Assembly: GCF_000264455.2 (NCBI RefSeq)
Contig: NC_017956.1
Coordinates: 1,719,501 to 1,783,500 of the forward strand
Length of the DNA: 64,000 bases
Reading direction: 5' to 3'
Source: Tistrella mobilis KA081020-065
GTDB lineage: Bacteria > Pseudomonadota > Alphaproteobacteria > Tistrellales > Tistrellaceae
Each line of letters starts with the position of its first letter. Within the stretch, counting starts at the first letter, position 1. The notes beneath the pieces were generated by a model. That model ran no database searches and was not told the origin of the DNA. It worked only from the letters and a program-made list of their open reading frames with translations. Below, piece after piece: positions 1-64,000 of the stretch. Made by a program: the position numbers and the translations under genes.

Positions 1-1229
1 CGACGGCGAAGCACGGCCGCTGCCGCCCGCTGCCCCGAGACCACCGCGCCTTCGATCGTGGCCGGCAGGCCGGTGGCGGTCCAGTCGCCGGCAAGCACGA
101 CATCCGGCCGGGGGCGGGTGCGATCGACAGGGCCCGGGCGCAGGGCCTCGCCGCCCGGATCGTGGCGCATGGTCGCCCGCTTCTCTTTCACAACCCGGAC
201 CGGCGGCATCGCGGCCGGAAGCCCGGCCATGGCGAGGCAGGTCCGGATTTCCGCCCAGCCGGTTGCCGCCAGCACCTCTGCCGGCCGGTCCATCAGCGCA
301 TCGGCGGCGCTGGTGGTGATGGACAGGATGCCGTCCCGATGAAAGATCCAGTCGGCCATCCCGCCGGTCACCATCAGCGCCTCTGGCATGCCGGCGGGCA
401 GCTGATCCGGGGCGTAGTGGATGTTCAGGATGGCGGAGCTGGCGCGGGGCACCGTGATGTTGGGCAGCAGGCGATGGGCCGCCGCCGGCGGCAGGGCGAG
501 CACGATCATCCGGTCGGGATCGGGCGGCGGCAGCCGGTCGAGCGGCGTGGTCGGATACAGACGGACGCCCAGTGCCCGCAACCGCGCGACTGCCGGGGCG
601 ATCAAGGCGGCGTCCAGCCCGCCTTCGGCCAGGTGCAGCCGGAAGCCGCGGGGGCCGGCGAGCGCAAGCCGGCGAAGCATGCGGGCGACCAGCCGGGCAT
701 CGGCGGCCGCGGGATCGATGTTGAGCGCGGCGCGGACAAGCGGTGCCAGCACCGCCTGACCGAGCTTACGCGAGAGCAGGCCGGGGCGGGCCGTCCCGAG
801 TGGGCCGTTCACGCGGCCGTCGAGCAGAAGACCGGCAAGGGCCAGCAGATCGCCCGCACCGAGCCCCAGGCTGCGCATCAGCTGCACCGGACTGCCGAGC
901 CGGATCGCGTGCCGGCCGGTGATCTCGCCGCCGGGGCCATCAAGGGCGACCGCGGGATAGATGGCCGGCAGCTCGCGAAACCGCCCGCCCACCCTGCGGA
1001 CGAAATCGAGCGCGGCCGGATTGGCGCCGAGCAGGACATGGGTGCCGTTGTCCAACCGATGGCCGGTGACCGGGTCGTAGAAGGACCGGCAGCGGCCGCC
1101 GGCCTGGGGCGCCGTCTCCAGCAACTCGACCGTCAGCCCGGCTTCGGCCAGATCGAGTGCCGCGGCGAGGCCGGCAATGCCGGCGCCGGCAACCAGCACG
1201 CGGGTCGGGCGCGGGGGACGAGCGGGCAA
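1..1229 (-). CDS. hpnE: Squalene-forming FAD-dependent desaturase HpnE (partial, C-terminus outside window)
   Basis: Reading the minus strand from about 1229 gives an uninterrupted flavoprotein that opens with the FAD-binding motif GAGIAGLAAALDLAEAG and GGRC, and still contains the late FAD motif VVLAGDWTATGLPATIEGAV near the window edge. This pattern matches the amine-oxidase-fold desaturase HpnE, which reduces hydroxysqualene to squalene in hopanoid producers. The gene follows hpnCD with almost no gap, so the two are one operon. The start is unclear: TTG at 1229 is chosen, CTG at 1238 overlapping the hpnCD stop is possible, and no ATG lies near. About 409 codons are visible and the stop is off the window. 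Confidence 0.85.
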   Translation of the reverse strand, partial: MPARPPRPTRVLVAGAGIAGLAAALDLAEAGLTVELLETAPQAGGRCRSFYDPVTGHRLDNGTHVLLGANPAALDFVRRVGGRFRELPAIYPAVALDGPGGEITGRHAIRLGSPVQLMRSLGLGAGDLLALAGLLLDGRVNGPLGTARPGLLSRKLGQAVLAPLVRAALNIDPAAADARLVARMLRRLALAGPRGFRLHLAEGGLDAALIAPAVARLRALGVRLYPTTPLDRLPPPDPDRMIVLALPPAAAHRLLPNITVPRASSAILNIHYAPDQLPAGMPEALMVTGGMADWIFHRDGILSITTSAADALMDRPAEVLAATGWAEIRTCLAMAGLPAAMPPVRVVKEKRATMRHDPGGEALRPGPVDRTRPRPDVVLAGDWTATGLPATIEGAVVSGQRAAAAVLRR

Positions 1230-1234
1230 GGCGG

Positions 1235-3019
1235 TCAGCCGCCGATCCGGGCGAGCACGGCGTGGCGCAGGGCTGCGCGGACTGCCCGCCGTTTCAGCTG
1301 CCGGCGCAGATCCGGGGGCAGGGCTGTGAAGCGTCGCGCCTCCAGCACCGCCAGCAGGCCGCGATAGGCATCGGCCATGGCCATGGCCGGGCGCAGACGG
1401 CGGCGCAGATGCGGATCATCGGGCAGGGCGGCATCTGCGGCAGCAAAGGCATCGCGGGCAGCACGGCCAAGGGCGCGTGCGGCGGGCAGGCGTGCTGGCC
1501 CTTCGGCGATGACCACGGGTGCCGCGCGCGGATCGGCACCGGCGGCCATCAGGGCCTCTGCCGGCAGGTAGATCCGCCCGTGGATCGCATCCTCGTCGAT
1601 GTCGCGCAGAATGTTGGTCAGCTGGAGCGCCCGGCCCAGATGACGGGCATAGGCCCGGCCTGCAGCCTGGGGGACACCGAAGGCCACCAGGGCGGCCTCG
1701 CCGACGGCGCCGGCCACGCGATCGGCGTAGCGCAACAGATCCGCCCAGGCAGGGGCACCGCCGGGATGATCGCTGCAATCGCTCAGGCAGCCGGCGACGA
1801 TCTGTCGAAGGGCGTCGACCGGCAGATGATGGTGGCGGACGGCATCGTCGAGCAGCGCCGCATCGGGCCCGGTCGGCGCATGGTCGGCACCGAGGGCCAG
1901 CAGATCCGCATCGATCGCGTCCAGAAGCTGTCGCCGCCGGGCGGCGGGTGCATGGCCGTCGGCAATGTCGTCGACCAGCCGGCTGACGGCATAGAGGGCC
2001 TGCATGGCCGGTCGGCCATCCGATGGCATCAGGCGGATGGCCATCCCGAAGCTGCTGCCGGCGGTCTGGCTTTCGGGCTCCGGCACCCGCAGGGCCGCCA
2101 GGCCGGCATCGGCAAGGGCACCTGCCCAGTCCCGGCGGCGCGGTCGGATGCGCCGGGCCAGGGGGTCGGTACCGGTGAAGCGGCGACGATGGCGGCGGGC
2201 AATGCCGAGCGTGAGGGCGGCTTGAATGCGCAGCCGGCGCACCGGTGTGGTGAGCAGCGGCCGCGCCCGGTCGAGCAGGTCGTCCACCGCTTCGAGCATC
2301 CGCCCGATTGCGGCGAGCAGGCGCGGCGGTGCCGCAGGCGCACCCAGCACCGCGGCGCCGAGCCCCGCATCGGTCAGCCAGCTGCCCGGTAGCCAGACCC
2401 GGCCGGCCGCGCGATAATCCGCCCCCAGATCGCGAATGTGGTTCAGCAATTGAAGGGCGACGGCCAGATCGTCGCCGGCCTGGCGACGGGCGGGATCCTG
2501 GTCGCCGGACACCGCCATCACCACGCGGGCGACCGGCGCGGCCGAAAGCCGGCAATGGCCGTCGAGCGCCGCCCAGTCCGCCGGAACGAACCCGTCGACA
2601 TCGCGGCGCGAGGCTTCGGCCAGATCACGCAGCGGGGTGATGTCGATGCCGGCTCGTGCGAAGGCGGCGGCTGCCTCGGCCGCAAGCCGCCACAGGTCGT
2701 GTGCAGCAGCCGGCATCGCCGTCAGCCGGGGCTGCCCGTCCCCTTCCAGACCATCCATGAAGGCGGCAATGGCGGCGTGACGGTCAGCCTTCGACAGGTT
2801 GCGGTCGTCGGCGATGTCGTCGAGCCGCCGTGCTGCCCGGTAGAAGGCCTGAACCGCCGCCCGGCCCGGCCCGGGAGGGGCGGCCATCCCCAGCACGGGA
2901 AAATCCTCGCGCCCGGCGGCCAGCGCGCGCACCGGCAGGATTACCCGGTCAGGGGCGGCGGAGGCCACGGTCAGACGGGTAGCGACGGCGGATGGGCGTG
3001 GATCGGCATCAGCCGTCAT
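1235..3019 (-). CDS. hpnCD: Fused squalene synthase HpnC-HpnD (594 aa)
   Basis: One continuous frame holds two complete trans-isoprenyl diphosphate synthase domains. The first (about residues 30-290) has the aspartate motif DDIADD at 67-72 and the second motif DLGADYRAAGRVWLP near 197-211, as in HpnC (hydroxysqualene synthase). The second (about 322-594) has DDIADG near 350 and NILRDIDEDAIHGRIYLP near 469-486, as in HpnD (presqualene diphosphate synthase). Each family is normally a separate protein of about 280 residues, so this is a fusion joined by a linker around 300-322. HpnD makes presqualene diphosphate from farnesyl diphosphate, HpnC converts it to hydroxysqualene, and HpnE downstream finishes squalene. 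Start ATG at 3019. Confidence 0.88.
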   Translation of the reverse strand: MTADADPRPSAVATRLTVASAAPDRVILPVRALAAGREDFPVLGMAAPPGPGRAAVQAFYRAARRLDDIADDRNLSKADRHAAIAAFMDGLEGDGQPRLTAMPAAAHDLWRLAAEAAAAFARAGIDITPLRDLAEASRRDVDGFVPADWAALDGHCRLSAAPVARVVMAVSGDQDPARRQAGDDLAVALQLLNHIRDLGADYRAAGRVWLPGSWLTDAGLGAAVLGAPAAPPRLLAAIGRMLEAVDDLLDRARPLLTTPVRRLRIQAALTLGIARRHRRRFTGTDPLARRIRPRRRDWAGALADAGLAALRVPEPESQTAGSSFGMAIRLMPSDGRPAMQALYAVSRLVDDIADGHAPAARRRQLLDAIDADLLALGADHAPTGPDAALLDDAVRHHHLPVDALRQIVAGCLSDCSDHPGGAPAWADLLRYADRVAGAVGEAALVAFGVPQAAGRAYARHLGRALQLTNILRDIDEDAIHGRIYLPAEALMAAGADPRAAPVVIAEGPARLPAARALGRAARDAFAAADAALPDDPHLRRRLRPAMAMADAYRGLLAVLEARRFTALPPDLRRQLKRRAVRAALRHAVLARIGG

Positions 3020-3178
3020 CGGCGGCGGGTCTCCGGCAGGGAAGGGATCCGGGATGAGGAAGGTCGCGCGCCTTCAGAATAGCATCACGCGGTTTGCGGT
3101 GGAGCCCCCGAAGCCTATATGGTCGGCCAAAACCCGCCGGAGCATGCTTCGGCCCCCACGCCCGGCCCGGAGAGACGG

Positions 3179-4036
3179 ATGACCACGGTTTCCGATACCG
3201 AACGCGCAGCGGCATTGACGGCGAGTGCGGAAGAGCTGACCCGGCTGGATCCGGATCGCTTCGCCTGCCTGATGCTGGCCGATCCGGAGCGGCGTGCCGA
3301 TCTGGTCGCCCTGCTCGGTTTTGCTTTCGAGACCGCGAAGACCGCCGAGGTGGTGAGCGAAACCATGATCGGCGCCATCCGCCTGCAATGGTGGCGCGAG
3401 GTCCTGGACGGAATCGAGGCCGGCACGCCGCGGCGCCATCAGGTGATCGACCTTCTGGCCCCGGCGATCGCGGCCCATGATCTGCCGCGGGACCGGCTGG
3501 AGCGGATGATCGATGCCCGCGAGGCGGATTTCGAACCGACACCCTTTGCCGACGCCGCCGCGGTCGAAGCCTACGCCCGCGACACGGCGGGACAGCTGGC
3601 GCGGCTGCAGGCCAGGGTGCTGGGGGTAACCGATGGCGCGCGGCTTGATGCGGCCGAGGCGGTCGGCACCGGCTTCGGTCTGGCGGGTGTGCTCAGGGCT
3701 CTGCCGCACCAGGCGCGCCGCCGCCGGGTGCTGTTGCCCCGGGACCGGATGGCGGCGGCCGGGCTGGGAACCGGCCAGGTGATCGAGCCGCATCTGCGCG
3801 ATCAGGCGGTGACGGCCGCAATTGCGGCCATCGTCGCCGATCTCGCCGGGCGTGCCGCGGCGCTGATCGTCGATGCCCGCAAGGCCGGCCGCCTGCCGCG
3901 GCCTGTGGCGGGGCAGGCGGCGCTCGCCCGGGTGCATCTGGCACGGTTGGCACGGGCGGGTCATGATCCATTCACGGCCCCGGCCGTGCTCAGCCCGGCA
4001 CGCCGGGCTTTCACCCTGCTGCTTGCCCGGCGCTGA
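3179..4036 (+). CDS. Squalene/phytoene synthase family protein (NDUFAF6-like)
   Basis: The 285-residue product has the overall squalene/phytoene synthase fold signature (IRLQWWREVLDGIEAG near residue 60) but the aspartate-rich substrate motifs are degenerate: where DDIAD would be expected the sequence reads ETAKTAEVVSE. That resembles the mitochondrial complex I assembly factor NDUFAF6 and its alphaproteobacterial relatives more than a true prenyl synthase. ATG at 3179 was preferred over one 60 bases upstream because GGAGAG precedes it at good spacing. It is divergent from hpnCD, with about 160 bases between the starts. Function is uncertain: respiratory complex assembly is inferred from family resemblance only. 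Confidence 0.75.
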   Translation: MTTVSDTERAAALTASAEELTRLDPDRFACLMLADPERRADLVALLGFAFETAKTAEVVSETMIGAIRLQWWREVLDGIEAGTPRRHQVIDLLAPAIAAHDLPRDRLERMIDAREADFEPTPFADAAAVEAYARDTAGQLARLQARVLGVTDGARLDAAEAVGTGFGLAGVLRALPHQARRRRVLLPRDRMAAAGLGTGQVIEPHLRDQAVTAAIAAIVADLAGRAAALIVDARKAGRLPRPVAGQAALARVHLARLARAGHDPFTAPAVLSPARRAFTLLLARR

Positions 4037-4053
4037 GACCGGCGGATCGGTCC

Positions 4054-5430
<1,377 letters not shown>

Positions 5431-5471
5431 CCTTTCCTGTGGCCGACGGCGGAGACGAGCCGTCGCCCCAG

Positions 5472-5500
5472 GACATATTACAGTCGGGCCCGACCCTCAA
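5472..5500 (-). promoter_or_regulatory. Putative sigma-70 promoter of trmFO
   Basis: On the minus strand TTGAGG (5495-5500) and TATGTC (5472-5477) are separated by exactly 17 bases, about 40 bases upstream of the trmFO start. This is a by-eye match to the -35/-10 consensus. Confidence 0.45.
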
Positions 5501-5528
5501 GCGGGAGCCGCAGCTTGCGGCCCTGCGG

Positions 5529-6110
5529 TCAGACCCGGCGCGGTGCGCGGCTGGCGGATTCGAGAGCGGCGGGTGCGCTGGCGGCATGAAAGCCGGCAAG
5601 GCCAAGGGCCGCCACGATTACCGCCACGTCATCGGGGCGGGCGGCATCGGAGGTGACGCCGTCGCGCCCGGTGAGGGCGAACAGCGCGCCCCCCACCAGA
5701 AGGGCGGTCACCAGACCGGCGCGACGTCGCGCCTCGGCCGGCGCGATCATCGGCTGGGTCAGCTCCCGACGCTGGGCACCGCGCGAGATCAGGTCGGCGA
5801 TGGTGTCGGCAATCATCGCCATGTCGGCCGGGGCCGGTGCCTGGGCCGGATGGGCGGCGTCGCCCCCGTTCGCAGGACGGGCGGCATCGGTGAGCAGACG
5901 GCGACCGATGCGGGCGATCCCCTGGGCGGCGGCATCGGGTGCCAGCCCGGCAAGGCCCGGGGCGCGGGGATCACTGGCGGCGAGTATGGCGGGCAATGTA
6001 TGGACGGAGTCCCCGTGGCGTGTGGAGCCCGCATGTTGCGCGCATGAGTCGTTCTTCGCCGCCGATGCTCCGAGCATGTGGCAAACCCCCCGGTCTGTCC
6101 CGATCATCAC
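5529..6110 (-). CDS. Hypothetical protein with two C-terminal membrane segments
   Basis: I do not recognise this 193-residue product. It is alanine- and proline-rich in the first half. Two hydrophobic stretches, AGLVTALLVGGALFALTG (about 130-147) and DDVAVIVAALGLAGFHAA (about 160-177), lie in the second half and may cross the membrane. The start may be ATG at 6110 or an internal ATG about 30 bases on. Plus-strand frames of similar length exist over the same bases but read as arginine/proline-rich shadows. It lies between trmFO and uvrA, all on the minus strand, with no obvious tie to either. Confidence 0.45.
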   Translation of the reverse strand: MMIGTDRGVCHMLGASAAKNDSCAQHAGSTRHGDSVHTLPAILAASDPRAPGLAGLAPDAAAQGIARIGRRLLTDAARPANGGDAAHPAQAPAPADMAMIADTIADLISRGAQRRELTQPMIAPAEARRRAGLVTALLVGGALFALTGRDGVTSDAARPDDVAVIVAALGLAGFHAASAPAALESASRAPRRV

Positions 6111-6179
6111 GTTCCGTTACCGGCCGGACGCGCAGTTCTGGTCGCGACGCGTTCCGTCCTGTGCCCACGCTATGACAGG

Positions 6180-6206
6180 ACGCCGGTGACGGCAAGTCAC
6201 CGGCGT
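6180..6206. terminator. Strong hairpin downstream of uvrA, possible terminator
   Basis: An 11-bp perfect stem (6180-6190 with 6196-6206) closes a GGCAA loop. It lies about 140 bases past the uvrA stop. On the plus strand a T6 run starts some 13 bases after the stem; on the minus strand no T-run follows. Terminator function is therefore only possible. Confidence 0.35.
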
Positions 6207-6344
6207 TCCACAGTCAACATTTTTTGCGGAATCGGTCCATTTGCGCCCGTTGGGAGTAGGTGACAGGTGCAAAATCGGAGGAAATCTCGCAAATCCGGCG
6301 AAATTTATGGTGAAGGCCGATTTAATTGATCCGGCATCTATCTT

Positions 6345-9236
<2,892 letters not shown>

Positions 9237-9289
9237 GTGCCTCGCCGGCCGGATGTCGTTCCAGCGCCCCGCGCTGCAGGGCAGCACAC

Positions 9290-9304
9290 GAACAAATAGT
9301 GCAC
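9290..9304 (-). promoter_or_regulatory. Possible LexA (SOS) box upstream of uvrA
   Basis: The plus strand reads GAAC, seven bases, then GCAC; on the minus strand this is GTGC-N7-GTTC. The alphaproteobacterial LexA site is the direct repeat GTTC-N7-GTTC, so this differs by one base. It sits about 55 bases upstream of the preferred uvrA start, where an SOS operator would be expected. Confidence 0.4.
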
Positions 9305-9369
9305 GGATGCCTGATCGTCACGTGGCAAATCATGTCAGGAGGCCCGGTATATTCGCCGCAGCGGGGGCG

Positions 9370-9396
9370 GCAGCCATGCGCTGACGGCATGGCTGC
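9370..9396 (-). terminator. Hairpin after chemoreceptor gene, putative terminator
   Basis: A perfect 10-bp stem (9370-9379 with 9387-9396, GCAGCCATGC and its complement) with a 7-base loop lies about 30 bases past the stop of the chemoreceptor gene. No U-tract follows on the minus strand, so intrinsic termination is not certain. Confidence 0.4.
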
Positions 9397-9425
9397 GCCG
9401 GGATGTGGCGTATCAGGGCCGCGGC

Positions 9426-11075
9426 TCAGGCCTCGCGGATATGGCGGATGAAGGCGCCGACGCGGGCGGTCAGCTGCTGGCCTTCCTCGACGAGCGCCGT
9501 CGAGGTGTCGAGCACCCGCCGCGCCATGACCCCGGTATCCTCGGCGCTCCGCGAGACACGGCCGATCTCGGTGCTGACCCGGTCCGCCCCGGCCGCCGCC
9601 TGGCCGATCGAGGCGGCGATTTCGCTGGTGGCGCTGCGCTGGCGGTCGACCGCGCCCGAGATACCCTCCACCACCTGACTGATCCGGTCGATGGTCGCAC
9701 CGACCGTGCTGATCGTGGTGGCGGCTTCGCTTGCGACCGTCCGGATCTGGGCGATGCGTGCATCGATATCGGCGGTGGCGCGGCTGGTCTGGGTGGCGAG
9801 GCTCTTCACTTCGGAGGCCACGACCGCGAAGCCTTTTCCGGCCTCGCCGGCACGGGCAGCCTCGATCGTCGCGTTGAGGGCGAGAAGATTGGTCTGTTCC
9901 GCGATGTCGCTGATCAGGCGGACGACTTCGCCGATCTGGTTGGCGGCCTCCACCAGCCCGGTCACGGTGTGGTTCGAGCGGCGGGCTTCACCCACCGCCT
10001 CGGTGGTGATGGTCGAACCTTCCGCCACCTGGCGGAGGATGTCGCTGATCGCGGCGCTCAGCTGTTCGGTAGACCCTGCCACGGTCTGGACGCTGCGGGC
10101 GGTTTCACCGGCCGAGCCGGCGACGCCGGAACTGGTCTCGCGGGCCTGATCGACACCGGCACTCATGGCGCGCGCGGTCTCGCGCATCTGTTCCGAAGAT
10201 TGGCGCACGGCGGCGACCACTTCGCCGATAGAGCGCTCGAAATCGGCGGCGAGGCGGTCCATTGCGGCGGCTTTCTCGGCCTCCGCCTGAAGGCGCTGGG
10301 TCTCGTTGACCTCGCGCAGGCGCTCGGTTTCGGCCATGCCGTCGCGGAAGACCAGCAGCGCGCGCGCCATCTCGCCCAATTCATCGCGCCGGTCGAGCCC
10401 GCCCAGCTCGACCGAGGTGCGGCCTCCGGCCAGGTCGCGCATGGCGCCGATCGCACGGGCGAGCGGGCGGGCAAGCAGGGTGCGCAGGCCCAGGGTCAGG
10501 GCGATCATGAGCGCCAGCATGGCCACTGCGGTCAGAAGGGCGCTCTGCCGCAGGGCGGTCGCGGTCGCTGCCTCGACCTCCGCCAGCGACCAGGCGGCGG
10601 CAACGGCACCGACCAGTTTCTGGTCCTTGCCGGCGAAGACCGGGCGCACCACCAGCGTGGCCGCCGATGTCTCTTCATCATAGGCCTCGCCTCGATCGAG
10701 GGCCGCGGCGGCGCGGCCGTGAAGGGCGGCGAGATCGGCTGCCGTCAGGCGCGGATCATCCACGGCGACGATCTGGCTGCCGTCGAGCGAGAAGGCGGCG
10801 AAGGAGGCGAGGCGGTTGCCGTCGCGCTCCATCAGCGGGCCGACGATCGCCTGGATACCGGCCGCCTTAGCATATTGCACACCGCCCGACACCTGGCCCG
10901 CAAGCATGTCGGTGAGCGTACGGTCGGACCGGCCGAAGGCATCAGAGAGCGCGTCGGCCCGGCTGAGGGCTTCACGAAGGCCGATCGCGGTGAGAACCAT
11001 GCCGACCATGATGACGGTCATGATCGTGATGCGCAGATGCAGTTTCACCGGGCGGCGGCGGAGCTTTGGGGACAT
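9426..11075 (-). CDS. Methyl-accepting chemotaxis protein
   Basis: A 549-residue inner-membrane chemoreceptor. TM1 is at about 15-33 ([17 protein letters not shown]) and TM2 at about 178-200 ([18 protein letters not shown]), enclosing a periplasmic domain of about 140 residues. A HAMP domain follows (about 200-255), then the coiled-coil signalling domain with the conserved hairpin tip [19 protein letters not shown]. It relays ligand signals to CheA/CheW. It lies downstream of the secreted PDC-like gene on the same strand, 132 bases apart, suggesting that the two act together. No che genes are in the window. Confidence 0.92.
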
Positions 11076-11207
11076 GTTTCGGGCCTCCGTCTGGGCAAAA
11101 AAGGCGTCTGGGCAAGGGGCATCCGGCCGGCCGCGATCCGGGGAAGATCGCGGCCGTCGGCAGGCGCGGGAGAATGGGCAGATGCGGTTCCGGAGCGGCG
11201 TCGGCCC

Positions 11208-11888
11208 TCAGAGATTGCCGAGCGCCTCGGCATCGAGGCCGAGGGTAAGGGCCCCGATCGGCTTGCCGCTGTCGGGGTCGATCACCGGCTCGCTGAGCTG
11301 GATGATGTAAGTCTGGCTGCTGTCGTCGAAATCGACGTCAGAGACATGGCGGGCGCCCGGCCCCTTGAGGAAGGTCTCCTGCCATTTCGGCTCGTCGCCC
11401 TGCCAGTAGTCCGAGGTCGTGTCGCTCATACCGACATTCAGGCCTCGGTTGTCCATGACGAAGGCCTCGGTGATCAATCCCTCCGAGCCTTCCTTGGCCT
11501 TGTGGAGAATGGCCGAGGCCGGATTGGCGGCAACAGCCGAGATGGTGGGCGTGCTGGCGGTACCGACCTCTGCGCGCCAGGCCTTGTCCCGGGCGAGGAT
11601 ATCGGCCTCGGTCAGCCCGGCATTGGCCGTGTTCTGCGCCCGGATCGCGGCGATGATCCCGGGATCGGTCGTGAGCTGGTGCATCAGGCCGGCATCGACC
11701 TTGGCAAGCCCCGCCTCCAGTTCGGGCGGCGGCCCTTCGGCACGCACCGGCAGGGCAAGGCAGAGTGCTGCGAGGGCGATGCCGGCGGCGAGACCGGCCT
11801 TCATCATCAGCGGCAGCGGGGCACGCACGGCGGCGGTGCGGGCGGGCACGCGGCGATGGGAACGGGGAGGGATGACGGTACGGGGCAT
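11208..11888 (-). CDS. Secreted PDC/Cache-like sensor domain protein
   Basis: The 226-residue product has a long basic N-terminus then a hydrophobic stretch (AGLAAGIALAALCLALPVRAEG), consistent with a signal peptide, and no other membrane segment. The mature part carries features of PDC/Cache ligand-binding domains: a helix with ILHKAKEGSEGLITEAFVMD, then GLNVGMSDTTSDYWQGDEPKW and DPDSGKPIGALTLGLD, as seen in extracytoplasmic parts of chemoreceptors. ATG at 11888 has AGAAGGGA upstream; an internal ATG at 11807 would shorten the n-region. It precedes a chemoreceptor gene and probably serves it as a soluble periplasmic sensor (inference). Confidence 0.75.
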   Translation of the reverse strand: MPRTVIPPRSHRRVPARTAAVRAPLPLMMKAGLAAGIALAALCLALPVRAEGPPPELEAGLAKVDAGLMHQLTTDPGIIAAIRAQNTANAGLTEADILARDKAWRAEVGTASTPTISAVAANPASAILHKAKEGSEGLITEAFVMDNRGLNVGMSDTTSDYWQGDEPKWQETFLKGPGARHVSDVDFDDSSQTYIIQLSEPVIDPDSGKPIGALTLGLDAEALGNL

Positions 11889-11988
11889 GGGGACAATCCC
11901 TTCTTCGACCGGCTTAGGTGGGGATCATCCTGCCCTGAAAACCTTATCAATTCTTTTAAGTGCGCCAGAAAATCGATCGATGTTCGAG

Positions 11989-12034
11989 AAAAACGGCGAC
12001 CTGAACCGTATAGGATTCGCGCAACGGTTCAGGT
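11989..12034 (-). terminator. Rho-independent terminator of the M20 peptidase gene
   Basis: On the minus strand a perfect 11-bp stem (12024-12034 with 11999-12009, ACCTGAACCGT and complement, 14-base loop) is followed five bases later by TTTTT. It begins 17 bases past the stop of the peptidase gene. Confidence 0.65.
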
Positions 12035-12051
12035 GCCTTGCATATATCAGG

Positions 12052-13398
12052 TCACTGGTCGATGGGTTCCAGGCCGCACCATTCGGCGATGAAAAGAGCG
12101 ATGGCGCCGGTGACGCGTTCTATGGAGGCGATGGAGACCCGCTCGTCGAAACCGTGAATGCCCGCCGTGACGGGGCCGTAGACGAGGCAGGGACAATCGC
12201 CGTAGAGCACGAAGACCCGGCCGTCCAGATAGCTGGGGGTCACGAAGCTCTCCAACCCGCGGCCGAAGGCGCGGGCATGCGCGCGCCCCAGGGTCTTCTC
12301 GGCATCACTGCCTTCTTCCAGCACATAGCCTTCGACGAAGAACCCGTTGTAGTCGATCTCGGGCGGGTTGTTGGCCAGGAAGGCGTCGCCCTTGGCGGCT
12401 TCCGACAGGCAGGCCTCGATTTCGGCGGCGGCATCGCGGGGATCGACGCCCGGATAGATCGAAATCCGGCAGTCGAATGTGCACCAGGCCGGGACTGAAG
12501 ATGCCCAATCTCCGCCTTCGATTTTGCCGAAATTGAGGTTGATCGGGTGATCCAGCTCTTCGAAATAGCGATGCGCGGCCTTGCGCGCGTTCCAGTCGGC
12601 TTCCAGCCGGCGCAGGGCCTGCATCAGCCGGTAGGCGGCTTCGATGGCATTGGCGCCCGATCCCGCTTCGCGGACATGGACGGGAATGCCGCGCACGGTG
12701 ACCTTGAACCAGATCACGCCGACATTGGCGCGAACCAGCATCTCGTCTTCGGGTTCGGGGATGATCGCGGCATCGGCGCGATAGCCGCGCACCAGGCAGG
12801 CGAGGGCGCCATTGCCGGTGCATTCCTCTTCCGTCACCGACTGGACATGGACGGTGGCGGCCGGCTGATAGCCCAGACGCCGGAGGGCATCCATGGCGAA
12901 GACATTGGCGGCGATGCCCGCCTTCATGTCGCCCGATCCGCGGCCATAGAGCCAGTCGCCCTCGATCACCGGCTCGTAGGGCGGGTTGGTCCACATGTCG
13001 TGCGGCCCTTCGGGCACGACGTCGATATGGCCGTTCAGGATCAGCGAGCGGCCGGTCTCGTCGCGCGGCCGGTGGGTGCCGACGACGTTGAGGGCGTTCT
13101 GATAATCGACCTTCACCGGCGAGAAGCCCGGGTGATGGCAGATCTCGTCGACATCGATTGCCCAGCGGTCGACGGCATAGCCGCGGTCGCGGAGGGTCTT
13201 CGCCATGAAGTCCTGGGCGGTGTGCTCGCGACCGCGCAGTGACGGCAGGCGGATCAGATCCTGGGTGAAGGCGATCTGCTCTGCAATGCCCTGTTTCACC
13301 GAGGCGAGGATCGCCTCGGCCAGAGCGGGGTCGAGCCGCGAGCCGTCCGGGCGGGCCCCGGCGGGTGCGGAGGATGCAGGTGTGATGGTATCGGTCAT
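12052..13398 (-). CDS. M20 family metallopeptidase (ArgE/DapE-type deacylase)
   Basis: A 448-residue cytosolic zinc-dependent hydrolase. Metal-binding and catalytic segments are visible: LILNGHIDVVPEG (His and Asp), YGRGSGDMKAG (bridging Asp), SVTEEECTGNG (catalytic Glu pair) and IIPEPEDE. The family removes acyl groups from amino acids or cleaves dipeptides; the substrate cannot be told here. The start is ATG at 13398, preceded by AGGGAGG; a longer frame upstream crosses the regulatory region and the divergent gene, so it was not used. Divergent to a LysR regulator that probably controls it. Confidence 0.88.
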   Translation of the reverse strand: MTDTITPASSAPAGARPDGSRLDPALAEAILASVKQGIAEQIAFTQDLIRLPSLRGREHTAQDFMAKTLRDRGYAVDRWAIDVDEICHHPGFSPVKVDYQNALNVVGTHRPRDETGRSLILNGHIDVVPEGPHDMWTNPPYEPVIEGDWLYGRGSGDMKAGIAANVFAMDALRRLGYQPAATVHVQSVTEEECTGNGALACLVRGYRADAAIIPEPEDEMLVRANVGVIWFKVTVRGIPVHVREAGSGANAIEAAYRLMQALRRLEADWNARKAAHRYFEELDHPINLNFGKIEGGDWASSVPAWCTFDCRISIYPGVDPRDAAAEIEACLSEAAKGDAFLANNPPEIDYNGFFVEGYVLEEGSDAEKTLGRAHARAFGRGLESFVTPSYLDGRVFVLYGDCPCLVYGPVTAGIHGFDERVSIASIERVTGAIALFIAEWCGLEPIDQ

Positions 13399-13459
13399 CT
13401 GAGGTCCGGCCTCCCTTGGTCTTATGCCTCTGATGTCGAGCGTAAAAGGCCGGTTTGCT

Positions 13460-13503
13460 TCGATAAATATCGATGTGATAAATCTCGTTTCGATGAATAT
13501 CAA
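13460..13503. promoter_or_regulatory. Two copies of a palindromic operator between the M20 peptidase and LysR genes
   Basis: TCGATAAATATCGA (13460-13473) and TCGATGAATATCAA (13490-13503) are near-identical, start exactly 30 bases apart (about three helical turns) and lie in the 117-base divergent gap. Paired AT-rich dyads are what a LysR tetramer binds, so this is the likely binding region of the adjacent regulator. Confidence 0.6.
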
Positions 13504-13515
13504 AGGAAGCGGATC

Positions 13516-14412
13516 ATGGCCCTGCCCAGCCTCTCGACGGTGGATCTGAAGCTCCTGGGCGTCTTCCTGGCGGTGGTGAAGGCGGGCGGCTTCGCGCCGG
13601 CCCAGGCCGCGCTCAACGTTGCCGCGTCGACGATCAGCATCCAGATCGGCACGCTGGAAAAGCGGCTGGGGGTCGTGTTGTGCCGGCGGGGGCGCGGCGG
13701 TTTCGCGCTCACCGAGGACGGCCGGCGTGTGCACGAGGCGGCGCAGGCGCTGTTTGCCCAGATCGAGGATTTTCAGGCCCGGATCGGCGGCTTGGGCGGA
13801 GGCATGACCGGCAGGCTGAACCTTGCGGTGATGGAGAATCTGATCACCCACCCGAGTTTCAGCCTGAGCGCGCTGATCGCACGCTTCAGGGACGGCGCCC
13901 CGGGTGTCCGGGTCAGCATCGACACGGCCTCACCGGCACGGCTGGAGGAAATGGTACTGGGCGGGGCTGCGCATCTGGCGATCGGCTATTTCCCGCGCCG
14001 GCTTGCCCAGTTCACCTATGCCCCGGCCTGCGAGGTGGTGATGGAACTCTGCGCCGGGGCGGGGCATCCGCTGTTCGATGTGGCGGAACCGACGCCCGAC
14101 ATGGTCCGGGCCGCCGAACATGCCCATCGCGGCTATGTCTCGACCGAGCAGACCCCTGACGCCCATCGCGGCTTCGTGTTCACGGCCGAGGCACAGAGCG
14201 TCGAGGCCCTGGCGATCCTTGTGCTGTCAGGGCGTTATCTGGCCTTCCTGCCCACACACTTCACCCGGCGGCCCGGCTATGCCGGGCGCATCCGGCCGAT
14301 CCTGCCCGAACGCTATGCCTATCGGTCATCGATCGAGATCGTGCGTAACCGCGCGGCACCGGTGACGGCGCCGACGGCGCGGTTCATGGAGCTGGTGGCC
14401 GCCTCTCAATGA
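13516..14412 (+). CDS. LysR family transcriptional regulator
   Basis: The 298-residue product has an N-terminal winged helix-turn-helix (about 8-66: LKLLGVFLAVVKAGGFAPAQ then AASTISIQIGTLEKRLG), followed by a LysR substrate-binding domain. It is divergent from the M20 peptidase gene with a paired dyad between them, so it likely regulates that gene and itself. Its 3' end overlaps the convergent cysW stop by seven bases. The effector is unknown. Confidence 0.9.
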   Translation: MALPSLSTVDLKLLGVFLAVVKAGGFAPAQAALNVAASTISIQIGTLEKRLGVVLCRRGRGGFALTEDGRRVHEAAQALFAQIEDFQARIGGLGGGMTGRLNLAVMENLITHPSFSLSALIARFRDGAPGVRVSIDTASPARLEEMVLGGAAHLAIGYFPRRLAQFTYAPACEVVMELCAGAGHPLFDVAEPTPDMVRAAEHAHRGYVSTEQTPDAHRGFVFTAEAQSVEALAILVLSGRYLAFLPTHFTRRPGYAGRIRPILPERYAYRSSIEIVRNRAAPVTAPTARFMELVAASQ

Positions 14413-15302
14413 CCGCCGCCGCGGCGGCGAATGGCCCCTTCGGCCCGACGTTCGACGATCAGCTTGGCCAGGATGGTGACCAGGGCGAGCACGGTGAGGG
14501 TGGAGGCGGCCGCAAAGGCGCCGATGGCATTGTAGTCGTTATAGAGCAGCTCGACCTGGAGCGGCAGCGTGTTGGTCTGTCCGCGGATATTGCCCGAGAC
14601 CACCGAGACGGCCCCGAATTCACCCATCACCCGCGCATTGCAGAGGATTGCGCCGTAGAGCAGCGCCCATTTCACATTGGGCAGGGTGACGCGCAGGAAG
14701 GTCTTGAGACCCGAGGCGCCAAGGGTGATGGCGGCCTCTTCCTCGTCGGTGCCCTGGGCCTGCATCAGTGGCACCAGTTCGCGGGCGACGAAGGGGCTGG
14801 TGACAAACAGGCTGACCAGGAAGATGGCCGGGATGGTGAACATCACCTGGATGCCGGCGGCGTCGAGCGTCGGCCCCAGCAGGCCCTGGGCGCCGTAGAC
14901 GAAGAGATAGGCGACACCGGCGACGATCGGCGAGATCGAGAAGGGAAGCTCGATCACGGTCATCAGCAGCTTGCGTCCGGGGAAGGTGAATTTGGCGATC
15001 GCCCAGGCGGCGGCGAGGCCGAAGCCGATATTGATCGGAACCACCACGATCGCCGTCAGGATGGTCAGCCCGATCGCATGCAGCGTGTCGGGGGCGACGA
15101 CATTCGAGGCCCAGCCCTCGATGCCGGCGGCAAAGGCCTGGGCGAAGATCACCGCCAGCGGCACCACCAGAAACAGGGCGGAGATGCCGAGGGCAAGGGT
15201 GATGAGCAGGATGCGCAGCCAGCCTTCGCCCGCCACTCCCTTCCAGGCTTCGGGGGTGCGGCTGCTCTGATGGCGGTTCGCGGTCGAGGGGATATCGGTC
15301 AT
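14406..15302 (-). CDS. cysW: Sulfate/thiosulfate ABC transporter permease CysW
   Basis: A 298-residue inner-membrane permease with about six hydrophobic segments. The ABC-coupling EAA loop is EEEAAITLGASGLKTFLRVTLPN, quoted here as the part EEAAITLGASGLKTF, and the C-terminal ARVMGEFGAVSVVSGNIRG is the CysW signature. It pairs with CysT to move sulfate or thiosulfate delivered by the periplasmic binding protein. It follows cysT by 24 bases, with AGGACAGG upstream of the ATG. cysA normally follows cysW but here a LysR gene converges instead. Confidence 0.95.
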   Translation of the reverse strand: MTDIPSTANRHQSSRTPEAWKGVAGEGWLRILLITLALGISALFLVVPLAVIFAQAFAAGIEGWASNVVAPDTLHAIGLTILTAIVVVPINIGFGLAAAWAIAKFTFPGRKLLMTVIELPFSISPIVAGVAYLFVYGAQGLLGPTLDAAGIQVMFTIPAIFLVSLFVTSPFVARELVPLMQAQGTDEEEAAITLGASGLKTFLRVTLPNVKWALLYGAILCNARVMGEFGAVSVVSGNIRGQTNTLPLQVELLYNDYNAIGAFAAASTLTVLALVTILAKLIVERRAEGAIRRRGGGH

Positions 15303-15326
15303 CGTCCTGTCCTCATCCTGTCCTTG

Positions 15327-16166
15327 TCATCCCCGGCCTGAATGGCGGGCGGCCCAGAATTGCAGGATGTTGATCAGCAGCAGCATCACGAAGGCGCAGA
15401 CCAGGATCATGGTCGCGATGGCGGCTGCCGCCGGATAGTCGAACTCTTCCAGACGGATGAAGGTCAGCAGGGCAGTGATTTCGGTCTGGAAGGGGCGGTT
15501 GCCGGCAATGAAGATCACGCCGCCGAACTCGCCCAGGCTGCGGGCGAAGGCGAGTGCGGCACCTGCCAGGAAGGCGGGCAGGATCGCCGGCATGATCACG
15601 CGCAGGAAGATCGCCCGATCGGGGGCGCCCAGTGAATGGGCGGCCTCTTCCGCTTCGCGCGACAGGTCTTCCAGAACCGGCTGAACCGTGCGCACCACGA
15701 AGGGAATGCTGGTAAAGGCCATGGCGACGGCGATGCCGAGCGGGGTGTATGCGACCTTGATGCCCAGATCCTTGAGCGGCGCGCCGAGCCAGCCGGTCGG
15801 GGCGAGCAGATTGGCAAGCGCGATGCCGGCCACGGCGGTGGGCAGGGCGAAGGGCAAATCGACCAGAGCGTCGAGCACCCGGCGGCCGGGGAAGCGGTAG
15901 CGCACCAGCACCCAGGCGAGCAGCAGGCCGAAGATGGCATTGAAGACGGTGGCGCCGGCGGCGGCGCCCAGCGTCACCTGATAGGTGGCCACCGCCCGCC
16001 GCGAGGTCACGATCGCCCAGAACTCCGCCGGTCCCAGGCTCGCGGATTTGAGCACCAGGGCGAAGATCGGCAGCGCGATGATGATTGCGGTGTAGAACAG
16101 CGTGATGCCGAGCGTCAGGCCGAAGCCCGGCAGCACGCCGCGGGAACGCGAGAGAGCGGTGGCCAT
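15327..16166 (-). CDS. cysT: Sulfate/thiosulfate ABC transporter permease CysT (CysU)
   Basis: A 279-residue permease with about six membrane segments, the EAA loop EEAAHSLGAPDRAIFLRVIMP and the C-terminal ARSLGEFGGVIFIAGN typical of CysT. The start is taken at ATG 16166, seven bases past the stop of the binding-protein gene; the frame stays open for 30 more codons upstream, inside the coding region of sbp, and that part looks like a shadow. It forms the membrane channel with CysW. Confidence 0.94.
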   Translation of the reverse strand: MATALSRSRGVLPGFGLTLGITLFYTAIIIALPIFALVLKSASLGPAEFWAIVTSRRAVATYQVTLGAAAGATVFNAIFGLLLAWVLVRYRFPGRRVLDALVDLPFALPTAVAGIALANLLAPTGWLGAPLKDLGIKVAYTPLGIAVAMAFTSIPFVVRTVQPVLEDLSREAEEAAHSLGAPDRAIFLRVIMPAILPAFLAGAALAFARSLGEFGGVIFIAGNRPFQTEITALLTFIRLEEFDYPAAAAIATMILVCAFVMLLLINILQFWAARHSGRG

Positions 16167-16173
16167 GGCCGGA

Positions 16174-17184
16174 TCAGCGGCTCTGTGCCGCGAAGAGCTG
16201 GTCGAGCTTGCCGCCCTCGGCGAAATGCTCGGCCTGGATCTTGTCCCAGCCGCCAAAGACGTCTTCGACGCGCACCAGCTTCAGCTCGGGGAACTGGCCG
16301 GCATAGTTTGCGGCGATCTCGGGGTCGACGACCCGGTTGTAGCGCTTCGCCGCGATCTCCTGAACCTGCTTGCCGTAGAGGAAGTTCAGATAGCCTTCGG
16401 CCGCCTTGCGGCTGCCCCGCTCGTCGACGACCTTGTCGACCACGGCAACCGGGAATTCGGCCACCAGGCTCTGCGACGGCGTCACGACCTCGTAATCGTC
16501 CTCGCCATATTCCTTGCGGATCAGGTTGGTCTCGGCTTCGAAGGTGATCAGCACATCGCCGATACCGCGCTCGACGAAGGTGGTGGTGGCACCGCGTCCG
16601 CCGGTATCGAACACCGCAACATGGCCGAAGATCTGCGAGACGAATTCGTCCGTCTTCGCAACGTCGCCCTTGAAGGCGTCCAGACCATAGGCATAGGCGG
16701 CCAGGTAAGTATAGCGCGCATTGCCCGAGGTCTTGGGGTTCGGGAAGACGATCTCCACCCCGTCGCGGACCAGATCAGACCAGTCCTTGATGTTCTTGGG
16801 GTTGCCCTTGCGCACCAGGAAAGACGGCATCGAATACCAGGGTGAGGCGTTGTTCGGCAGTTCCGACTGCCAGCCCGGCTGAATCAGGCCGCCATGCTTC
16901 ACCAGGAAATCGATGTCGGTGACCTGATTGAAGGTCACGACATCCGCCTTCAGCCCTTCGAGGATCGCCCGGGCCTGGCGCGAGGTGCCGGCATGGGACT
17001 GATTCACCTCGATCGAGCGACCGGTTTCGGCCTTCCAGGCCGGCACGAAGCTCTCGTTGATCTCGGCGAACAGCTCGCGCGCGATGTCGTAAGACGCATT
17101 GAGGAGGGTGTCGTCGGCGGCCCGCGCCGGCGCGCCGGCGGCGAGGCCGAGCGCGAGGGCGGCGGCAAAAGCGAGGCGCTTCAT
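16174..17184 (-). CDS. sbp: Sulfate ABC transporter substrate-binding protein
   Basis: A 336-residue periplasmic protein with a clear signal peptide (MKRLAFAAALALGLAAGAPARAA). Family segments: LLNASYDIARELFAEINESF, NQSHAGTSRQARAILEGL, NPKTSGNARYTYLAAYAYGL and FDTGGRGATTTFVERGIGDV match the sulfate-binding proteins Sbp/CysP. It is the first gene of sbp-cysT-cysW, with a leader of about 150-200 bases containing a dyad near a TTGACA box. Sulfate versus thiosulfate preference cannot be told. Confidence 0.94.
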   Translation of the reverse strand: MKRLAFAAALALGLAAGAPARAADDTLLNASYDIARELFAEINESFVPAWKAETGRSIEVNQSHAGTSRQARAILEGLKADVVTFNQVTDIDFLVKHGGLIQPGWQSELPNNASPWYSMPSFLVRKGNPKNIKDWSDLVRDGVEIVFPNPKTSGNARYTYLAAYAYGLDAFKGDVAKTDEFVSQIFGHVAVFDTGGRGATTTFVERGIGDVLITFEAETNLIRKEYGEDDYEVVTPSQSLVAEFPVAVVDKVVDERGSRKAAEGYLNFLYGKQVQEIAAKRYNRVVDPEIAANYAGQFPELKLVRVEDVFGGWDKIQAEHFAEGGKLDQLFAAQSR

Positions 17185-17326
17185 CTGGCAGGCTCCAGGA
17201 AGGCGGGGATGGGAAGCTCGCGGGCCGGTGTGCTGCGCAGGCCGTGCGGCGTGCCCTCAGGCCGGTTGCCTTCGGACATATTTTCCCCACGCACGCAGCC
17301 CATCCGGGATGTGTGACGAGAATGTG

Positions 17327-17348
17327 CATCCACAGCCGTGGATGTCAA
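17327..17348 (-). promoter_or_regulatory. Dyad overlapping a -35 box upstream of sbp-cysT-cysW
   Basis: On the minus strand TTGACA (17343-17348) is immediately followed by the 7-bp dyad CATCCAC-N4-GTGGATG (17327-17344), which occupies the spacer region. No good -10 follows at 16-18 bases, so the promoter is unsure, but the dyad is well placed for a sulfur-responsive regulator. Confidence 0.4.
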
Positions 17349-17400
17349 CAATTAAACACGGACATGATGTTTTATGAGTTATTTCACAAAATATTTTAGT

Positions 17401-18810
17401 TTATTCCATCAGCTCTCCGGCAAGGCTGCGGGCGAGGGCGGCGACCTGGTTGCGGATGTCGGGTACGGCGGTGCTTTCCCAGAACACGCCCTTGGTGAGC
17501 GGCCCCAGAGCGGCGAGCCGGCGATTTGCCATGCCGTCGGCCGAGATGACCCGCAGATCCGTATCGACATCAAGGCCGAGCGCCAGCGCGTCGGCCCGGA
17601 TGGCGCCACGGGCGAACAGGCCCGCCAGCAGGGGCTCGGGCGTGCAGGCGAGATCGGAACCGGGGCCCGTGCAGTCGATGGCGCGGGCGGCCAGGATGCG
17701 TTCCACCGCCCCGCCGCCCCGCGGGATCAGGTCGAAGGCGACCCGGTCGGGCGTCACATGACGGGCGCGGATGCGCATGGCCCGGATCAGCAGCTGGCCC
17801 CGGGCGCGCGCATCGGCGATGCGGTCCGCGACATCCGGCGCCATGCGATGGCGATGACTGTCCCACCAGGGGCGGAGATGGCGCAGGAAGCGGCGCTTCT
17901 CTTCGGCGGCCAGCCCCTGCCAGAGCGGCTGTGTCATGGGCCGCAGCCCGTCGATCACCGCCCGCCAGCCGCCCCCATGGCCGCGGGTCGACAGATCGGC
18001 TTCTGCCGCCCGCACGGCCTGACGCACGGTCCTCACCAGGGCGCTGAGCCGGCCGGGGGCGGTGTCCGGCGTGAGTGATGGGATCGGGGCCGGCACCGGT
18101 GCATGCGCACGGGGCAGCAGTCCGCGGCGAGAGATGGCATGGATGGTACCGCGATGGCCGCGATCCAGCAGGCTGATCACGACGTCGACCGCAGTGAGGC
18201 CGGTGCCGACCAGGATGACATCGGCCTCGCGATCCAGCCCGTCGAGGGCGTTCGGCGCCCATGGATCCGGCGCATAGGCGGGGCCGGCGGGCACATCGCA
18301 GCCGGGCGGAAAATTGCCGAGCGCCAGCACGGCAGCATCGACCCGATAGCTTCGACCGCCATCGACCTGCATCGCGAAACCACCGCCCTCCACCGCGTCC
18401 AGACGCACGGCGGCATCATGGATCAGCTGCAGATTCATGGCCTTGCCCTGGCGCCAGATCCGGTCGCCGATCAGATCCTGAATGTAGGAGCCATAAATCC
18501 GCCGCGGCACGAAGCTGTCGCGCCCGGCCGGGCCGTCGGGCAGGAAGGCGGTGAGGGTGCTGCGGTTCGCCTCCAGCCACTGGACGAAATGGCCCGGCTG
18601 GTCGGGGAAGGCGCTCATATTGCCGGCCCGGACGTTGAGCAGGTGGTGCGGATTGCCGGTGGCATAGGCGACGCCGCGGCCGAACTGGCTGTTCCGCTCG
18701 ACCAGCAGGATCCTGTCCGTCCGCCGGCAGCGGTCCAGCAGGTGTACGGCAAGCAGGGCTCCGCTGAAACCGGCCCCGATGATCGCAATGGTGGTGCCGC
18801 GTTCGCTCAT
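17401..18810 (-). CDS. FAD/NAD(P)-binding protein (YdhS/HscA-type, NAD_binding_9 family)
   Basis: The 469-residue product opens with a Rossmann FAD motif (IAIIGAGFSGALLAVHLLD) and has GRGVAYATGNPHHLLNVRAGNMS, a hallmark of this poorly characterised flavoprotein family, plus VILVGTGLTAVDVVISLLD, a second dinucleotide-binding motif, near residue 195. No membrane segment is seen. The reaction is unknown. It is divergent from ssb, 181 bases between starts, and its 3' end lies in an AT-rich region shared with the sbp promoter. Confidence 0.82.
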   Translation of the reverse strand: MSERGTTIAIIGAGFSGALLAVHLLDRCRRTDRILLVERNSQFGRGVAYATGNPHHLLNVRAGNMSAFPDQPGHFVQWLEANRSTLTAFLPDGPAGRDSFVPRRIYGSYIQDLIGDRIWRQGKAMNLQLIHDAAVRLDAVEGGGFAMQVDGGRSYRVDAAVLALGNFPPGCDVPAGPAYAPDPWAPNALDGLDREADVILVGTGLTAVDVVISLLDRGHRGTIHAISRRGLLPRAHAPVPAPIPSLTPDTAPGRLSALVRTVRQAVRAAEADLSTRGHGGGWRAVIDGLRPMTQPLWQGLAAEEKRRFLRHLRPWWDSHRHRMAPDVADRIADARARGQLLIRAMRIRARHVTPDRVAFDLIPRGGGAVERILAARAIDCTGPGSDLACTPEPLLAGLFARGAIRADALALGLDVDTDLRVISADGMANRRLAALGPLTKGVFWESTAVPDIRNQVAALARSLAGELME

Positions 18811-18991
18811 GCGCAGGATCCCCGGCAGTTGAGATGCAGGCTCAGCCTAGCGCGTGGCGGCCGGTCCCGTCATCCGGCATGGATTTCCTCCTTCCCTCGG
18901 ATGCCCTTCCTGTCGCAGGATGCGGCCAATTCGCGGGCGCCCCCTTGTCGGTGCGGCGCCTCCAACCGTTAGGTCGAGGGAAGACAGAGCC

Positions 18992-19633
18992 ATGGCTGGC
19001 AGCGTCAACAAGGTGATCCTGATCGGCAATCTGGGCCGGGACCCGGAGGTGCGCAGCACCCAGGACGGCATGAAGATCGTGAACCTTGCGGTCGCGACCA
19101 GCGAGACCTGGCGGGACCGCCAGAGCGGCGAGCGCCGCGAGCGGACCGAGTGGCACCGCGTGGTGATCTTCAACGAGCGCCTGGCCGAAGTGGCGGAAAA
19201 GTTCCTGCGCAAGGGCTCGAAGGTCTATGTCGAAGGGGCGCTTCAGACCCGCAAATGGACCGATCAGCAGGGCCAGGAGAAGTACACCACCGAGGTGGTG
19301 CTGCAGCGGTTCCGCGGTGAACTGACCATGCTCGACGGCCGCGGCGAAGGTGGCGGTGGCGCCGAATTCGGCGGCGGCGACGATTTCGGCGGCGGGGCGG
19401 GCGGCGGCTTCGGTGGCGGCCAGGGCGGCGGCGGTCGCCGGGGTGGCGGTGGCGGCTATGGTGGCGGACGCGGCGGCCAGGGTGGCGGCACGGGCGGTGG
19501 CCAGGGCGGCGGCTTCGGCGGCGGCTATGACGATTACGGATCGGATTACGGCGGCGGCTCGTCCGGCGGCGGCCGCGGCGGCGCCGGTGGCGGCGGTGGC
19601 TCGAACGATCTGGATGACGAAATTCCGTTCTGA
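18992..19633 (+). CDS. ssb: Single-stranded DNA-binding protein with long glycine-rich linker
   Basis: SSB coats single-stranded DNA and recruits repair and replication proteins through its C-terminal tip. Residues 1-115 form the OB-fold ([50 protein letters not shown]). Residues of about 120-205 are an almost pure Gly linker with scattered Arg, Tyr and Asp, and the tip is NDLDDEIPF. At 213 aa it is longer than the usual 170-180 because of the linker. ATG at 18992 has CGAGGGAAG upstream; an in-frame ATG 138 bases earlier lacks support. Terminator directly downstream. Confidence 0.96.
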
Positions 19634-19663
19634 GCGGCGCCAGATCGACAGACCGACATGAAG

Positions 19664-19700
19664 AGCCCGGCTGATGCGACACGCATCAGCCGGGCTTTTT
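19664..19700 (+). terminator. Rho-independent terminator of ssb
   Basis: A perfect 15-bp GC-rich stem (19664-19678 with 19682-19696) with a three-base loop is followed by a run of T, 30 bases past the ssb stop. It is one of the clearest terminators in the window. Confidence 0.9.
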
Positions 19701-19734
19701 GCGTTCAGGTGCGGGTATCAGCCAGGTGCGGGGA

Positions 19735-20793
<1,059 letters not shown>

Positions 20794-20906
20794 TCAGGGG
20801 CAACAGCATGCGCCTCGGGCCGGGGCTTGGCCAGCCTCCGGCGTTGTGCAATCCCGGACGCGCGACCATATTCCGCCCAGGACCAGCCGCCACCGGAGGG
20901 CCGCTC

Positions 20907-21374
20907 ATGGCCGACGACACCAATGATCCGCTGCGCCTCGACGCGCAGCTCTGCTTTGCGCTCTATGGCGCATCGCTGGCCATGACCAAACTCTATCGTC
21001 CGGTGCTTGAAGGGCTGGGGCTGACCTATCCGCAATATCTGGCGATGCTGGTTCTGTGGGAGAGCGACGATATCACGGTCGGTGATCTGGGGCGCAGGCT
21101 GGGACTCGATTCCGGCACGCTCACGCCGCTGTTGAAACGGCTGGAGGCCGCAGGACTGGTGACACGACGTCGCGACCCGCGCGACGAGCGCCAGGTGCGG
21201 GTGGCCCTGACCGAGGCGGGCAGGGCGCTGAAGGCGCGGGCGCGCCACGTGCCGGAGCAGATGTTCTGCGCCATGGGACTGGAACTCGACGAGCTGGGCG
21301 ATCTCCGCCGGCGCCTGCACACCCTTCAGGCGCGGCTGAGCGATGCCGCCGCCGAACCCGACAGCGGCAGCTGA
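20907..21374 (+). CDS. ohrR: MarR family organic hydroperoxide repressor OhrR
   Basis: The 155-residue product has the OhrR reactive cysteine in the N-terminal segment LDAQLCFALYGASLAMTKLY (Cys about residue 16) and a MarR winged helix (VGDLGRRLGLDSGTLTPLLK then VTRRRDPRDERQVRVALT). Oxidation of this cysteine releases DNA and induces ohr. ATG at 20907 has CGGAGGG seven bases upstream. It lies directly upstream of ohr, with an AT-rich dyad between them, a classic OhrR-Ohr pair. Confidence 0.93.
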   Translation: MADDTNDPLRLDAQLCFALYGASLAMTKLYRPVLEGLGLTYPQYLAMLVLWESDDITVGDLGRRLGLDSGTLTPLLKRLEAAGLVTRRRDPRDERQVRVALTEAGRALKARARHVPEQMFCAMGLELDELGDLRRRLHTLQARLSDAAAEPDSGS

Positions 21375-21407
21375 AGGCAGACCATGGATGCGATGTCATG
21401 TTTTTTA

Positions 21408-21427
21408 AATTGCATACAATTAAATTG
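21408..21427. promoter_or_regulatory. Putative OhrR operator between ohrR and ohr
   Basis: Two overlapping dyads sit in the 125-base gap: AATTG-N4-CAATT (21408-21421) and CAATT-A-AATTG (21417-21427). Known OhrR operators contain TACAATT/AATTGTA-like arms, and TACAATT occurs here at 21415-21421. ohrR repressing ohr through this site is the likely arrangement. Confidence 0.65.
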
Positions 21428-21499
21428 ATGCCAATATGAAACTCGAAACGACGACATGACCGGCACCGGAGAGGGCCGGCCGAGCCAAGGAGACAGGCC

Positions 21500-21913
21500 A
21501 TGCAGATCCTCTACACCGCCAATGCCACCGCCACCGGCGGCCGTGACGGCCGCGCCGCCAGTGACGACGGCCATATCGACCTGCCGCTCGCCATGCCGGC
21601 CGCCCTCGGCGGCAACGGCAAGGGCACCAACCCGGAACAGCTGTTCGCCGCCGGTTACGCCGCCTGCTTCCTGTCGGCGCTGAAGCTCGTCGCCGGCCAG
21701 AAGGGCGTGAAGCTGGGCAATGACGCCCAGGTCGCGGCCGCGGTGTCGATCGGCAAGGACGAGACCAGCTTCGGCCTGGCCGTGACGCTGACCGCCAGCC
21801 TGCCCGGTATCGATGCCGCTGCGGCGCACGCGCTGGTCGAAGCCGCGCATCAGGTGTGCCCCTATTCCAAGGCAACCCGCGGCAATGTCGAGGTTGATCT
21901 GAAGGTCGCCTGA
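21500..21913 (+). CDS. ohr: Organic hydroperoxide resistance protein Ohr
   Basis: Ohr reduces organic hydroperoxides to alcohols with a cysteine pair and lipoyl or thiol donors. The 137-residue product has both: the peroxidatic Cys in FAAGYAACFLSALK (about 56) and the resolving Cys in AHQVCPYSKATRGN (about 120), with the conserved NPEQLFAAGYAAC context. AAGGAGACA precedes the ATG. It is adjacent to its likely regulator ohrR. Confidence 0.96.
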   Translation: MQILYTANATATGGRDGRAASDDGHIDLPLAMPAALGGNGKGTNPEQLFAAGYAACFLSALKLVAGQKGVKLGNDAQVAAAVSIGKDETSFGLAVTLTASLPGIDAAAAHALVEAAHQVCPYSKATRGNVEVDLKVA

Positions 21914-22173
21914 GGCTTCCGGGGCCCCTGCATCCGCCCGGAATGCAGGGGCCGGCCGGCGTGGTTGTTCGGCGGCGCAAAATTGGGTAGCTTCGGGGAC
22001 GATTTCACGACCGGCCGGTGACGCACGGATCTCCGAGCGGCCCGGCCGATGCGTGTAAGCCTTCGACTGATCGCCCGCCGACGCCGCGCCCCCGCGTTTC
22101 GACGGCAGGCGTCGCCCCCTTTTCCGGCGCCGTCCATCGATGACGGCACCGGTTCAAGTTCCGGGATCGTACC

Positions 22174-25110
22174 TTGTCCGACACGCCCGTTCCGCCCATC
22201 GCTTCCGACATCGCTCCGGTCACGATCGAAGACGAGATGCGGCGCTCGTACCTCGATTACGCGATGAGCGTGATCGTGGCGCGTGCGCTCCCCGACGTCC
22301 GCGACGGCCTGAAGCCCGTGCACCGGCGGATCCTGTTCTCGATGCACGAGAGCGGCTACGAGTGGAACAAGCCGTTCCGCAAATCGGCACGCGTGGTCGG
22401 CGACGTCATGGGTAAGTATCACCCGCATGGCGACAGCGCGATCTATGACACCATGGTCCGCATGGCGCAGGACTTTTCGATGCGCCTGAGGCTGATCGAC
22501 GGCCAGGGCAATTTCGGCTCCATGGACGGCGACCCCCCGGCGGCCATGCGTTATACCGAGGCCCGCCTGACCAAGGCCGCCAGCACCCTCCTGTCGGATC
22601 TCGACAAGGAGACGGTGGACTTCCAGAACAATTACGACGACACGACCCGTGAGCCGACGGTTCTGCCCGCCCGGTTCCCGAACCTGCTCGTCAACGGTGC
22701 GGGCGGCATCGCCGTCGGCATGGCGACGAACATCCCGACTCATAATCTGGGCGAGGTGATCGACGCCGCCATCGCGATGGTCAACCGGCCCGAGATCACC
22801 GATCTGGAGCTGCTGCGGATCGTGCCCGGCCCGGACTTCCCGACCGGCGGCATCATCGTCGGCCGCGGCGGCAGCCGCGAGGCCCTGCTGACCGGCCGCG
22901 GGTCGGTGCTGCTGCGCGGCAAGGTCGAGGTGGAGGAGATCCGCAAGGATCGCATGGCGATCATCGTTCGCGAGATCCCCTATCAGGTCAACAAGGCCCG
23001 GATGATCGAGCGCATCGCCGAAGCGGTGCGGGAGCGCAAGATCGAGGGCGTGGCGGATCTGCGCGACGAAAGCGATCGCGACGGCGTCCGCGTGGTGGTG
23101 GAACTGAAGCGCGATGCGACTCCCGAGGTGGTGGTCAACCAGCTCTATCGCTTCACCCCGCTGCAGACATCGTTCGGCGTGAATATGCTGGCGCTGAATG
23201 CCGGCAAGCCGGAAATGATGACGCTCCGCGACATGCTCCAGGCCTTTCTGGAGTTCCGCGAAGAGGTCATCACCCGCCGGACGATCTATGAGCTGCGCAA
23301 GGCGCGCGAGCGGGCCCATGTGTTGATGGGCCTGGGCGTGGCGGTCGTGAACCTGGACCCGGTGGTCGAGCTGATCAAGGCCTCGCCCGACAGTGCGTCC
23401 GCGCGCGATGCCCTGATGGACCGGCCCTGGCCGGCCGGCGACATCGCCCCCTATATCGCGCTGGTGGGCGAGCCCGACCGGAGCGTGGTCGACGGCATGT
23501 ACCGCCTGTCGGAAGCCCAGGCCCGCGCCATCCTGGATCTGCGCCTGCATCGCCTGACCGGGCTGGAGCGCGAGCGCATCGGTGCCGAGCTGCGCGAGAT
23601 CTGCGACAAGATCCTGGAATATCTCCGCATCCTGAATGATCGCGCCCGCATGCTCGAGGTGCTGCGCGAGGAGCTGATCGAGGTCCGCGACGAATTCGCG
23701 ACGCCGCGGCGCACCGTGATCGAGGAATCGGAGTTCGACTACAATGTCGAGGATCTGATCGAGCGCGAGGAGATGGTCGTCACGGTCACCCATGGCGGCT
23801 ATATCAAGCGCGTGCCGCTGTCGACCTATCGCGCCCAGCGCCGCGGCGGCAAGGGCCGGTCTTCGATGGCCGTGCGTGACGAGGATTTCGTCTCGCAGAT
23901 CTTCGTGCTCAACAGCCATGCGGCCGTGCTGTTCTTCTCCACCGCCGGCCAGGTCTATAAGCTGAAGGTCTGGCAGCTGCCGGCTGGGACGCCGCAAAGT
24001 CGCGGCAAGGCCATGGTCAACCTGCTGCCGCTGAAGGAAGGCGAGGTCATCGCCACCCTGATGCCGCTGCCCGATGATCCGGACATGCCCGAGATCGCCG
24101 AGGTCGATGAGGCTGCGGCCGATGAGGCGGCGGAAGAGGCGGCCGAGGCGCTGGATGCCATCGCCGACGGCGACGCCTATGTGATGTTCGCGACCGCCAA
24201 GGGCAATGTCCGCCGCAACCGTCTCGCCGATTTCGTCAATGTGATGAGCAATGGCAAGATCGCCATCCGGCTGGGCGAGGGCGACCGTCTGGTCGGCGTG
24301 CTGCCGTGCAATGGCGGTGACGACGTGGTGCTCGCCAGCCGGGCCGGCAAGGCGATCCGCTTCCCCGTGGGGGCCGTGCGGCTGTTCAAGAGCCGCACCT
24401 CCGATGGCGTGCGCGGCATCTCTCTGGCCGGCAGCGACGAGGTCGTGTCGATGTCGATCATCCGCCACCGCGAGGTGGACGTCGACACCCGCGACAATTA
24501 CCTGCGCTTCGCCAATGCCAAGCGCCGCTGGCTGGCGCAGTTGAAGGCGCTGGAGACCGGTACTTCGGCGGTGGTGGACGGCGAAGAGGCGGCACCGGTC
24601 GAGACCGGTGACCTGCCCGGGGACGAGGCCGAACTCGCGGCCCGCTACGGGCTCGACCTCGAGACCGCCCAGCGGCTGGAGGCCGAGGAGGAGTTCCTGC
24701 TGGTCGTCACCACCCGCGGCTATGGCAAGCGCACCTCGGCCTATGAATACCGCACCACCAATCGCGGCGGGTCGGGCATCGTCAACATGACCACCGGAGC
24801 GCGTAACGGCCACATCGTGGCCTGTTTCCCGGTGGCGCAGGGCGAGCAGATCATGCTGGTGACCGATGGTGGCCAGCTGATCCGGACGCCGGTGGCGGAT
24901 ATCCGCATCGCCGGCCGCGACACCATGGGCGTGATCGTGTTCAAGACCGCCCAGGACGAAAAGGTCGTCTCGGCCGCCCGGCTGAGCGAGACCGCGGAAG
25001 AAGATCAGAACGGCGCCGGCGAGGCCAATGGCGATGGCGAGGCCGGCGACGAGGGGGAGCAGGACGCGACGGAGACGACCGATCTTCGCGGAGACGAAGA
25101 CGAGGCGTAA
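22174..25110 (+). CDS. gyrA: DNA gyrase subunit A
   Basis: GyrA is the breakage-reunion subunit of gyrase. Catalytic Tyr is in [10 protein letters not shown] (about residue 127), and the gyrase-specific GyrA box QRRGGKG follows in the C-terminal beta-pinwheel. The quinolone region reads [19 protein letters not shown]: Ser and Asp occupy the positions equal to E. coli S83 and D87, so no resistance substitution is seen there. The start appears to be TTG at 22174, because no ATG fits the conserved N-terminus. At 978 aa it is longer than E. coli GyrA (875) owing to an acidic insert (about 630-665) and an acidic tail. Confidence 0.97.
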
Positions 25111-25146
25111 GCCGGCGCGGGTGGAGACCCAGTGGAGGACCAGGCA

Positions 25147-25671
25147 TTGAGCGGCAAGGGCATCTATCCGGGGACGTTCGACCCGGTGACCAACGGGCAT
25201 ATGGACATCATCCGACGCAGCCTGAGGGTGGTGGACAAGCTCGTGGTGGCCGTGGCGGCCAACCCCGGCAAGGGACCGATGTTTTCGCTGGAAGAGCGGG
25301 TGAGCCTTGTGCTCGCCGAACTCCAGACCCTGCCGCCGGATCAGGCAGCCCGGGTCGAGGTGAAATCCTTCGACACCCTGCTGATGCATTTTGCGGTGGA
25401 GCAGGGGGCCGGCGTGATCATGCGTGGCCTGCGCGCCGTTTCGGACTTCGAGTACGAATTCCAGATGGCGGGCATGAATGCCCGGCTGAACACCCAGGTC
25501 GAAACCGTCTTCCTGATGGCGTCCGAAAAGGTGCAGTTCATCTCCTCGCGCTTCGTGAAAGAGATCGGCCGGCTGGGTGGCGACATCTCGCAGTTTGTCA
25601 GCCCGCAGGTGAAGAAGATCCTCGATGTCCGGTTCGAGGAAGAACGAAACGGCCTTCGTCCGCTGGACTGA
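25147..25671 (+). CDS. coaD: Phosphopantetheine adenylyltransferase
   Basis: CoaD transfers AMP from ATP to 4'-phosphopantetheine, the penultimate step of coenzyme A synthesis. The nucleotidyltransferase motif YPGTFDPVTNGHMDIIRR (T/HxGH) and the C-terminal FISSRFVKEIGRLGGDISQF are clear. TTG at 25147 (174 aa) is preferred because GGAGG lies eight bases upstream and the resulting MSGKGIYPGTF fits the family; a GTG at 25132 is in frame but lies within that ribosome-binding site region. It follows gyrA by 36 bases and is probably cotranscribed. Confidence 0.95.
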   Translation: MSGKGIYPGTFDPVTNGHMDIIRRSLRVVDKLVVAVAANPGKGPMFSLEERVSLVLAELQTLPPDQAARVEVKSFDTLLMHFAVEQGAGVIMRGLRAVSDFEYEFQMAGMNARLNTQVETVFLMASEKVQFISSRFVKEIGRLGGDISQFVSPQVKKILDVRFEEERNGLRPLD

Positions 25672-25779
25672 GTTGCCGCCAGACCCGATGAATATCGCGG
25701 GACGGTGTCCGCCAGGGCGGTCACCGTCCCGCGCCGTTCTAAGCTATATCAACCCTTTGCATCGGTTACTTCAGCTTCG

Positions 25780-28022
<2,243 letters not shown>

Positions 28023-28058
28023 TATTATCCCCCGGGCGAAGGTGGCCGGCCTCCCTGG

Positions 28059-29780
28059 TCAGCCCTTGAGGTCGGGGAAGTCTTCTTCGCGGAACTCGAC
28101 GCCGCCGCGGCTTTCGGGTGCCTCGCCCGCATTCTCGCCGCGGCGGAGTTCGACCCGGCGGATCTTGCCCGAAATCGTCTTGGGCAGGTCCTCGGTGAAC
28201 TCGATGCGGCGGATGCGCTTGAAGGGTGCCACCCGGCTGCGGACATAGGCCAGAATGTCCCGCGCCGTCTCAGCATCGGGCTCGAAGCCCTTGATCAGGG
28301 AGATATAGGCCTTCGGCACGGCCAGGCGGACCGGGTCCGGTGCGGGAACCACCGCCGCCTCGGCCACGGCGTCATGTTCGATCAGCACGCTCTCAAGTTC
28401 GAAGGGGCTGATCCGGTAGTCCGACGCCTTGAAGACGTCGTCGGCGCGCCCGACGAAGGTAAAATAGCCGTCATCATCACGGATGGCGACGTCACCGGTG
28501 CGGTAGAATTCGCCTGAGGTGGCGAGCAGGGCCTTGCCCTCGGCGGCTTCGTAGCCGCGCATCAGGCTTGCCGGACGGCGATCGCCCAAGGCGAGTGCGA
28601 TCTCGCCCTCCTCGACCTGGTTGCCGTCGGCATCGAGCAGGGTTGCGACATAGCCCGGCAGCGGCCGCCCCATGGAGCCGGTTTTGATCGGCTGGCCGGG
28701 CGGGTTGCCGAACTGGGCGCTGGTTTCGGTCTGGCCATAGCCGTCGCGGATGGTCAGACCCCAGGCCTCCTGAACCTGCTCGATGATCTCGGGGTTCAGC
28801 GGCTCACCCGCGCCACAGACCTCGCGCAGGCTGGTGCGGATCGACTTCAGATCCTGCTGGATGAACATTCGCCACACGGTCGGCGGGGCGCAGAGGGTGG
28901 TCACGCCACCCCGTGCAATGGCATCGAGCAGGCTGGCAGCCTCGAAGCGCGGCTGATTGGCGATGAAGATGGTGGCGCCGGCGATCCAGGGGGCGAAGAA
29001 GCAGCTCCAGGCATGCTTCGCCCAGCCGGGCGACGAGATGTTCAGATGCACATCGCCGGGCTGCAGCCCCAGCCAGTACATTGTGGAAAGATGGCCGATC
29101 GGATAGCTGGCATGGGTGTGGATCACCAGCTTGGGCTTGGCCGTGGTGCCCGAGGTGAAATAGAGCAGCAGCTCATCTTCGGCCCGGGTCTCGCCATCCG
29201 GGGTGAAGCCATGAGCGAAGCGGGGATCTTCATGCGCATCTGCGAAGTCGGTCCAGCCCGGCGCGCTGCCATCGGCGGTGATCCGGGTCAGACCGCGGGC
29301 CCCCTCCAGCGCCTCGAACTTCGAAGCATGCTCGGCGCCGGCAATGATGTGGCGCACGCGACCACGCTCCAGCCGGTCGTCAAGATCCTCGGTGGACAGC
29401 AGGGTGGTGGCCGGGATGACCACGGCGCCCAGTTTCATGGCCGCCAGCATCGTCTCCCAAAGCGGAACCGTGTTGCCCAGCATCAGCAGAATCCGGTCGC
29501 CGCGCGCGACGCCCAGATAGCGGAGATGATTGGCGACCCGATCCGAGCGATCGCGCAACTCGACAAAACTCAGCGACGTCTCGGCGCCGGTCGGCACGTC
29601 GACGATCCGAAGCGCCGGACGGTTGCGGCTTTCGGCCTCGGTCGCAAGCACGGCATCGAACCAGTCAAGCGCCCAGTTGAACCGCTCGGGGCGCGGCCAG
29701 GAAAATCCGGCACAGGCGCGGTCGTAATCCTCGCGATGGGCCAGCAGAAAGGCGCGGGCCTCGGCATAGTTCATGGTCAT
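28059..29780 (-). CDS. AMP-dependent acyl-CoA synthetase/ligase (medium-chain type)
   Basis: A 573-residue adenylate-forming enzyme. The P-loop-like LLYFTSGTTAKPKLVIHTH (about 205-223), the A5 segment DGYGQTETSAQ, the A7 segment YRTGDVAIRDDDGYFTFVGRADD (quoted in part as YRTGDVAIRDD) and the C-terminal catalytic Lys in LPKTISGKIRRVELRR are all intact. The N-terminal FNWALDWFD and later SPGWAKHAWSCFFAPW resemble the ACSM-type medium-chain acyl-CoA synthetases. Substrate chain length is a family inference. It converges with tgt, 36 bases apart, and is monocistronic on its strand. Confidence 0.9.
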   Translation of the reverse strand: MTMNYAEARAFLLAHREDYDRACAGFSWPRPERFNWALDWFDAVLATEAESRNRPALRIVDVPTGAETSLSFVELRDRSDRVANHLRYLGVARGDRILLMLGNTVPLWETMLAAMKLGAVVIPATTLLSTEDLDDRLERGRVRHIIAGAEHASKFEALEGARGLTRITADGSAPGWTDFADAHEDPRFAHGFTPDGETRAEDELLLYFTSGTTAKPKLVIHTHASYPIGHLSTMYWLGLQPGDVHLNISSPGWAKHAWSCFFAPWIAGATIFIANQPRFEAASLLDAIARGGVTTLCAPPTVWRMFIQQDLKSIRTSLREVCGAGEPLNPEIIEQVQEAWGLTIRDGYGQTETSAQFGNPPGQPIKTGSMGRPLPGYVATLLDADGNQVEEGEIALALGDRRPASLMRGYEAAEGKALLATSGEFYRTGDVAIRDDDGYFTFVGRADDVFKASDYRISPFELESVLIEHDAVAEAAVVPAPDPVRLAVPKAYISLIKGFEPDAETARDILAYVRSRVAPFKRIRRIEFTEDLPKTISGKIRRVELRRGENAGEAPESRGGVEFREEDFPDLKG

Positions 29781-29975
29781 GACGACAGGGTCCTCTCAGG
29801 TCGTACCTCCGGCCGCGACCGGTCGCAGGTGCGGTGCGCCGGCCGTTCTCGTCCATCGATCATTGACACAGCACGCCCGGCGTGACCAGACCCGTCGCTG
29901 CACGCGCCCAAGCTGCGATGTCGCACGACGTTTGAACCGGATCGCATCGGCGTGTGTTTCGCGGCGTTCCACGGC

Positions 29976-30004
29976 TTGACCGATCGCAGCCTCGCCCCTA
30001 TGGT
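29976..30004 (+). promoter_or_regulatory. Putative sigma-70 promoter of the tRNA-Lys gene
   Basis: TTGACC (29976-29981) and TATGGT (29999-30004) are separated by exactly 17 bases. Transcription would begin near 30011, giving a 5' leader of about 60 nt before the tRNA. Confidence 0.5.
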
Positions 30005-30070
30005 TACGCCCGTTCGCAGCCGGGGCGGTCTTCTCCCGGGCAGTCGGTGGCGGCGAACCGCAGATCCTGC

Positions 30071-30400
30071 GAGCCCGTAGCTCAGCCGGTAGAGCATCTG
30101 ACTTTCGATTGGGAGCGCCGGCCGGAAACGGTCGGATGAAACAGGCGTCAAAGTCGGGGAACCCGTCCGCGTCGCGGCGACGGCAATCCCGAGCCAAGCC
30201 GATCCCCTTGAGTGTAAGGGGGATCGGAAGGTGTAGAGGCCAGACGGCGCCCACCTAACTCAAGCGCCCCGTCCGAGGGCGTTCCGACATGGTGAAGGGA
30301 TGGTCCGGGCCACAAACGCACCGGTTGCGGTTGCGGCGGCGAAAGCCGTGGTGGTGGAGTAATCAGAGGGTCCTGGGTTCGAGTCCCAGCGGGCTCACCA
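30071..30400 (+). tRNA. tRNA-Lys(UUU), interrupted by a group I intron in the anticodon
   Basis: Exon 1 (30071-30105) and exon 2 (30360-30400) join to a perfect 76-nt tRNA ending in an encoded CCA. The acceptor stem pairs GAGCCCG with CGGGCTC, the anticodon stem pairs TCTGA with TCAGA, and the T stem pairs CTGGG with CCCAG around TTCGAGT. The joined anticodon loop is CTTTTAA, anticodon TTT, with A37 and U33 in place. The split lies between tRNA positions 35 and 36, inside the anticodon, so no functional tRNA exists before splicing. A standard gene-length search could miss it because of the 254-nt insertion. A hairpin terminator follows. Confidence 0.93.
30106..30359 (+). ncRNA. Group I self-splicing intron (IC3-like) in tRNA-Lys
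   Basis: The 254-nt insertion has group I features throughout. Exon 1 ends in U and the intron ends in G. P1 pairs exon CUUU (30102-30105) with GGAG (30112-30115), giving the U-G wobble at the splice site; P10 pairs GAUUG (30107-30111) with exon-2 UAAUC. P2 is a 7-bp stem with a GAAA loop (30118-30135). P3 pairs GGCGTC (30144-30149) with part of GACGGCGCC (30243-30251). Segments such as GAGCCAAGC, AAGGTGTAGAG, CAGACGGCGCCCACCTAA and ATGGTGAAGG match, as I recall it, the 205-nt Azoarcus tRNA-Ile intron core. It has no open frame, so no homing endonuclease. Self-splicing is inferred. Confidence 0.9.
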
Positions 30401-30407
30401 TCTTTGG

Positions 30408-30442
30408 AAAGCGGCATGCTCTCAGGAGCGTGCCGCTTTCTT
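30408..30442 (+). terminator. Rho-independent terminator of tRNA-Lys
   Basis: A 14-bp stem (30408-30421 with 30426-30439, one G-U pair) and a TCAG loop end in TTTCTT, eight bases after the tRNA CCA. Confidence 0.75.
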
Positions 30443-30566
30443 CGTTACGGCTTTCGGTCAGAATCATCTTTGTCGGAAACATTTTATTGCCGATGGGGAA
30501 GAGTCCGACAATGAGGTTGAAATACTCAGCTTACGTTCGGGATCGATCATTCTTGATGAATGGTCG

Positions 30567-30605
30567 TTTACCGTTAATTTACCGGGCATTCTCGATTTAT
30601 TTACC
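30567..30605 (+). repeat. Three phased TTTACC repeats upstream of a chemoreceptor gene
   Basis: TTTACC occurs at 30567, 30578 and 30600, that is 11 and 22 bases apart, on one face of the helix. They lie in an AT-rich stretch 55-95 bases before the chemoreceptor start and may be activator or repressor half-sites. Confidence 0.4.
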
Positions 30606-30659
30606 ACATTCGTTTTAAGGTGCGCCGGAAAGCAGGCTGCCGTTGCGGCCGCCATTCCG

Positions 30660-32381
30660 ATGTGGATGTGGACGATGGACCGGATTCTCGGACGTATGAC
30701 CATCACGATCAAATCAGCTCTGCTGATTGTGATCATGGCGGTGGTGGCCCTGATCATTGCCGTGTTGAGCTATGACGGGCTGATGGTCAGCGAACGCCAC
30801 GGCGAGACGATGCGCAATGCCTCGGAACGCGCCACCTATGGCGAACGCGCCAACGGGCTGGTGATGTCGGTGGTGTCCGACAGCCGCGGTATCTATATGT
30901 CGGCCGATTCCGCGAAGGCAGAGAAGTTTGCGGTGACGCTGATGGCCGCCCTCGACAAGCTGGGCGAGACCATGGCGGCCTGGGAGCGTGCGGTTCCCGA
31001 GGCACAGCGCGCCGACTTCGTGCCTGTGATGGCGAAAGCGCAGGAATTCATCGCGTTCCGCAGCGAGCTTGTGCGTCTGGGCCGCACTGAAGGGCCTGCA
31101 GCGGCACGTGCCTATGGCGACAACGACGCCAACCGCGCGAACCGCAAGGCGTTCAACGACCAGCTGGAGAAGCTGGCCGTGCAGAACGCGGCGGCCGTTG
31201 AGGCCGGGGTCGACGCCATGCGCGACTTCCATGATGGCCGGCTGCTGCTGCTGCTGGGCGTTGCCGCGGCCGGTATTCTGCTCGGCCTGGCCGCGGCTGG
31301 TTTCGTCGCGATCGCGGGCATCGGCCGGCCGCTCGGGCGGATCAGCGGCGCCATGGAGACCATTGCGGCCGGCACCGACGATGTGACGGTCCCGGGCACC
31401 GATCGCCGGGACGAAGTGGGCGTGATGGCCCGGGCGCTCGAGGTGCTGCGGGGCGCGCAGGCGACGGCGCGGCGGCTTGGCGAAGAGCGTGAACGGGCCC
31501 AGGTCGAACGCCTGAAGCGGGCCGAGGCATTGGAGCGGCGCATCCAGGGCTTCGACCGGGAGGTCGTGTCGATCCTGTCCGAAGTGGACAAGGCGATCCG
31601 GCACCTGCAGGACACCGCCAGCACGATGTCCGGGTTGGCCGACGATCTGCGCGGCCGGGCCGGGTCCTCTGCGGCGGCGGCCGAGGAGACCTCGGCCAAT
31701 GTCCAGACCGTGGCGGCAGCCGCCGAAGAAATGGCCGGGACACTGCGGGAAATCTCCAACCAGGTGGTGCGCTCGACCGATGTCGCGGCCAAGGCCAGCG
31801 CACAGGCGGAAGGGGCTGATCAGACCATCCAGAGCCTGGCCGAGGCTGCAGGACGGATCGGCGACATCGTTCGGCTGATCGAGGACATCGCCGGCCAGAC
31901 CAATCTTCTGGCGCTGAATGCCACCATCGAGGCCGCGCGCGCCGGGGAGGCCGGCAAGGGCTTCGCCGTGGTTGCGGGCGAGGTGAAGAGCCTGGCCGGC
32001 CAGACCGGTAAGGCTACGGCGGATATCGCTGCCCAGATCTCGGCCATTCAGGCGGCGACCGAGCGCTCGGTCGAGGCCTTCCGGGCGATCGGTGGCACGA
32101 TCGACAACATCAACGAAATCTCCACCACCATCGCCAGTGCCGTGGAAGAACAGACCGCCGCCACCGGCGAGATCGCCCGGAACGTTCAGCAGGCTGCCGT
32201 GGGTTCTCAGGAGGTGTCGACCACGGTGTCGCAGGTCAATCGTGCGGCCGACGATACCGGCACTGCCGCCCGCAGCCTGGCCCAGGCGACCGATCTGCTG
32301 TCGGCACAGGCGGGGCGGCTGCGGCACGACATCGATGCCTTCCTTACCGACATGCGCAATCAGAGCCTGTCTGCAGCATGA
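30660..32381 (+). CDS. Methyl-accepting chemotaxis protein
   Basis: A 573-residue chemoreceptor. TM1 is at about 17-38 ([21 protein letters not shown]), TM2 at about 196-218 ([20 protein letters not shown]), with a mostly helical periplasmic domain between them. HAMP runs from about 218 to 275, followed by the signalling coiled coil with tip [19 protein letters not shown]. The 5' end has ATGs at 30660, 30675 and 30696; none has a strong ribosome-binding site, so the start is uncertain. It stands alone, with no neighbouring che genes. Its periplasmic domain differs in sequence from that of the receptor at 9.4-11.1 kb. Confidence 0.92.
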
Positions 32382-32513
32382 CATGAGGATATCACCACAG
32401 CTCTCTGATATATCTGTGCTATGAGACGAACAGGGCGTCGCGGATCAGGCGGCGCTCTGTGTTTTGTGGTCTTGTCACCCGTCTCGTATCAGTGAAGGGG
32501 GTTTACGGACGTC

Positions 32514-32864
32514 ATGGGCTTGCAGTTTCCGCTCCGTCCGGCTCTGACCGCCGGCCTTCTGGGCACCGTGCTGTTGACCGGCTGCCTGCAGTTTCCGGCC
32601 GAACGCGACATGCGGTCGGACATCATCGTCAAGGATGACCGGCACTTCGTTTTCGAAGCGACGGCCTTCGATCGCGGGCGTTATGCCAAGGACAGCGATC
32701 AGGGAGAGGCCACACGAACCGGACTCCTGATTGGAGAACTCGACCGTAAGCGTCTGTGCCCGAACGGTTATCGCATCGTCGATCGCGAGGAACGGGTGAT
32801 CGGAAATGCACCGGCGTCCCAGGGCCGGGAATGGCTGCTGCGCTATATCGGGGAGTGCCGCTGA
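32514..32864 (+). CDS. Small putative lipoprotein, unknown function
   Basis: The 116-residue product has a lipoprotein signal (PALTAGLLGTVLLTGC, lipobox LTGC, Cys at residue 24). The mature part of about 90 residues (DIIVKDDRHFVFEATAFDRG, then LDRKRLCPNGYRIVDREERV and YIGEC) has two more cysteines and no family I recognise. It probably sits in the outer membrane or periplasm. The neighbours, a chemoreceptor and an NTF2-like protein, give no functional clue. A minus-strand frame over the same bases lacks any such signals. Confidence 0.7.
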   Translation: MGLQFPLRPALTAGLLGTVLLTGCLQFPAERDMRSDIIVKDDRHFVFEATAFDRGRYAKDSDQGEATRTGLLIGELDRKRLCPNGYRIVDREERVIGNAPASQGREWLLRYIGECR

Positions 32865-33186
32865 GCCCGGCGGGTGCCGGCCTCGGCCGACGGTAGGTCC
32901 GGTAGGGCAGGGGGGCAGAACAGCGTGTGATCTCTGGTCACACCGGCTCGGATATCGATGGCGGATCAATGGTATGGCCGGGCATGACCAGCATAGTGCC
33001 CCTGCGAATCAGGGCTTGGCGAAGCGGTCGGACCGTGCCATTGTGTCCCTCGACACCGGTGGCGGAGACATGCCGTCGACCGGGATGGCACCGATGTCGC
33101 GGCAGTGATTGATGCGGCGGGCGGTGCCCGCGTTTCAACCTGCTCGTGAAGTTTCCGACCTGCTCGTGAAGCCGGAGTTCGCCTCG
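32865..33186. other. Intergenic stretch between lipoprotein and NTF2-like genes
   Basis: 322 bases with no gene I can support. It holds a dyad GTGTGA-N7-TCACAC (32925-32943), similar to but one base wider than a CRP-type site, and a 14-bp direct repeat near its end. Long minus-strand frames here look like shadows. Confidence 0.5.
33138..33171 (+). repeat. 14-bp direct repeat, period 20, before the NTF2-like gene
   Basis: ACCTGCTCGTGAAG occurs at 33138-33151 and again at 33158-33171. The second copy ends 15 bases before the ATG at 33187, so it flanks the ribosome-binding site region. Confidence 0.7.
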
Positions 33187-33822
33187 ATGACCGTGAAGTC
33201 CCCGATCCGTGCCGGGCTGTTCGCCGTGACGATCGTCGCGCTGGGTGCCGCCCTTCCGCTCGCACCTGTCGCCCAGGCGGCCGCCGCGAAGGCGAAGCCC
33301 GTCCAGACCGCGGCCCTCGCCCCCGAACCGCGCCCGACGGCCAAGCCGACCCCGCCGGCCGGCAGCACGGTGGTGGCTGCGGTGTCGCCGTCCGTGGTTG
33401 CGGGCGCTGCGGCCTATGATCCGAACAAGGTGAAGTCCGAGATCGACGCGGCCCTGGCCAGCTGGGCCTGGTCGCTGAACAGCGGCCAGCAGGGTGTCGT
33501 GGTCACCAACATGTATGGCCCGGACGCCATCATGATGAGCGACGATCAGAGCCAGGTGATGTTCAACAACGGCGGTATCGTGCGCTATTACGGCGCGCTG
33601 GTCTCGCATCGCCCTGACCTGAAGGTGACGTTCGGCGACGGCTGGATCACCGTGCTCGGCCCCGATATCGGCACCGCCACCGGCTTTTACACCTTCACCT
33701 ACACCCAGGGCGGCAAGCAGGTGACGGAACCTGCGCGCTATACCCTGATCTATCGCAAGACCGTGGATGGCTGGCGCATCGTGTCTCACCATTCCTCGCG
33801 GCTTCCCCAGGCGCAGAGCTGA
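33187..33822 (+). CDS. Secreted NTF2-like (SnoaL/DUF4440-type) protein
   Basis: The 211-residue product has a signal peptide (IRAGLFAVTIVALGAALPLAPVAQAA, about 6-33, quoted in part as AGLFAVTIVALGAALP), an Ala/Pro-rich linker and a C-terminal domain. That domain (about 75-205) has the NTF2-fold pattern: IDAALASWAWSLNSG, YGPDAIMM, YYGALVSHRPDLKVTFGDGW, ATGFYTFTY and YTLIYRKTVDGWRIVSHHSS. Such proteins are small enzymes or ligand binders; the role is unknown. ATG at 33187 has CGGAG nine bases upstream and gives a sensible signal peptide; the frame opens 78 bases earlier. A terminator follows. Confidence 0.78.
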   Translation: MTVKSPIRAGLFAVTIVALGAALPLAPVAQAAAAKAKPVQTAALAPEPRPTAKPTPPAGSTVVAAVSPSVVAGAAAYDPNKVKSEIDAALASWAWSLNSGQQGVVVTNMYGPDAIMMSDDQSQVMFNNGGIVRYYGALVSHRPDLKVTFGDGWITVLGPDIGTATGFYTFTYTQGGKQVTEPARYTLIYRKTVDGWRIVSHHSSRLPQAQS

Positions 33823-33857
33823 TCCTCAACGGATCCGGTTCCGGCCGGGCACGAGAT

Positions 33858-33893
33858 GAAGACGGCCCCGCAGGCGATTGTGGGGCCGTCTTC
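33858..33893. terminator. Bidirectional terminator-like hairpin
   Basis: A perfect 12-bp stem (33858-33869 with 33882-33893, GAAGACGGCCCC and complement) lies between the convergent NTF2-like and aldehyde dehydrogenase genes. The T-runs on either side are short (TTC, TTCGTT). Confidence 0.6.
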
Positions 33894-33903
33894 GTTCATG
33901 GCG

Positions 33904-35496
33904 TCAGCGCAGCATCACCGTCCGGCTCTGCTCACGCATGAACTGGGGCAGATACCAGGGGCCGAGGCCGCCCTTGCCGCCCGCGCCTCCAGACCCTTTC
34001 CAGCCGCAGAAGGGCTGGTGCCCGGGCCAGGCACCGGTGGTGGCGCCGCTTGCCCGGTTGACATAAAGCGCGCCCGCCTCTGCCCGGTCGAGGAAGAGGT
34101 CGATCTCCGCCTGCCGTCCTGCATAGCAGCCGGCGGTGAGGCCATAGGCGACGCGGTTGCCATCGGCGATTGCGGCAGCCAGGTCGTCGAAGGGTTGCAC
34201 CGATATGAAAGGCAGGAACAGCTCGTCGCTGTTCAGGCGATGGTCGGGGCCGAGGCGGTCGACGATCACCGGTGCCAGATAGCAGCCGCGGTCGTAGATC
34301 CCGCCGCCGAGGCGCTCGCCCCCCATGATCACCCGGCCGGCGCGCCGGGCCTCGTCGACTGCAGCAGCCTGACGGGCGGCGGCCCGATCGTCGATCACGG
34401 GACCCATGAACACCTCGCGCCGGCGTGGATCGCCGAGGGTCAGCGTTGCGGTGCGGGCGGTCAGCCGGTCCAGGAAATCGTCATAGATCGCGGCCGCGAC
34501 ATAGACCTTGGACAGCGCCGAGCATTTCTGCCCCTGAAGGCCGAAGCCCGATCGGGCCACACCTTCTGCCGCCCGGTCGAGATCGGCCGTCGCGGTCACA
34601 TAGGCCGGATTCTTGCCGCCCATCTCGACGATCACCGGCCGGGCGAACCGACCGGCGGCGAAGCGGCGATGGATCTCCATACCTACGGCATGGCTGCCGG
34701 TGAAGGCGATGCCATCAAGTCCCTTGTCGGCCACCAGTGCCTCGCCGGTGGCGGCACCACCGGGCAGGAAGGCGAGCACGCCCGCGGGCACCCCGGCCTT
34801 CAGGAAGGCCTGTACCAGCAGGGCGCCGGTCAGCGCATTGATCTGGCCGGGCTTGTAGACCACCGCGTTGCCGGCCACCAGGGCGGCCGAGATCATGTTG
34901 ACCGACAGCGCCACCGGGAAGTTGAACGGCGCGATCACGCCGAAGACGCCATAGGGGCGCAACAGAGAGCCGCAGCTTTCCTCGGGTTTCGCACGGGGGA
35001 GCTGGCGCTCATAGCCGAGGTTCCGCTCCATCTCGGCGGCGTAATAGCGGGCAAGGTCGGCCGCTTCCTCGGCCTCGCCCATCGCCTCCAGGCGCGACTT
35101 GCCGACTTCCAGAACCAGCAGCGGGCCCATCCGCCATTTCATGTCGGCCAGAATGTCGCCGGCCCGCCGGATGATTGCGGCACGCTCCGGCCAGGGCATG
35201 GCCGCCCAGGCCGGCTGTGCTGCCCGGGCGACGGCGACCGCGCGTGCAACCGTTACAGCACTCGCCTCCGCCACCTCGGCCAGGGTCATGTCGCGGTCGA
35301 TCGGGCTGCGGATAGTGGTCGTGACGGTCCCGGTGACCGGATGTCCCTCGACCAGGGGAAAGACGGTTTCACGGCCCAGGCCGGCCTCCAGGGCCGGGAA
35401 AAGCTGGTCCAACCGGTCGTGCACCGGGCTGAAGTCGGTGCCGGTATTGGAATAGGTGACACGTGGCGGGGCGGTGTCGTCGAAGATGTCGCTCAT
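33904..35496 (-). CDS. Aldehyde dehydrogenase (1-pyrroline-5-carboxylate dehydrogenase-like)
   Basis: A 530-residue NAD(P)-dependent dehydrogenase. The catalytic Glu is in PVIVEMGGKNPAYV (about 288) and the Cys in GLQGQKCSALSKVYV (about 322); FGVIAPFNFPVALSVNMI binds cofactor. The C-terminal FCGWKGSGGAGGKGG then GPWYLPQFMREQSRTVM matches proteins annotated as L-glutamate gamma-semialdehyde (P5C) dehydrogenase outside the PutA fusions. The substrate is a family inference. ATG at 35496 is used; the frame runs upstream into the neighbouring coding region. It follows the isomerase-like gene on the same strand by 73 bases. Confidence 0.85.
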   Translation of the reverse strand: MSDIFDDTAPPRVTYSNTGTDFSPVHDRLDQLFPALEAGLGRETVFPLVEGHPVTGTVTTTIRSPIDRDMTLAEVAEASAVTVARAVAVARAAQPAWAAMPWPERAAIIRRAGDILADMKWRMGPLLVLEVGKSRLEAMGEAEEAADLARYYAAEMERNLGYERQLPRAKPEESCGSLLRPYGVFGVIAPFNFPVALSVNMISAALVAGNAVVYKPGQINALTGALLVQAFLKAGVPAGVLAFLPGGAATGEALVADKGLDGIAFTGSHAVGMEIHRRFAAGRFARPVIVEMGGKNPAYVTATADLDRAAEGVARSGFGLQGQKCSALSKVYVAAAIYDDFLDRLTARTATLTLGDPRRREVFMGPVIDDRAAARQAAAVDEARRAGRVIMGGERLGGGIYDRGCYLAPVIVDRLGPDHRLNSDELFLPFISVQPFDDLAAAIADGNRVAYGLTAGCYAGRQAEIDLFLDRAEAGALYVNRASGATTGAWPGHQPFCGWKGSGGAGGKGGLGPWYLPQFMREQSRTVMLR

Positions 35497-35569
35497 CTGG
35501 TCTGGCGTCTCCCAAGGGTGACGGTCTGGCGCCGTTTCGCATTCTGAGGGGGCGTCGATCGACGGGAGA

Positions 35570-36361
35570 TCAGCCGGGCCCGCGGATACCCCAGGGGGCG
35601 GCCCAGCCCAGGCCGTCCTCCGTCCGGCCGCGGGGCCGGTATTCAAGCCCCACCCATCCGTCATAACCGAGTGTGTCGAGCCGGTCGAGCAGATGTGCCG
35701 GGGCGATCTCTCCCTGATCGGGCTCTGCACGGTCGGGCACGCCTGCGATCTGGACATGGCCGATCAGCGGCAGCTGGGCGTCCAGGCGCCGGGTCAGGTC
35801 ACCGCGGGTGATCTGGGTGTGATAGAGGTCGAACTGGAGCTTCAGTGACGGATGGTTGATCTCGCGCACGATGGCGGCCGCCTCGTCCGGGTCGGCCAGA
35901 AAATAGCCGGGCATGTCGCGCGGATTGATCGCCTCGATCGTGGCGACGATGCCGGCTGCGGCGGCGGTCTCGGCGGCCTCGTGCAGGTTGCGCTTATAGC
36001 TCGCGCGCGCGTATGCGAGATCGGCGCCGGTTTCCGGGATGCCGGCCAGGACATGCAGGCGTCGGGCACCTACGGCAACGGCACGCTCCACGCTTTCGAT
36101 CAGCGCCCGGCGAAAGCGATCCTCGTGCCCGGGCAGGGCCGCACAGCCGCGACCACCCGCCGCCCAGTCGTCGACGGCGATGTTGATCAGGGCGGCCTCG
36201 AGCCCGGCGGCGTCGAGCGCGGCCCTGAGCGTCGGGGCGGGCAGGCGGTCGGCAAACAGCATTTCGATGCCCGAGAAACCGCAGGCCGCAGCCGCATCGA
36301 AGCGTGCCTCCAGCGGGCGATCGGTGAACAGAAAGTCGAGATTGGCGGCAAGGCGGGGCAT
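35570..36361 (-). CDS. Hydroxypyruvate isomerase-like TIM-barrel protein
   Basis: The 263-residue product has the xylose-isomerase-type barrel fold: MPRLAANLDFLFTDRP at the start, CGFSGIEMLFADR, GIVATIEAINPRDMPGYFL (Glu metal ligand), LKLQFDLYHTQI (Asp and His) and GHVQIAGVPDRAEPDQGEI. This matches Hyi/OtnI-type isomerases, which convert hydroxypyruvate to tartronate semialdehyde or 2-oxotetronate to 3-oxotetronate. Which substrate applies cannot be told. ATG at 36361 has GGAG nine bases upstream. It is likely cotranscribed with the aldehyde dehydrogenase gene downstream and divergent from the SprT-like gene. Confidence 0.85.
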   Translation of the reverse strand: MPRLAANLDFLFTDRPLEARFDAAAACGFSGIEMLFADRLPAPTLRAALDAAGLEAALINIAVDDWAAGGRGCAALPGHEDRFRRALIESVERAVAVGARRLHVLAGIPETGADLAYARASYKRNLHEAAETAAAAGIVATIEAINPRDMPGYFLADPDEAAAIVREINHPSLKLQFDLYHTQITRGDLTRRLDAQLPLIGHVQIAGVPDRAEPDQGEIAPAHLLDRLDTLGYDGWVGLEYRPRGRTEDGLGWAAPWGIRGPG

Positions 36362-36476
36362 GGGGCAGGGCGGCTCCGTGGCAACGGCATCGAGGGCGGG
36401 AGATATGCGCCGGGGCTTGCCAAGCGGCCCGGCCGGGCCCAGTCTGGCACCCGGCCGCAATCTTCGTCGAGCCCGG

Positions 36477-37109
36477 ATGACGTCGCTTCCTTTTGATCCC
36501 GCCCCGCCCGCAGCCGATCCCGTCGACGCCGTCACGGGGCCGGTGCCCAATCATCCGCTGGATCATCGGCTGAAGACGCTGGGCACGGTCGCGGCGCTGG
36601 CCACCCGCTGGCGGCTGCTGGGACGGCTGAATGGTGCCGGGAAGGCGGTGCGGGGGCTTGCAGCCTGCCTTGGGGCCGAGGTCACCATCGGCCGCCGGAT
36701 GCGTACCCGCGCCGGCAGTGCCTGGCCGGGACGGCGGCTGATCATGCTGCATCCCGATCTGCTGAAGCCGGGGCACGAGACCGACCGCGACCAGACCTTT
36801 CTCCACGAATGCGCCCATCTGATCGCCGATCTGGAGCATGGCCGGTCCTGCGGCCATGATGCGCGCTGGCGCGCGGTGATGCTGGCGATCGGCGAAGTGC
36901 CCGCAACCACGCACCGGATCGACTATCTTTCCGCCTCGGCCCAGGCGCGGGTGATCTGGCGCTGCGTCTCCTGTGGGCGCGAGCACGCCTTCGTCCGCCG
37001 GCCGCGCCGACCCGTCGCCCGCTGTCATTGCCGGGCCTGCGGCCCCGATCGCGGACGGCTGGAGGAGCTGGTGCCTCTGCGCGACGACGGTGCGACCGCG
37101 AAGACATGA
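36477..37109 (+). CDS. SprT-like zinc metalloprotease domain protein
   Basis: The 210-residue product has the zincin motif HECAH (about residue 110) followed by GHDARWRAVM with a third His ligand, and a C-terminal zinc-ribbon-like CVSC...CHCRAC. This is the SprT family, related to the eukaryotic DNA-protein crosslink protease Spartan; bacterial members are little studied. The first 60 residues are poorly conserved. The start is ATG at 36477, which has no clear ribosome-binding site; the frame extends upstream over the divergent gene. It stands alone. Confidence 0.78.
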   Translation: MTSLPFDPAPPAADPVDAVTGPVPNHPLDHRLKTLGTVAALATRWRLLGRLNGAGKAVRGLAACLGAEVTIGRRMRTRAGSAWPGRRLIMLHPDLLKPGHETDRDQTFLHECAHLIADLEHGRSCGHDARWRAVMLAIGEVPATTHRIDYLSASAQARVIWRCVSCGREHAFVRRPRRPVARCHCRACGPDRGRLEELVPLRDDGATAKT

Positions 37110-37514
37110 GCTTCCGCCACGGGGACTGTCATATTTCTGGGCGCCGCTGAACGGCTGCTGGCGAGGCCTTTGGTTTTGCCCCGAGGGGGGCCAATTCCGC
37201 ATGCGCCCCCTGGAGGGCCAAAATAGCGCGTTGGGGTGATTTCCGTAGCTTGCATCGGACGTGGGGGCGGGGTCCTGAATCGGCCGTTCAGGGGGCATTC
37301 GGGGTCCCGAATTTTTCTGCAGAAAAATCCCATTTTTCTCTTTTCCTGCCCGTGGGTTGCCCGTATAAACCGCCTCCACCGACGTACCCCCCCGAAATGA
37401 CGGGCCGACATGGCGCCCGTCCGCTACGTGACCAGGGACGACGGCAGCGGAATGGGAACAACCTGAGCGTCCCGGTCCATGCCGGGCCGCCGCCGGTTTG
37501 TAGGGGATCAGCCA
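37110..37514 (+). promoter_or_regulatory. Long leader/promoter region of ornithine decarboxylase
   Basis: 405 bases without a supported gene. A perfect 18-bp palindrome ATTTTTCTGCAGAAAAAT lies at 37311-37328. TATAAA at 37364-37369 may be a -10 box, giving a leader of about 138 nt. That leader is GC-rich, can fold, and contains a short frame (37410-37466, 18 codons, MAPVRYVTRDDGSGMGTT) in frame with the decarboxylase but ending at TGA. Alphaproteobacterial ornithine decarboxylase genes are known to carry the speF leader motif; I cannot confirm that motif by eye here. Confidence 0.4.
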
Positions 37515-38654
37515 ATGATGACTCCGAAGATCGAGCGCTTTCTCGCCGGCCGACGAGAATACGACAGCAATCCTTGTGTGGTTGTCGATCTCGACGTGAT
37601 CGCCGAGAAGTATCGGGAGATCAGCGAGCAGATGCCGCTCGTGCGGGTGTTTTACGCCGTGAAGGCGAACCCGGCTCCTGAAATCCTGTCCATGCTGGTC
37701 GAGCTCGGCTCGTGCTTCGATACCGCCAGCTTGCAGGAAATCGAGATGGTGCTCGCCGCCGGTGCGAGCCCGGATCGGATTTCCTTCGGGAACACGATCA
37801 AGAAGGAACGGGACATCGCCCGCGCCTATCAGTTGGGTGTGCGCCTGTTCGCCTTCGACAGTGCCTGCGAACTGCAGAAGATCGCCCGCTCGGCCCCCGG
37901 GTCGAAGGTGTTCTGCCGGATCCTGGTCGATTGCCAGGCCGCCGACTGGCCGCTGTCGAAGAAGTTCGGCTGTGCGCCCGAGATGGCGCTGGAGCTGCTG
38001 ACCGACGCCGCTTCGGCGGGGCTGGATGCCTATGGCATCTCGTTCCATGTCGGCTCGCAGCAGACCGACCCCGAGCAGTGGGATCGGGCCATCAGCCAGG
38101 CAGCGGCGATCTTCCGCGACCTGGGGGAGCGGGGCGTGTCGGCGCGCATGGTGAACCTGGGCGGTGGCCTGCCGGCGCGCTACCAGGACGAGGTGGCCCC
38201 GATGGCCGCCTATGCGCTGGCGATCTCGCAGGCGATGACCCGTCATTTCGGCAATCAGCTGCCCGAGATGATCATCGAGCCGGGCCGCGGCCTGGTCGGT
38301 GACGCTGGCGTGCTGGAAGCCGAGGTGATCCTGATCGCCGAAAAGAGCTTCGACGACCCGGTGCGCTGGGTCTATCTGGATGTCGGCAAGTTCAATGGTC
38401 TGGCCGAGACCATGGACGAGGCGATCAAGTACCGCCTGCGCACCGAACGCGACGGCAGCGAGACCGGCCGGGTGATCCTGGCAGGCCCCACCTGCGACAG
38501 CGTCGACGTGCTGTACGAGAAGGCGGGCTACGAGCTGCCGCATGCCCTGCAGGTGGGGGACAAGATCACCTTCCTGTCCTGCGGCGCCTATACGACCACT
38601 TATGCCACGACGGGCTTCAACGGCTTTCCGCCGATCCAGGCCTACTATATCTGA
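37515..38654 (+). CDS. Ornithine (lysine/ornithine) decarboxylase, PLP-dependent fold III
   Basis: It decarboxylates ornithine to putrescine, the first polyamine step. The 379-residue product has the PLP lysine in VRVFYAVKANPAPE (about 51), SFGNTIKKE, the HVGSQQTD and GGGLPARY segments, the phosphate-binding EPGRGLVGD, the active-site GPTCDSVDVLYE (Cys from the other subunit) and YTTTYATTGFNGF. Length and motifs fit the short alphaproteobacterial/eukaryotic-like ODC class, some of which also act on lysine. The start is the first of two ATGs at 37515, with AGGGGA upstream. Two hairpins follow the gene. Confidence 0.93.
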   Translation: MMTPKIERFLAGRREYDSNPCVVVDLDVIAEKYREISEQMPLVRVFYAVKANPAPEILSMLVELGSCFDTASLQEIEMVLAAGASPDRISFGNTIKKERDIARAYQLGVRLFAFDSACELQKIARSAPGSKVFCRILVDCQAADWPLSKKFGCAPEMALELLTDAASAGLDAYGISFHVGSQQTDPEQWDRAISQAAAIFRDLGERGVSARMVNLGGGLPARYQDEVAPMAAYALAISQAMTRHFGNQLPEMIIEPGRGLVGDAGVLEAEVILIAEKSFDDPVRWVYLDVGKFNGLAETMDEAIKYRLRTERDGSETGRVILAGPTCDSVDVLYEKAGYELPHALQVGDKITFLSCGAYTTTYATTGFNGFPPIQAYYI

Positions 38655-38669
38655 TCCGTGCAGGGTCAG

Positions 38670-38736
38670 CCGGGGTGCCGCGGCACCCCGGTGCAGACGT
38701 GAAAACGCCGGCAGGGCAGGCCCCTGCCGGCGTTTT
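38670..38736 (+). terminator. Tandem hairpins ending the decarboxylase transcript
   Basis: A perfect 22-nt palindrome (38670-38691) is followed by a 15-bp stem (38702-38716 with 38722-38736, loop CAGGC) that begins in AAAA and ends in TTTT, followed by CG. The second hairpin works as an intrinsic terminator in either direction, between convergent genes. Confidence 0.85.
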
Positions 38737-38761
38737 CGTCGTGTGCGGATATATGCGGCCT

Positions 38762-39463
38762 TCAGGCCTTGCCAAGCAGGGCCGGCAGCTGCGACAGGCC
38801 GCCCAGCACCGCCTTGGGCGCACCCGGCAGGCCGTCGGCCGGCAGGTCGCCGCGGTTGATCCAGACCGCGCTGTAGCCGAAATGGGCGGCACCGGCGATG
38901 TCCCAGCCATTGCTCGAGACGAAGGCGATCTCGTGGGGCGCCATGCCCAGCGCCTCGGGGCCGAGGGCATAGACCTCTCGCGCCGGCTTGAAGGCGCCGA
39001 CGCTTTCCACCGACAGCACCTGAGAGAAATGGCCGGTAAGGCCGGCGGTGGCCAGCACCGCCGACAGCATCACCGGCGTGCCGTTGGACAGAATGCCGAG
39101 CGGCATGCCGGCGGCTGAAAGCGCCTCGATCACCGGACGGGTGTCGGGGAAGGGCGGCAGGGCCAGATAGGCCTCCATCAGCTTCGCGCGCAGAACCTTG
39201 TCATTCAGCCCGACCGAGGCCATTGCATAGTCCAGCGCCTGGCCGGTGATGGTCCAGAAATCGACATGCTCTCCCATCACCGTGCGCAGCCAGGTGTATT
39301 CCAGCTGCTTGCGACGCCAGGTATCGCTGAGCGCGCGCTCCACTGCCGGATCCCCGACGCGGATCAGCCGCGAGCTGACCGGGGCATGGACGTCGAACAG
39401 CGTCCCGTAGACGTCGAACAGACAGGCGCGGATGCCTGTCAGCGGTTCAGCCATGGTGGACAT
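38762..39463 (-). CDS. Haloacid dehalogenase, type II
   Basis: A 233-residue HAD hydrolase with all four motifs: nucleophile Asp in ACLFDVYGTLFDVHA (about 17), LGILSNGTPVML (motif II), Lys in VGAFKPAREVY (motif III) and FVSSNGWDIAGA (motif IV). The SNGT and SSNGWD pattern is that of L-2-haloacid dehalogenases, which hydrolyse short 2-haloalkanoic acids to 2-hydroxy acids. Family members often have other natural substrates. It stands alone between two convergent or diverging units. Confidence 0.9.
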   Translation of the reverse strand: MSTMAEPLTGIRACLFDVYGTLFDVHAPVSSRLIRVGDPAVERALSDTWRRKQLEYTWLRTVMGEHVDFWTITGQALDYAMASVGLNDKVLRAKLMEAYLALPPFPDTRPVIEALSAAGMPLGILSNGTPVMLSAVLATAGLTGHFSQVLSVESVGAFKPAREVYALGPEALGMAPHEIAFVSSNGWDIAGAAHFGYSAVWINRGDLPADGLPGAPKAVLGGLSQLPALLGKA

Positions 39464-39559
39464 GCCGTCTCTTACCCCTCCAACAAATGACGTGCCAGGG
39501 ATCTGGCGTTCCGGAACCCGGCCGTCAATATGCCGGATAGGCGAAGTCTGGTCTGTCCG

Positions 39560-41698
39560 TCACTCCCGCAGGCGGCTGCGATCGAGCATGGCGGCATCGA
39601 AGGTGCCGGCGGCCGTGCCGAGAGCCAGTGTCGGCACGAGGCCCGGATCCGGCCGCCCCAGGCGGTGGCGATAGACCGTCAGCGCTTCCATCACCCGCTG
39701 CACATAGTTGCGGGTCTCGCCATACGAAATCTTTTCGATCCAGTCGATGACGTCGATGGAGGGATCGCGAGGGTCGCCGAAGCGGGCGATCCATTCGTCG
39801 ACCTTGGCGGGGCCGGCGTTATAGGCCGCAACCGCCAATACCAGATTGCCGTTGAAGCGATCGATCATCTGGCCCAGATAGGCGCGGCCCAGGGTCATGT
39901 TGTAGAGCGGGTCGGTCAGTCGCTCGGGCTGATAGGCCACCGCAATCTTGCCGGCGGTGGTGCGGGCGGTGCCCGGCATCAGCTGCATCAGCCCGATTGC
40001 GCCCGCCGGGCTGACGGCTTCCGGATTGAATTCGCTCTCCTGGCGGGCGATGGCATGGACCAGGGCGAAATCGACCGGATCATCGGGGCGCGGATCGCGG
40101 CCGACACCGGGCGTGACGCCGGCATCGTCTCCAACGGCCGGATAGCGCAGTTCCACCGCCAGACGATCGTCGATTTCGGCAAAGCGCTTGGCGAAGCGCA
40201 GCGCCAGATCCGGGCGGCCCAGGGCGCGCACCGCCTCGATATAGGCGTGCTGCTCGTCGGGCTTGGCCAGGCTGTCGGCCAGGGCATAGGCGAAGGTCGA
40301 CAGCAGCCGGCTGTCGTCGGTGCGGGCGATCAGCGCCACCATCACCGCCAGCGGCCGGCCGGTGATGGCGGCGAAGGCCTCTTCCGGCGCCCGCGCCTCG
40401 TTGGGGGCGGCAAAGCTTGCGAGCGTGGTCGGCAGATCGATGCGCTCGGCGGCCAGCTGGCCGTAAAAGGTGGTGCGGTCGCGCGCCGCTTCCATCAGCC
40501 AGTCCTGAGCGGCCTGGGCATCGCCCAGCGCGCCCGCGGCGCGCCCGGCCCAATAGGCGGCGCGTGCCCGGCTGATCGGCCGGCTGACCCGTTCGTACAT
40601 GGCGATGAAGTGCCGCAGCGCCGCATCCGGGCGGTCGAGGAAGCGGAGCGCGATCCAACCCGCCAGCCATTCGGCTTCGGAGAAGCCCGAGGGATCGGAT
40701 TGCTCATGCGAGGCAACCAGGTCATAGGCCTTGGCGACATCGCCGCGCTCCAGCAGCATCCGGGTCACGATATGGCGCTCGCGCCACCAGTCATCGGGAG
40801 CCAGATCGACGGCCCCCGCCTTGGTTGCCGCCGTGATCAGGGCTGCGGCATGATCCAGGTCTTCGGCCCGACGCGCCGCGCGCGCCTGAGAGAAGGTCAG
40901 GCCCGGATCCGCGCGCAGTGCGGGCGGCAGGGCCGCGATCAGCGCATCCGCCTTGCGGCTGCCGGCATTCAGCGCCAGGCGTGCCTCGGCAAGCGCCCGG
41001 GCATCGGCGTCGACCAGCGGCATCACCATCCGGGCGGCGCCTTCCTGGCCGCGCCAGAGCATGATGTCCAGCCGCCGGCGGTGATCGGCGGGGCCCAGAA
41101 GCCCGGCGGCGGAGACGAGCAGGGCGCTCTGCTGGCGTTGGCTCATCACCATCCGGTCCCAGACATCCCGGGCGACCTGGCCGGCCTCGGCATCGCGACC
41201 CAGCCGCCGCAGCGCATCGATCAGCCGCACCGCCCCTTCTGCGGTGCGCGGCTTGTCGGTGCCGAACCAACCGACCACCTGCTCCGGCGTCCAGGTGTCG
41301 GGCAGCACCGTTTCGGCGCGGGCCATCAGCCGCGAAACCCGCGGCCATTCGGGATGGGCGGCGGCAAAGCGTTCCAGCCGGTCGTAGACCGCTGGCGTGC
41401 GGCTGTCCTGAAGCTCTGCCCAGTCGATGTAATCGTCCAGCGGACGCAGCTTCAGCCCGGCGGCAAGGCCGCGTGCATCGTCGTAGCGGCCGTCATCGAC
41501 CGCCGCAAAGACCGACCGCACCGTCGACATGTCACGCACGGGCGGGACCAGGGCGATGGTCGCGGCACGTGATGCCGTCGCGGCGGCCGGGGCCGCCACG
41601 GGCTGGGCCGACCAGGCGATGGCGGGCGCGGCGAGCGCCAGGGCCAGCGCGGTGCCGGCGACGAGATGACGAAGGGGGCGGAGCTGAGCGGAGGGCAT
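39560..41698 (-). CDS. slt: Soluble lytic murein transglycosylase
   Basis: A 712-residue periplasmic enzyme that cleaves peptidoglycan glycan strands with formation of 1,6-anhydro-muramyl ends. The signal peptide is in RHLVAGTALALALAAPAIAW. A long superhelical region of helical repeats follows (about 60-540), then the catalytic lysozyme-like domain: Glu in ARQESEFNPEAVSPAGAIGL, then MQLMPGTA, and VAAYNAGPAKVDEWI. ATG at 41698 gives a normal signal peptide; the frame is open 180 bases further up. It is divergent from dapA, an arrangement common in alphaproteobacteria. Confidence 0.93.
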   Translation of the reverse strand: MPSAQLRPLRHLVAGTALALALAAPAIAWSAQPVAAPAAATASRAATIALVPPVRDMSTVRSVFAAVDDGRYDDARGLAAGLKLRPLDDYIDWAELQDSRTPAVYDRLERFAAAHPEWPRVSRLMARAETVLPDTWTPEQVVGWFGTDKPRTAEGAVRLIDALRRLGRDAEAGQVARDVWDRMVMSQRQQSALLVSAAGLLGPADHRRRLDIMLWRGQEGAARMVMPLVDADARALAEARLALNAGSRKADALIAALPPALRADPGLTFSQARAARRAEDLDHAAALITAATKAGAVDLAPDDWWRERHIVTRMLLERGDVAKAYDLVASHEQSDPSGFSEAEWLAGWIALRFLDRPDAALRHFIAMYERVSRPISRARAAYWAGRAAGALGDAQAAQDWLMEAARDRTTFYGQLAAERIDLPTTLASFAAPNEARAPEEAFAAITGRPLAVMVALIARTDDSRLLSTFAYALADSLAKPDEQHAYIEAVRALGRPDLALRFAKRFAEIDDRLAVELRYPAVGDDAGVTPGVGRDPRPDDPVDFALVHAIARQESEFNPEAVSPAGAIGLMQLMPGTARTTAGKIAVAYQPERLTDPLYNMTLGRAYLGQMIDRFNGNLVLAVAAYNAGPAKVDEWIARFGDPRDPSIDVIDWIEKISYGETRNYVQRVMEALTVYRHRLGRPDPGLVPTLALGTAAGTFDAAMLDRSRLRE

Positions 41699-42082
41699 CG
41701 GAAAGCTTGTCCTCGTGGCCGGGGCGACGGCCTTGACTGCGGGAGGCGGTATCGCACGACACCGGGCCGGACCGGCCGCGAAACAGTGTATCATGGCCCC
41801 CGGGGCGGGCAAGGGCGGGGGCCGGGTGCCGACCTGGCCGCAGATTGAAAGGAATTCGGGCAGATCCGGCTGCCGCACGCCTTGTCGAAGCCTGCCGGCG
41901 GGGCTATGTTGCGCGGACCTGCCGATGACCCGTCACAACCCGCGGGTCACGGCCGGCCCCGAACGCCCGGCTGCGCGCGCCCGGAACAAGCCGGAGCCGC
42001 CATCGACCGGGATCTTGACCCCGCATAAGGCCAGTCTCCGCCCAATCAGGCTTGACGCCTTCCGCTTCGAGGACGGACCCCC
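41699..42082. other. Intergenic stretch between slt and dapA
   Basis: 384 bases separate the divergent starts. TTGACC and TTGAC-like hexamers occur near 42014 and 42051 but without a convincing -10 partner. I see no gene, structured RNA or repeat in it. Confidence 0.4.
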
Positions 42083-42994
42083 ATGAACGCCGAACGCTTC
42101 CACGGCTCTATCGTCGCCACGCTGACCCCGTTCAAGGACGGCAAGGTCGACGAGAAAGCCTATGCGTCGTTCGTGGACTGGCTGATCCGCGAAGGCAGCG
42201 ACGGCCTTGTGCCCTGCGGCACCACCGGCGAATCGCCCACCCTGTCGCATGACGAGCATATGCGGGTCACCGAGATCTGCATCGAGGCCGCAGCCGGCCG
42301 GGTGCCGGTCATCGCGGGTGCCGGCTCGAACTCCACCCATGAAGCTCAGAAGCTGGCGATCCATGCGGAGAAGGCCGGCGCCGATGCGCTGCTGGTGGTG
42401 ACGCCCTATTACAACAAGCCGACCCAGGCCGGCCTCTATGCCCATTTCAAGGCGGTGGCCGAAAGCACCTCGCTGCCGATCTTCATCTACAACATCCCTG
42501 GCCGTTCTGTGATCGACATGACCGTCGACACCATGGCCCGGCTTGCCGAACTGCCGAATATCCGCGGCGTGAAGGATGCGACCGCCGATCTGGTTCGGCC
42601 GCTGGCGGTGCGCCAGACCATCGGCACCGAGTTCGTTCAGCTGTCGGGAGAGGACGGCACGGCGCTGGCCTTTCTGGCCAATGGCGGCCATGGCTGCATC
42701 TCGGTGACCGCCAATATCGCGCCCAGGCTCTGCGCCGAGATGCAGGCGGCCTGGCGGGCGGGCGATGCCAGGACCGCGCTTGAGATTCACGAGCGGCTGA
42801 TGCCGCTGCATCGTGCGCTGTTCACCGAGACCAGCCCGTCGCCGGTGAAGTATGTCGCGGCGAAGCTGGGGCTCTGCGAAGCCGAGATCCGTCTGCCGCT
42901 GGTGCCGGTGACGCCCGGCACCGAGCGTGTGCTCGACGCCGCCATCGCCCGTACCGGCCTGGAGCCGGTCGGCCCGTCGCGCATCGGCAACTGA
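42083..42994 (+). CDS. dapA: 4-hydroxy-tetrahydrodipicolinate synthase
   Basis: DapA condenses pyruvate with aspartate semialdehyde, the first committed step to lysine and diaminopimelate. The 303-residue barrel has [17 protein letters not shown] (pyruvate binding), [15 protein letters not shown] (catalytic Tyr), FIYNIPGRS (Tyr and Arg) and the Schiff-base Lys in [11 protein letters not shown] (about 162). All key residues are present. smpB follows by 56 bases, the usual order. Confidence 0.97.
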
Positions 42995-43049
42995 GCCGGC
43001 GCGACGCCCGAGGCCCGACATCCAAGGGGCCTGAAGCCCGAGGAATCCC

Positions 43050-43526
43050 ATGGCCCGCAAAAGCGGCTTGATCAGTCACGGCGACGTCGCCGTCAATCGC
43101 AAGGCACGCTTCGACTATTTCATCGAGGATACGGTCGAGGCGGGTCTTGTGCTGACCGGCACCGAGGTGAAGAGCCTGCGCGGTGGCAAGTGCAACATCG
43201 CGGAAAGCTATGCTTCGGTGGAAAGCAACGAAGCCTGGCTGATCAACGCCAACATCCCCGAATACGGCGGCGGTAACCGCTTCAATCACGAACCCCGCCG
43301 CAAGCGCAAACTCCTTCTGCACCGCAAGGAGATCAACCGGCTCTTCGGTCTGATCAAGCGGGAGGGGGTTACCATCGTGCCGCTGGTGCTCTATTTCAAC
43401 GACAAGGGCATGGCCAAGCTGAAGCTGGGCCTGGCCAAGGGCAAGAAGCTGCACGACAAGCGCGCGACCGAGCGTGACCGCGACTGGGACCGCCAGAAGG
43501 GCCGGCTGATGCGCGAGAAGGGGTAA
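43050..43526 (+). CDS. smpB: SsrA-binding protein SmpB
   Basis: SmpB binds tmRNA and brings it to stalled ribosomes for trans-translation. The 158-residue protein shows [53 protein letters not shown] and a basic C-terminal tail [20 protein letters not shown], which mimics the codon-anticodon helix. The ssrA RNA gene is not in this window. It lies between dapA and a molybdopterin oxidoreductase gene, four bases before the latter. Confidence 0.97.
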
Positions 43527-43530
43527 GGTC

Positions 43531-44238
43531 ATGGCCAGTGACGACCGCAAGACCGGTGGAGACCGCACGACCGGCGACGAGGATGGCCTGCTTGGCCAGG
43601 TTCGTCGCAAGCTGATCGATACCAAGCGGAAATGGGCGGCGGAAGGCCGCGGGCTGAGCGGTCGCACCGGGCCCCGGCCCGAGGCCGAACGCCTGCCTGC
43701 CGGCCAGCGGCTCGTCACCAACTTCCCGGTTCTCGACCTGGGGATCCAGCCCGAGATCCGGCCGGGCGACTGGGAGCTGACGGTCGCAGGTGCGGTCGAG
43801 AACCCGGTCACCTTGCGCTGGGCCGATTTTCAGGCCCTGCCGCAGGTGCGGATGCGGTCCGACATTCATTGCGTCACGACCTGGTCGCGCTATGACAACG
43901 ACTGGGACGGCGTGTCGGCCTTTGCCCTGATGGATCTGGTGCAGCCCAAGCCCGAAGCGCGGTTCGTGCTGCTTCATTCCTATGACGGCTACACCACCAA
44001 TCTCGACCTCGACGGCTTCGCGGATGACGATGTTCTGCTCGCCCATGCCTGGCAGGGTGAGCCGCTGACCCGCGAGCATGGCGGGCCGGTGCGCCTTGTC
44101 GTGCCCAAGCGCTATTTCTGGAAGAGTGCCAAGTGGATCCGCCGGATCGAGTTCTCCGAGACCGATCAGCCGGGCTTCTGGGAGGTCCGCGGCTATCACA
44201 ATTACGCCGATCCGTTCGAGGAAGAACGCTATTCCTGA
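43531..44238 (+). CDS. Sulfite oxidase-like molybdopterin oxidoreductase
   Basis: The 235-residue cytosolic protein contains the oxidoreductase molybdopterin-binding domain: GDWELTVAGAVENPVTLRW, the Mo-ligand cysteine in MRSDIHCVTTWSRYDN (about 115), LLHSYDGYTTNL and VPKRYFWKSAKWIRRIEF. It lacks a Tat signal and a haem domain, resembling the YuiH-type group of unknown substrate rather than MsrP. An N-terminal region of about 50 charged residues is variable. It starts four bases after smpB and overlaps the convergent glycosylase gene by 10 bases. Confidence 0.88.
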   Translation: MASDDRKTGGDRTTGDEDGLLGQVRRKLIDTKRKWAAEGRGLSGRTGPRPEAERLPAGQRLVTNFPVLDLGIQPEIRPGDWELTVAGAVENPVTLRWADFQALPQVRMRSDIHCVTTWSRYDNDWDGVSAFALMDLVQPKPEARFVLLHSYDGYTTNLDLDGFADDDVLLAHAWQGEPLTREHGGPVRLVVPKRYFWKSAKWIRRIEFSETDQPGFWEVRGYHNYADPFEEERYS

Positions 44239-44960
44239 ACAAGACCTTCCGCGGCAGGCAGGCGGCGGCGGATTTTCGCCAGGACGGCGTCGAACATCTC
44301 GGCCGTAAGCCGACCGGTGTTCACGTTATAGCGTGAACAATGGAAACTATCCGCCAGCAGCAGGGGCCGTGTCACGGGAGACGCGGCCTTTTTTCCGGAC
44401 GGTGCCGGTGCCAGCGCGTGCATCGCGCCATGGCTGAAGGGGTGATCGGCCAGCCGCCTGCCCAGGGTCCGCAGCACGGCATCATGGGCGATGCGGCCCA
44501 GTGCCAGGATGACCTGCAGCCCGGTCATCGCCCCGATTTCAGACACCAGGAACGGCCGGCAGGTATTTGCCTCGGCAGGCGTCGGCTTGTTCTCGGGCGG
44601 CACGCAGCGCACCGCATTGGTGATCCGGCAGTCGACCGGCTCCAGACCGTCATCGGGCCTGCGGTCGAACCGGCCGCGGATGAAGCCGTGGTCGATCAGG
44701 GTGGGGTACAACAGGTCGCCGGCGTAATCGCCGGTGAAGGGGCGCCCCGTGCGGTTGGCGCCCCGCAGCCCCGGCGCCAGGCCCACGACCAGCAGGCGTG
44801 CCGACAGCGGGCCGAAAGCCGGCACCGGCCCGTTGTGCCAATCCGGTTCGCTGACCTGCCGTTCGGCCCGCCAGGCGGCGAGGCGGGGGCAGAGCGGGCA
44901 GTCCGGATCCGGAACCATAAGCAGGGGGGCGGCAACGGCTGGCGGCATGGGGGCATCCAT
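44229..44960 (-). CDS. Uracil-DNA glycosylase, family 5 (UdgB-type)
   Basis: The 243-residue enzyme removes uracil and other deaminated bases from DNA. It has the iron-sulfur cysteines (CPLCPRL near the N-terminus, CVPPENKPTPAEANTC in the middle), motif 1 VVGLAPGLRGANRTGRPFTG, the NAVRC segment and the C-terminal FHCSRYNVNTGRLT in the place of motif 3. The GLAPG motif without the usual catalytic Asp marks family 5. ATG at 44960 is used; the open frame upstream is unsupported. Confidence 0.9.
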   Translation of the reverse strand: MDAPMPPAVAAPLLMVPDPDCPLCPRLAAWRAERQVSEPDWHNGPVPAFGPLSARLLVVGLAPGLRGANRTGRPFTGDYAGDLLYPTLIDHGFIRGRFDRRPDDGLEPVDCRITNAVRCVPPENKPTPAEANTCRPFLVSEIGAMTGLQVILALGRIAHDAVLRTLGRRLADHPFSHGAMHALAPAPSGKKAASPVTRPLLLADSFHCSRYNVNTGRLTAEMFDAVLAKIRRRLPAAEGLVQE

Positions 44961-45087
44961 TAGTAAGACGGCGGCGACGTTACGATGGCCATGAACGACG
45001 ACGCCACCCGGCGGATCTCCGCGCGGGTGGCGTGACATCGTTGACCGGGACGACGTCCAGGATCAGAGGCCGGCGTTCACAGATGGA

Positions 45088-45909
45088 TCAGCTCTTGCGA
45101 CGCGGCGGCGTGCGCGGCTTCACCGGTGCCGGCGCGGGCGCGGGCTTCGCAGGTGCCGGGGCCGGCTCGTCCTCTTCGTCCTCGTCTTCGTAATCCTCGT
45201 CGTCCTCGTAGTCGTCATCATCCTCGTAGTCGTCGTCGTCCTCGTAATCCTCGTCGTCCTCCAGATCCTCGTCCTCGGGTTCCGGCTCGGAGGCGGGCAG
45301 GGGCACGTCTTCCATCAGCTTCCGGCGACGTTCACCGCGCTGACGGCCGGCCTCGGCCTCGGCGCGCGAGCGGGCGATCACCGGCTCCAGATCCTTGAGG
45401 TCGAGGAAGACGTCGGCCTGGCGGCGCAGTTCGTCGGCAACCATCGGCGGCTGGGTGCGGATGGTCCCGACCACGGTCACGCGCACGCCGCGGCGCTGGA
45501 TCGCCTCGACCAGACGGCGGAAATCGCCATCGCCCGAGAAGATCACGATGTGATCCACATGATCGGCCATTTCCATGGCATCGACCGTCAGCTCGACATC
45601 CATGTCACCGCGGACCCGGCGTCGGCCGGTGGCGTCGGTGAATTCCTTCGCCGGCTTGGTGACCATGGTGTAGCCGTTATAATCCAACCAGTCGACCAGC
45701 GGCCGGATCGGCGAGTAGTCCTGCTCGTCCAGCAGGGCGGTGTAGTAGAAGGCACGCACCACGTAAGCGCGTGACCGGAAGTAATCCAGCAGCCGGCGAT
45801 AGTCGATGTCGAAGCTGAGGCTGCGGGCGGCGCCGTAAAGGTTGGCACCGTCGATGAACAGCGCAACACGCTCGCCTTCGTGGAAAATACTGTCGATGGA
45901 CCGTGGCAT
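45088..45909 (-). CDS. NYN domain (LabA/DUF88) protein with acidic repeat tail
   Basis: The 273-residue product has an N-terminal NYN/PIN-like nuclease domain (about 10-175): VALFIDGANLYGAAR, GDMDVELTVDAMEM, HIVIFSGDGDFRRLVEAI and VTVVG, with the conserved acidic residues of a metal-dependent RNase. A basic stretch (about 180-200) follows, then an acidic tail of repeated YEDDDD units (about 219-248) and an Ala/Pro/Lys-rich end. The family is widespread in alphaproteobacteria next to folK. Role in RNA processing is a family-level guess. Confidence 0.88.
   Translation of the reverse strand: MPRSIDSIFHEGERVALFIDGANLYGAARSLSFDIDYRRLLDYFRSRAYVVRAFYYTALLDEQDYSPIRPLVDWLDYNGYTMVTKPAKEFTDATGRRRVRGDMDVELTVDAMEMADHVDHIVIFSGDGDFRRLVEAIQRRGVRVTVVGTIRTQPPMVADELRRQADVFLDLKDLEPVIARSRAEAEAGRQRGERRRKLMEDVPLPASEPEPEDEDLEDDEDYEDDDDYEDDDDYEDDEDYEDEDEEDEPAPAPAKPAPAPAPVKPRTPPRRKS
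45166..45255 (-). repeat. 18-bp tandem repeat coding the acidic tail of the NYN protein
   Basis: About five imperfect 18-bp units encode YEDDDD-like hexapeptides. Runs of this kind can change copy number by slippage in whole codons. Confidence 0.7.
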
Positions 45910-46044
45910 GAGTATATCTTTCCCCAGAATTCGCCTATGGGTCGTCGTCAGGAGAGGCCGGTTGGGTCGCGTATCGGATCATCCGCCGGCGCGACGTACT
46001 TAATCCCTCATGGCCCCAGATTACAAGACGGAACACGTCCGATC

Positions 46045-46656
46045 ATGATGGAATTGCGTAAAGACACGATATTTATCGCAGTTGGCGCCAATCTCCCCGA
46101 TGCCGAAGGTAGAATGCCGCGCGCTGCTTGTCAGGCTGCGGTGGTGCAACTTGGGAAGATGGGCTTCGATGTGATCGGCGTGTCGCGCTGGTACGAGAGT
46201 CCGCCGCTGCCGGACAATGGCGGACCGTGGTATGTAAACGGTGTCGTGCATGCCGAAACGGTGCTTGAGCCGGTCGAGGCCCTGGAGCGGTTGCATGCGA
46301 TCGAAGCGGCATTCGGCAGGGTGCGTCGCCAGCGTTGGGAGTCGCGGCCGCTGGATCTGGATATTATAGACCATGGCGGCGTGGTCCGTCGCCCTCGGAT
46401 CGCGCCGGTGCCCATCGTGCCGGGCGCCCCGGTTCAGACCAGGGGCGGAGCGCCGGACCCGGAACTGCCGCATCCACGGCTGCATGAACGCGCCTTCGTT
46501 CTGCTGCCGCTTGCCGATGTGGCGCCGGGCTGGCGTCATCCGACCCTGGACCGATCGGTGGAAGAGTTGATTGCCGCGTTGCCTGCAGGGCAGATCATCC
46601 GTCCCTGCATGGAGGAAGCCCCGGATTCCGGCGGCGAGGCTTTGACTTCCGCATAG
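46045..46656 (+). CDS. folK: 2-amino-4-hydroxy-6-hydroxymethyldihydropteridine diphosphokinase
   Basis: FolK transfers pyrophosphate from ATP to the pterin, before dihydropteroate synthase in folate synthesis. The 203-residue product has FIAVGANLPDAEGRM, VSRWYESPPLP, RQRWESRPLDLDIIDHGG (catalytic loop) and LPHPRLHERAFVLLPLADVA. ATG at 46045 or 46048 is used; the frame is open for 55 codons upstream, but that part overlaps the divergent promoter region. An insert of about 20 residues before LPHPRL is typical of alphaproteobacteria. rpoZ follows. Confidence 0.94.
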   Translation: MMELRKDTIFIAVGANLPDAEGRMPRAACQAAVVQLGKMGFDVIGVSRWYESPPLPDNGGPWYVNGVVHAETVLEPVEALERLHAIEAAFGRVRRQRWESRPLDLDIIDHGGVVRRPRIAPVPIVPGAPVQTRGGAPDPELPHPRLHERAFVLLPLADVAPGWRHPTLDRSVEELIAALPAGQIIRPCMEEAPDSGGEALTSA

Positions 46657-46670
46657 TCGTGTCATAGTGT
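46642..46670 (+). promoter_or_regulatory. Putative sigma-70 promoter of rpoZ
   Basis: TTGACT (46642-46647) and TAGTGT (46665-46670) are 17 bases apart, overlapping the end of folK. Transcription would start near 46677, about 86 bases before rpoZ. Confidence 0.45.
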
Positions 46671-46762
46671 TCCGCGCCCGACGCGGGAGTACGGCCTTGC
46701 GGTCGCTTCTCCGTCGTCATACCTTTTTTGAGCGACTCTAAAAGTCATCGGAGCAACCAGCC

Positions 46763-47164
46763 ATGGCCCGCGTCACCGTCGAAGATTGCGTCCGTCTTGT
46801 CCCCAACCGGTTCGATCTGGTGCTGATGGCCGCCCAGCGTGCCCGCGAGATCTCGTCGGGTGCGGCACTGACCGTCGACCGCGACAACGATAAGAACCCC
46901 GTCGTCGCCCTGCGCGAGATTGCCGACGAGACCATTGATCTCGATACCGTCTCGCGGCAGCTGGTGCAGACCCATCAGCGCGTTCCCGAGGTCGACGAGC
47001 CGGACGAGGACATCCTTGATGCCATCGGCGAGGTCGCCTCGATCGCCAGCCGTCAGTTGGCCGAGGACGAACTGTCGGGCGGTGGTTCGCTGTCGGTGTC
47101 GGATGACGAGGGCGATGGCTTCGGCGCCCCGCGGTTCGAGGATGCCGACCCCGAAGACGATTGA
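46763..47164 (+). CDS. rpoZ: DNA-directed RNA polymerase omega subunit
   Basis: The 133-residue omega subunit helps assemble RNA polymerase by holding the beta-prime subunit. [31 protein letters not shown] and [15 protein letters not shown] are diagnostic. An acidic C-terminal tail of about 60 residues is usual in this class. It lies upstream of rsh, its normal neighbour, as in the E. coli rpoZ-spoT order. Confidence 0.97.
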
Positions 47165-47343
47165 TTCGTCCGGGGTATCTGCGTCGCAACCCAGCAGCGG
47201 CCGGACCGGCCGGCCGCGCACGGGTTTCGCTTGGAAGGCCGGTCATACGGGGGCCACGGCTTCCGTCGACGGACCGGTCCCGCGCGGGCCAGGCCGGCGA
47301 TGTGCGAATACGTGGCGTCCTGCCATGCGGGTGACGCTGTTCG

Positions 47344-49500
<2,157 letters not shown>

Positions 49501-49586
49501 CCACCGGTTTCCCACCCCTCGGGGCCGCGTGTCGCACGGGCGATGCGCGGCTTCCGCGCATCCCTATCACGGAGTTCGCCCGACCC

Positions 49587-50189
49587 ATGGACACCGAAGA
49601 AGTCCTGGACGTGTTCCGCGCCTGCGGCGCGCTGCTCGAAGGCCATTTCATCCTGTCCTCCGGTCTGCGCAGCCCGCGCTATCTGCAGTGCGCGCGGGTC
49701 ATGATGCATCCCGTCCAGGGCGAGCGGCTGTGCCGGGCGCTGGCGGAGCGGATCAACGCGCGCCTGGCCGACGGCACCATCGCCGGCGGTGGCATCGACT
49801 GCGTGGTGTCGCCAGCCATGGGGGGCGTGATCGTCGGCTATGAGGTCGCCCGCCAGCTTGGCGTGCCGGCCATGTTCACGGAACGGGTGGACGGCAGCTT
49901 CACCCTGCGCCGCGGTTTCGCGATCGAGGCGGGCTGGCGGGTGCTGATGGCCGAAGACGTCGTGACCACCGGCAAGTCGAGCCGGGAATGCATCGCGGCG
50001 ATCGAGGCGGCCGGCGGGCGCGTGGTCGCCGCCTCGGCCTTGATCGACCGGTCGGCCGGCAAGGTCGATCTGGGGGTGCCGTTCGTGTCGCTCACCGGAC
50101 TCGACGTCCCGAGCTATGACCCGAACGATCTTCCGCCTGAACTCGCGGCCCTGCCTGCCGTCAAGCCGGGCAGCCGCGGCCTCGCCTGA
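49587..50189 (+). CDS. pyrE: Orotate phosphoribosyltransferase
   Basis: PyrE joins orotate to PRPP in pyrimidine synthesis. The 200-residue product has [36 protein letters not shown], the [15 protein letters not shown] loop and the PRPP-binding [18 protein letters not shown]. It lies between rsh and the pdxJ-like gene, as in other alphaproteobacteria. Confidence 0.96.
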
Positions 50190-50261
50190 GCGCGAGGCCG
50201 CTTCCGGTGCCGGGCGGATCCTGTCTCCCCGGCACCAAAGCACGAGAAGGAATGCAAGCCA

Positions 50262-51053
50262 GTGACCCAGAACCGACCGCTCGCGGCCTGGTCCGCACCC
50301 CTGCAGGCCCATGGCGGCCGGCGTGGCGACGGGCCGCTCCGCCTGGGGCTCCGGCTCAATCATGCAGCCTTGCTTCGTCAGGCGGGCGACGGCCAGCGCC
50401 CGGACATGGCGCGGCTGGCCGAGGCGACCGTGAAGGCCGGCGCCGACAGCGTGGTTCTGCGTGTTGATGACGGCAGTGGCCTGATCACCGCCGATGATGT
50501 GCGCCGCATCGCCGAACGTGCCCGCGTGCCCCTGACGCTGGAGATGCGTCCCGACCCGGCGCGGGTCGCCTGGGTCACCTCGCTCAGCCCCGCGGCAGTG
50601 ATGCTGCTGCCCGAGTCCGAGGCCGATGTCGCGCGCATGGCCGAGGTGGCGAGCGGCCTTCACGAGGCCGGCGTGCCGGTGCTGGCGCTGGTGGCGCCCG
50701 AGATGGAGGCCATCGATCAGGTGCACGCCTCGGGCATTCGCGGTATCGAACTCGACACCACCTTCTATGGCGAGGCCGCCGAAGAAGTGAGGGCACCGCT
50801 GCTTCAGCAGATCCGCCATGCCGCGAGCCACGCACACGGGATCGGCCTTGGCCTGCAGGCCGGCCACGCCCTGGACTATTCGACGCTGGCGCCGATCGCC
50901 GGACTGCCGCATATCCAGGGCATCACCTGCGGCCGTTTCCTGATCACCGAAGCGCTGTTCATCGGTATCGAAGAGGCCGTGCGCCATACCCGCCGGCTGA
51001 TCGACGCCGCCCGCCGGCAGGCGCGGCGCCATGCGACACGCGGGGCCGACTGA
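50262..51053 (+). CDS. PdxJ-like protein with degenerate active site
   Basis: The 263-residue protein aligns end to end with PdxJ (pyridoxine 5'-phosphate synthase) and sits in the normal pdxJ place before acpS. Key residues are altered: the NIDH start motif is RLNH, the HLREDRRHI loop is replaced by RVDDGSGLI (E. coli H45, R47 and H52 become Arg67, Asp69 and Leu74), the TTEGGLD loop is missing and GH of NIGH is GR225. Glu94 (E72 of E. coli) and His202 (H193) remain. An N-terminal extension of about 25 residues is present. The start is GTG at 50262. Whether it still makes pyridoxine phosphate is doubtful. Confidence 0.8.
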
Positions 51054-51057
51054 CCTT

Positions 51058-51489
51058 ATGATGCGGATCATCGGCACCGGGATCGATATGGTCGACGTCC
51101 GGCGGATCGAGAAGACGCTCGACCGCTTCGGCGAGCGTTTCGTGCAGCGCTGCTTCACGGTGACGGAGCGAAACCTCTCCGACGGACGTGTGCGCCGGGC
51201 GAACAGCTATGCCAAGCGCTACGCCGCCAAGGAGGCGGGGGCCAAGGCGCTGGGAACCGGGCTCGACCGCGGCGTGGCGTGGCGGGATATCGGCGTCGTG
51301 AACCTGCCCGGCGGCAGGCCGACCCTGCAGCTCACCGGCGGGGCTGAACGCCTTCTGGCGCAACTGGTTCCGGCGGGGTACCTTCCGAAGATCGATTTGA
51401 CGCTGACCGACGAATATCCATATGCTCAGGCGCTCGTGATCATCAGCGCCGTGCCGGATATCTCGGTGCAAGACGGGAGTTCAACGTGA
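51058..51489 (+). CDS. acpS: Holo-[acyl-carrier-protein] synthase
   Basis: AcpS attaches 4'-phosphopantetheine to acyl carrier protein. The 143-residue product has [41 protein letters not shown] (catalytic Glu and Lys) and the C-terminal [17 protein letters not shown]. Two ATGs in a row (51058, 51061) lie just after the pdxJ-like stop. Its stop overlaps the GTG start of lepB by four bases (GTGA), so the two are translationally coupled. Confidence 0.95.
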
Positions 51490-52286
51490 CGCGCGACACG
51501 AGCCGGACGGACGGCGACAATCCGCGGAACCGCAAGCCGCGGGCAGCCGAAGACCGCTCGGGCGGTTTCGGCGAGATGGTGAAGACAGTGGTCATCGCCG
51601 TCTTCTTCGCCCTGGTGATCCGGTCCTTCGCCTTCGAACCGTTCAACATCCCGTCCGGGTCGATGAAGCCGACCCTGCTGGTCGGCGACTATCTGTTCGT
51701 GTCGAAGTACAGTTACGGCTACAGCCGCTATTCCTTTCCGGGCAGCCTGCCGCTCTTCGAGGGTCGGATCCTGTCGAGCCCGGTCAAGCGCGGCGATGTG
51801 GCGGTCTTCCGCCTGCCGACCGATCCTTCGGTCGACTACATCAAGCGCATCGTCGGTCTGCCGGGGGACCGGATCCAGGTGATCGACGGCATCCTGCACA
51901 TCAACGGCACGGCCGTTGAACGGCGCCGGATCGAGGATTTTGTCGAGACGGGCCCGGGCGGTCAGGAGATCCGCATCCCGCGCTATGTCGAGACGATGCC
52001 CGAGGGCGGCCCGTCCTACGAGACGCTGGACCAGACACCCTATGGCGCGCTGGACAACACGCCGGTCTATACCGTTCCGGCCGGGCATTATTTCGCGATG
52101 GGCGACAATCGCGACAACTCCCAGGACAGCCGTGTTCTGTCGGCCGTGGGCTTCGTGCCCGAGGAGAACCTGATCGGCCGGGCCGAAGTGCTGTTCTTCT
52201 CGATCGACGACAGCGCTGCCTGGTGGCAGGTGTGGAAGTGGCCGTCGGCCATCCGCTGGTCGCGCCTGCTGGACGGCGTGGGTTGA
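51486..52286 (+). CDS. lepB: Signal peptidase I
   Basis: LepB cleaves signal peptides at the outer face of the inner membrane. After a charged cytosolic N-terminus comes one membrane segment ([20 protein letters not shown], about 31-50), then the catalytic Ser in [19 protein letters not shown] (about 58) and Lys in [16 protein letters not shown] (about 120), and the [11 protein letters not shown] box. The start is GTG at 51486 with GGGAG upstream. It is followed by rnc and era, its usual partners. Confidence 0.97.
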
Positions 52287-52355
52287 GGATGAGCCGGGTG
52301 ACGAAGACCAGAGGCATGAGGGCGGCGGCGGTCGAGGCCGGCCGCGGACGACAGC

Positions 52356-53084
52356 ATGGATGAACAACGCCAGGCCACCACGCTTGCGGAATGCGCGCGT
52401 GAGATCGGCCATGACTTCGACGACCCGTCGCTGTTGGAAGCGGCCCTGACCCATCCGAGCGTCGATGGCGGCGGTCGCGATCGCAATGGCCGGGTCCGGC
52501 TGAATTACGAGCGGCTGGAGTTCCTGGGCGACCGTGTGCTTGGGCTGGCGGTGGCCGACCAGCTCTATCACCGCTTCCCGGGGGAGAGCGAAGGCGCGCT
52601 TGCCCGTCGTTTCGCAGCCCTGGTCCGACGCGAGAGCCTGGCGCGGGTGGCCGAGATGCTGTCGCTCGGCCGCTATCTGCGCCTGTCGCGGGGCGAGGAC
52701 GACAGCGGTGGCCGCAGAAATCCTGCCAATCTTGCCGATGCCTGCGAAGCGGTCATTGCGGCCCTGTATCTCGACGGCGGGTTCGATACCGCCCGTCGCT
52801 TCGTCGAACGCTATTGGGCGCCGCTGATGGAGGAAGACCTCCGTCCGCCCAAGGACCCGAAGACCGCGCTCCAGGAATGGGCGCAGGCGCGGGGCCTTGA
52901 GGCGCCCGTCTACACCGTGATCGGCCGCGAAGGCCCGGATCACGCCCCGTCCTTCCGCGTCCGTGCCCAGGTGGCACGGCTCGGCGCCGAGGAGGCCACC
53001 GGTGCCTCCAAGCGCATTGCCGAGCAGGCCGCGGCCCAAAGCCTGCTGAGCCGCGCCGAGGGGCGCGGTGGAGACCAGAAATGA
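52356..53084 (+). CDS. rnc: Ribonuclease III
   Basis: RNase III cuts double-stranded RNA, including rRNA precursors. The 242-residue protein has the signature NYERLEFLGDRVLGLAVADQ, the second acidic cluster NLADACEAVIAALYLDGG, and a C-terminal double-stranded RNA-binding domain (DPKTALQEWAQARG to KRIAEQAAAQSLL). Its stop overlaps the era ATG by four bases. Confidence 0.97.
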   Translation: MDEQRQATTLAECAREIGHDFDDPSLLEAALTHPSVDGGGRDRNGRVRLNYERLEFLGDRVLGLAVADQLYHRFPGESEGALARRFAALVRRESLARVAEMLSLGRYLRLSRGEDDSGGRRNPANLADACEAVIAALYLDGGFDTARRFVERYWAPLMEEDLRPPKDPKTALQEWAQARGLEAPVYTVIGREGPDHAPSFRVRAQVARLGAEEATGASKRIAEQAAAQSLLSRAEGRGGDQK

Positions 53085-54160
53085 CGATTGAAACCCCCGG
53101 CAAGACCCCTGGGACGCCCGCCGAAGGCGAGATCCGCGACGAGGACCTGCAGGAAGGCGGGCTCGCCTCCGATCTCGACGACGATTGGGATGACGACGAC
53201 GAGGACGAAGACGACGGCCTCGACATGCTGCCGCCGCCCGAGGCTCCGGCCTCGGTGCCGGTCGACGAGCAGAAGACCGGCTTCTTCGCGGTCATCGGGG
53301 CGCCCAATGCGGGCAAATCGACGCTCGTGAACCGTCTGGTCGGCTCCAAGGTTTCGATCGTCAGTCCGAAGGTGCAGACCACCCGCAGCCGCATCGTCGG
53401 CATCGCGATGCACGGGCCGGCCCAGCTGGTGTTCATCGACACCCCCGGCATCTTCCGGCCTAAGCGCCGGCTGGAAAAGGCCATGGTGCAGGCCGCCTGG
53501 AGCGGTGCCGGCGATGCCGGCGACGGGCTGCTGATGATGATCGACGCCAAGCGCGGCATCACCGACGACGTGCGGCTGATCGTGGACGGGTTGAAGGCCG
53601 AAGGGCGCCGCGCCTGGGCGGTGCTGAACAAGGTCGACCTGCTGGCGCGTGAGAAGCTTCTGCCGCTGGCGGCAGAGGTGGACGGGCTCGGCATCTTCGA
53701 CCGGATCTTCATGATTTCGGCCGAGAACGGGTCTGGCGTCGACGATCTGGCCGATGCCCTGGCCGCGATCGCCCGCAAGGGGCCCTGGATGTATCCGGAA
53801 GATCAGGCGAGCGACGTGCCGCTGCGCTTCCTGGCCGCCGAGATCGTCCGCGAGAAGCTCTTCCTGAGCCTGCATGAGGAACTGCCCTATGCGCTGACGG
53901 TGGAGACGGAAGCCTGGACCGAGAAGCCGGACGGCAGCGCCCGGATCGATCAGGTGGTCTATGTCCAGCGCGAGAGCCATCGCAAGATCGTGCTCGGCGC
54001 CGGCGGGCGGACGATCAAGCATGTCGGCAGCGCAGCGCGGACGGAACTACAGCAGATCCTGGAACGTCGGGTGCACCTGTTCCTGTTCGTGAAGGTCCGC
54101 GAGAGCTGGGCCGACGATCCCGAGCGCTACCGCGAGATGAACCTCGACTACCCCCGCTGA
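53081..54160 (+). CDS. era: GTPase Era with acidic N-terminal extension
   Basis: Era is an essential GTPase that binds the 3' end of 16S rRNA in small-subunit assembly. The 359-residue product has G1 IGAPNAGKSTLVNRL, G2 in QTTRSR, G3 FIDTPGIF, G4 LNKVDLL and a C-terminal KH domain with GAGGRTIKHVGSAAR. E. coli Era is about 300 residues; here roughly 60 extra residues precede the GTPase domain, very acidic (DLDDDWDDDDEDEDDGLDM). ATG overlap with rnc makes this start secure. Confidence 0.96.
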   Translation: MTIETPGKTPGTPAEGEIRDEDLQEGGLASDLDDDWDDDDEDEDDGLDMLPPPEAPASVPVDEQKTGFFAVIGAPNAGKSTLVNRLVGSKVSIVSPKVQTTRSRIVGIAMHGPAQLVFIDTPGIFRPKRRLEKAMVQAAWSGAGDAGDGLLMMIDAKRGITDDVRLIVDGLKAEGRRAWAVLNKVDLLAREKLLPLAAEVDGLGIFDRIFMISAENGSGVDDLADALAAIARKGPWMYPEDQASDVPLRFLAAEIVREKLFLSLHEELPYALTVETEAWTEKPDGSARIDQVVYVQRESHRKIVLGAGGRTIKHVGSAARTELQQILERRVHLFLFVKVRESWADDPERYREMNLDYPR

Positions 54161-54445
54161 CCGCACCGGATCCCCTCAAGGGATTGATGTTGCAGCATTC
54201 AATAACGGCTTGATCACTCGCATGTACCCGACCACCTCCTGAAAAGGAGGGCGGGTTTCCTGCGAGAGGTTCCGGTCCGGTTCATGGACCCCGCAGCGCC
54301 GATCCGGCTGCCGGTCCGGTGATGTGCGCGCAAGCGCCCGCCGGGCCGGACACGCCCGGCCGGCCCCCGATCCCGCCCCCCGTCCCACGCCGATGGCGCG
54401 GCCCGACCCGCGCCCGAGGCGCGCGTGTCCGAGGGGGTGGTTTGC

Positions 54446-55069
54446 ATGCATCATCGCTATCTTCTGATCTATCGTTTTCTGCTGGTGAACATGGTGGCGG
54501 CCGCAGGGCTCGCCATGGCCTGGGTTCATGGCTGGATCGACCGGGTGCTCGCCTCGGATTCGAGCCGGATCTCGGTTCTGATCTTTGCGGTGTTTCTGGT
54601 CGGCCTGACGCTCTGTGCCTGGCGGATCATCCAGATCAGCGACGGCCTGAACGATCTGAAGCGGGCCCAGCCGGCGAAGAACGGCCGGGTCGCTGCCTAT
54701 CTTTCGACGCTGACCCGCGTGCCCGAGGCGCGCCGCCCGGTGGTGGCCGAAGGGTTGAAGGCCAAGCTCTACGCCCGGGCATCGAATGTGCGCTACATCG
54801 CCGACAGCCTGGTTCTGCTGGGCCTGATCGGCACGGTGGTCGGCTTCATCGTGGCGCTCTCGGGCGTCGATCAGAACCGTGTCGCCGATGTCTCGGCGGT
54901 CGGGCCGATGGTCGCCCAGCTGCTCGACGGCATGGCGATCGCCCTCTGGACGACGCTGGTCGGCAGCATCCTGCACATCTGGCTTCGGCTGAACTATCAG
55001 ATCCTTGCGGGCGGCACCGTCACCCTGGTCGCGGATCTTGTCGCGCGGGGTGAAGGCGATGCTGTATGA
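54446..55069 (+). CDS. MotA/TolQ/ExbB-like proton channel family protein
   Basis: A 207-residue inner-membrane protein with about four hydrophobic segments: IYRFLLVNMVAAAGLAMAW, ISVLIFAVFLVGLTLCAW, LVLLGLIGTVVGFIVALSG and MAIALWTTLVGSILHIWL. The last two match the TolQ/ExbB/MotA signature, where GTVxG and the LxTxxG helix line the ion path. No long cytosolic loop of the MotA type is seen. ATG at 54446 has GAGGGGG upstream; a GTG at 54425 is alternative. It overlaps the next gene by 11 bases. Partner subunits of ExbD/TolR type are not recognised, but the next two genes are candidates. Confidence 0.75.
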   Translation: MHHRYLLIYRFLLVNMVAAAGLAMAWVHGWIDRVLASDSSRISVLIFAVFLVGLTLCAWRIIQISDGLNDLKRAQPAKNGRVAAYLSTLTRVPEARRPVVAEGLKAKLYARASNVRYIADSLVLLGLIGTVVGFIVALSGVDQNRVADVSAVGPMVAQLLDGMAIALWTTLVGSILHIWLRLNYQILAGGTVTLVADLVARGEGDAV

Positions 55070-55673
55070 CGACCCTCTCAAACCCGATGGCGACGATGGC
55101 GCGGGAACCGTCTTTCGCGACGTCATCACGCTCACCCTGCTCGGTTTCGTGGCCGTGGTCATCCTGCTGCTGCCGCATCTCAACCCGCCGCGCAAGCAGG
55201 ATCAGGCGGAAGTCACCGCGCCCGGCAATGTGATTGTCGAGGCGCTGTGGGAAGCCGATCTCGACACCGATGTCGACCTCTGGGTCAAGGCGCCGGGCGA
55301 TGTGCCGGTCGGCTATTCCAACAAGGGCGGGGTGATCTTCAACCTGCTGCGTGACGATCTCGGCCGCTATGGCGACGCCACCGACAGCAATCACGAAGTC
55401 TCGTACAGCCGCGGCATTCCGCCGGGCGAGTACATCGTGAACGTCCATCTGTTCCGCAATCAGAGCCGGCAGCTGCCCGTGCGGGTGAAGGTCGTCGCCA
55501 GCGTCAAGAGCGACCAGCAGTCTTCGGCCCGGCAGATCCTGGCGACCGAGGTGGCGCTGAACCGCGAGGGCGAGGAAATCACCGCGATGCGGTTCCGGCT
55601 CGACGACAAGGCGCGGCTGGTGCCGGACAGCGTCAACAGCCTGTATCAGCGCCTGCGCAGCAATCGCGGGTGA
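55059..55673 (+). CDS. Membrane-anchored protein with periplasmic beta-sandwich-like domain, unknown function
   Basis: The 204-residue product has one membrane anchor (DVITLTLLGFVAVVILLLPH, about 26-45) and a periplasmic domain. Residues of about 60-150 (VEALWEADLDTDVDLWVKAP, SNKGGVIFNLLRDDLGRYGD, GIPPGEYIVNVHLF) resemble DUF2135/YfaP-like beta-sandwich domains, where DxDLWV and GxYxVxVxxF are typical. The topology, one N-terminal helix then a periplasmic domain, is that of ExbD/TolR, though the sequence is not. It overlaps the channel-like gene by 11 bases, so the two products probably form one complex (inference). Confidence 0.65.
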   Translation: MLYDDPLKPDGDDGAGTVFRDVITLTLLGFVAVVILLLPHLNPPRKQDQAEVTAPGNVIVEALWEADLDTDVDLWVKAPGDVPVGYSNKGGVIFNLLRDDLGRYGDATDSNHEVSYSRGIPPGEYIVNVHLFRNQSRQLPVRVKVVASVKSDQQSSARQILATEVALNREGEEITAMRFRLDDKARLVPDSVNSLYQRLRSNRG

Positions 55674-55688
55674 GGGAAGGAGAGACGC

Positions 55689-56213
55689 ATGAACGATGTC
55701 GTCTATGTCTTCGCCGCCACCGCCGGCATCACCGCTCTGCTTGCGACGCTTGCGATCTGGGCGCCCCGGCGCCTGCCGGTCCGGATGGCCGCCATCGGGC
55801 TGACGGCCTTGCTGCTGCCCGCAGCCTATCTTGGCTTCACGACGCTGCTGTCACAGCCCAAGCCGATCACGATGGAATGGCTCGACAAGGGGGCGGGCGA
55901 GGCCACGGTGCTGGGATCCGTGATACGAGAGGGTGAGGGGATCTATCTCTGGATCCAGCCCGATGGCGGCAATATCCCGCGCTATTACGTTCTGCCCTGG
56001 GATCTGAAACAGGCCCAGCAGTTGCAGAACGCGATGCGCGACGCCGATAAAAACCAGAACGGGCTGAAGATGCGCTCGCCCTATGAACCCACCTGGGACC
56101 GGCGCGAGCCCCGCTTCTACGCGGCACCGCAGCCGGCCCCGCCGCCCAAGCGCGGCCCCGAGGAGGAGGATGACGGGCCGATGATCTATCGCCATCCCGG
56201 CTGGGACGTCTGA
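55689..56213 (+). CDS. Membrane protein of unknown function, third gene of TolQ-like cluster
   Basis: I do not recognise the family of this 174-residue protein. Two hydrophobic segments come first (VVYVFAATAGITALLATLAIW and MAAIGLTALLLPAAYLGFTTL; quoted in part as AATAGITALLATLAIW), then a soluble part (ITMEWLDKGAGEATVLGSVI, EGIYLWIQPDGGNIPRYYVL, KQAQQLQNAMRDADKNQNG) and a Pro/acidic tail. GAAGGAGAG lies upstream of the ATG, 15 bases after the previous stop, so it belongs to the same operon. Its end overlaps the convergent reductase gene by 28 bases. Confidence 0.65.
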   Translation: MNDVVYVFAATAGITALLATLAIWAPRRLPVRMAAIGLTALLLPAAYLGFTTLLSQPKPITMEWLDKGAGEATVLGSVIREGEGIYLWIQPDGGNIPRYYVLPWDLKQAQQLQNAMRDADKNQNGLKMRSPYEPTWDRREPRFYAAPQPAPPPKRGPEEEDDGPMIYRHPGWDV

Positions 56214-57169
56214 GCCCGGGGCAGGCAGCCGAGACCGGTCAGAGTCCGACGGACGGCCTCGTCCAGCGGCGTGTGCGGCTCGTCGCCGATCACTCCCCGC
56301 AGCCGGTCATTGGTCATCCGGATCGGGATCTGCCACAGATGACGCATCTCGCGCAGATTGCGGATCAGCGGTACGAACGGCGCGGCGAGGCCAAGCAAAC
56401 GCCAGGGCAGGTGGATCGTCCTGACCGGTCGCCCAACGACCCGGGTGATCGCCGCGGCCATGGCGGTGCCGTCCGGGTCCCAGTGACCCGCCATGTGCAG
56501 GGTGGTGAAGGCGGACAGCCGGTCGCGGATCGCCACCAGGCGCAAAAAGGTGGCGGCCATGTCAGGCAGATAGGTCCATTGATGGCCGATGCCCGGCCGG
56601 CCGGGATGGATCGTCCGACGGATCGGTCCGCCGGGCTGTACCAGGCATTGCGAGAACCAGTTGTTGCCGGGCCTGGGCCCGAAGAAGTCCCCGGCGCGCA
56701 GGACGATACTGCGCACACCACTATCTGCCGCCCGTTCGAGACGGCGCTCCATTTCGGTGCGGATGGCACCTTTCGCGGTATCGGGGTGCTGCGGGGATGT
56801 TTCGGTGAGTATGGGATAGGCATCGGCGCCATAATTGTAGATCGTGCCGGGCAGCAGAATGGTGGCGCCGACGGCATGGGCGGCGGCGATGCTGGCATCG
56901 ATCATCGGCAGCACCAGCCGGTGCCAGTCGCGATAGCCGGGCGGGTTCACCGCGTGCAGGATGAGGTTGCACCCTGCCGCAGCCTTGCGGACATCGTCCG
57001 GCGACATGGCGTCACCCGGCAGCCAGGTGACGCCCGGTGTGACCGGCATCGAGGTTGCGCGGCGGCTGAGGGCCCGGACCTGCCAACCCGCCTCGACCAG
57101 TTGCCGCGCCGTCTCTCCACCGATTCCGCCCGAGGCCCCCAGGACCAGGGCCTGACCGCTCATGCTCAT
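56186..57169 (-). CDS. NAD(P)-dependent epimerase/reductase-like protein (extended SDR)
   Basis: The 327-residue product has an N-terminal Rossmann motif (ALVLGASGGIGGETARQLVE) and segments of atypical or extended SDRs: VTWLPGDAMSPDDVRKAAAG, ILLPGTIYNYG (Tyr), GAIRTEMERRLERA, IVLRAGDFFGPRPGNN and WTYLPDMAATFLRL. The usual YxxxK is not obvious. It is divergent from a LysR gene by 73 bases, which may control it. ATG at 57169 has GGAG seven bases upstream. The substrate is unknown. Confidence 0.85.
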   Translation of the reverse strand: MSMSGQALVLGASGGIGGETARQLVEAGWQVRALSRRATSMPVTPGVTWLPGDAMSPDDVRKAAAGCNLILHAVNPPGYRDWHRLVLPMIDASIAAAHAVGATILLPGTIYNYGADAYPILTETSPQHPDTAKGAIRTEMERRLERAADSGVRSIVLRAGDFFGPRPGNNWFSQCLVQPGGPIRRTIHPGRPGIGHQWTYLPDMAATFLRLVAIRDRLSAFTTLHMAGHWDPDGTAMAAAITRVVGRPVRTIHLPWRLLGLAAPFVPLIRNLREMRHLWQIPIRMTNDRLRGVIGDEPHTPLDEAVRRTLTGLGCLPRAQTSQPGWR

Positions 57170-57242
57170 CTCTTTGCTCCGTCTGATAGCGACGGCCCCA
57201 GCATCCCCCCGATCCGGCTGCCAGAAAATTGACGAGGTTCCT

Positions 57243-58184
57243 ATGGCCGCTATACTTCCATGCATGGCCATGGGTGACCCGAGCTGGGATCTGTATCGCA
57301 CCTTTCTTGCGGTTCTGCGGGAGGGATCACTGTCGGCCGCCGCCCGCCATCTGGGGCTGGCCCAGCCGACGGTCGGGCGTCATGTCGATGCACTGGAACA
57401 GGCCGTCGGCCAGCAGCTCTTCACACGCTCTCTGCACGGGCTGATGCCGACGCCGGCGGCACTCGAACTCGGCCCCTATGCCGAAACCCTGCAGGCGACC
57501 GCAGCGGCTCTGCTGCGGGCGGCCTCTGCGTCGGTTGCGGAGGTGGCCGGCACGGTACGGGTGACGGCGAGCGAGGTGATCGGGGTCGAGGTTCTGCCGC
57601 CAATTCTGGCAGCCCTGCAGGAGACCCATCCGGGCCTGACGATCGAGATCGTGCTGTCGAACGCAGTGGAAGATCTGCTGCGCCGCGACGCCGACATTGC
57701 GGTGCGCATGGTCGCGCCGATGCAGGAGGCGCTGGTTGCGCAGCGCGTGGGCTTTGTGCCGCTGGGGCTGCATGCCCGCCGCGACTATCTGGAGCGCCAC
57801 GGCATGCCACGCACGCCGGCGGATCTGGAACTGCATCGGCTGATCGGCTTCGACCGCGAAACCGCCATAGTCCGGCGATTTATGGCCGGTGCGGCGGCGC
57901 AGGGGCTGGCCGGGTTCACCCGCGCCCGCTTCGCGCTCAGGACCGACAATGATCTGGCGCAGCTGGCGCTGATCCGGGCCGGGGCCGGAATTGGCTTCTG
58001 CCAGCTGGCCGTCGCCCGTCGAAGCCCGGAGCTGGTCCGCATACTGCCCGAGGTGAACGGGCTGGTGCTGGACACCTGGGTTGCGATGCACGAGAACCTG
58101 CGCCGGGCCCCGCGCTGCCGGGTCGTCTTCGATGCCCTGGTGGCGGGGCTTCGTCGTCATGTCGCGGCGGGAGAGCCCGGATGA
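57243..58184 (+). CDS. LysR family transcriptional regulator
   Basis: A 313-residue regulator with an N-terminal helix-turn-helix (LYRTFLAVLREGSLSAAARH then AQPTVGRHVDALEQAVGQQL) and a LysR effector domain. GACGAGG precedes ATG at 57243; ATGs at 57264 and 57270 are alternatives. It is divergent from the SDR-like gene, its likely target. Its stop overlaps the recO start as ATGA, so a regulator from outside the conserved operon now feeds translation into recO. Confidence 0.9.
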   Translation: MAAILPCMAMGDPSWDLYRTFLAVLREGSLSAAARHLGLAQPTVGRHVDALEQAVGQQLFTRSLHGLMPTPAALELGPYAETLQATAAALLRAASASVAEVAGTVRVTASEVIGVEVLPPILAALQETHPGLTIEIVLSNAVEDLLRRDADIAVRMVAPMQEALVAQRVGFVPLGLHARRDYLERHGMPRTPADLELHRLIGFDRETAIVRRFMAGAAAQGLAGFTRARFALRTDNDLAQLALIRAGAGIGFCQLAVARRSPELVRILPEVNGLVLDTWVAMHENLRRAPRCRVVFDALVAGLRRHVAAGEPG

Positions 58185-58969
58185 TCGAATGGACCGAGGA
58201 GGCCATCGTGCTTGCCGCCCGTCGCCATGGTGAGGCCGATGTCGTGCTGTCGGCCCTGACCGACGGTCATGGGAGGCATCAGGGGCTGGTTCGCGGCGGG
58301 GCAGGGCGGCGCATGCGCGGCACGATCGAGCCCGGCAACCGGCTGCTGGTCACCTGGCGGGGCCGCCTCGACGGTCAGCTTGGCGGCTATATGATCGAGG
58401 CGCTGGACGAGCCGGCCGGACGGTTGATCGACGACGGCTTGAGACTGACGGCCCTTGGTGCACTGTCGGCGGTGCTGGATCGCAGCCTGCCCGACCGGCT
58501 GCGCATTGGCGGGCTTTTCGAACGGACCGCCGCCCTGATCGCGGCAATCGAACATGCACCGGAAACGGTCTGGGCGGCTGCGTTCGTGTTACTGGAGCGC
58601 GACCTTCTGGCCGATCTGGGCTATGGGCTCGATCTCGGCAGCTGTGCCTTGACGGGGGGGACCGAGGATCTGAGCCATGTCTCTCCCCGCTCCGGCCGGG
58701 CGGTGTCGCGAGCGGCTGGCGCGCCCTGGGCCGGGCGGTTGCTCCCCCTGCCTGGCTTCATGACCGGCAGTGTACCGCTGGATGAAGCGGAGGTCGCCGA
58801 GATCGTTGACGGCCTGCGTCTGACCCTTTACTTCCTCGATCGACACCTGTTTTCCGGTGCCGGCCAGCCCGTGCCGCCGCTCAGGATCGCACTGGCCGAC
58901 CGGCTGGCGCGCCGGAGCGGCCGGGGACCATCCTCCGCAGACGGCACCAACCCGATGGAGATCCGATGA
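58181..58969 (+). CDS. recO: DNA repair protein RecO
   Basis: RecO anneals single strands and helps load RecA on SSB-coated gaps in the RecFOR pathway. The 262-residue protein has the OB-fold start [40 protein letters not shown] and [21 protein letters not shown]; the second cysteine pair of the zinc-binding forms is absent, as in many alphaproteobacteria. It overlaps the upstream LysR gene and downstream parC by four bases each. In related genomes it often follows era. Confidence 0.92.
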
Positions 58970-61284
58970 GCGACGAGACCGGAAGCCCGGACAATGCGGG
59001 GCTGATCGAGACCGTACCGTTGGCCGACGCGCTGGGTGAGCGCTACCTTGCCTATGCTCTGTCGACCATCACCTCGCGCTCGCTGCCTGATGTCCGCGAC
59101 GGGTTGAAGCCGGTGCAGCGGCGGCTGCTCTACGCCATGCGGCAGCTGAAGCTCGATCCCGCTCAGGGCTTCAAGAAATGCGCCCGGGTGGTCGGCGACG
59201 TGATCGGTAAATACCATCCCCATGGCGACACCGCGGTCTACGACGCCATGGTCCGCCTGGCGCAGGATTTCGCGCTCCGCTACCCGCTGGTCGACGGCCA
59301 GGGCAATTTCGGCAACATCGACGGCGATAATGCCGCGGCCATGCGATACACCGAGGCCCGGCTGACCGAGGTCGCGATGCTGCTGCTGCAGGATCTGGAT
59401 CGTGACACGGTCGGGTTCCGTGCCAATTACGACGGCACCGACGAGGAACCCGTGGTGCTGCCGGCGGGCTTCCCCAATCTGCTCGCCAATGGCGCGACCG
59501 GCATCGCGGTCGGCATGGCAACCAGCATCCCGCCGCACAACGCCGCCGAGCTGGCCGAGGCGGCACGCATGATGCTGGGCCATCGCAAGACCGATGGGGA
59601 CTTCCCCGAGGGCACGGCCGTTCGCCCCGAGGATCGCTATCGCGACTGTCCCCATGAAACACTGCTGAGCCATGTTCAGGGCCCCGACTTTCCGACCGGC
59701 GGCGTGCTGGTGGAGAGCAAGGCCTCGATCGCGGAGGCCTATGCCACCGGCCGTGGCGGCTTCCGGGTCAGGGCGCGGTGGCATCGCGAGGATCTGGCCC
59801 ATGGTCGCTATCAGATCGTCGTCACCGAGATCCCGTTCCAGGTCCAGAAGGGCCGGCTGATCGAGCGGGTGGCGGAGCTGCTGACCGCCAAGAAGCTGGC
59901 GCTGCTGGCGGATATTCGCGACGAATCGGCCGAAGACGTGCGCATCGTGCTGGAACCGCGCTCGCGCGACGTCGACCCCAACCTGCTGATGGAAAGCCTG
60001 TTCCGCCAGAGCGATTTCGAGAACCGCTTCAGCCTGAACATGAATGTGCTCGATGCCGAAGGCGTGCCGCAGGTGATGAGCCTGCGCGGCGTGCTGGCCG
60101 CCTTCATCGAACACCGGATCGAGGTGCTGCGCCGGCGCACCAGGCACCGTCTCTCGGAAATCGCCCGGCGGCTGGAAGTGCTGCAGGGCCAGCTGATCGC
60201 CTATCTGAACCTCGACGAGGTCATTCATATCATTCGGACCGCCGACGAGCCGAAAGCCGGGCTGATGACGCGGTTCGAGCTGACCGAGGTCCAGGCCGAA
60301 GCCATTCTCAACATGCGGCTGCGCGCCCTGCACAAGCTGCAGCAGATCGAGATCGAGCGCGAAAGCAAGCAGCTGACCACCGAGCAGAAGAAGCTCAAAG
60401 GGCTGCTCGCCGACGAAGGCCGCCAGCGGGATGCGCTGGATGTGGAATTTGCCGATCTGGTGAAGCGTTTCGGCCCCGAAACCGAACTGGGCCGCCGGCG
60501 GACCACACCGGGCGAGGCGCCGAAGACCGAGATGGTCTCGATCGAGGCACTGGTCGAGCGCGAGCCGATCACCGTCGTGCTGTCGACCATGGGCTGGATC
60601 CGGGCGATGAAGGGCCATATCGGACCCGATCAGGAGTTGCGCTTCAAGGAGGGCGACGCCGAGGCGCTGCGCATCGAGGCCCAGACCACCGACAGGATCC
60701 TGGTCTTCGCAGATGACGGCCGGGTCTATACGTTGCAGGGCGACAAGCTGCCGCCCGGCCGCGGTTTCGGTGAGCCGCTGCGGCTGATGGTGGATCTTGC
60801 AGCCGACGCCCAGATCGTGACCCTGACACTGGCCGGGACTCCGGGCGATCTGTTGCTGGTGGCAAGCGACGGTCGCGGCTTCATGGTGAAGCCCGAGGAC
60901 GCCGTTGCCCAGACCCGGACCGGACGTCAGGTGCTGGTGCCTGGCGAGGGCCAGAAGCTGAAGCTCGTGCGCCGGATCGATGCCGATGCCACCCATCTCG
61001 CCATCGTGGGCGAGAACCGGAAGCTGGCGATCTATCCGATCGATCAGGTACCGCATATGACGCGGGGCAAGGGCGTGCGGCTGCAAACCTATCGCCAGGG
61101 CGGTCCGTCGGATGTGCGGGGCCTGAAGCTGGTTGATCCGCAGGACGGCCTCTCCTGGCAGAGGGGACCGCAGACCCGCAAGGTGCTGATGCCAGAACTG
61201 GCGCGCTGGATCACCAAAGCGCGGGGCGGCCCGGGCGCGCTGGCGCCCAACGGCTTCCCGCGGGACAACCGGTTCGGCGACTGA
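58966..61284 (+). CDS. parC: DNA topoisomerase IV subunit A
   Basis: ParC is the cleaving subunit of topoisomerase IV, which separates linked daughter chromosomes. The 772-residue protein has the catalytic Tyr in [10 protein letters not shown] (about 127), no GyrA box, and the shorter C-terminal domain of ParC. The quinolone region reads [19 protein letters not shown], with Thr and Asp at the positions equal to E. coli S80 and E84. I recall this as the usual alphaproteobacterial form, so it should not be read as acquired resistance. ATGA overlap with recO; terminator follows. Confidence 0.96.
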
Positions 61285-61311
61285 GCGTCCAGCACATCTG
61301 ATCAGACGTAA

Positions 61312-61348
61312 AAAACGGCCCGGCGGATCCCCATCCACCGGGCCGTTT
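61312..61348. terminator. Bidirectional terminator between parC and dctM
   Basis: An 11-bp stem (AAACGGCCCGG with CCGGGCCGTTT, ending at 61348), extended by GGAT/ATCC around a CCCC loop, is flanked by A5 on the left and TTT on the right, between convergent genes. Confidence 0.8.
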
Positions 61349-61412
61349 CTCGTAGACCTGCTCCCTTCCGGTCGTCCCGTCCCCCGACAGGGCTGGCCGG
61401 AAGCCGGGTTGC

Positions 61413-62990
61413 TTACCGGTAAAGCAGATCGGGCAGGAAGGTGGTGATGCCCGGGAAGATCCACAGGATGGCCAGTGCCACGATCTGGATCAGCACGAAG
61501 GGGATCACGCCCTTATAGATGTCCCAGGTCTTGACCGACGGCGGTGCGACACCGCGCAGATAGAACAGCGCGAAGCCGAAGGGCGGGGTCAGGAACGAGG
61601 TCTGCAGGTTCATTGCCATCATGACGCCCAGCCAGACCGGATTCACATCCAGCTGGAGCAGCACCGGGGCGACCAGCGGGACCACCACGAAAGTGATCTC
61701 GATGAAGTCCAGGAAGAAGCCCATGATGAACATGACGATCATCACGATCATGAGGGCGCCGAACGTACCACCCGGCATGCCGGTCAGTACTTCATGGACC
61801 AGATCATCACCACCCAGGCCGCGGAACACCAGCGAGAAGGCAGCCGCACCGATCAGGATGACGAAGACCATCGAGCTGACCCGGGCGGTGCCGCGCATCA
61901 CCTCGTTCAGCATGTTGGTTCGGGCGGCGCGCAGGATGGAGATGATCAGGCCCCAGGCGATGAGCACCAGCAGGATCGCCGCGACGATGATGCCGATGTT
62001 CTCGGCGGTGCTGATCACGCTGCGCTGGAAGCGCAGATCCATGAAGCCGGTCAGGACGAGGATGGCGATCAGCGCGGCGCCCGAAATGTAGATCGGGACG
62101 GGGCTGCGATCCGGATCGCGGGCTGCACCCAGCATCAGCGAGCCGACCGCGCCGACCGCAGCTGCCTCCGTCGGCGTCGCCAGGCCGCCGAGGATCGACC
62201 CCAGCACAGCGATGATCAGCACCAGTGGCGGAACCAGGGCGCTGAAGATGCGCTTGCCGAAACCAGGACCCCGACCCACTGCAACCTCTTCTTCAGAGAG
62301 TGCGGGCGAGCCGGTCGGGTTGATGATGCCGGCGAAGACCTGATACAGGATGTAGATGCCGACCAGCATCAGGCCCGGGATCAGCGCGCCGGCAAAGAGG
62401 TCGCCAACCGAGACGGTATCCGGCGAGAAGATGCCCATCTTGAGCTGCGCCTGCTGATAGGCGGAGCCCATGACGTCACCCAGCAAGACCAGCACGATCG
62501 AGGGCGGGATGATCTGGCCGAGCGTGCCTGCCGCGGCGATACTGCCTGTGGCAAGACGCGGGTCGTAGCCGCGCTTCAGCATGGTCGGCAGCGCGATCAG
62601 ACCCATGGTCACCACCGTCGCGCCGACTATGCCGGTCGATGCTGCAAGCAGGGCACCCACCACCGAGACCGAGATGCCGAGGCCGCCGCGCAGGCGGCCG
62701 AACAGCAGACCCATCGTCTCCAGCAGTTCCTCAGCAACCTTGGATCGTTCCAGCACCACGCCCATGAACACGAACAGCGGCACGGCGACCAGCGTCTCGT
62801 TGGTCATGGTGCCGAAGATGCGCTGGGGCAGGAAACTGAGGAACGACAGGTCGAAGACGCCGAGGGCGTTGCCGACAAAGGCGAAGATGATCGATACGCC
62901 GCCGAGCGTAAAGGCGACCGGAAAGCCCATGAGCAACGCCCCGACCAGGACGAGGAACATGGCGATGTCGAGATAGTCCTTGATCAGCAT
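61413..62990 (-). CDS. dctM: TRAP transporter large permease subunit (DctM)
   Basis: DctM is the main membrane subunit of a TRAP transporter, which uses the sodium gradient to import organic acids delivered by DctP. The 525-residue protein has about 13 hydrophobic segments and family motifs LVAVPLFVFMGVVLERS, LAASTGIVGATVVTMGLIAL, GTLGQIIPPSIVLVLLGDVM and NLQTSFLTPPFGFALFYLRG. An extra central region (about 300-360) makes it longer than the usual 430 residues, as in the large-subunit TTT-like or dicarboxylate-type group. It lies four bases after the dctQ stop. Confidence 0.94.
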   Translation of the reverse strand: MLIKDYLDIAMFLVLVGALLMGFPVAFTLGGVSIIFAFVGNALGVFDLSFLSFLPQRIFGTMTNETLVAVPLFVFMGVVLERSKVAEELLETMGLLFGRLRGGLGISVSVVGALLAASTGIVGATVVTMGLIALPTMLKRGYDPRLATGSIAAAGTLGQIIPPSIVLVLLGDVMGSAYQQAQLKMGIFSPDTVSVGDLFAGALIPGLMLVGIYILYQVFAGIINPTGSPALSEEEVAVGRGPGFGKRIFSALVPPLVLIIAVLGSILGGLATPTEAAAVGAVGSLMLGAARDPDRSPVPIYISGAALIAILVLTGFMDLRFQRSVISTAENIGIIVAAILLVLIAWGLIISILRAARTNMLNEVMRGTARVSSMVFVILIGAAAFSLVFRGLGGDDLVHEVLTGMPGGTFGALMIVMIVMFIMGFFLDFIEITFVVVPLVAPVLLQLDVNPVWLGVMMAMNLQTSFLTPPFGFALFYLRGVAPPSVKTWDIYKGVIPFVLIQIVALAILWIFPGITTFLPDLLYR

Positions 62991-62994
62991 GGCG

Positions 62995-63536
62995 TTACGC
63001 AGCCCCGCCCGTCCGAGACTTGTTGGTATCCGCCAGGCCGGCGATCACCAGGATCGAGCGTAGCGCCAGCGCCACGCCCTGAATGCCGACCAGGACCGTG
63101 AAGGCCAGGATGGTGGTTTTGAACAGATAGACGCCGGGCAGACCACTGGTCTCGTTGGATGCCTCCTTCACCGCCCAGGATGAGGCGACGTAAGGGTAGG
63201 CGACATCCCAGATGACGTAGATGAACGGAGCGAGGAAGACGATGCAACCGATCAGATCGACCATCGCCTTCTTGCGGGGTTTGCTTCGCCATAGAACACG
63301 TCGACCCGGACGTGCGCGTCGTAGAGCAGCGCATAGCCCGCAGCGACGAGGAACAGGACGCCGTGCATGATCAGGATCGATTCCTGAACCGCGATCGCGC
63401 CAACGCCATAGACGTAGCGCATCAGCACGATTCCGAACTGCACGACCACCAGCACGAGAGCAAGCCAGGAAACGACTCGTCCGATCCCTTCGTTCACCGC
63501 GTCCACGGCGCTTGCAAGCGCTCTGAGGGCGTTCAC
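62995..63536 (-). pseudogene. dctQ: TRAP transporter small permease subunit (DctQ), split by a -1 frameshift
   Basis: The first frame (GTG start at 63536, AGGAGGG seven bases upstream) reads MNALRALASAVDAVNEG, two membrane segments (VSWLALVLVVVQFGIVLMRY and QESILIMHGVLFLVAAGYAL), and VRVDVFYGEA, then runs into a stop near 63252. The rest of DctQ (KPRKKAMVDLIGCIVFLAPF and two more membrane segments) continues in the -1 frame to 62995. One inserted base after GCN at about 63283 would restore a normal four-helix DctQ of about 180 residues. The junction is the heptamer A_AAC_CCC. This may be a sequencing error, a real mutation or, less likely, programmed frameshifting. Confidence 0.8.
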
Positions 63537-63759
63537 GGTGTTCCCTCCTAATGGGTTCTTTGTGCCTTCACAGGCGGCTGCTGGGGGAGCGATCGGCCAC
63601 AACCCGGCCGAAACGTGCTCCTTGTATAGAAGAAGCGCTCTGAAATTGCAGTCTTTTTGTCATTTTTTGACAGATCAGCGCGCGTTTTCGTTCCTGCGAA
63701 CGATCCGACTTAAAGTTCGCCAAGTCATCGACGCAAGATGTCTTGCAGTCGTCGATTTA

Positions 63760-63774
63760 TGAAACGACGTTTCA
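63760..63774. promoter_or_regulatory. Palindromic operator-like site TGAAACG-A-CGTTTCA upstream of dctQM
   Basis: Two 7-base arms pair perfectly around one base. TGAAACGTTTCA-like sites are bound by LacI-type and similar regulators, so a catabolite-responsive repressor of the TRAP genes is plausible. No regulator gene is adjacent in the window. Confidence 0.45.
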
Positions 63775-63852
63775 AAGCTCATCCGCCACGGAGCGTAAAG
63801 GTTGATCAGTGATCCATCTTTGTGCCGCAATGTGGAACGCTGCCGCCCGTAC

Positions 63853-63895
63853 AAAAAAACCCGTGTCTCCGCGGTGATGCAGGCGGTGACACGGG
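63853..63895 (-). terminator. Rho-independent terminator of dctP
   Basis: On the minus strand the stem CCCGTGTC/GACACGGG (63888-63895 with 63860-63867), extended by GCGG/CCGC after one mismatch, is followed by seven T (63853-63859). It lies about 60 bases past the partial gene at the window edge and separates it from dctQM. Confidence 0.85.
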
Positions 63896-63955
63896 CTCGG
63901 CTTGTCTGCGGCACAACGGGATGGGTACGGGCCAAGGCCCATACCCTGCGCGACC

Positions 63956-64000
63956 TCAGACCGCGAACTTCGGACCTGCGGCCCGGATGTTCAGATAGGG
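63956..64000 (-). CDS. C-terminal end of a gene, probably TRAP substrate-binding protein DctP (partial)
   Basis: Fourteen codons end the window on the minus strand: PYLNIRAAGPKFAV, then a stop at 63956-63958. The position upstream of dctQM, the shared strand and the strong terminator just after it suggest DctP, whose C-termini often look like this. The visible part is too short to prove it. Confidence 0.5.
   Translation of the reverse strand, partial: PYLNIRAAGPKFAV

Follow-up and report, generated by a model that had tools for sequence, protein, structure and literature searches.

A PdxJ that has probably left pyridoxine 5'-phosphate synthesis but not its locus

What becomes of a pdxJ gene that stays in its usual place while most of the catalytic residues of its product are replaced, and from where does such a cell obtain its vitamin B6? 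Both questions are raised by positions 50262-51053 (+ strand) of the window, the 64,000-nt stretch of DNA analyzed here (G000:C1:1719501-1783500), which belongs to a genome of 6.5 Mb in five contigs (G000). The conserved pdxJ locus and the named matches identify this genome as that of an alphaproteobacterium, and it is compared below with a genome of the same species (G059) and one of the same genus (G001). The gene, which we call pdxJ-star, has a GTG start codon and encodes a protein of 263 aa, in which an N-terminal extension (residues 1-24) precedes a barrel (about residues 25-252). As judged from its Pfam match, its residues, and a structural model, the product has the PdxJ fold but carries replacements at most catalytic positions and lacks the lid loop. 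It belongs to the PdxJ family, matching PF03740 over the entire profile (1-234 of 234) with 177.9 bits against a gathering score of 24.5. None of the six NCBIfam PdxJ equivalog cut-offs was reached (the best score was 132.7 bits, with 331 required), and the same held for the proteins of G059 and G001.

A reading made from the sequence alone had placed this PdxJ at its normal locus, and the neighborhood agrees, as pdxJ-star occupies the usual alphaproteobacterial slot of class I pdxJ, between relA/pyrE and acpS-lepB-rnc. On its left lie a relA/spoT homologue (47344-49500, +) and a phosphoribosyltransferase gene (49587-50189, +) that has a Pfam match to a general domain and that we take from its context to be pyrE; on its right lie acpS (51061-51489, +), lepB (51486-52286, +), and rnc, for RNase III (52356-53084, +). 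Of 57 ordinary alphaproteobacterial pdxJ loci, 56 had an acpS match no more than 1.5 kb from pdxJ (a tally made by eye, with two genome places entered twice, making 55 places, and L043 as the miss), and most of these loci also had lepB, rnc, and relA. Farther along in the window, two open reading frames that follow a MotA/ExbB-like gene (55005-55673 and 55689-56213) had no Pfam match, the scan of the former having begun at an in-frame codon inside it.

The sequences of PdxJ fall into two types, which we take to be class I and class II. In a tree of 89 rows, 30 class II rows were separated from the other 59 at 100/100, and the three diverged proteins of the genus fell on the class I side, on a stem that reached the program's length ceiling (10) and with tips of 0.01 to 0.09; this tree has flagged long branches and a bootstrap that had yet to settle, and the attachment point of the three within class I is uncertain. 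The long stem and short tips record a burst of change followed by rest. Slot and tree together mark pdxJ-star as the old class I pdxJ of this lineage, not as a newcomer.

We compared the active site with that of Escherichia coli PdxJ, in which residue n corresponds to pdxJ-star residue n + 22 on the N-terminal side of the lid loop. H45 is the general base of PdxJ, and E72, H193, and the lid loop also have catalytic or binding roles there. In the strand 1 motif (aa 26 to 36; 50337-50369, +), N9 is replaced by R31 and D11 by N33 and H12 is kept, and farther on R20 is replaced by G42 and R17 is retained. In the strand 2 motif (aa 66 to 78; 50457-50495, +), which ordinarily reads HLREDRRHI, H45 has become R67, R47 has become D69, and H52 has become L74. 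The E72 equivalent (E94) is kept in the strand 3 motif LTLEM (aa 91 to 95; 50532-50546, +). At strand 4 and the site of the lid (aa 112 to 124; 50595-50633, +), the ordinary TTEGGLD is absent, the loop around positions 102 to 107 (E. coli numbering) having been deleted. The strand 6 motif IELDTTFY (aa 162 to 169; 50745-50768, +) keeps E153 as E163 and has D165 for H155; the strand 7 motif QAGHA (aa 199 to 203; 50856-50870, +) keeps H193 as H202, next to a retained G192, and has A203 for G194; and the strand 8 motif GITCGRF (aa 220 to 226; 50919-50939, +) keeps G215 as G224 and has R225 for H216. The alignment thus bore out every substitution named in the sequence-only reading: Arg, Asp, and Leu at H45, R47, and H52, the missing TTEGGLD, the changes at N9 and D11, and Arg at H216. 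The same reading held that only the E72 and H193 equivalents and the barrel remain; these are indeed kept, but "only" was wrong, as E153, H12, and R17 are kept too.

The extent of this departure can be judged from 163 ordinary class I PdxJs, a set that includes three with an altered H216 (L033, L179, and L183) and one gene cut by a contig end (L236). This set has 56 columns with at least 97% fixation; pdxJ-star departs from 36 of them, beyond what chance would give, and the ordinary rows depart from 0.31 on average and from 5 at most. H45, R47, H52, E72, E153, and H193 are each fixed in 163 of 163 rows and H216 is fixed in 159, with F or Y in 3; in 77 of 80 named loci, seven key residues are all kept, the exceptions being L158, L179 (H216F), and L183 (H216Y). 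The ordinary PdxJs inspected beside pdxJ-star were intact at the key positions except for L033 (H216F). As a separate observation, L033, L179 (a MAG labeled Planctomycetota), and L183 (a MAG labeled Omnitrophota), with F, F, and Y in place of H216, keep the other key residues. Taken singly, the changes at D11 and H216 are weak; D11N means little alone because position 11 is N in all 35 class II PdxJs compared. Comparison of the two classes (163 class I and 35 class II rows) gave 15 of 24 active-site positions that are fixed in both: N9, R20, H45, R47, D49, R51, H52, E72, T102, G106, F133, E153, H193, G215, and H216. Four of these (E72, E153, H193, and G215) are kept by pdxJ-star, and 11 are replaced or deleted. 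Within the catalytic and binding set of H45, R47, H52, E72, H193, H216, and the lid loop, it retains only E72 and H193.

An AlphaFold2 model built from pdxJ-star and 51 PdxJs of the named loci had a pLDDT of 91.7 and a pTM of 0.88, with residues 1 to 13 below a pLDDT of 50. It overlaid E. coli PdxJ (PDB 1ho1) with an rmsd of 1.5 Å over 229 of 242 residues (Z, 33.1), model residues 24 to 252 corresponding to residues 2 to 243 of the chain. Its top matches among solved structures were PdxJs, the best four with an rmsd of 1.5 Å over 229 to 232 residues and with Z reaching 33.2, and the next folds among the matches listed were IGPS, KGPDC, and RPE at a Z of about 20. Because fold and register are kept in the model, the residues have been replaced in place and do not reflect a slip of the alignment. 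Thus, pdxJ-star is like the class I enzyme of E. coli (PDB 1ho1 and 1m5w) in its fold and in E72, E153, H193, and G215, and its slot is of the type of alphaproteobacterial pdxJ; unlike that enzyme, it has replacements at H45, R47, H52, N9, R20, H155, and H216, lacks the lid, and carries an N-terminal extension of ~24 residues. It shares with class II-type PdxJ (NF003626) the PdxJ fold and the N at position 11, but all 35 class II rows keep N9, R20, H45, R47, H52, E72, T102, G106, H193, and H216, and of these only E72 and H193 are kept by both.

One proposal of the sequence-only reading was that vitamin B6 is made by another pdxJ copy, and a search of the genome found one. An intact class II-type PdxJ is encoded at G000:C4:753412-754140 (6398-7150, − strand, of the fetched locus L067). 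It has all 15 of the cross-class fixed residues and passes two of the six NCBIfam PdxJ equivalog cut-offs, scoring 314.5 bits with NF003626, for which the cut-off is 222. All three genomes of the genus encode a class II PdxJ, the copies in G059 and G001 being 98% and 97% identical to that of the window genome, and each of the three genomes also has two PdxA matches. A second proposal, synthesis through PdxS, found no support: PF01680 had no match in any of the three genomes and was found in 10 of 14 control genomes. Vitamin B6 is thus very probably made here by the class II copy, judging from its intact sequence. By Pfam, the neighbors of this copy (7361-12704 of L067) encode a glycosyltransferase of family 20, a sucrose-phosphatase-like hydrolase, a glycerol-3-phosphate dehydrogenase, and an alpha-amylase domain, with no B6 genes among them; together they look, at a guess, like a sugar-osmolyte cluster. 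The place of the class II copy among the class II rows of the tree is weakly supported (87/61), and a plasmid search returned no record with at least 60% identity to either PdxJ copy.

Among 58 genomes, G000 and G001 had two full PdxJ matches, and G040 had a partial second match below the cut-off (20.3 bits); among 397 genomes searched, the window's own was the one with two matches. A class II-type PdxJ (E ≤ 1e-40) was found in 30 of 387 genomes of the class, the three of this genus included, and the remaining 27 each have a single PdxJ. We examined the acpS loci of these 27; four gave no acpS match, and the other 23 yielded 24 acpS loci, none with a PdxJ at E ≤ 1e-4. By a tally made by eye, relA lay within about 100 nt of acpS in 14 of the 24 loci and about 570 to 1150 nt away in four, and there was no relA match in the flank in six. 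We concluded from the single PdxJ per genome and from the 24 loci without one that the class I gene is absent from those class II genomes. A search of the 387 genomes (E ≤ 1e-25) found matches in 163, with identities outside the genus of 40% or less among the matches listed, and a scan of genome contigs for short exact peptides of the pdxJ-star protein found no relative, which is weak evidence against the presence of this form in other genera. Separately, weak PdxJ matches were seen in G519, G995, G1077, and G1094 (E, 1e-12 to 1e-48), perhaps from split or diverged copies.

Is pdxJ-star, then, still a working gene? The form is common to the three genomes of this genus found by the searches, with the frame open in all three and at the same locus, and 35 of the 36 changed fixed columns carry one identical residue across them. 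There are 21 variable positions among the three proteins, none of them in residues 2 to 108. The dN/dS of pdxJ-star was 0.09 against both relatives, inside the span of its neighbors (0.09 for acpS, 0.09 to 0.15 for folK, and 0.005 to 0.02 for relA) and near that of the class II copy (0.07 to 0.08). With open frames and a dN/dS equal to that of acpS, pdxJ-star is therefore not a pseudogene. The constraint covers a short time only, because the three genomes are closely related (dS of at most 0.43); over the time that they record, their sequences argue for a functioning pdxJ-star rather than a relic. The changed residues are thus conserved in relatives at this locus and the gene is under purifying selection, which supports the other possibility raised by the sequence-only reading, that the protein took a new function, or at least is kept for something besides PNP synthesis.

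Candidates at the level of DNA and of an alternative frame were set aside. An out-of-frame open reading frame, 50207-50467, which opens with GTG at 50207, overlaps the 5' end of pdxJ-star; the ATG near its start (50252) is not conserved, being ACG in G001. A nucleotide-level element at the 5' end, prompted by 115 invariant nt (50254-50368) and unchanged codons 1 to 24, was dropped because invariant runs of 134 and 133 nt also occur at 49557-49690 and 46701-46833. All three runs exceed the ~76 nt expected at 8% divergence among the three genomes, and two of them sit at gene starts. An Rfam scan over the window found no match.

The explanation that we consider quite likely is that the resident enzyme gave way to a class II PdxJ and was remodeled and retained for some purpose apart from pyridoxine 5'-phosphate (PNP) synthesis. 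By position, pdxJ-star is the orthologue of class I pdxJ. PNP synthesis would have been taken over by a class II-type PdxJ that is now encoded on another contig; that this copy was acquired from elsewhere, and the sequence in which the changes came, are suppositions of this account. The class I gene, absent from the other class II genomes searched, would have stayed in its slot here. A burst of change would then have removed the general base H45, together with R47, H52, N9, R20, H216, and the lid loop, presumably ending PNP synthesis by pdxJ-star, and purifying selection would have followed on a new, fixed pocket in which R31, N33, R67, D69, D165, and R225 accompany the retained E94, E163, and H202. 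The lidless, remodeled pocket may bind, and perhaps convert, another small molecule, probably an anionic or phosphorylated one. The argument for a new function is one from constraint, and the invariance of the new charged residues in the pocket inclines us to a role in ligand binding or catalysis more than to one that is purely structural.

A less likely alternative is that pdxJ-star is a noncatalytic regulator that binds metabolites of the B6 pathway or assembles with another protein, such as the class II PdxJ. The loss of catalytic residues from a protein that has kept its fold and its constraint would suit such a role, and there is a precedent in the other B6 pathway: the plant protein PDX1.2 is, according to PMC6071262, a paralogue of the B6 synthase that does not directly make B6 and is kept as a likely regulator. 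PDX1.2 belongs to a different protein family, Pdx1/PdxS, and interacts with its own active paralogues. Against such a role for pdxJ-star, mixed assemblies of class I and class II PdxJ are not expected, because the classes are deeply split (100/100). The invariant new charged residues of the pocket, moreover, fit ligand binding equally well.

It is very unlikely that pdxJ-star still makes PNP through a rearranged active site, with the class II copy as a spare. The unchanged fold and the retained E72, E153, H193, and G215 speak for such an enzyme, and with E72, E153, and H193 in place, a slow or altered PNP synthase may be conceived of; but 11 of the 15 residues fixed across the classes are gone, including H45, R47, H52, H216, and the lid loop, the protein scores below all six NCBIfam cut-offs, and an intact class II copy is present. 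Marginally less probable again is a decaying gene, on which constraint relaxed once the enzyme was displaced and which persists only because it lies within a transcription unit. The burst of change on the stem would be in keeping with relaxation, and dispensability would fit the absence of the gene from other class II genomes, but the frame is open in three of three genomes, dN/dS equals that of acpS, and residues 2 to 108 are identical among three proteins that vary at 21 positions in total. An artefact of one assembly or of the alignment, in favor of which nothing was found, can be dismissed given three separate assemblies with the same locus and the structure-based equivalence.

A similar pair of copies was found in another lineage. 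The class I PdxJ of Amantichitinum ursilacus (L158:2995-3765, also L246) has H45L, H52N, and a changed loop and sits at an rnc-era-recO-pdxJ locus (neighbors identified by Pfam), an order also found in E. coli K-12; the genome has an intact class II copy as well. Two PdxJs occur in 5 of 61 genomes (A. ursilacus and 60 relatives). In the four relatives concerned (L237 to L240), the class I copy, at the same locus, has E72Q, H155D, F133L, and a changed loop, and the class II copies are intact. The class I copies of these four are under strong constraint, with a dN/dS among them of 0.02 to 0.06 at a dS of 0.6 to 2.5, which is partly saturated. H155D and F133L are common to the four and pdxJ-star, and the loop motif is lost in all. 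Thus, A. ursilacus and L237 to L240, like the genus studied here, have a degenerate class I copy beside an intact class II copy; they differ in lineage, in locus, and in the milder extent of change, with departures from 10 to 12 of the 56 fixed columns against 36 in pdxJ-star, and the A. ursilacus class I protein passes three of the six NCBIfam PdxJ cut-offs. The window's acpS had no match in the fetched stretches of L158 and L237 to L240, and a small SpoIIAA-like open reading frame follows pdxJ there. On the sequences compared, the Amantichitinum group is a milder, independent parallel.

Catalytic residues have been lost from the class I copy in all eight two-copy genomes in which both copies were read (three here and five there). 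In the class to which Amantichitinum belongs, two PdxJ matches were found in 12 of 370 genomes, with the copies read in one of the 12; at least five of the other 11 have a best match of E 2e-95 or better, and since this is the range of ordinary class I proteins, a second PdxJ is not always paired with a degenerate class I copy. We hold only tentatively, and with slightly less than even confidence, a broader reading in which a resident class I PdxJ, once class II is present, can become a constrained protein other than a PNP synthase in unrelated lineages, giving a new PdxJ-derived ligand-binding or regulatory set that is annotated as B6 synthases. Under this broader reading, pdxJ-star would be the most remodeled example and the Amantichitinum group an independent one.

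In the literature searched, no paper was recognized as describing such a PdxJ, and none joined PdxJ with Tistrella, Silvimonas, or neofunctionalization. A paralogue of a B6 pathway enzyme with a use in another pathway has a precedent in PdxA2 (PMC9997740); PdxA2 is a different enzyme and, by the same paper, still catalyzes the PdxA reaction.

Taken together, these results describe a PdxJ that has kept its locus but probably no longer takes part in PNP synthesis. A constrained PdxJ without its chemistry would mislead pathway calls if the second copy were overlooked, because PdxJ has served to mark one of the two routes to B6 as its signature gene (PMC9997740). The case would be a clean natural displacement of an enzyme, in which the slot is unchanged, the fold is intact, the ancestral chemistry is known, the cell holds an intact replacement, and another lineage offers a parallel, and with it the fate of a TIM-barrel synthase freed from its reaction becomes directly testable.
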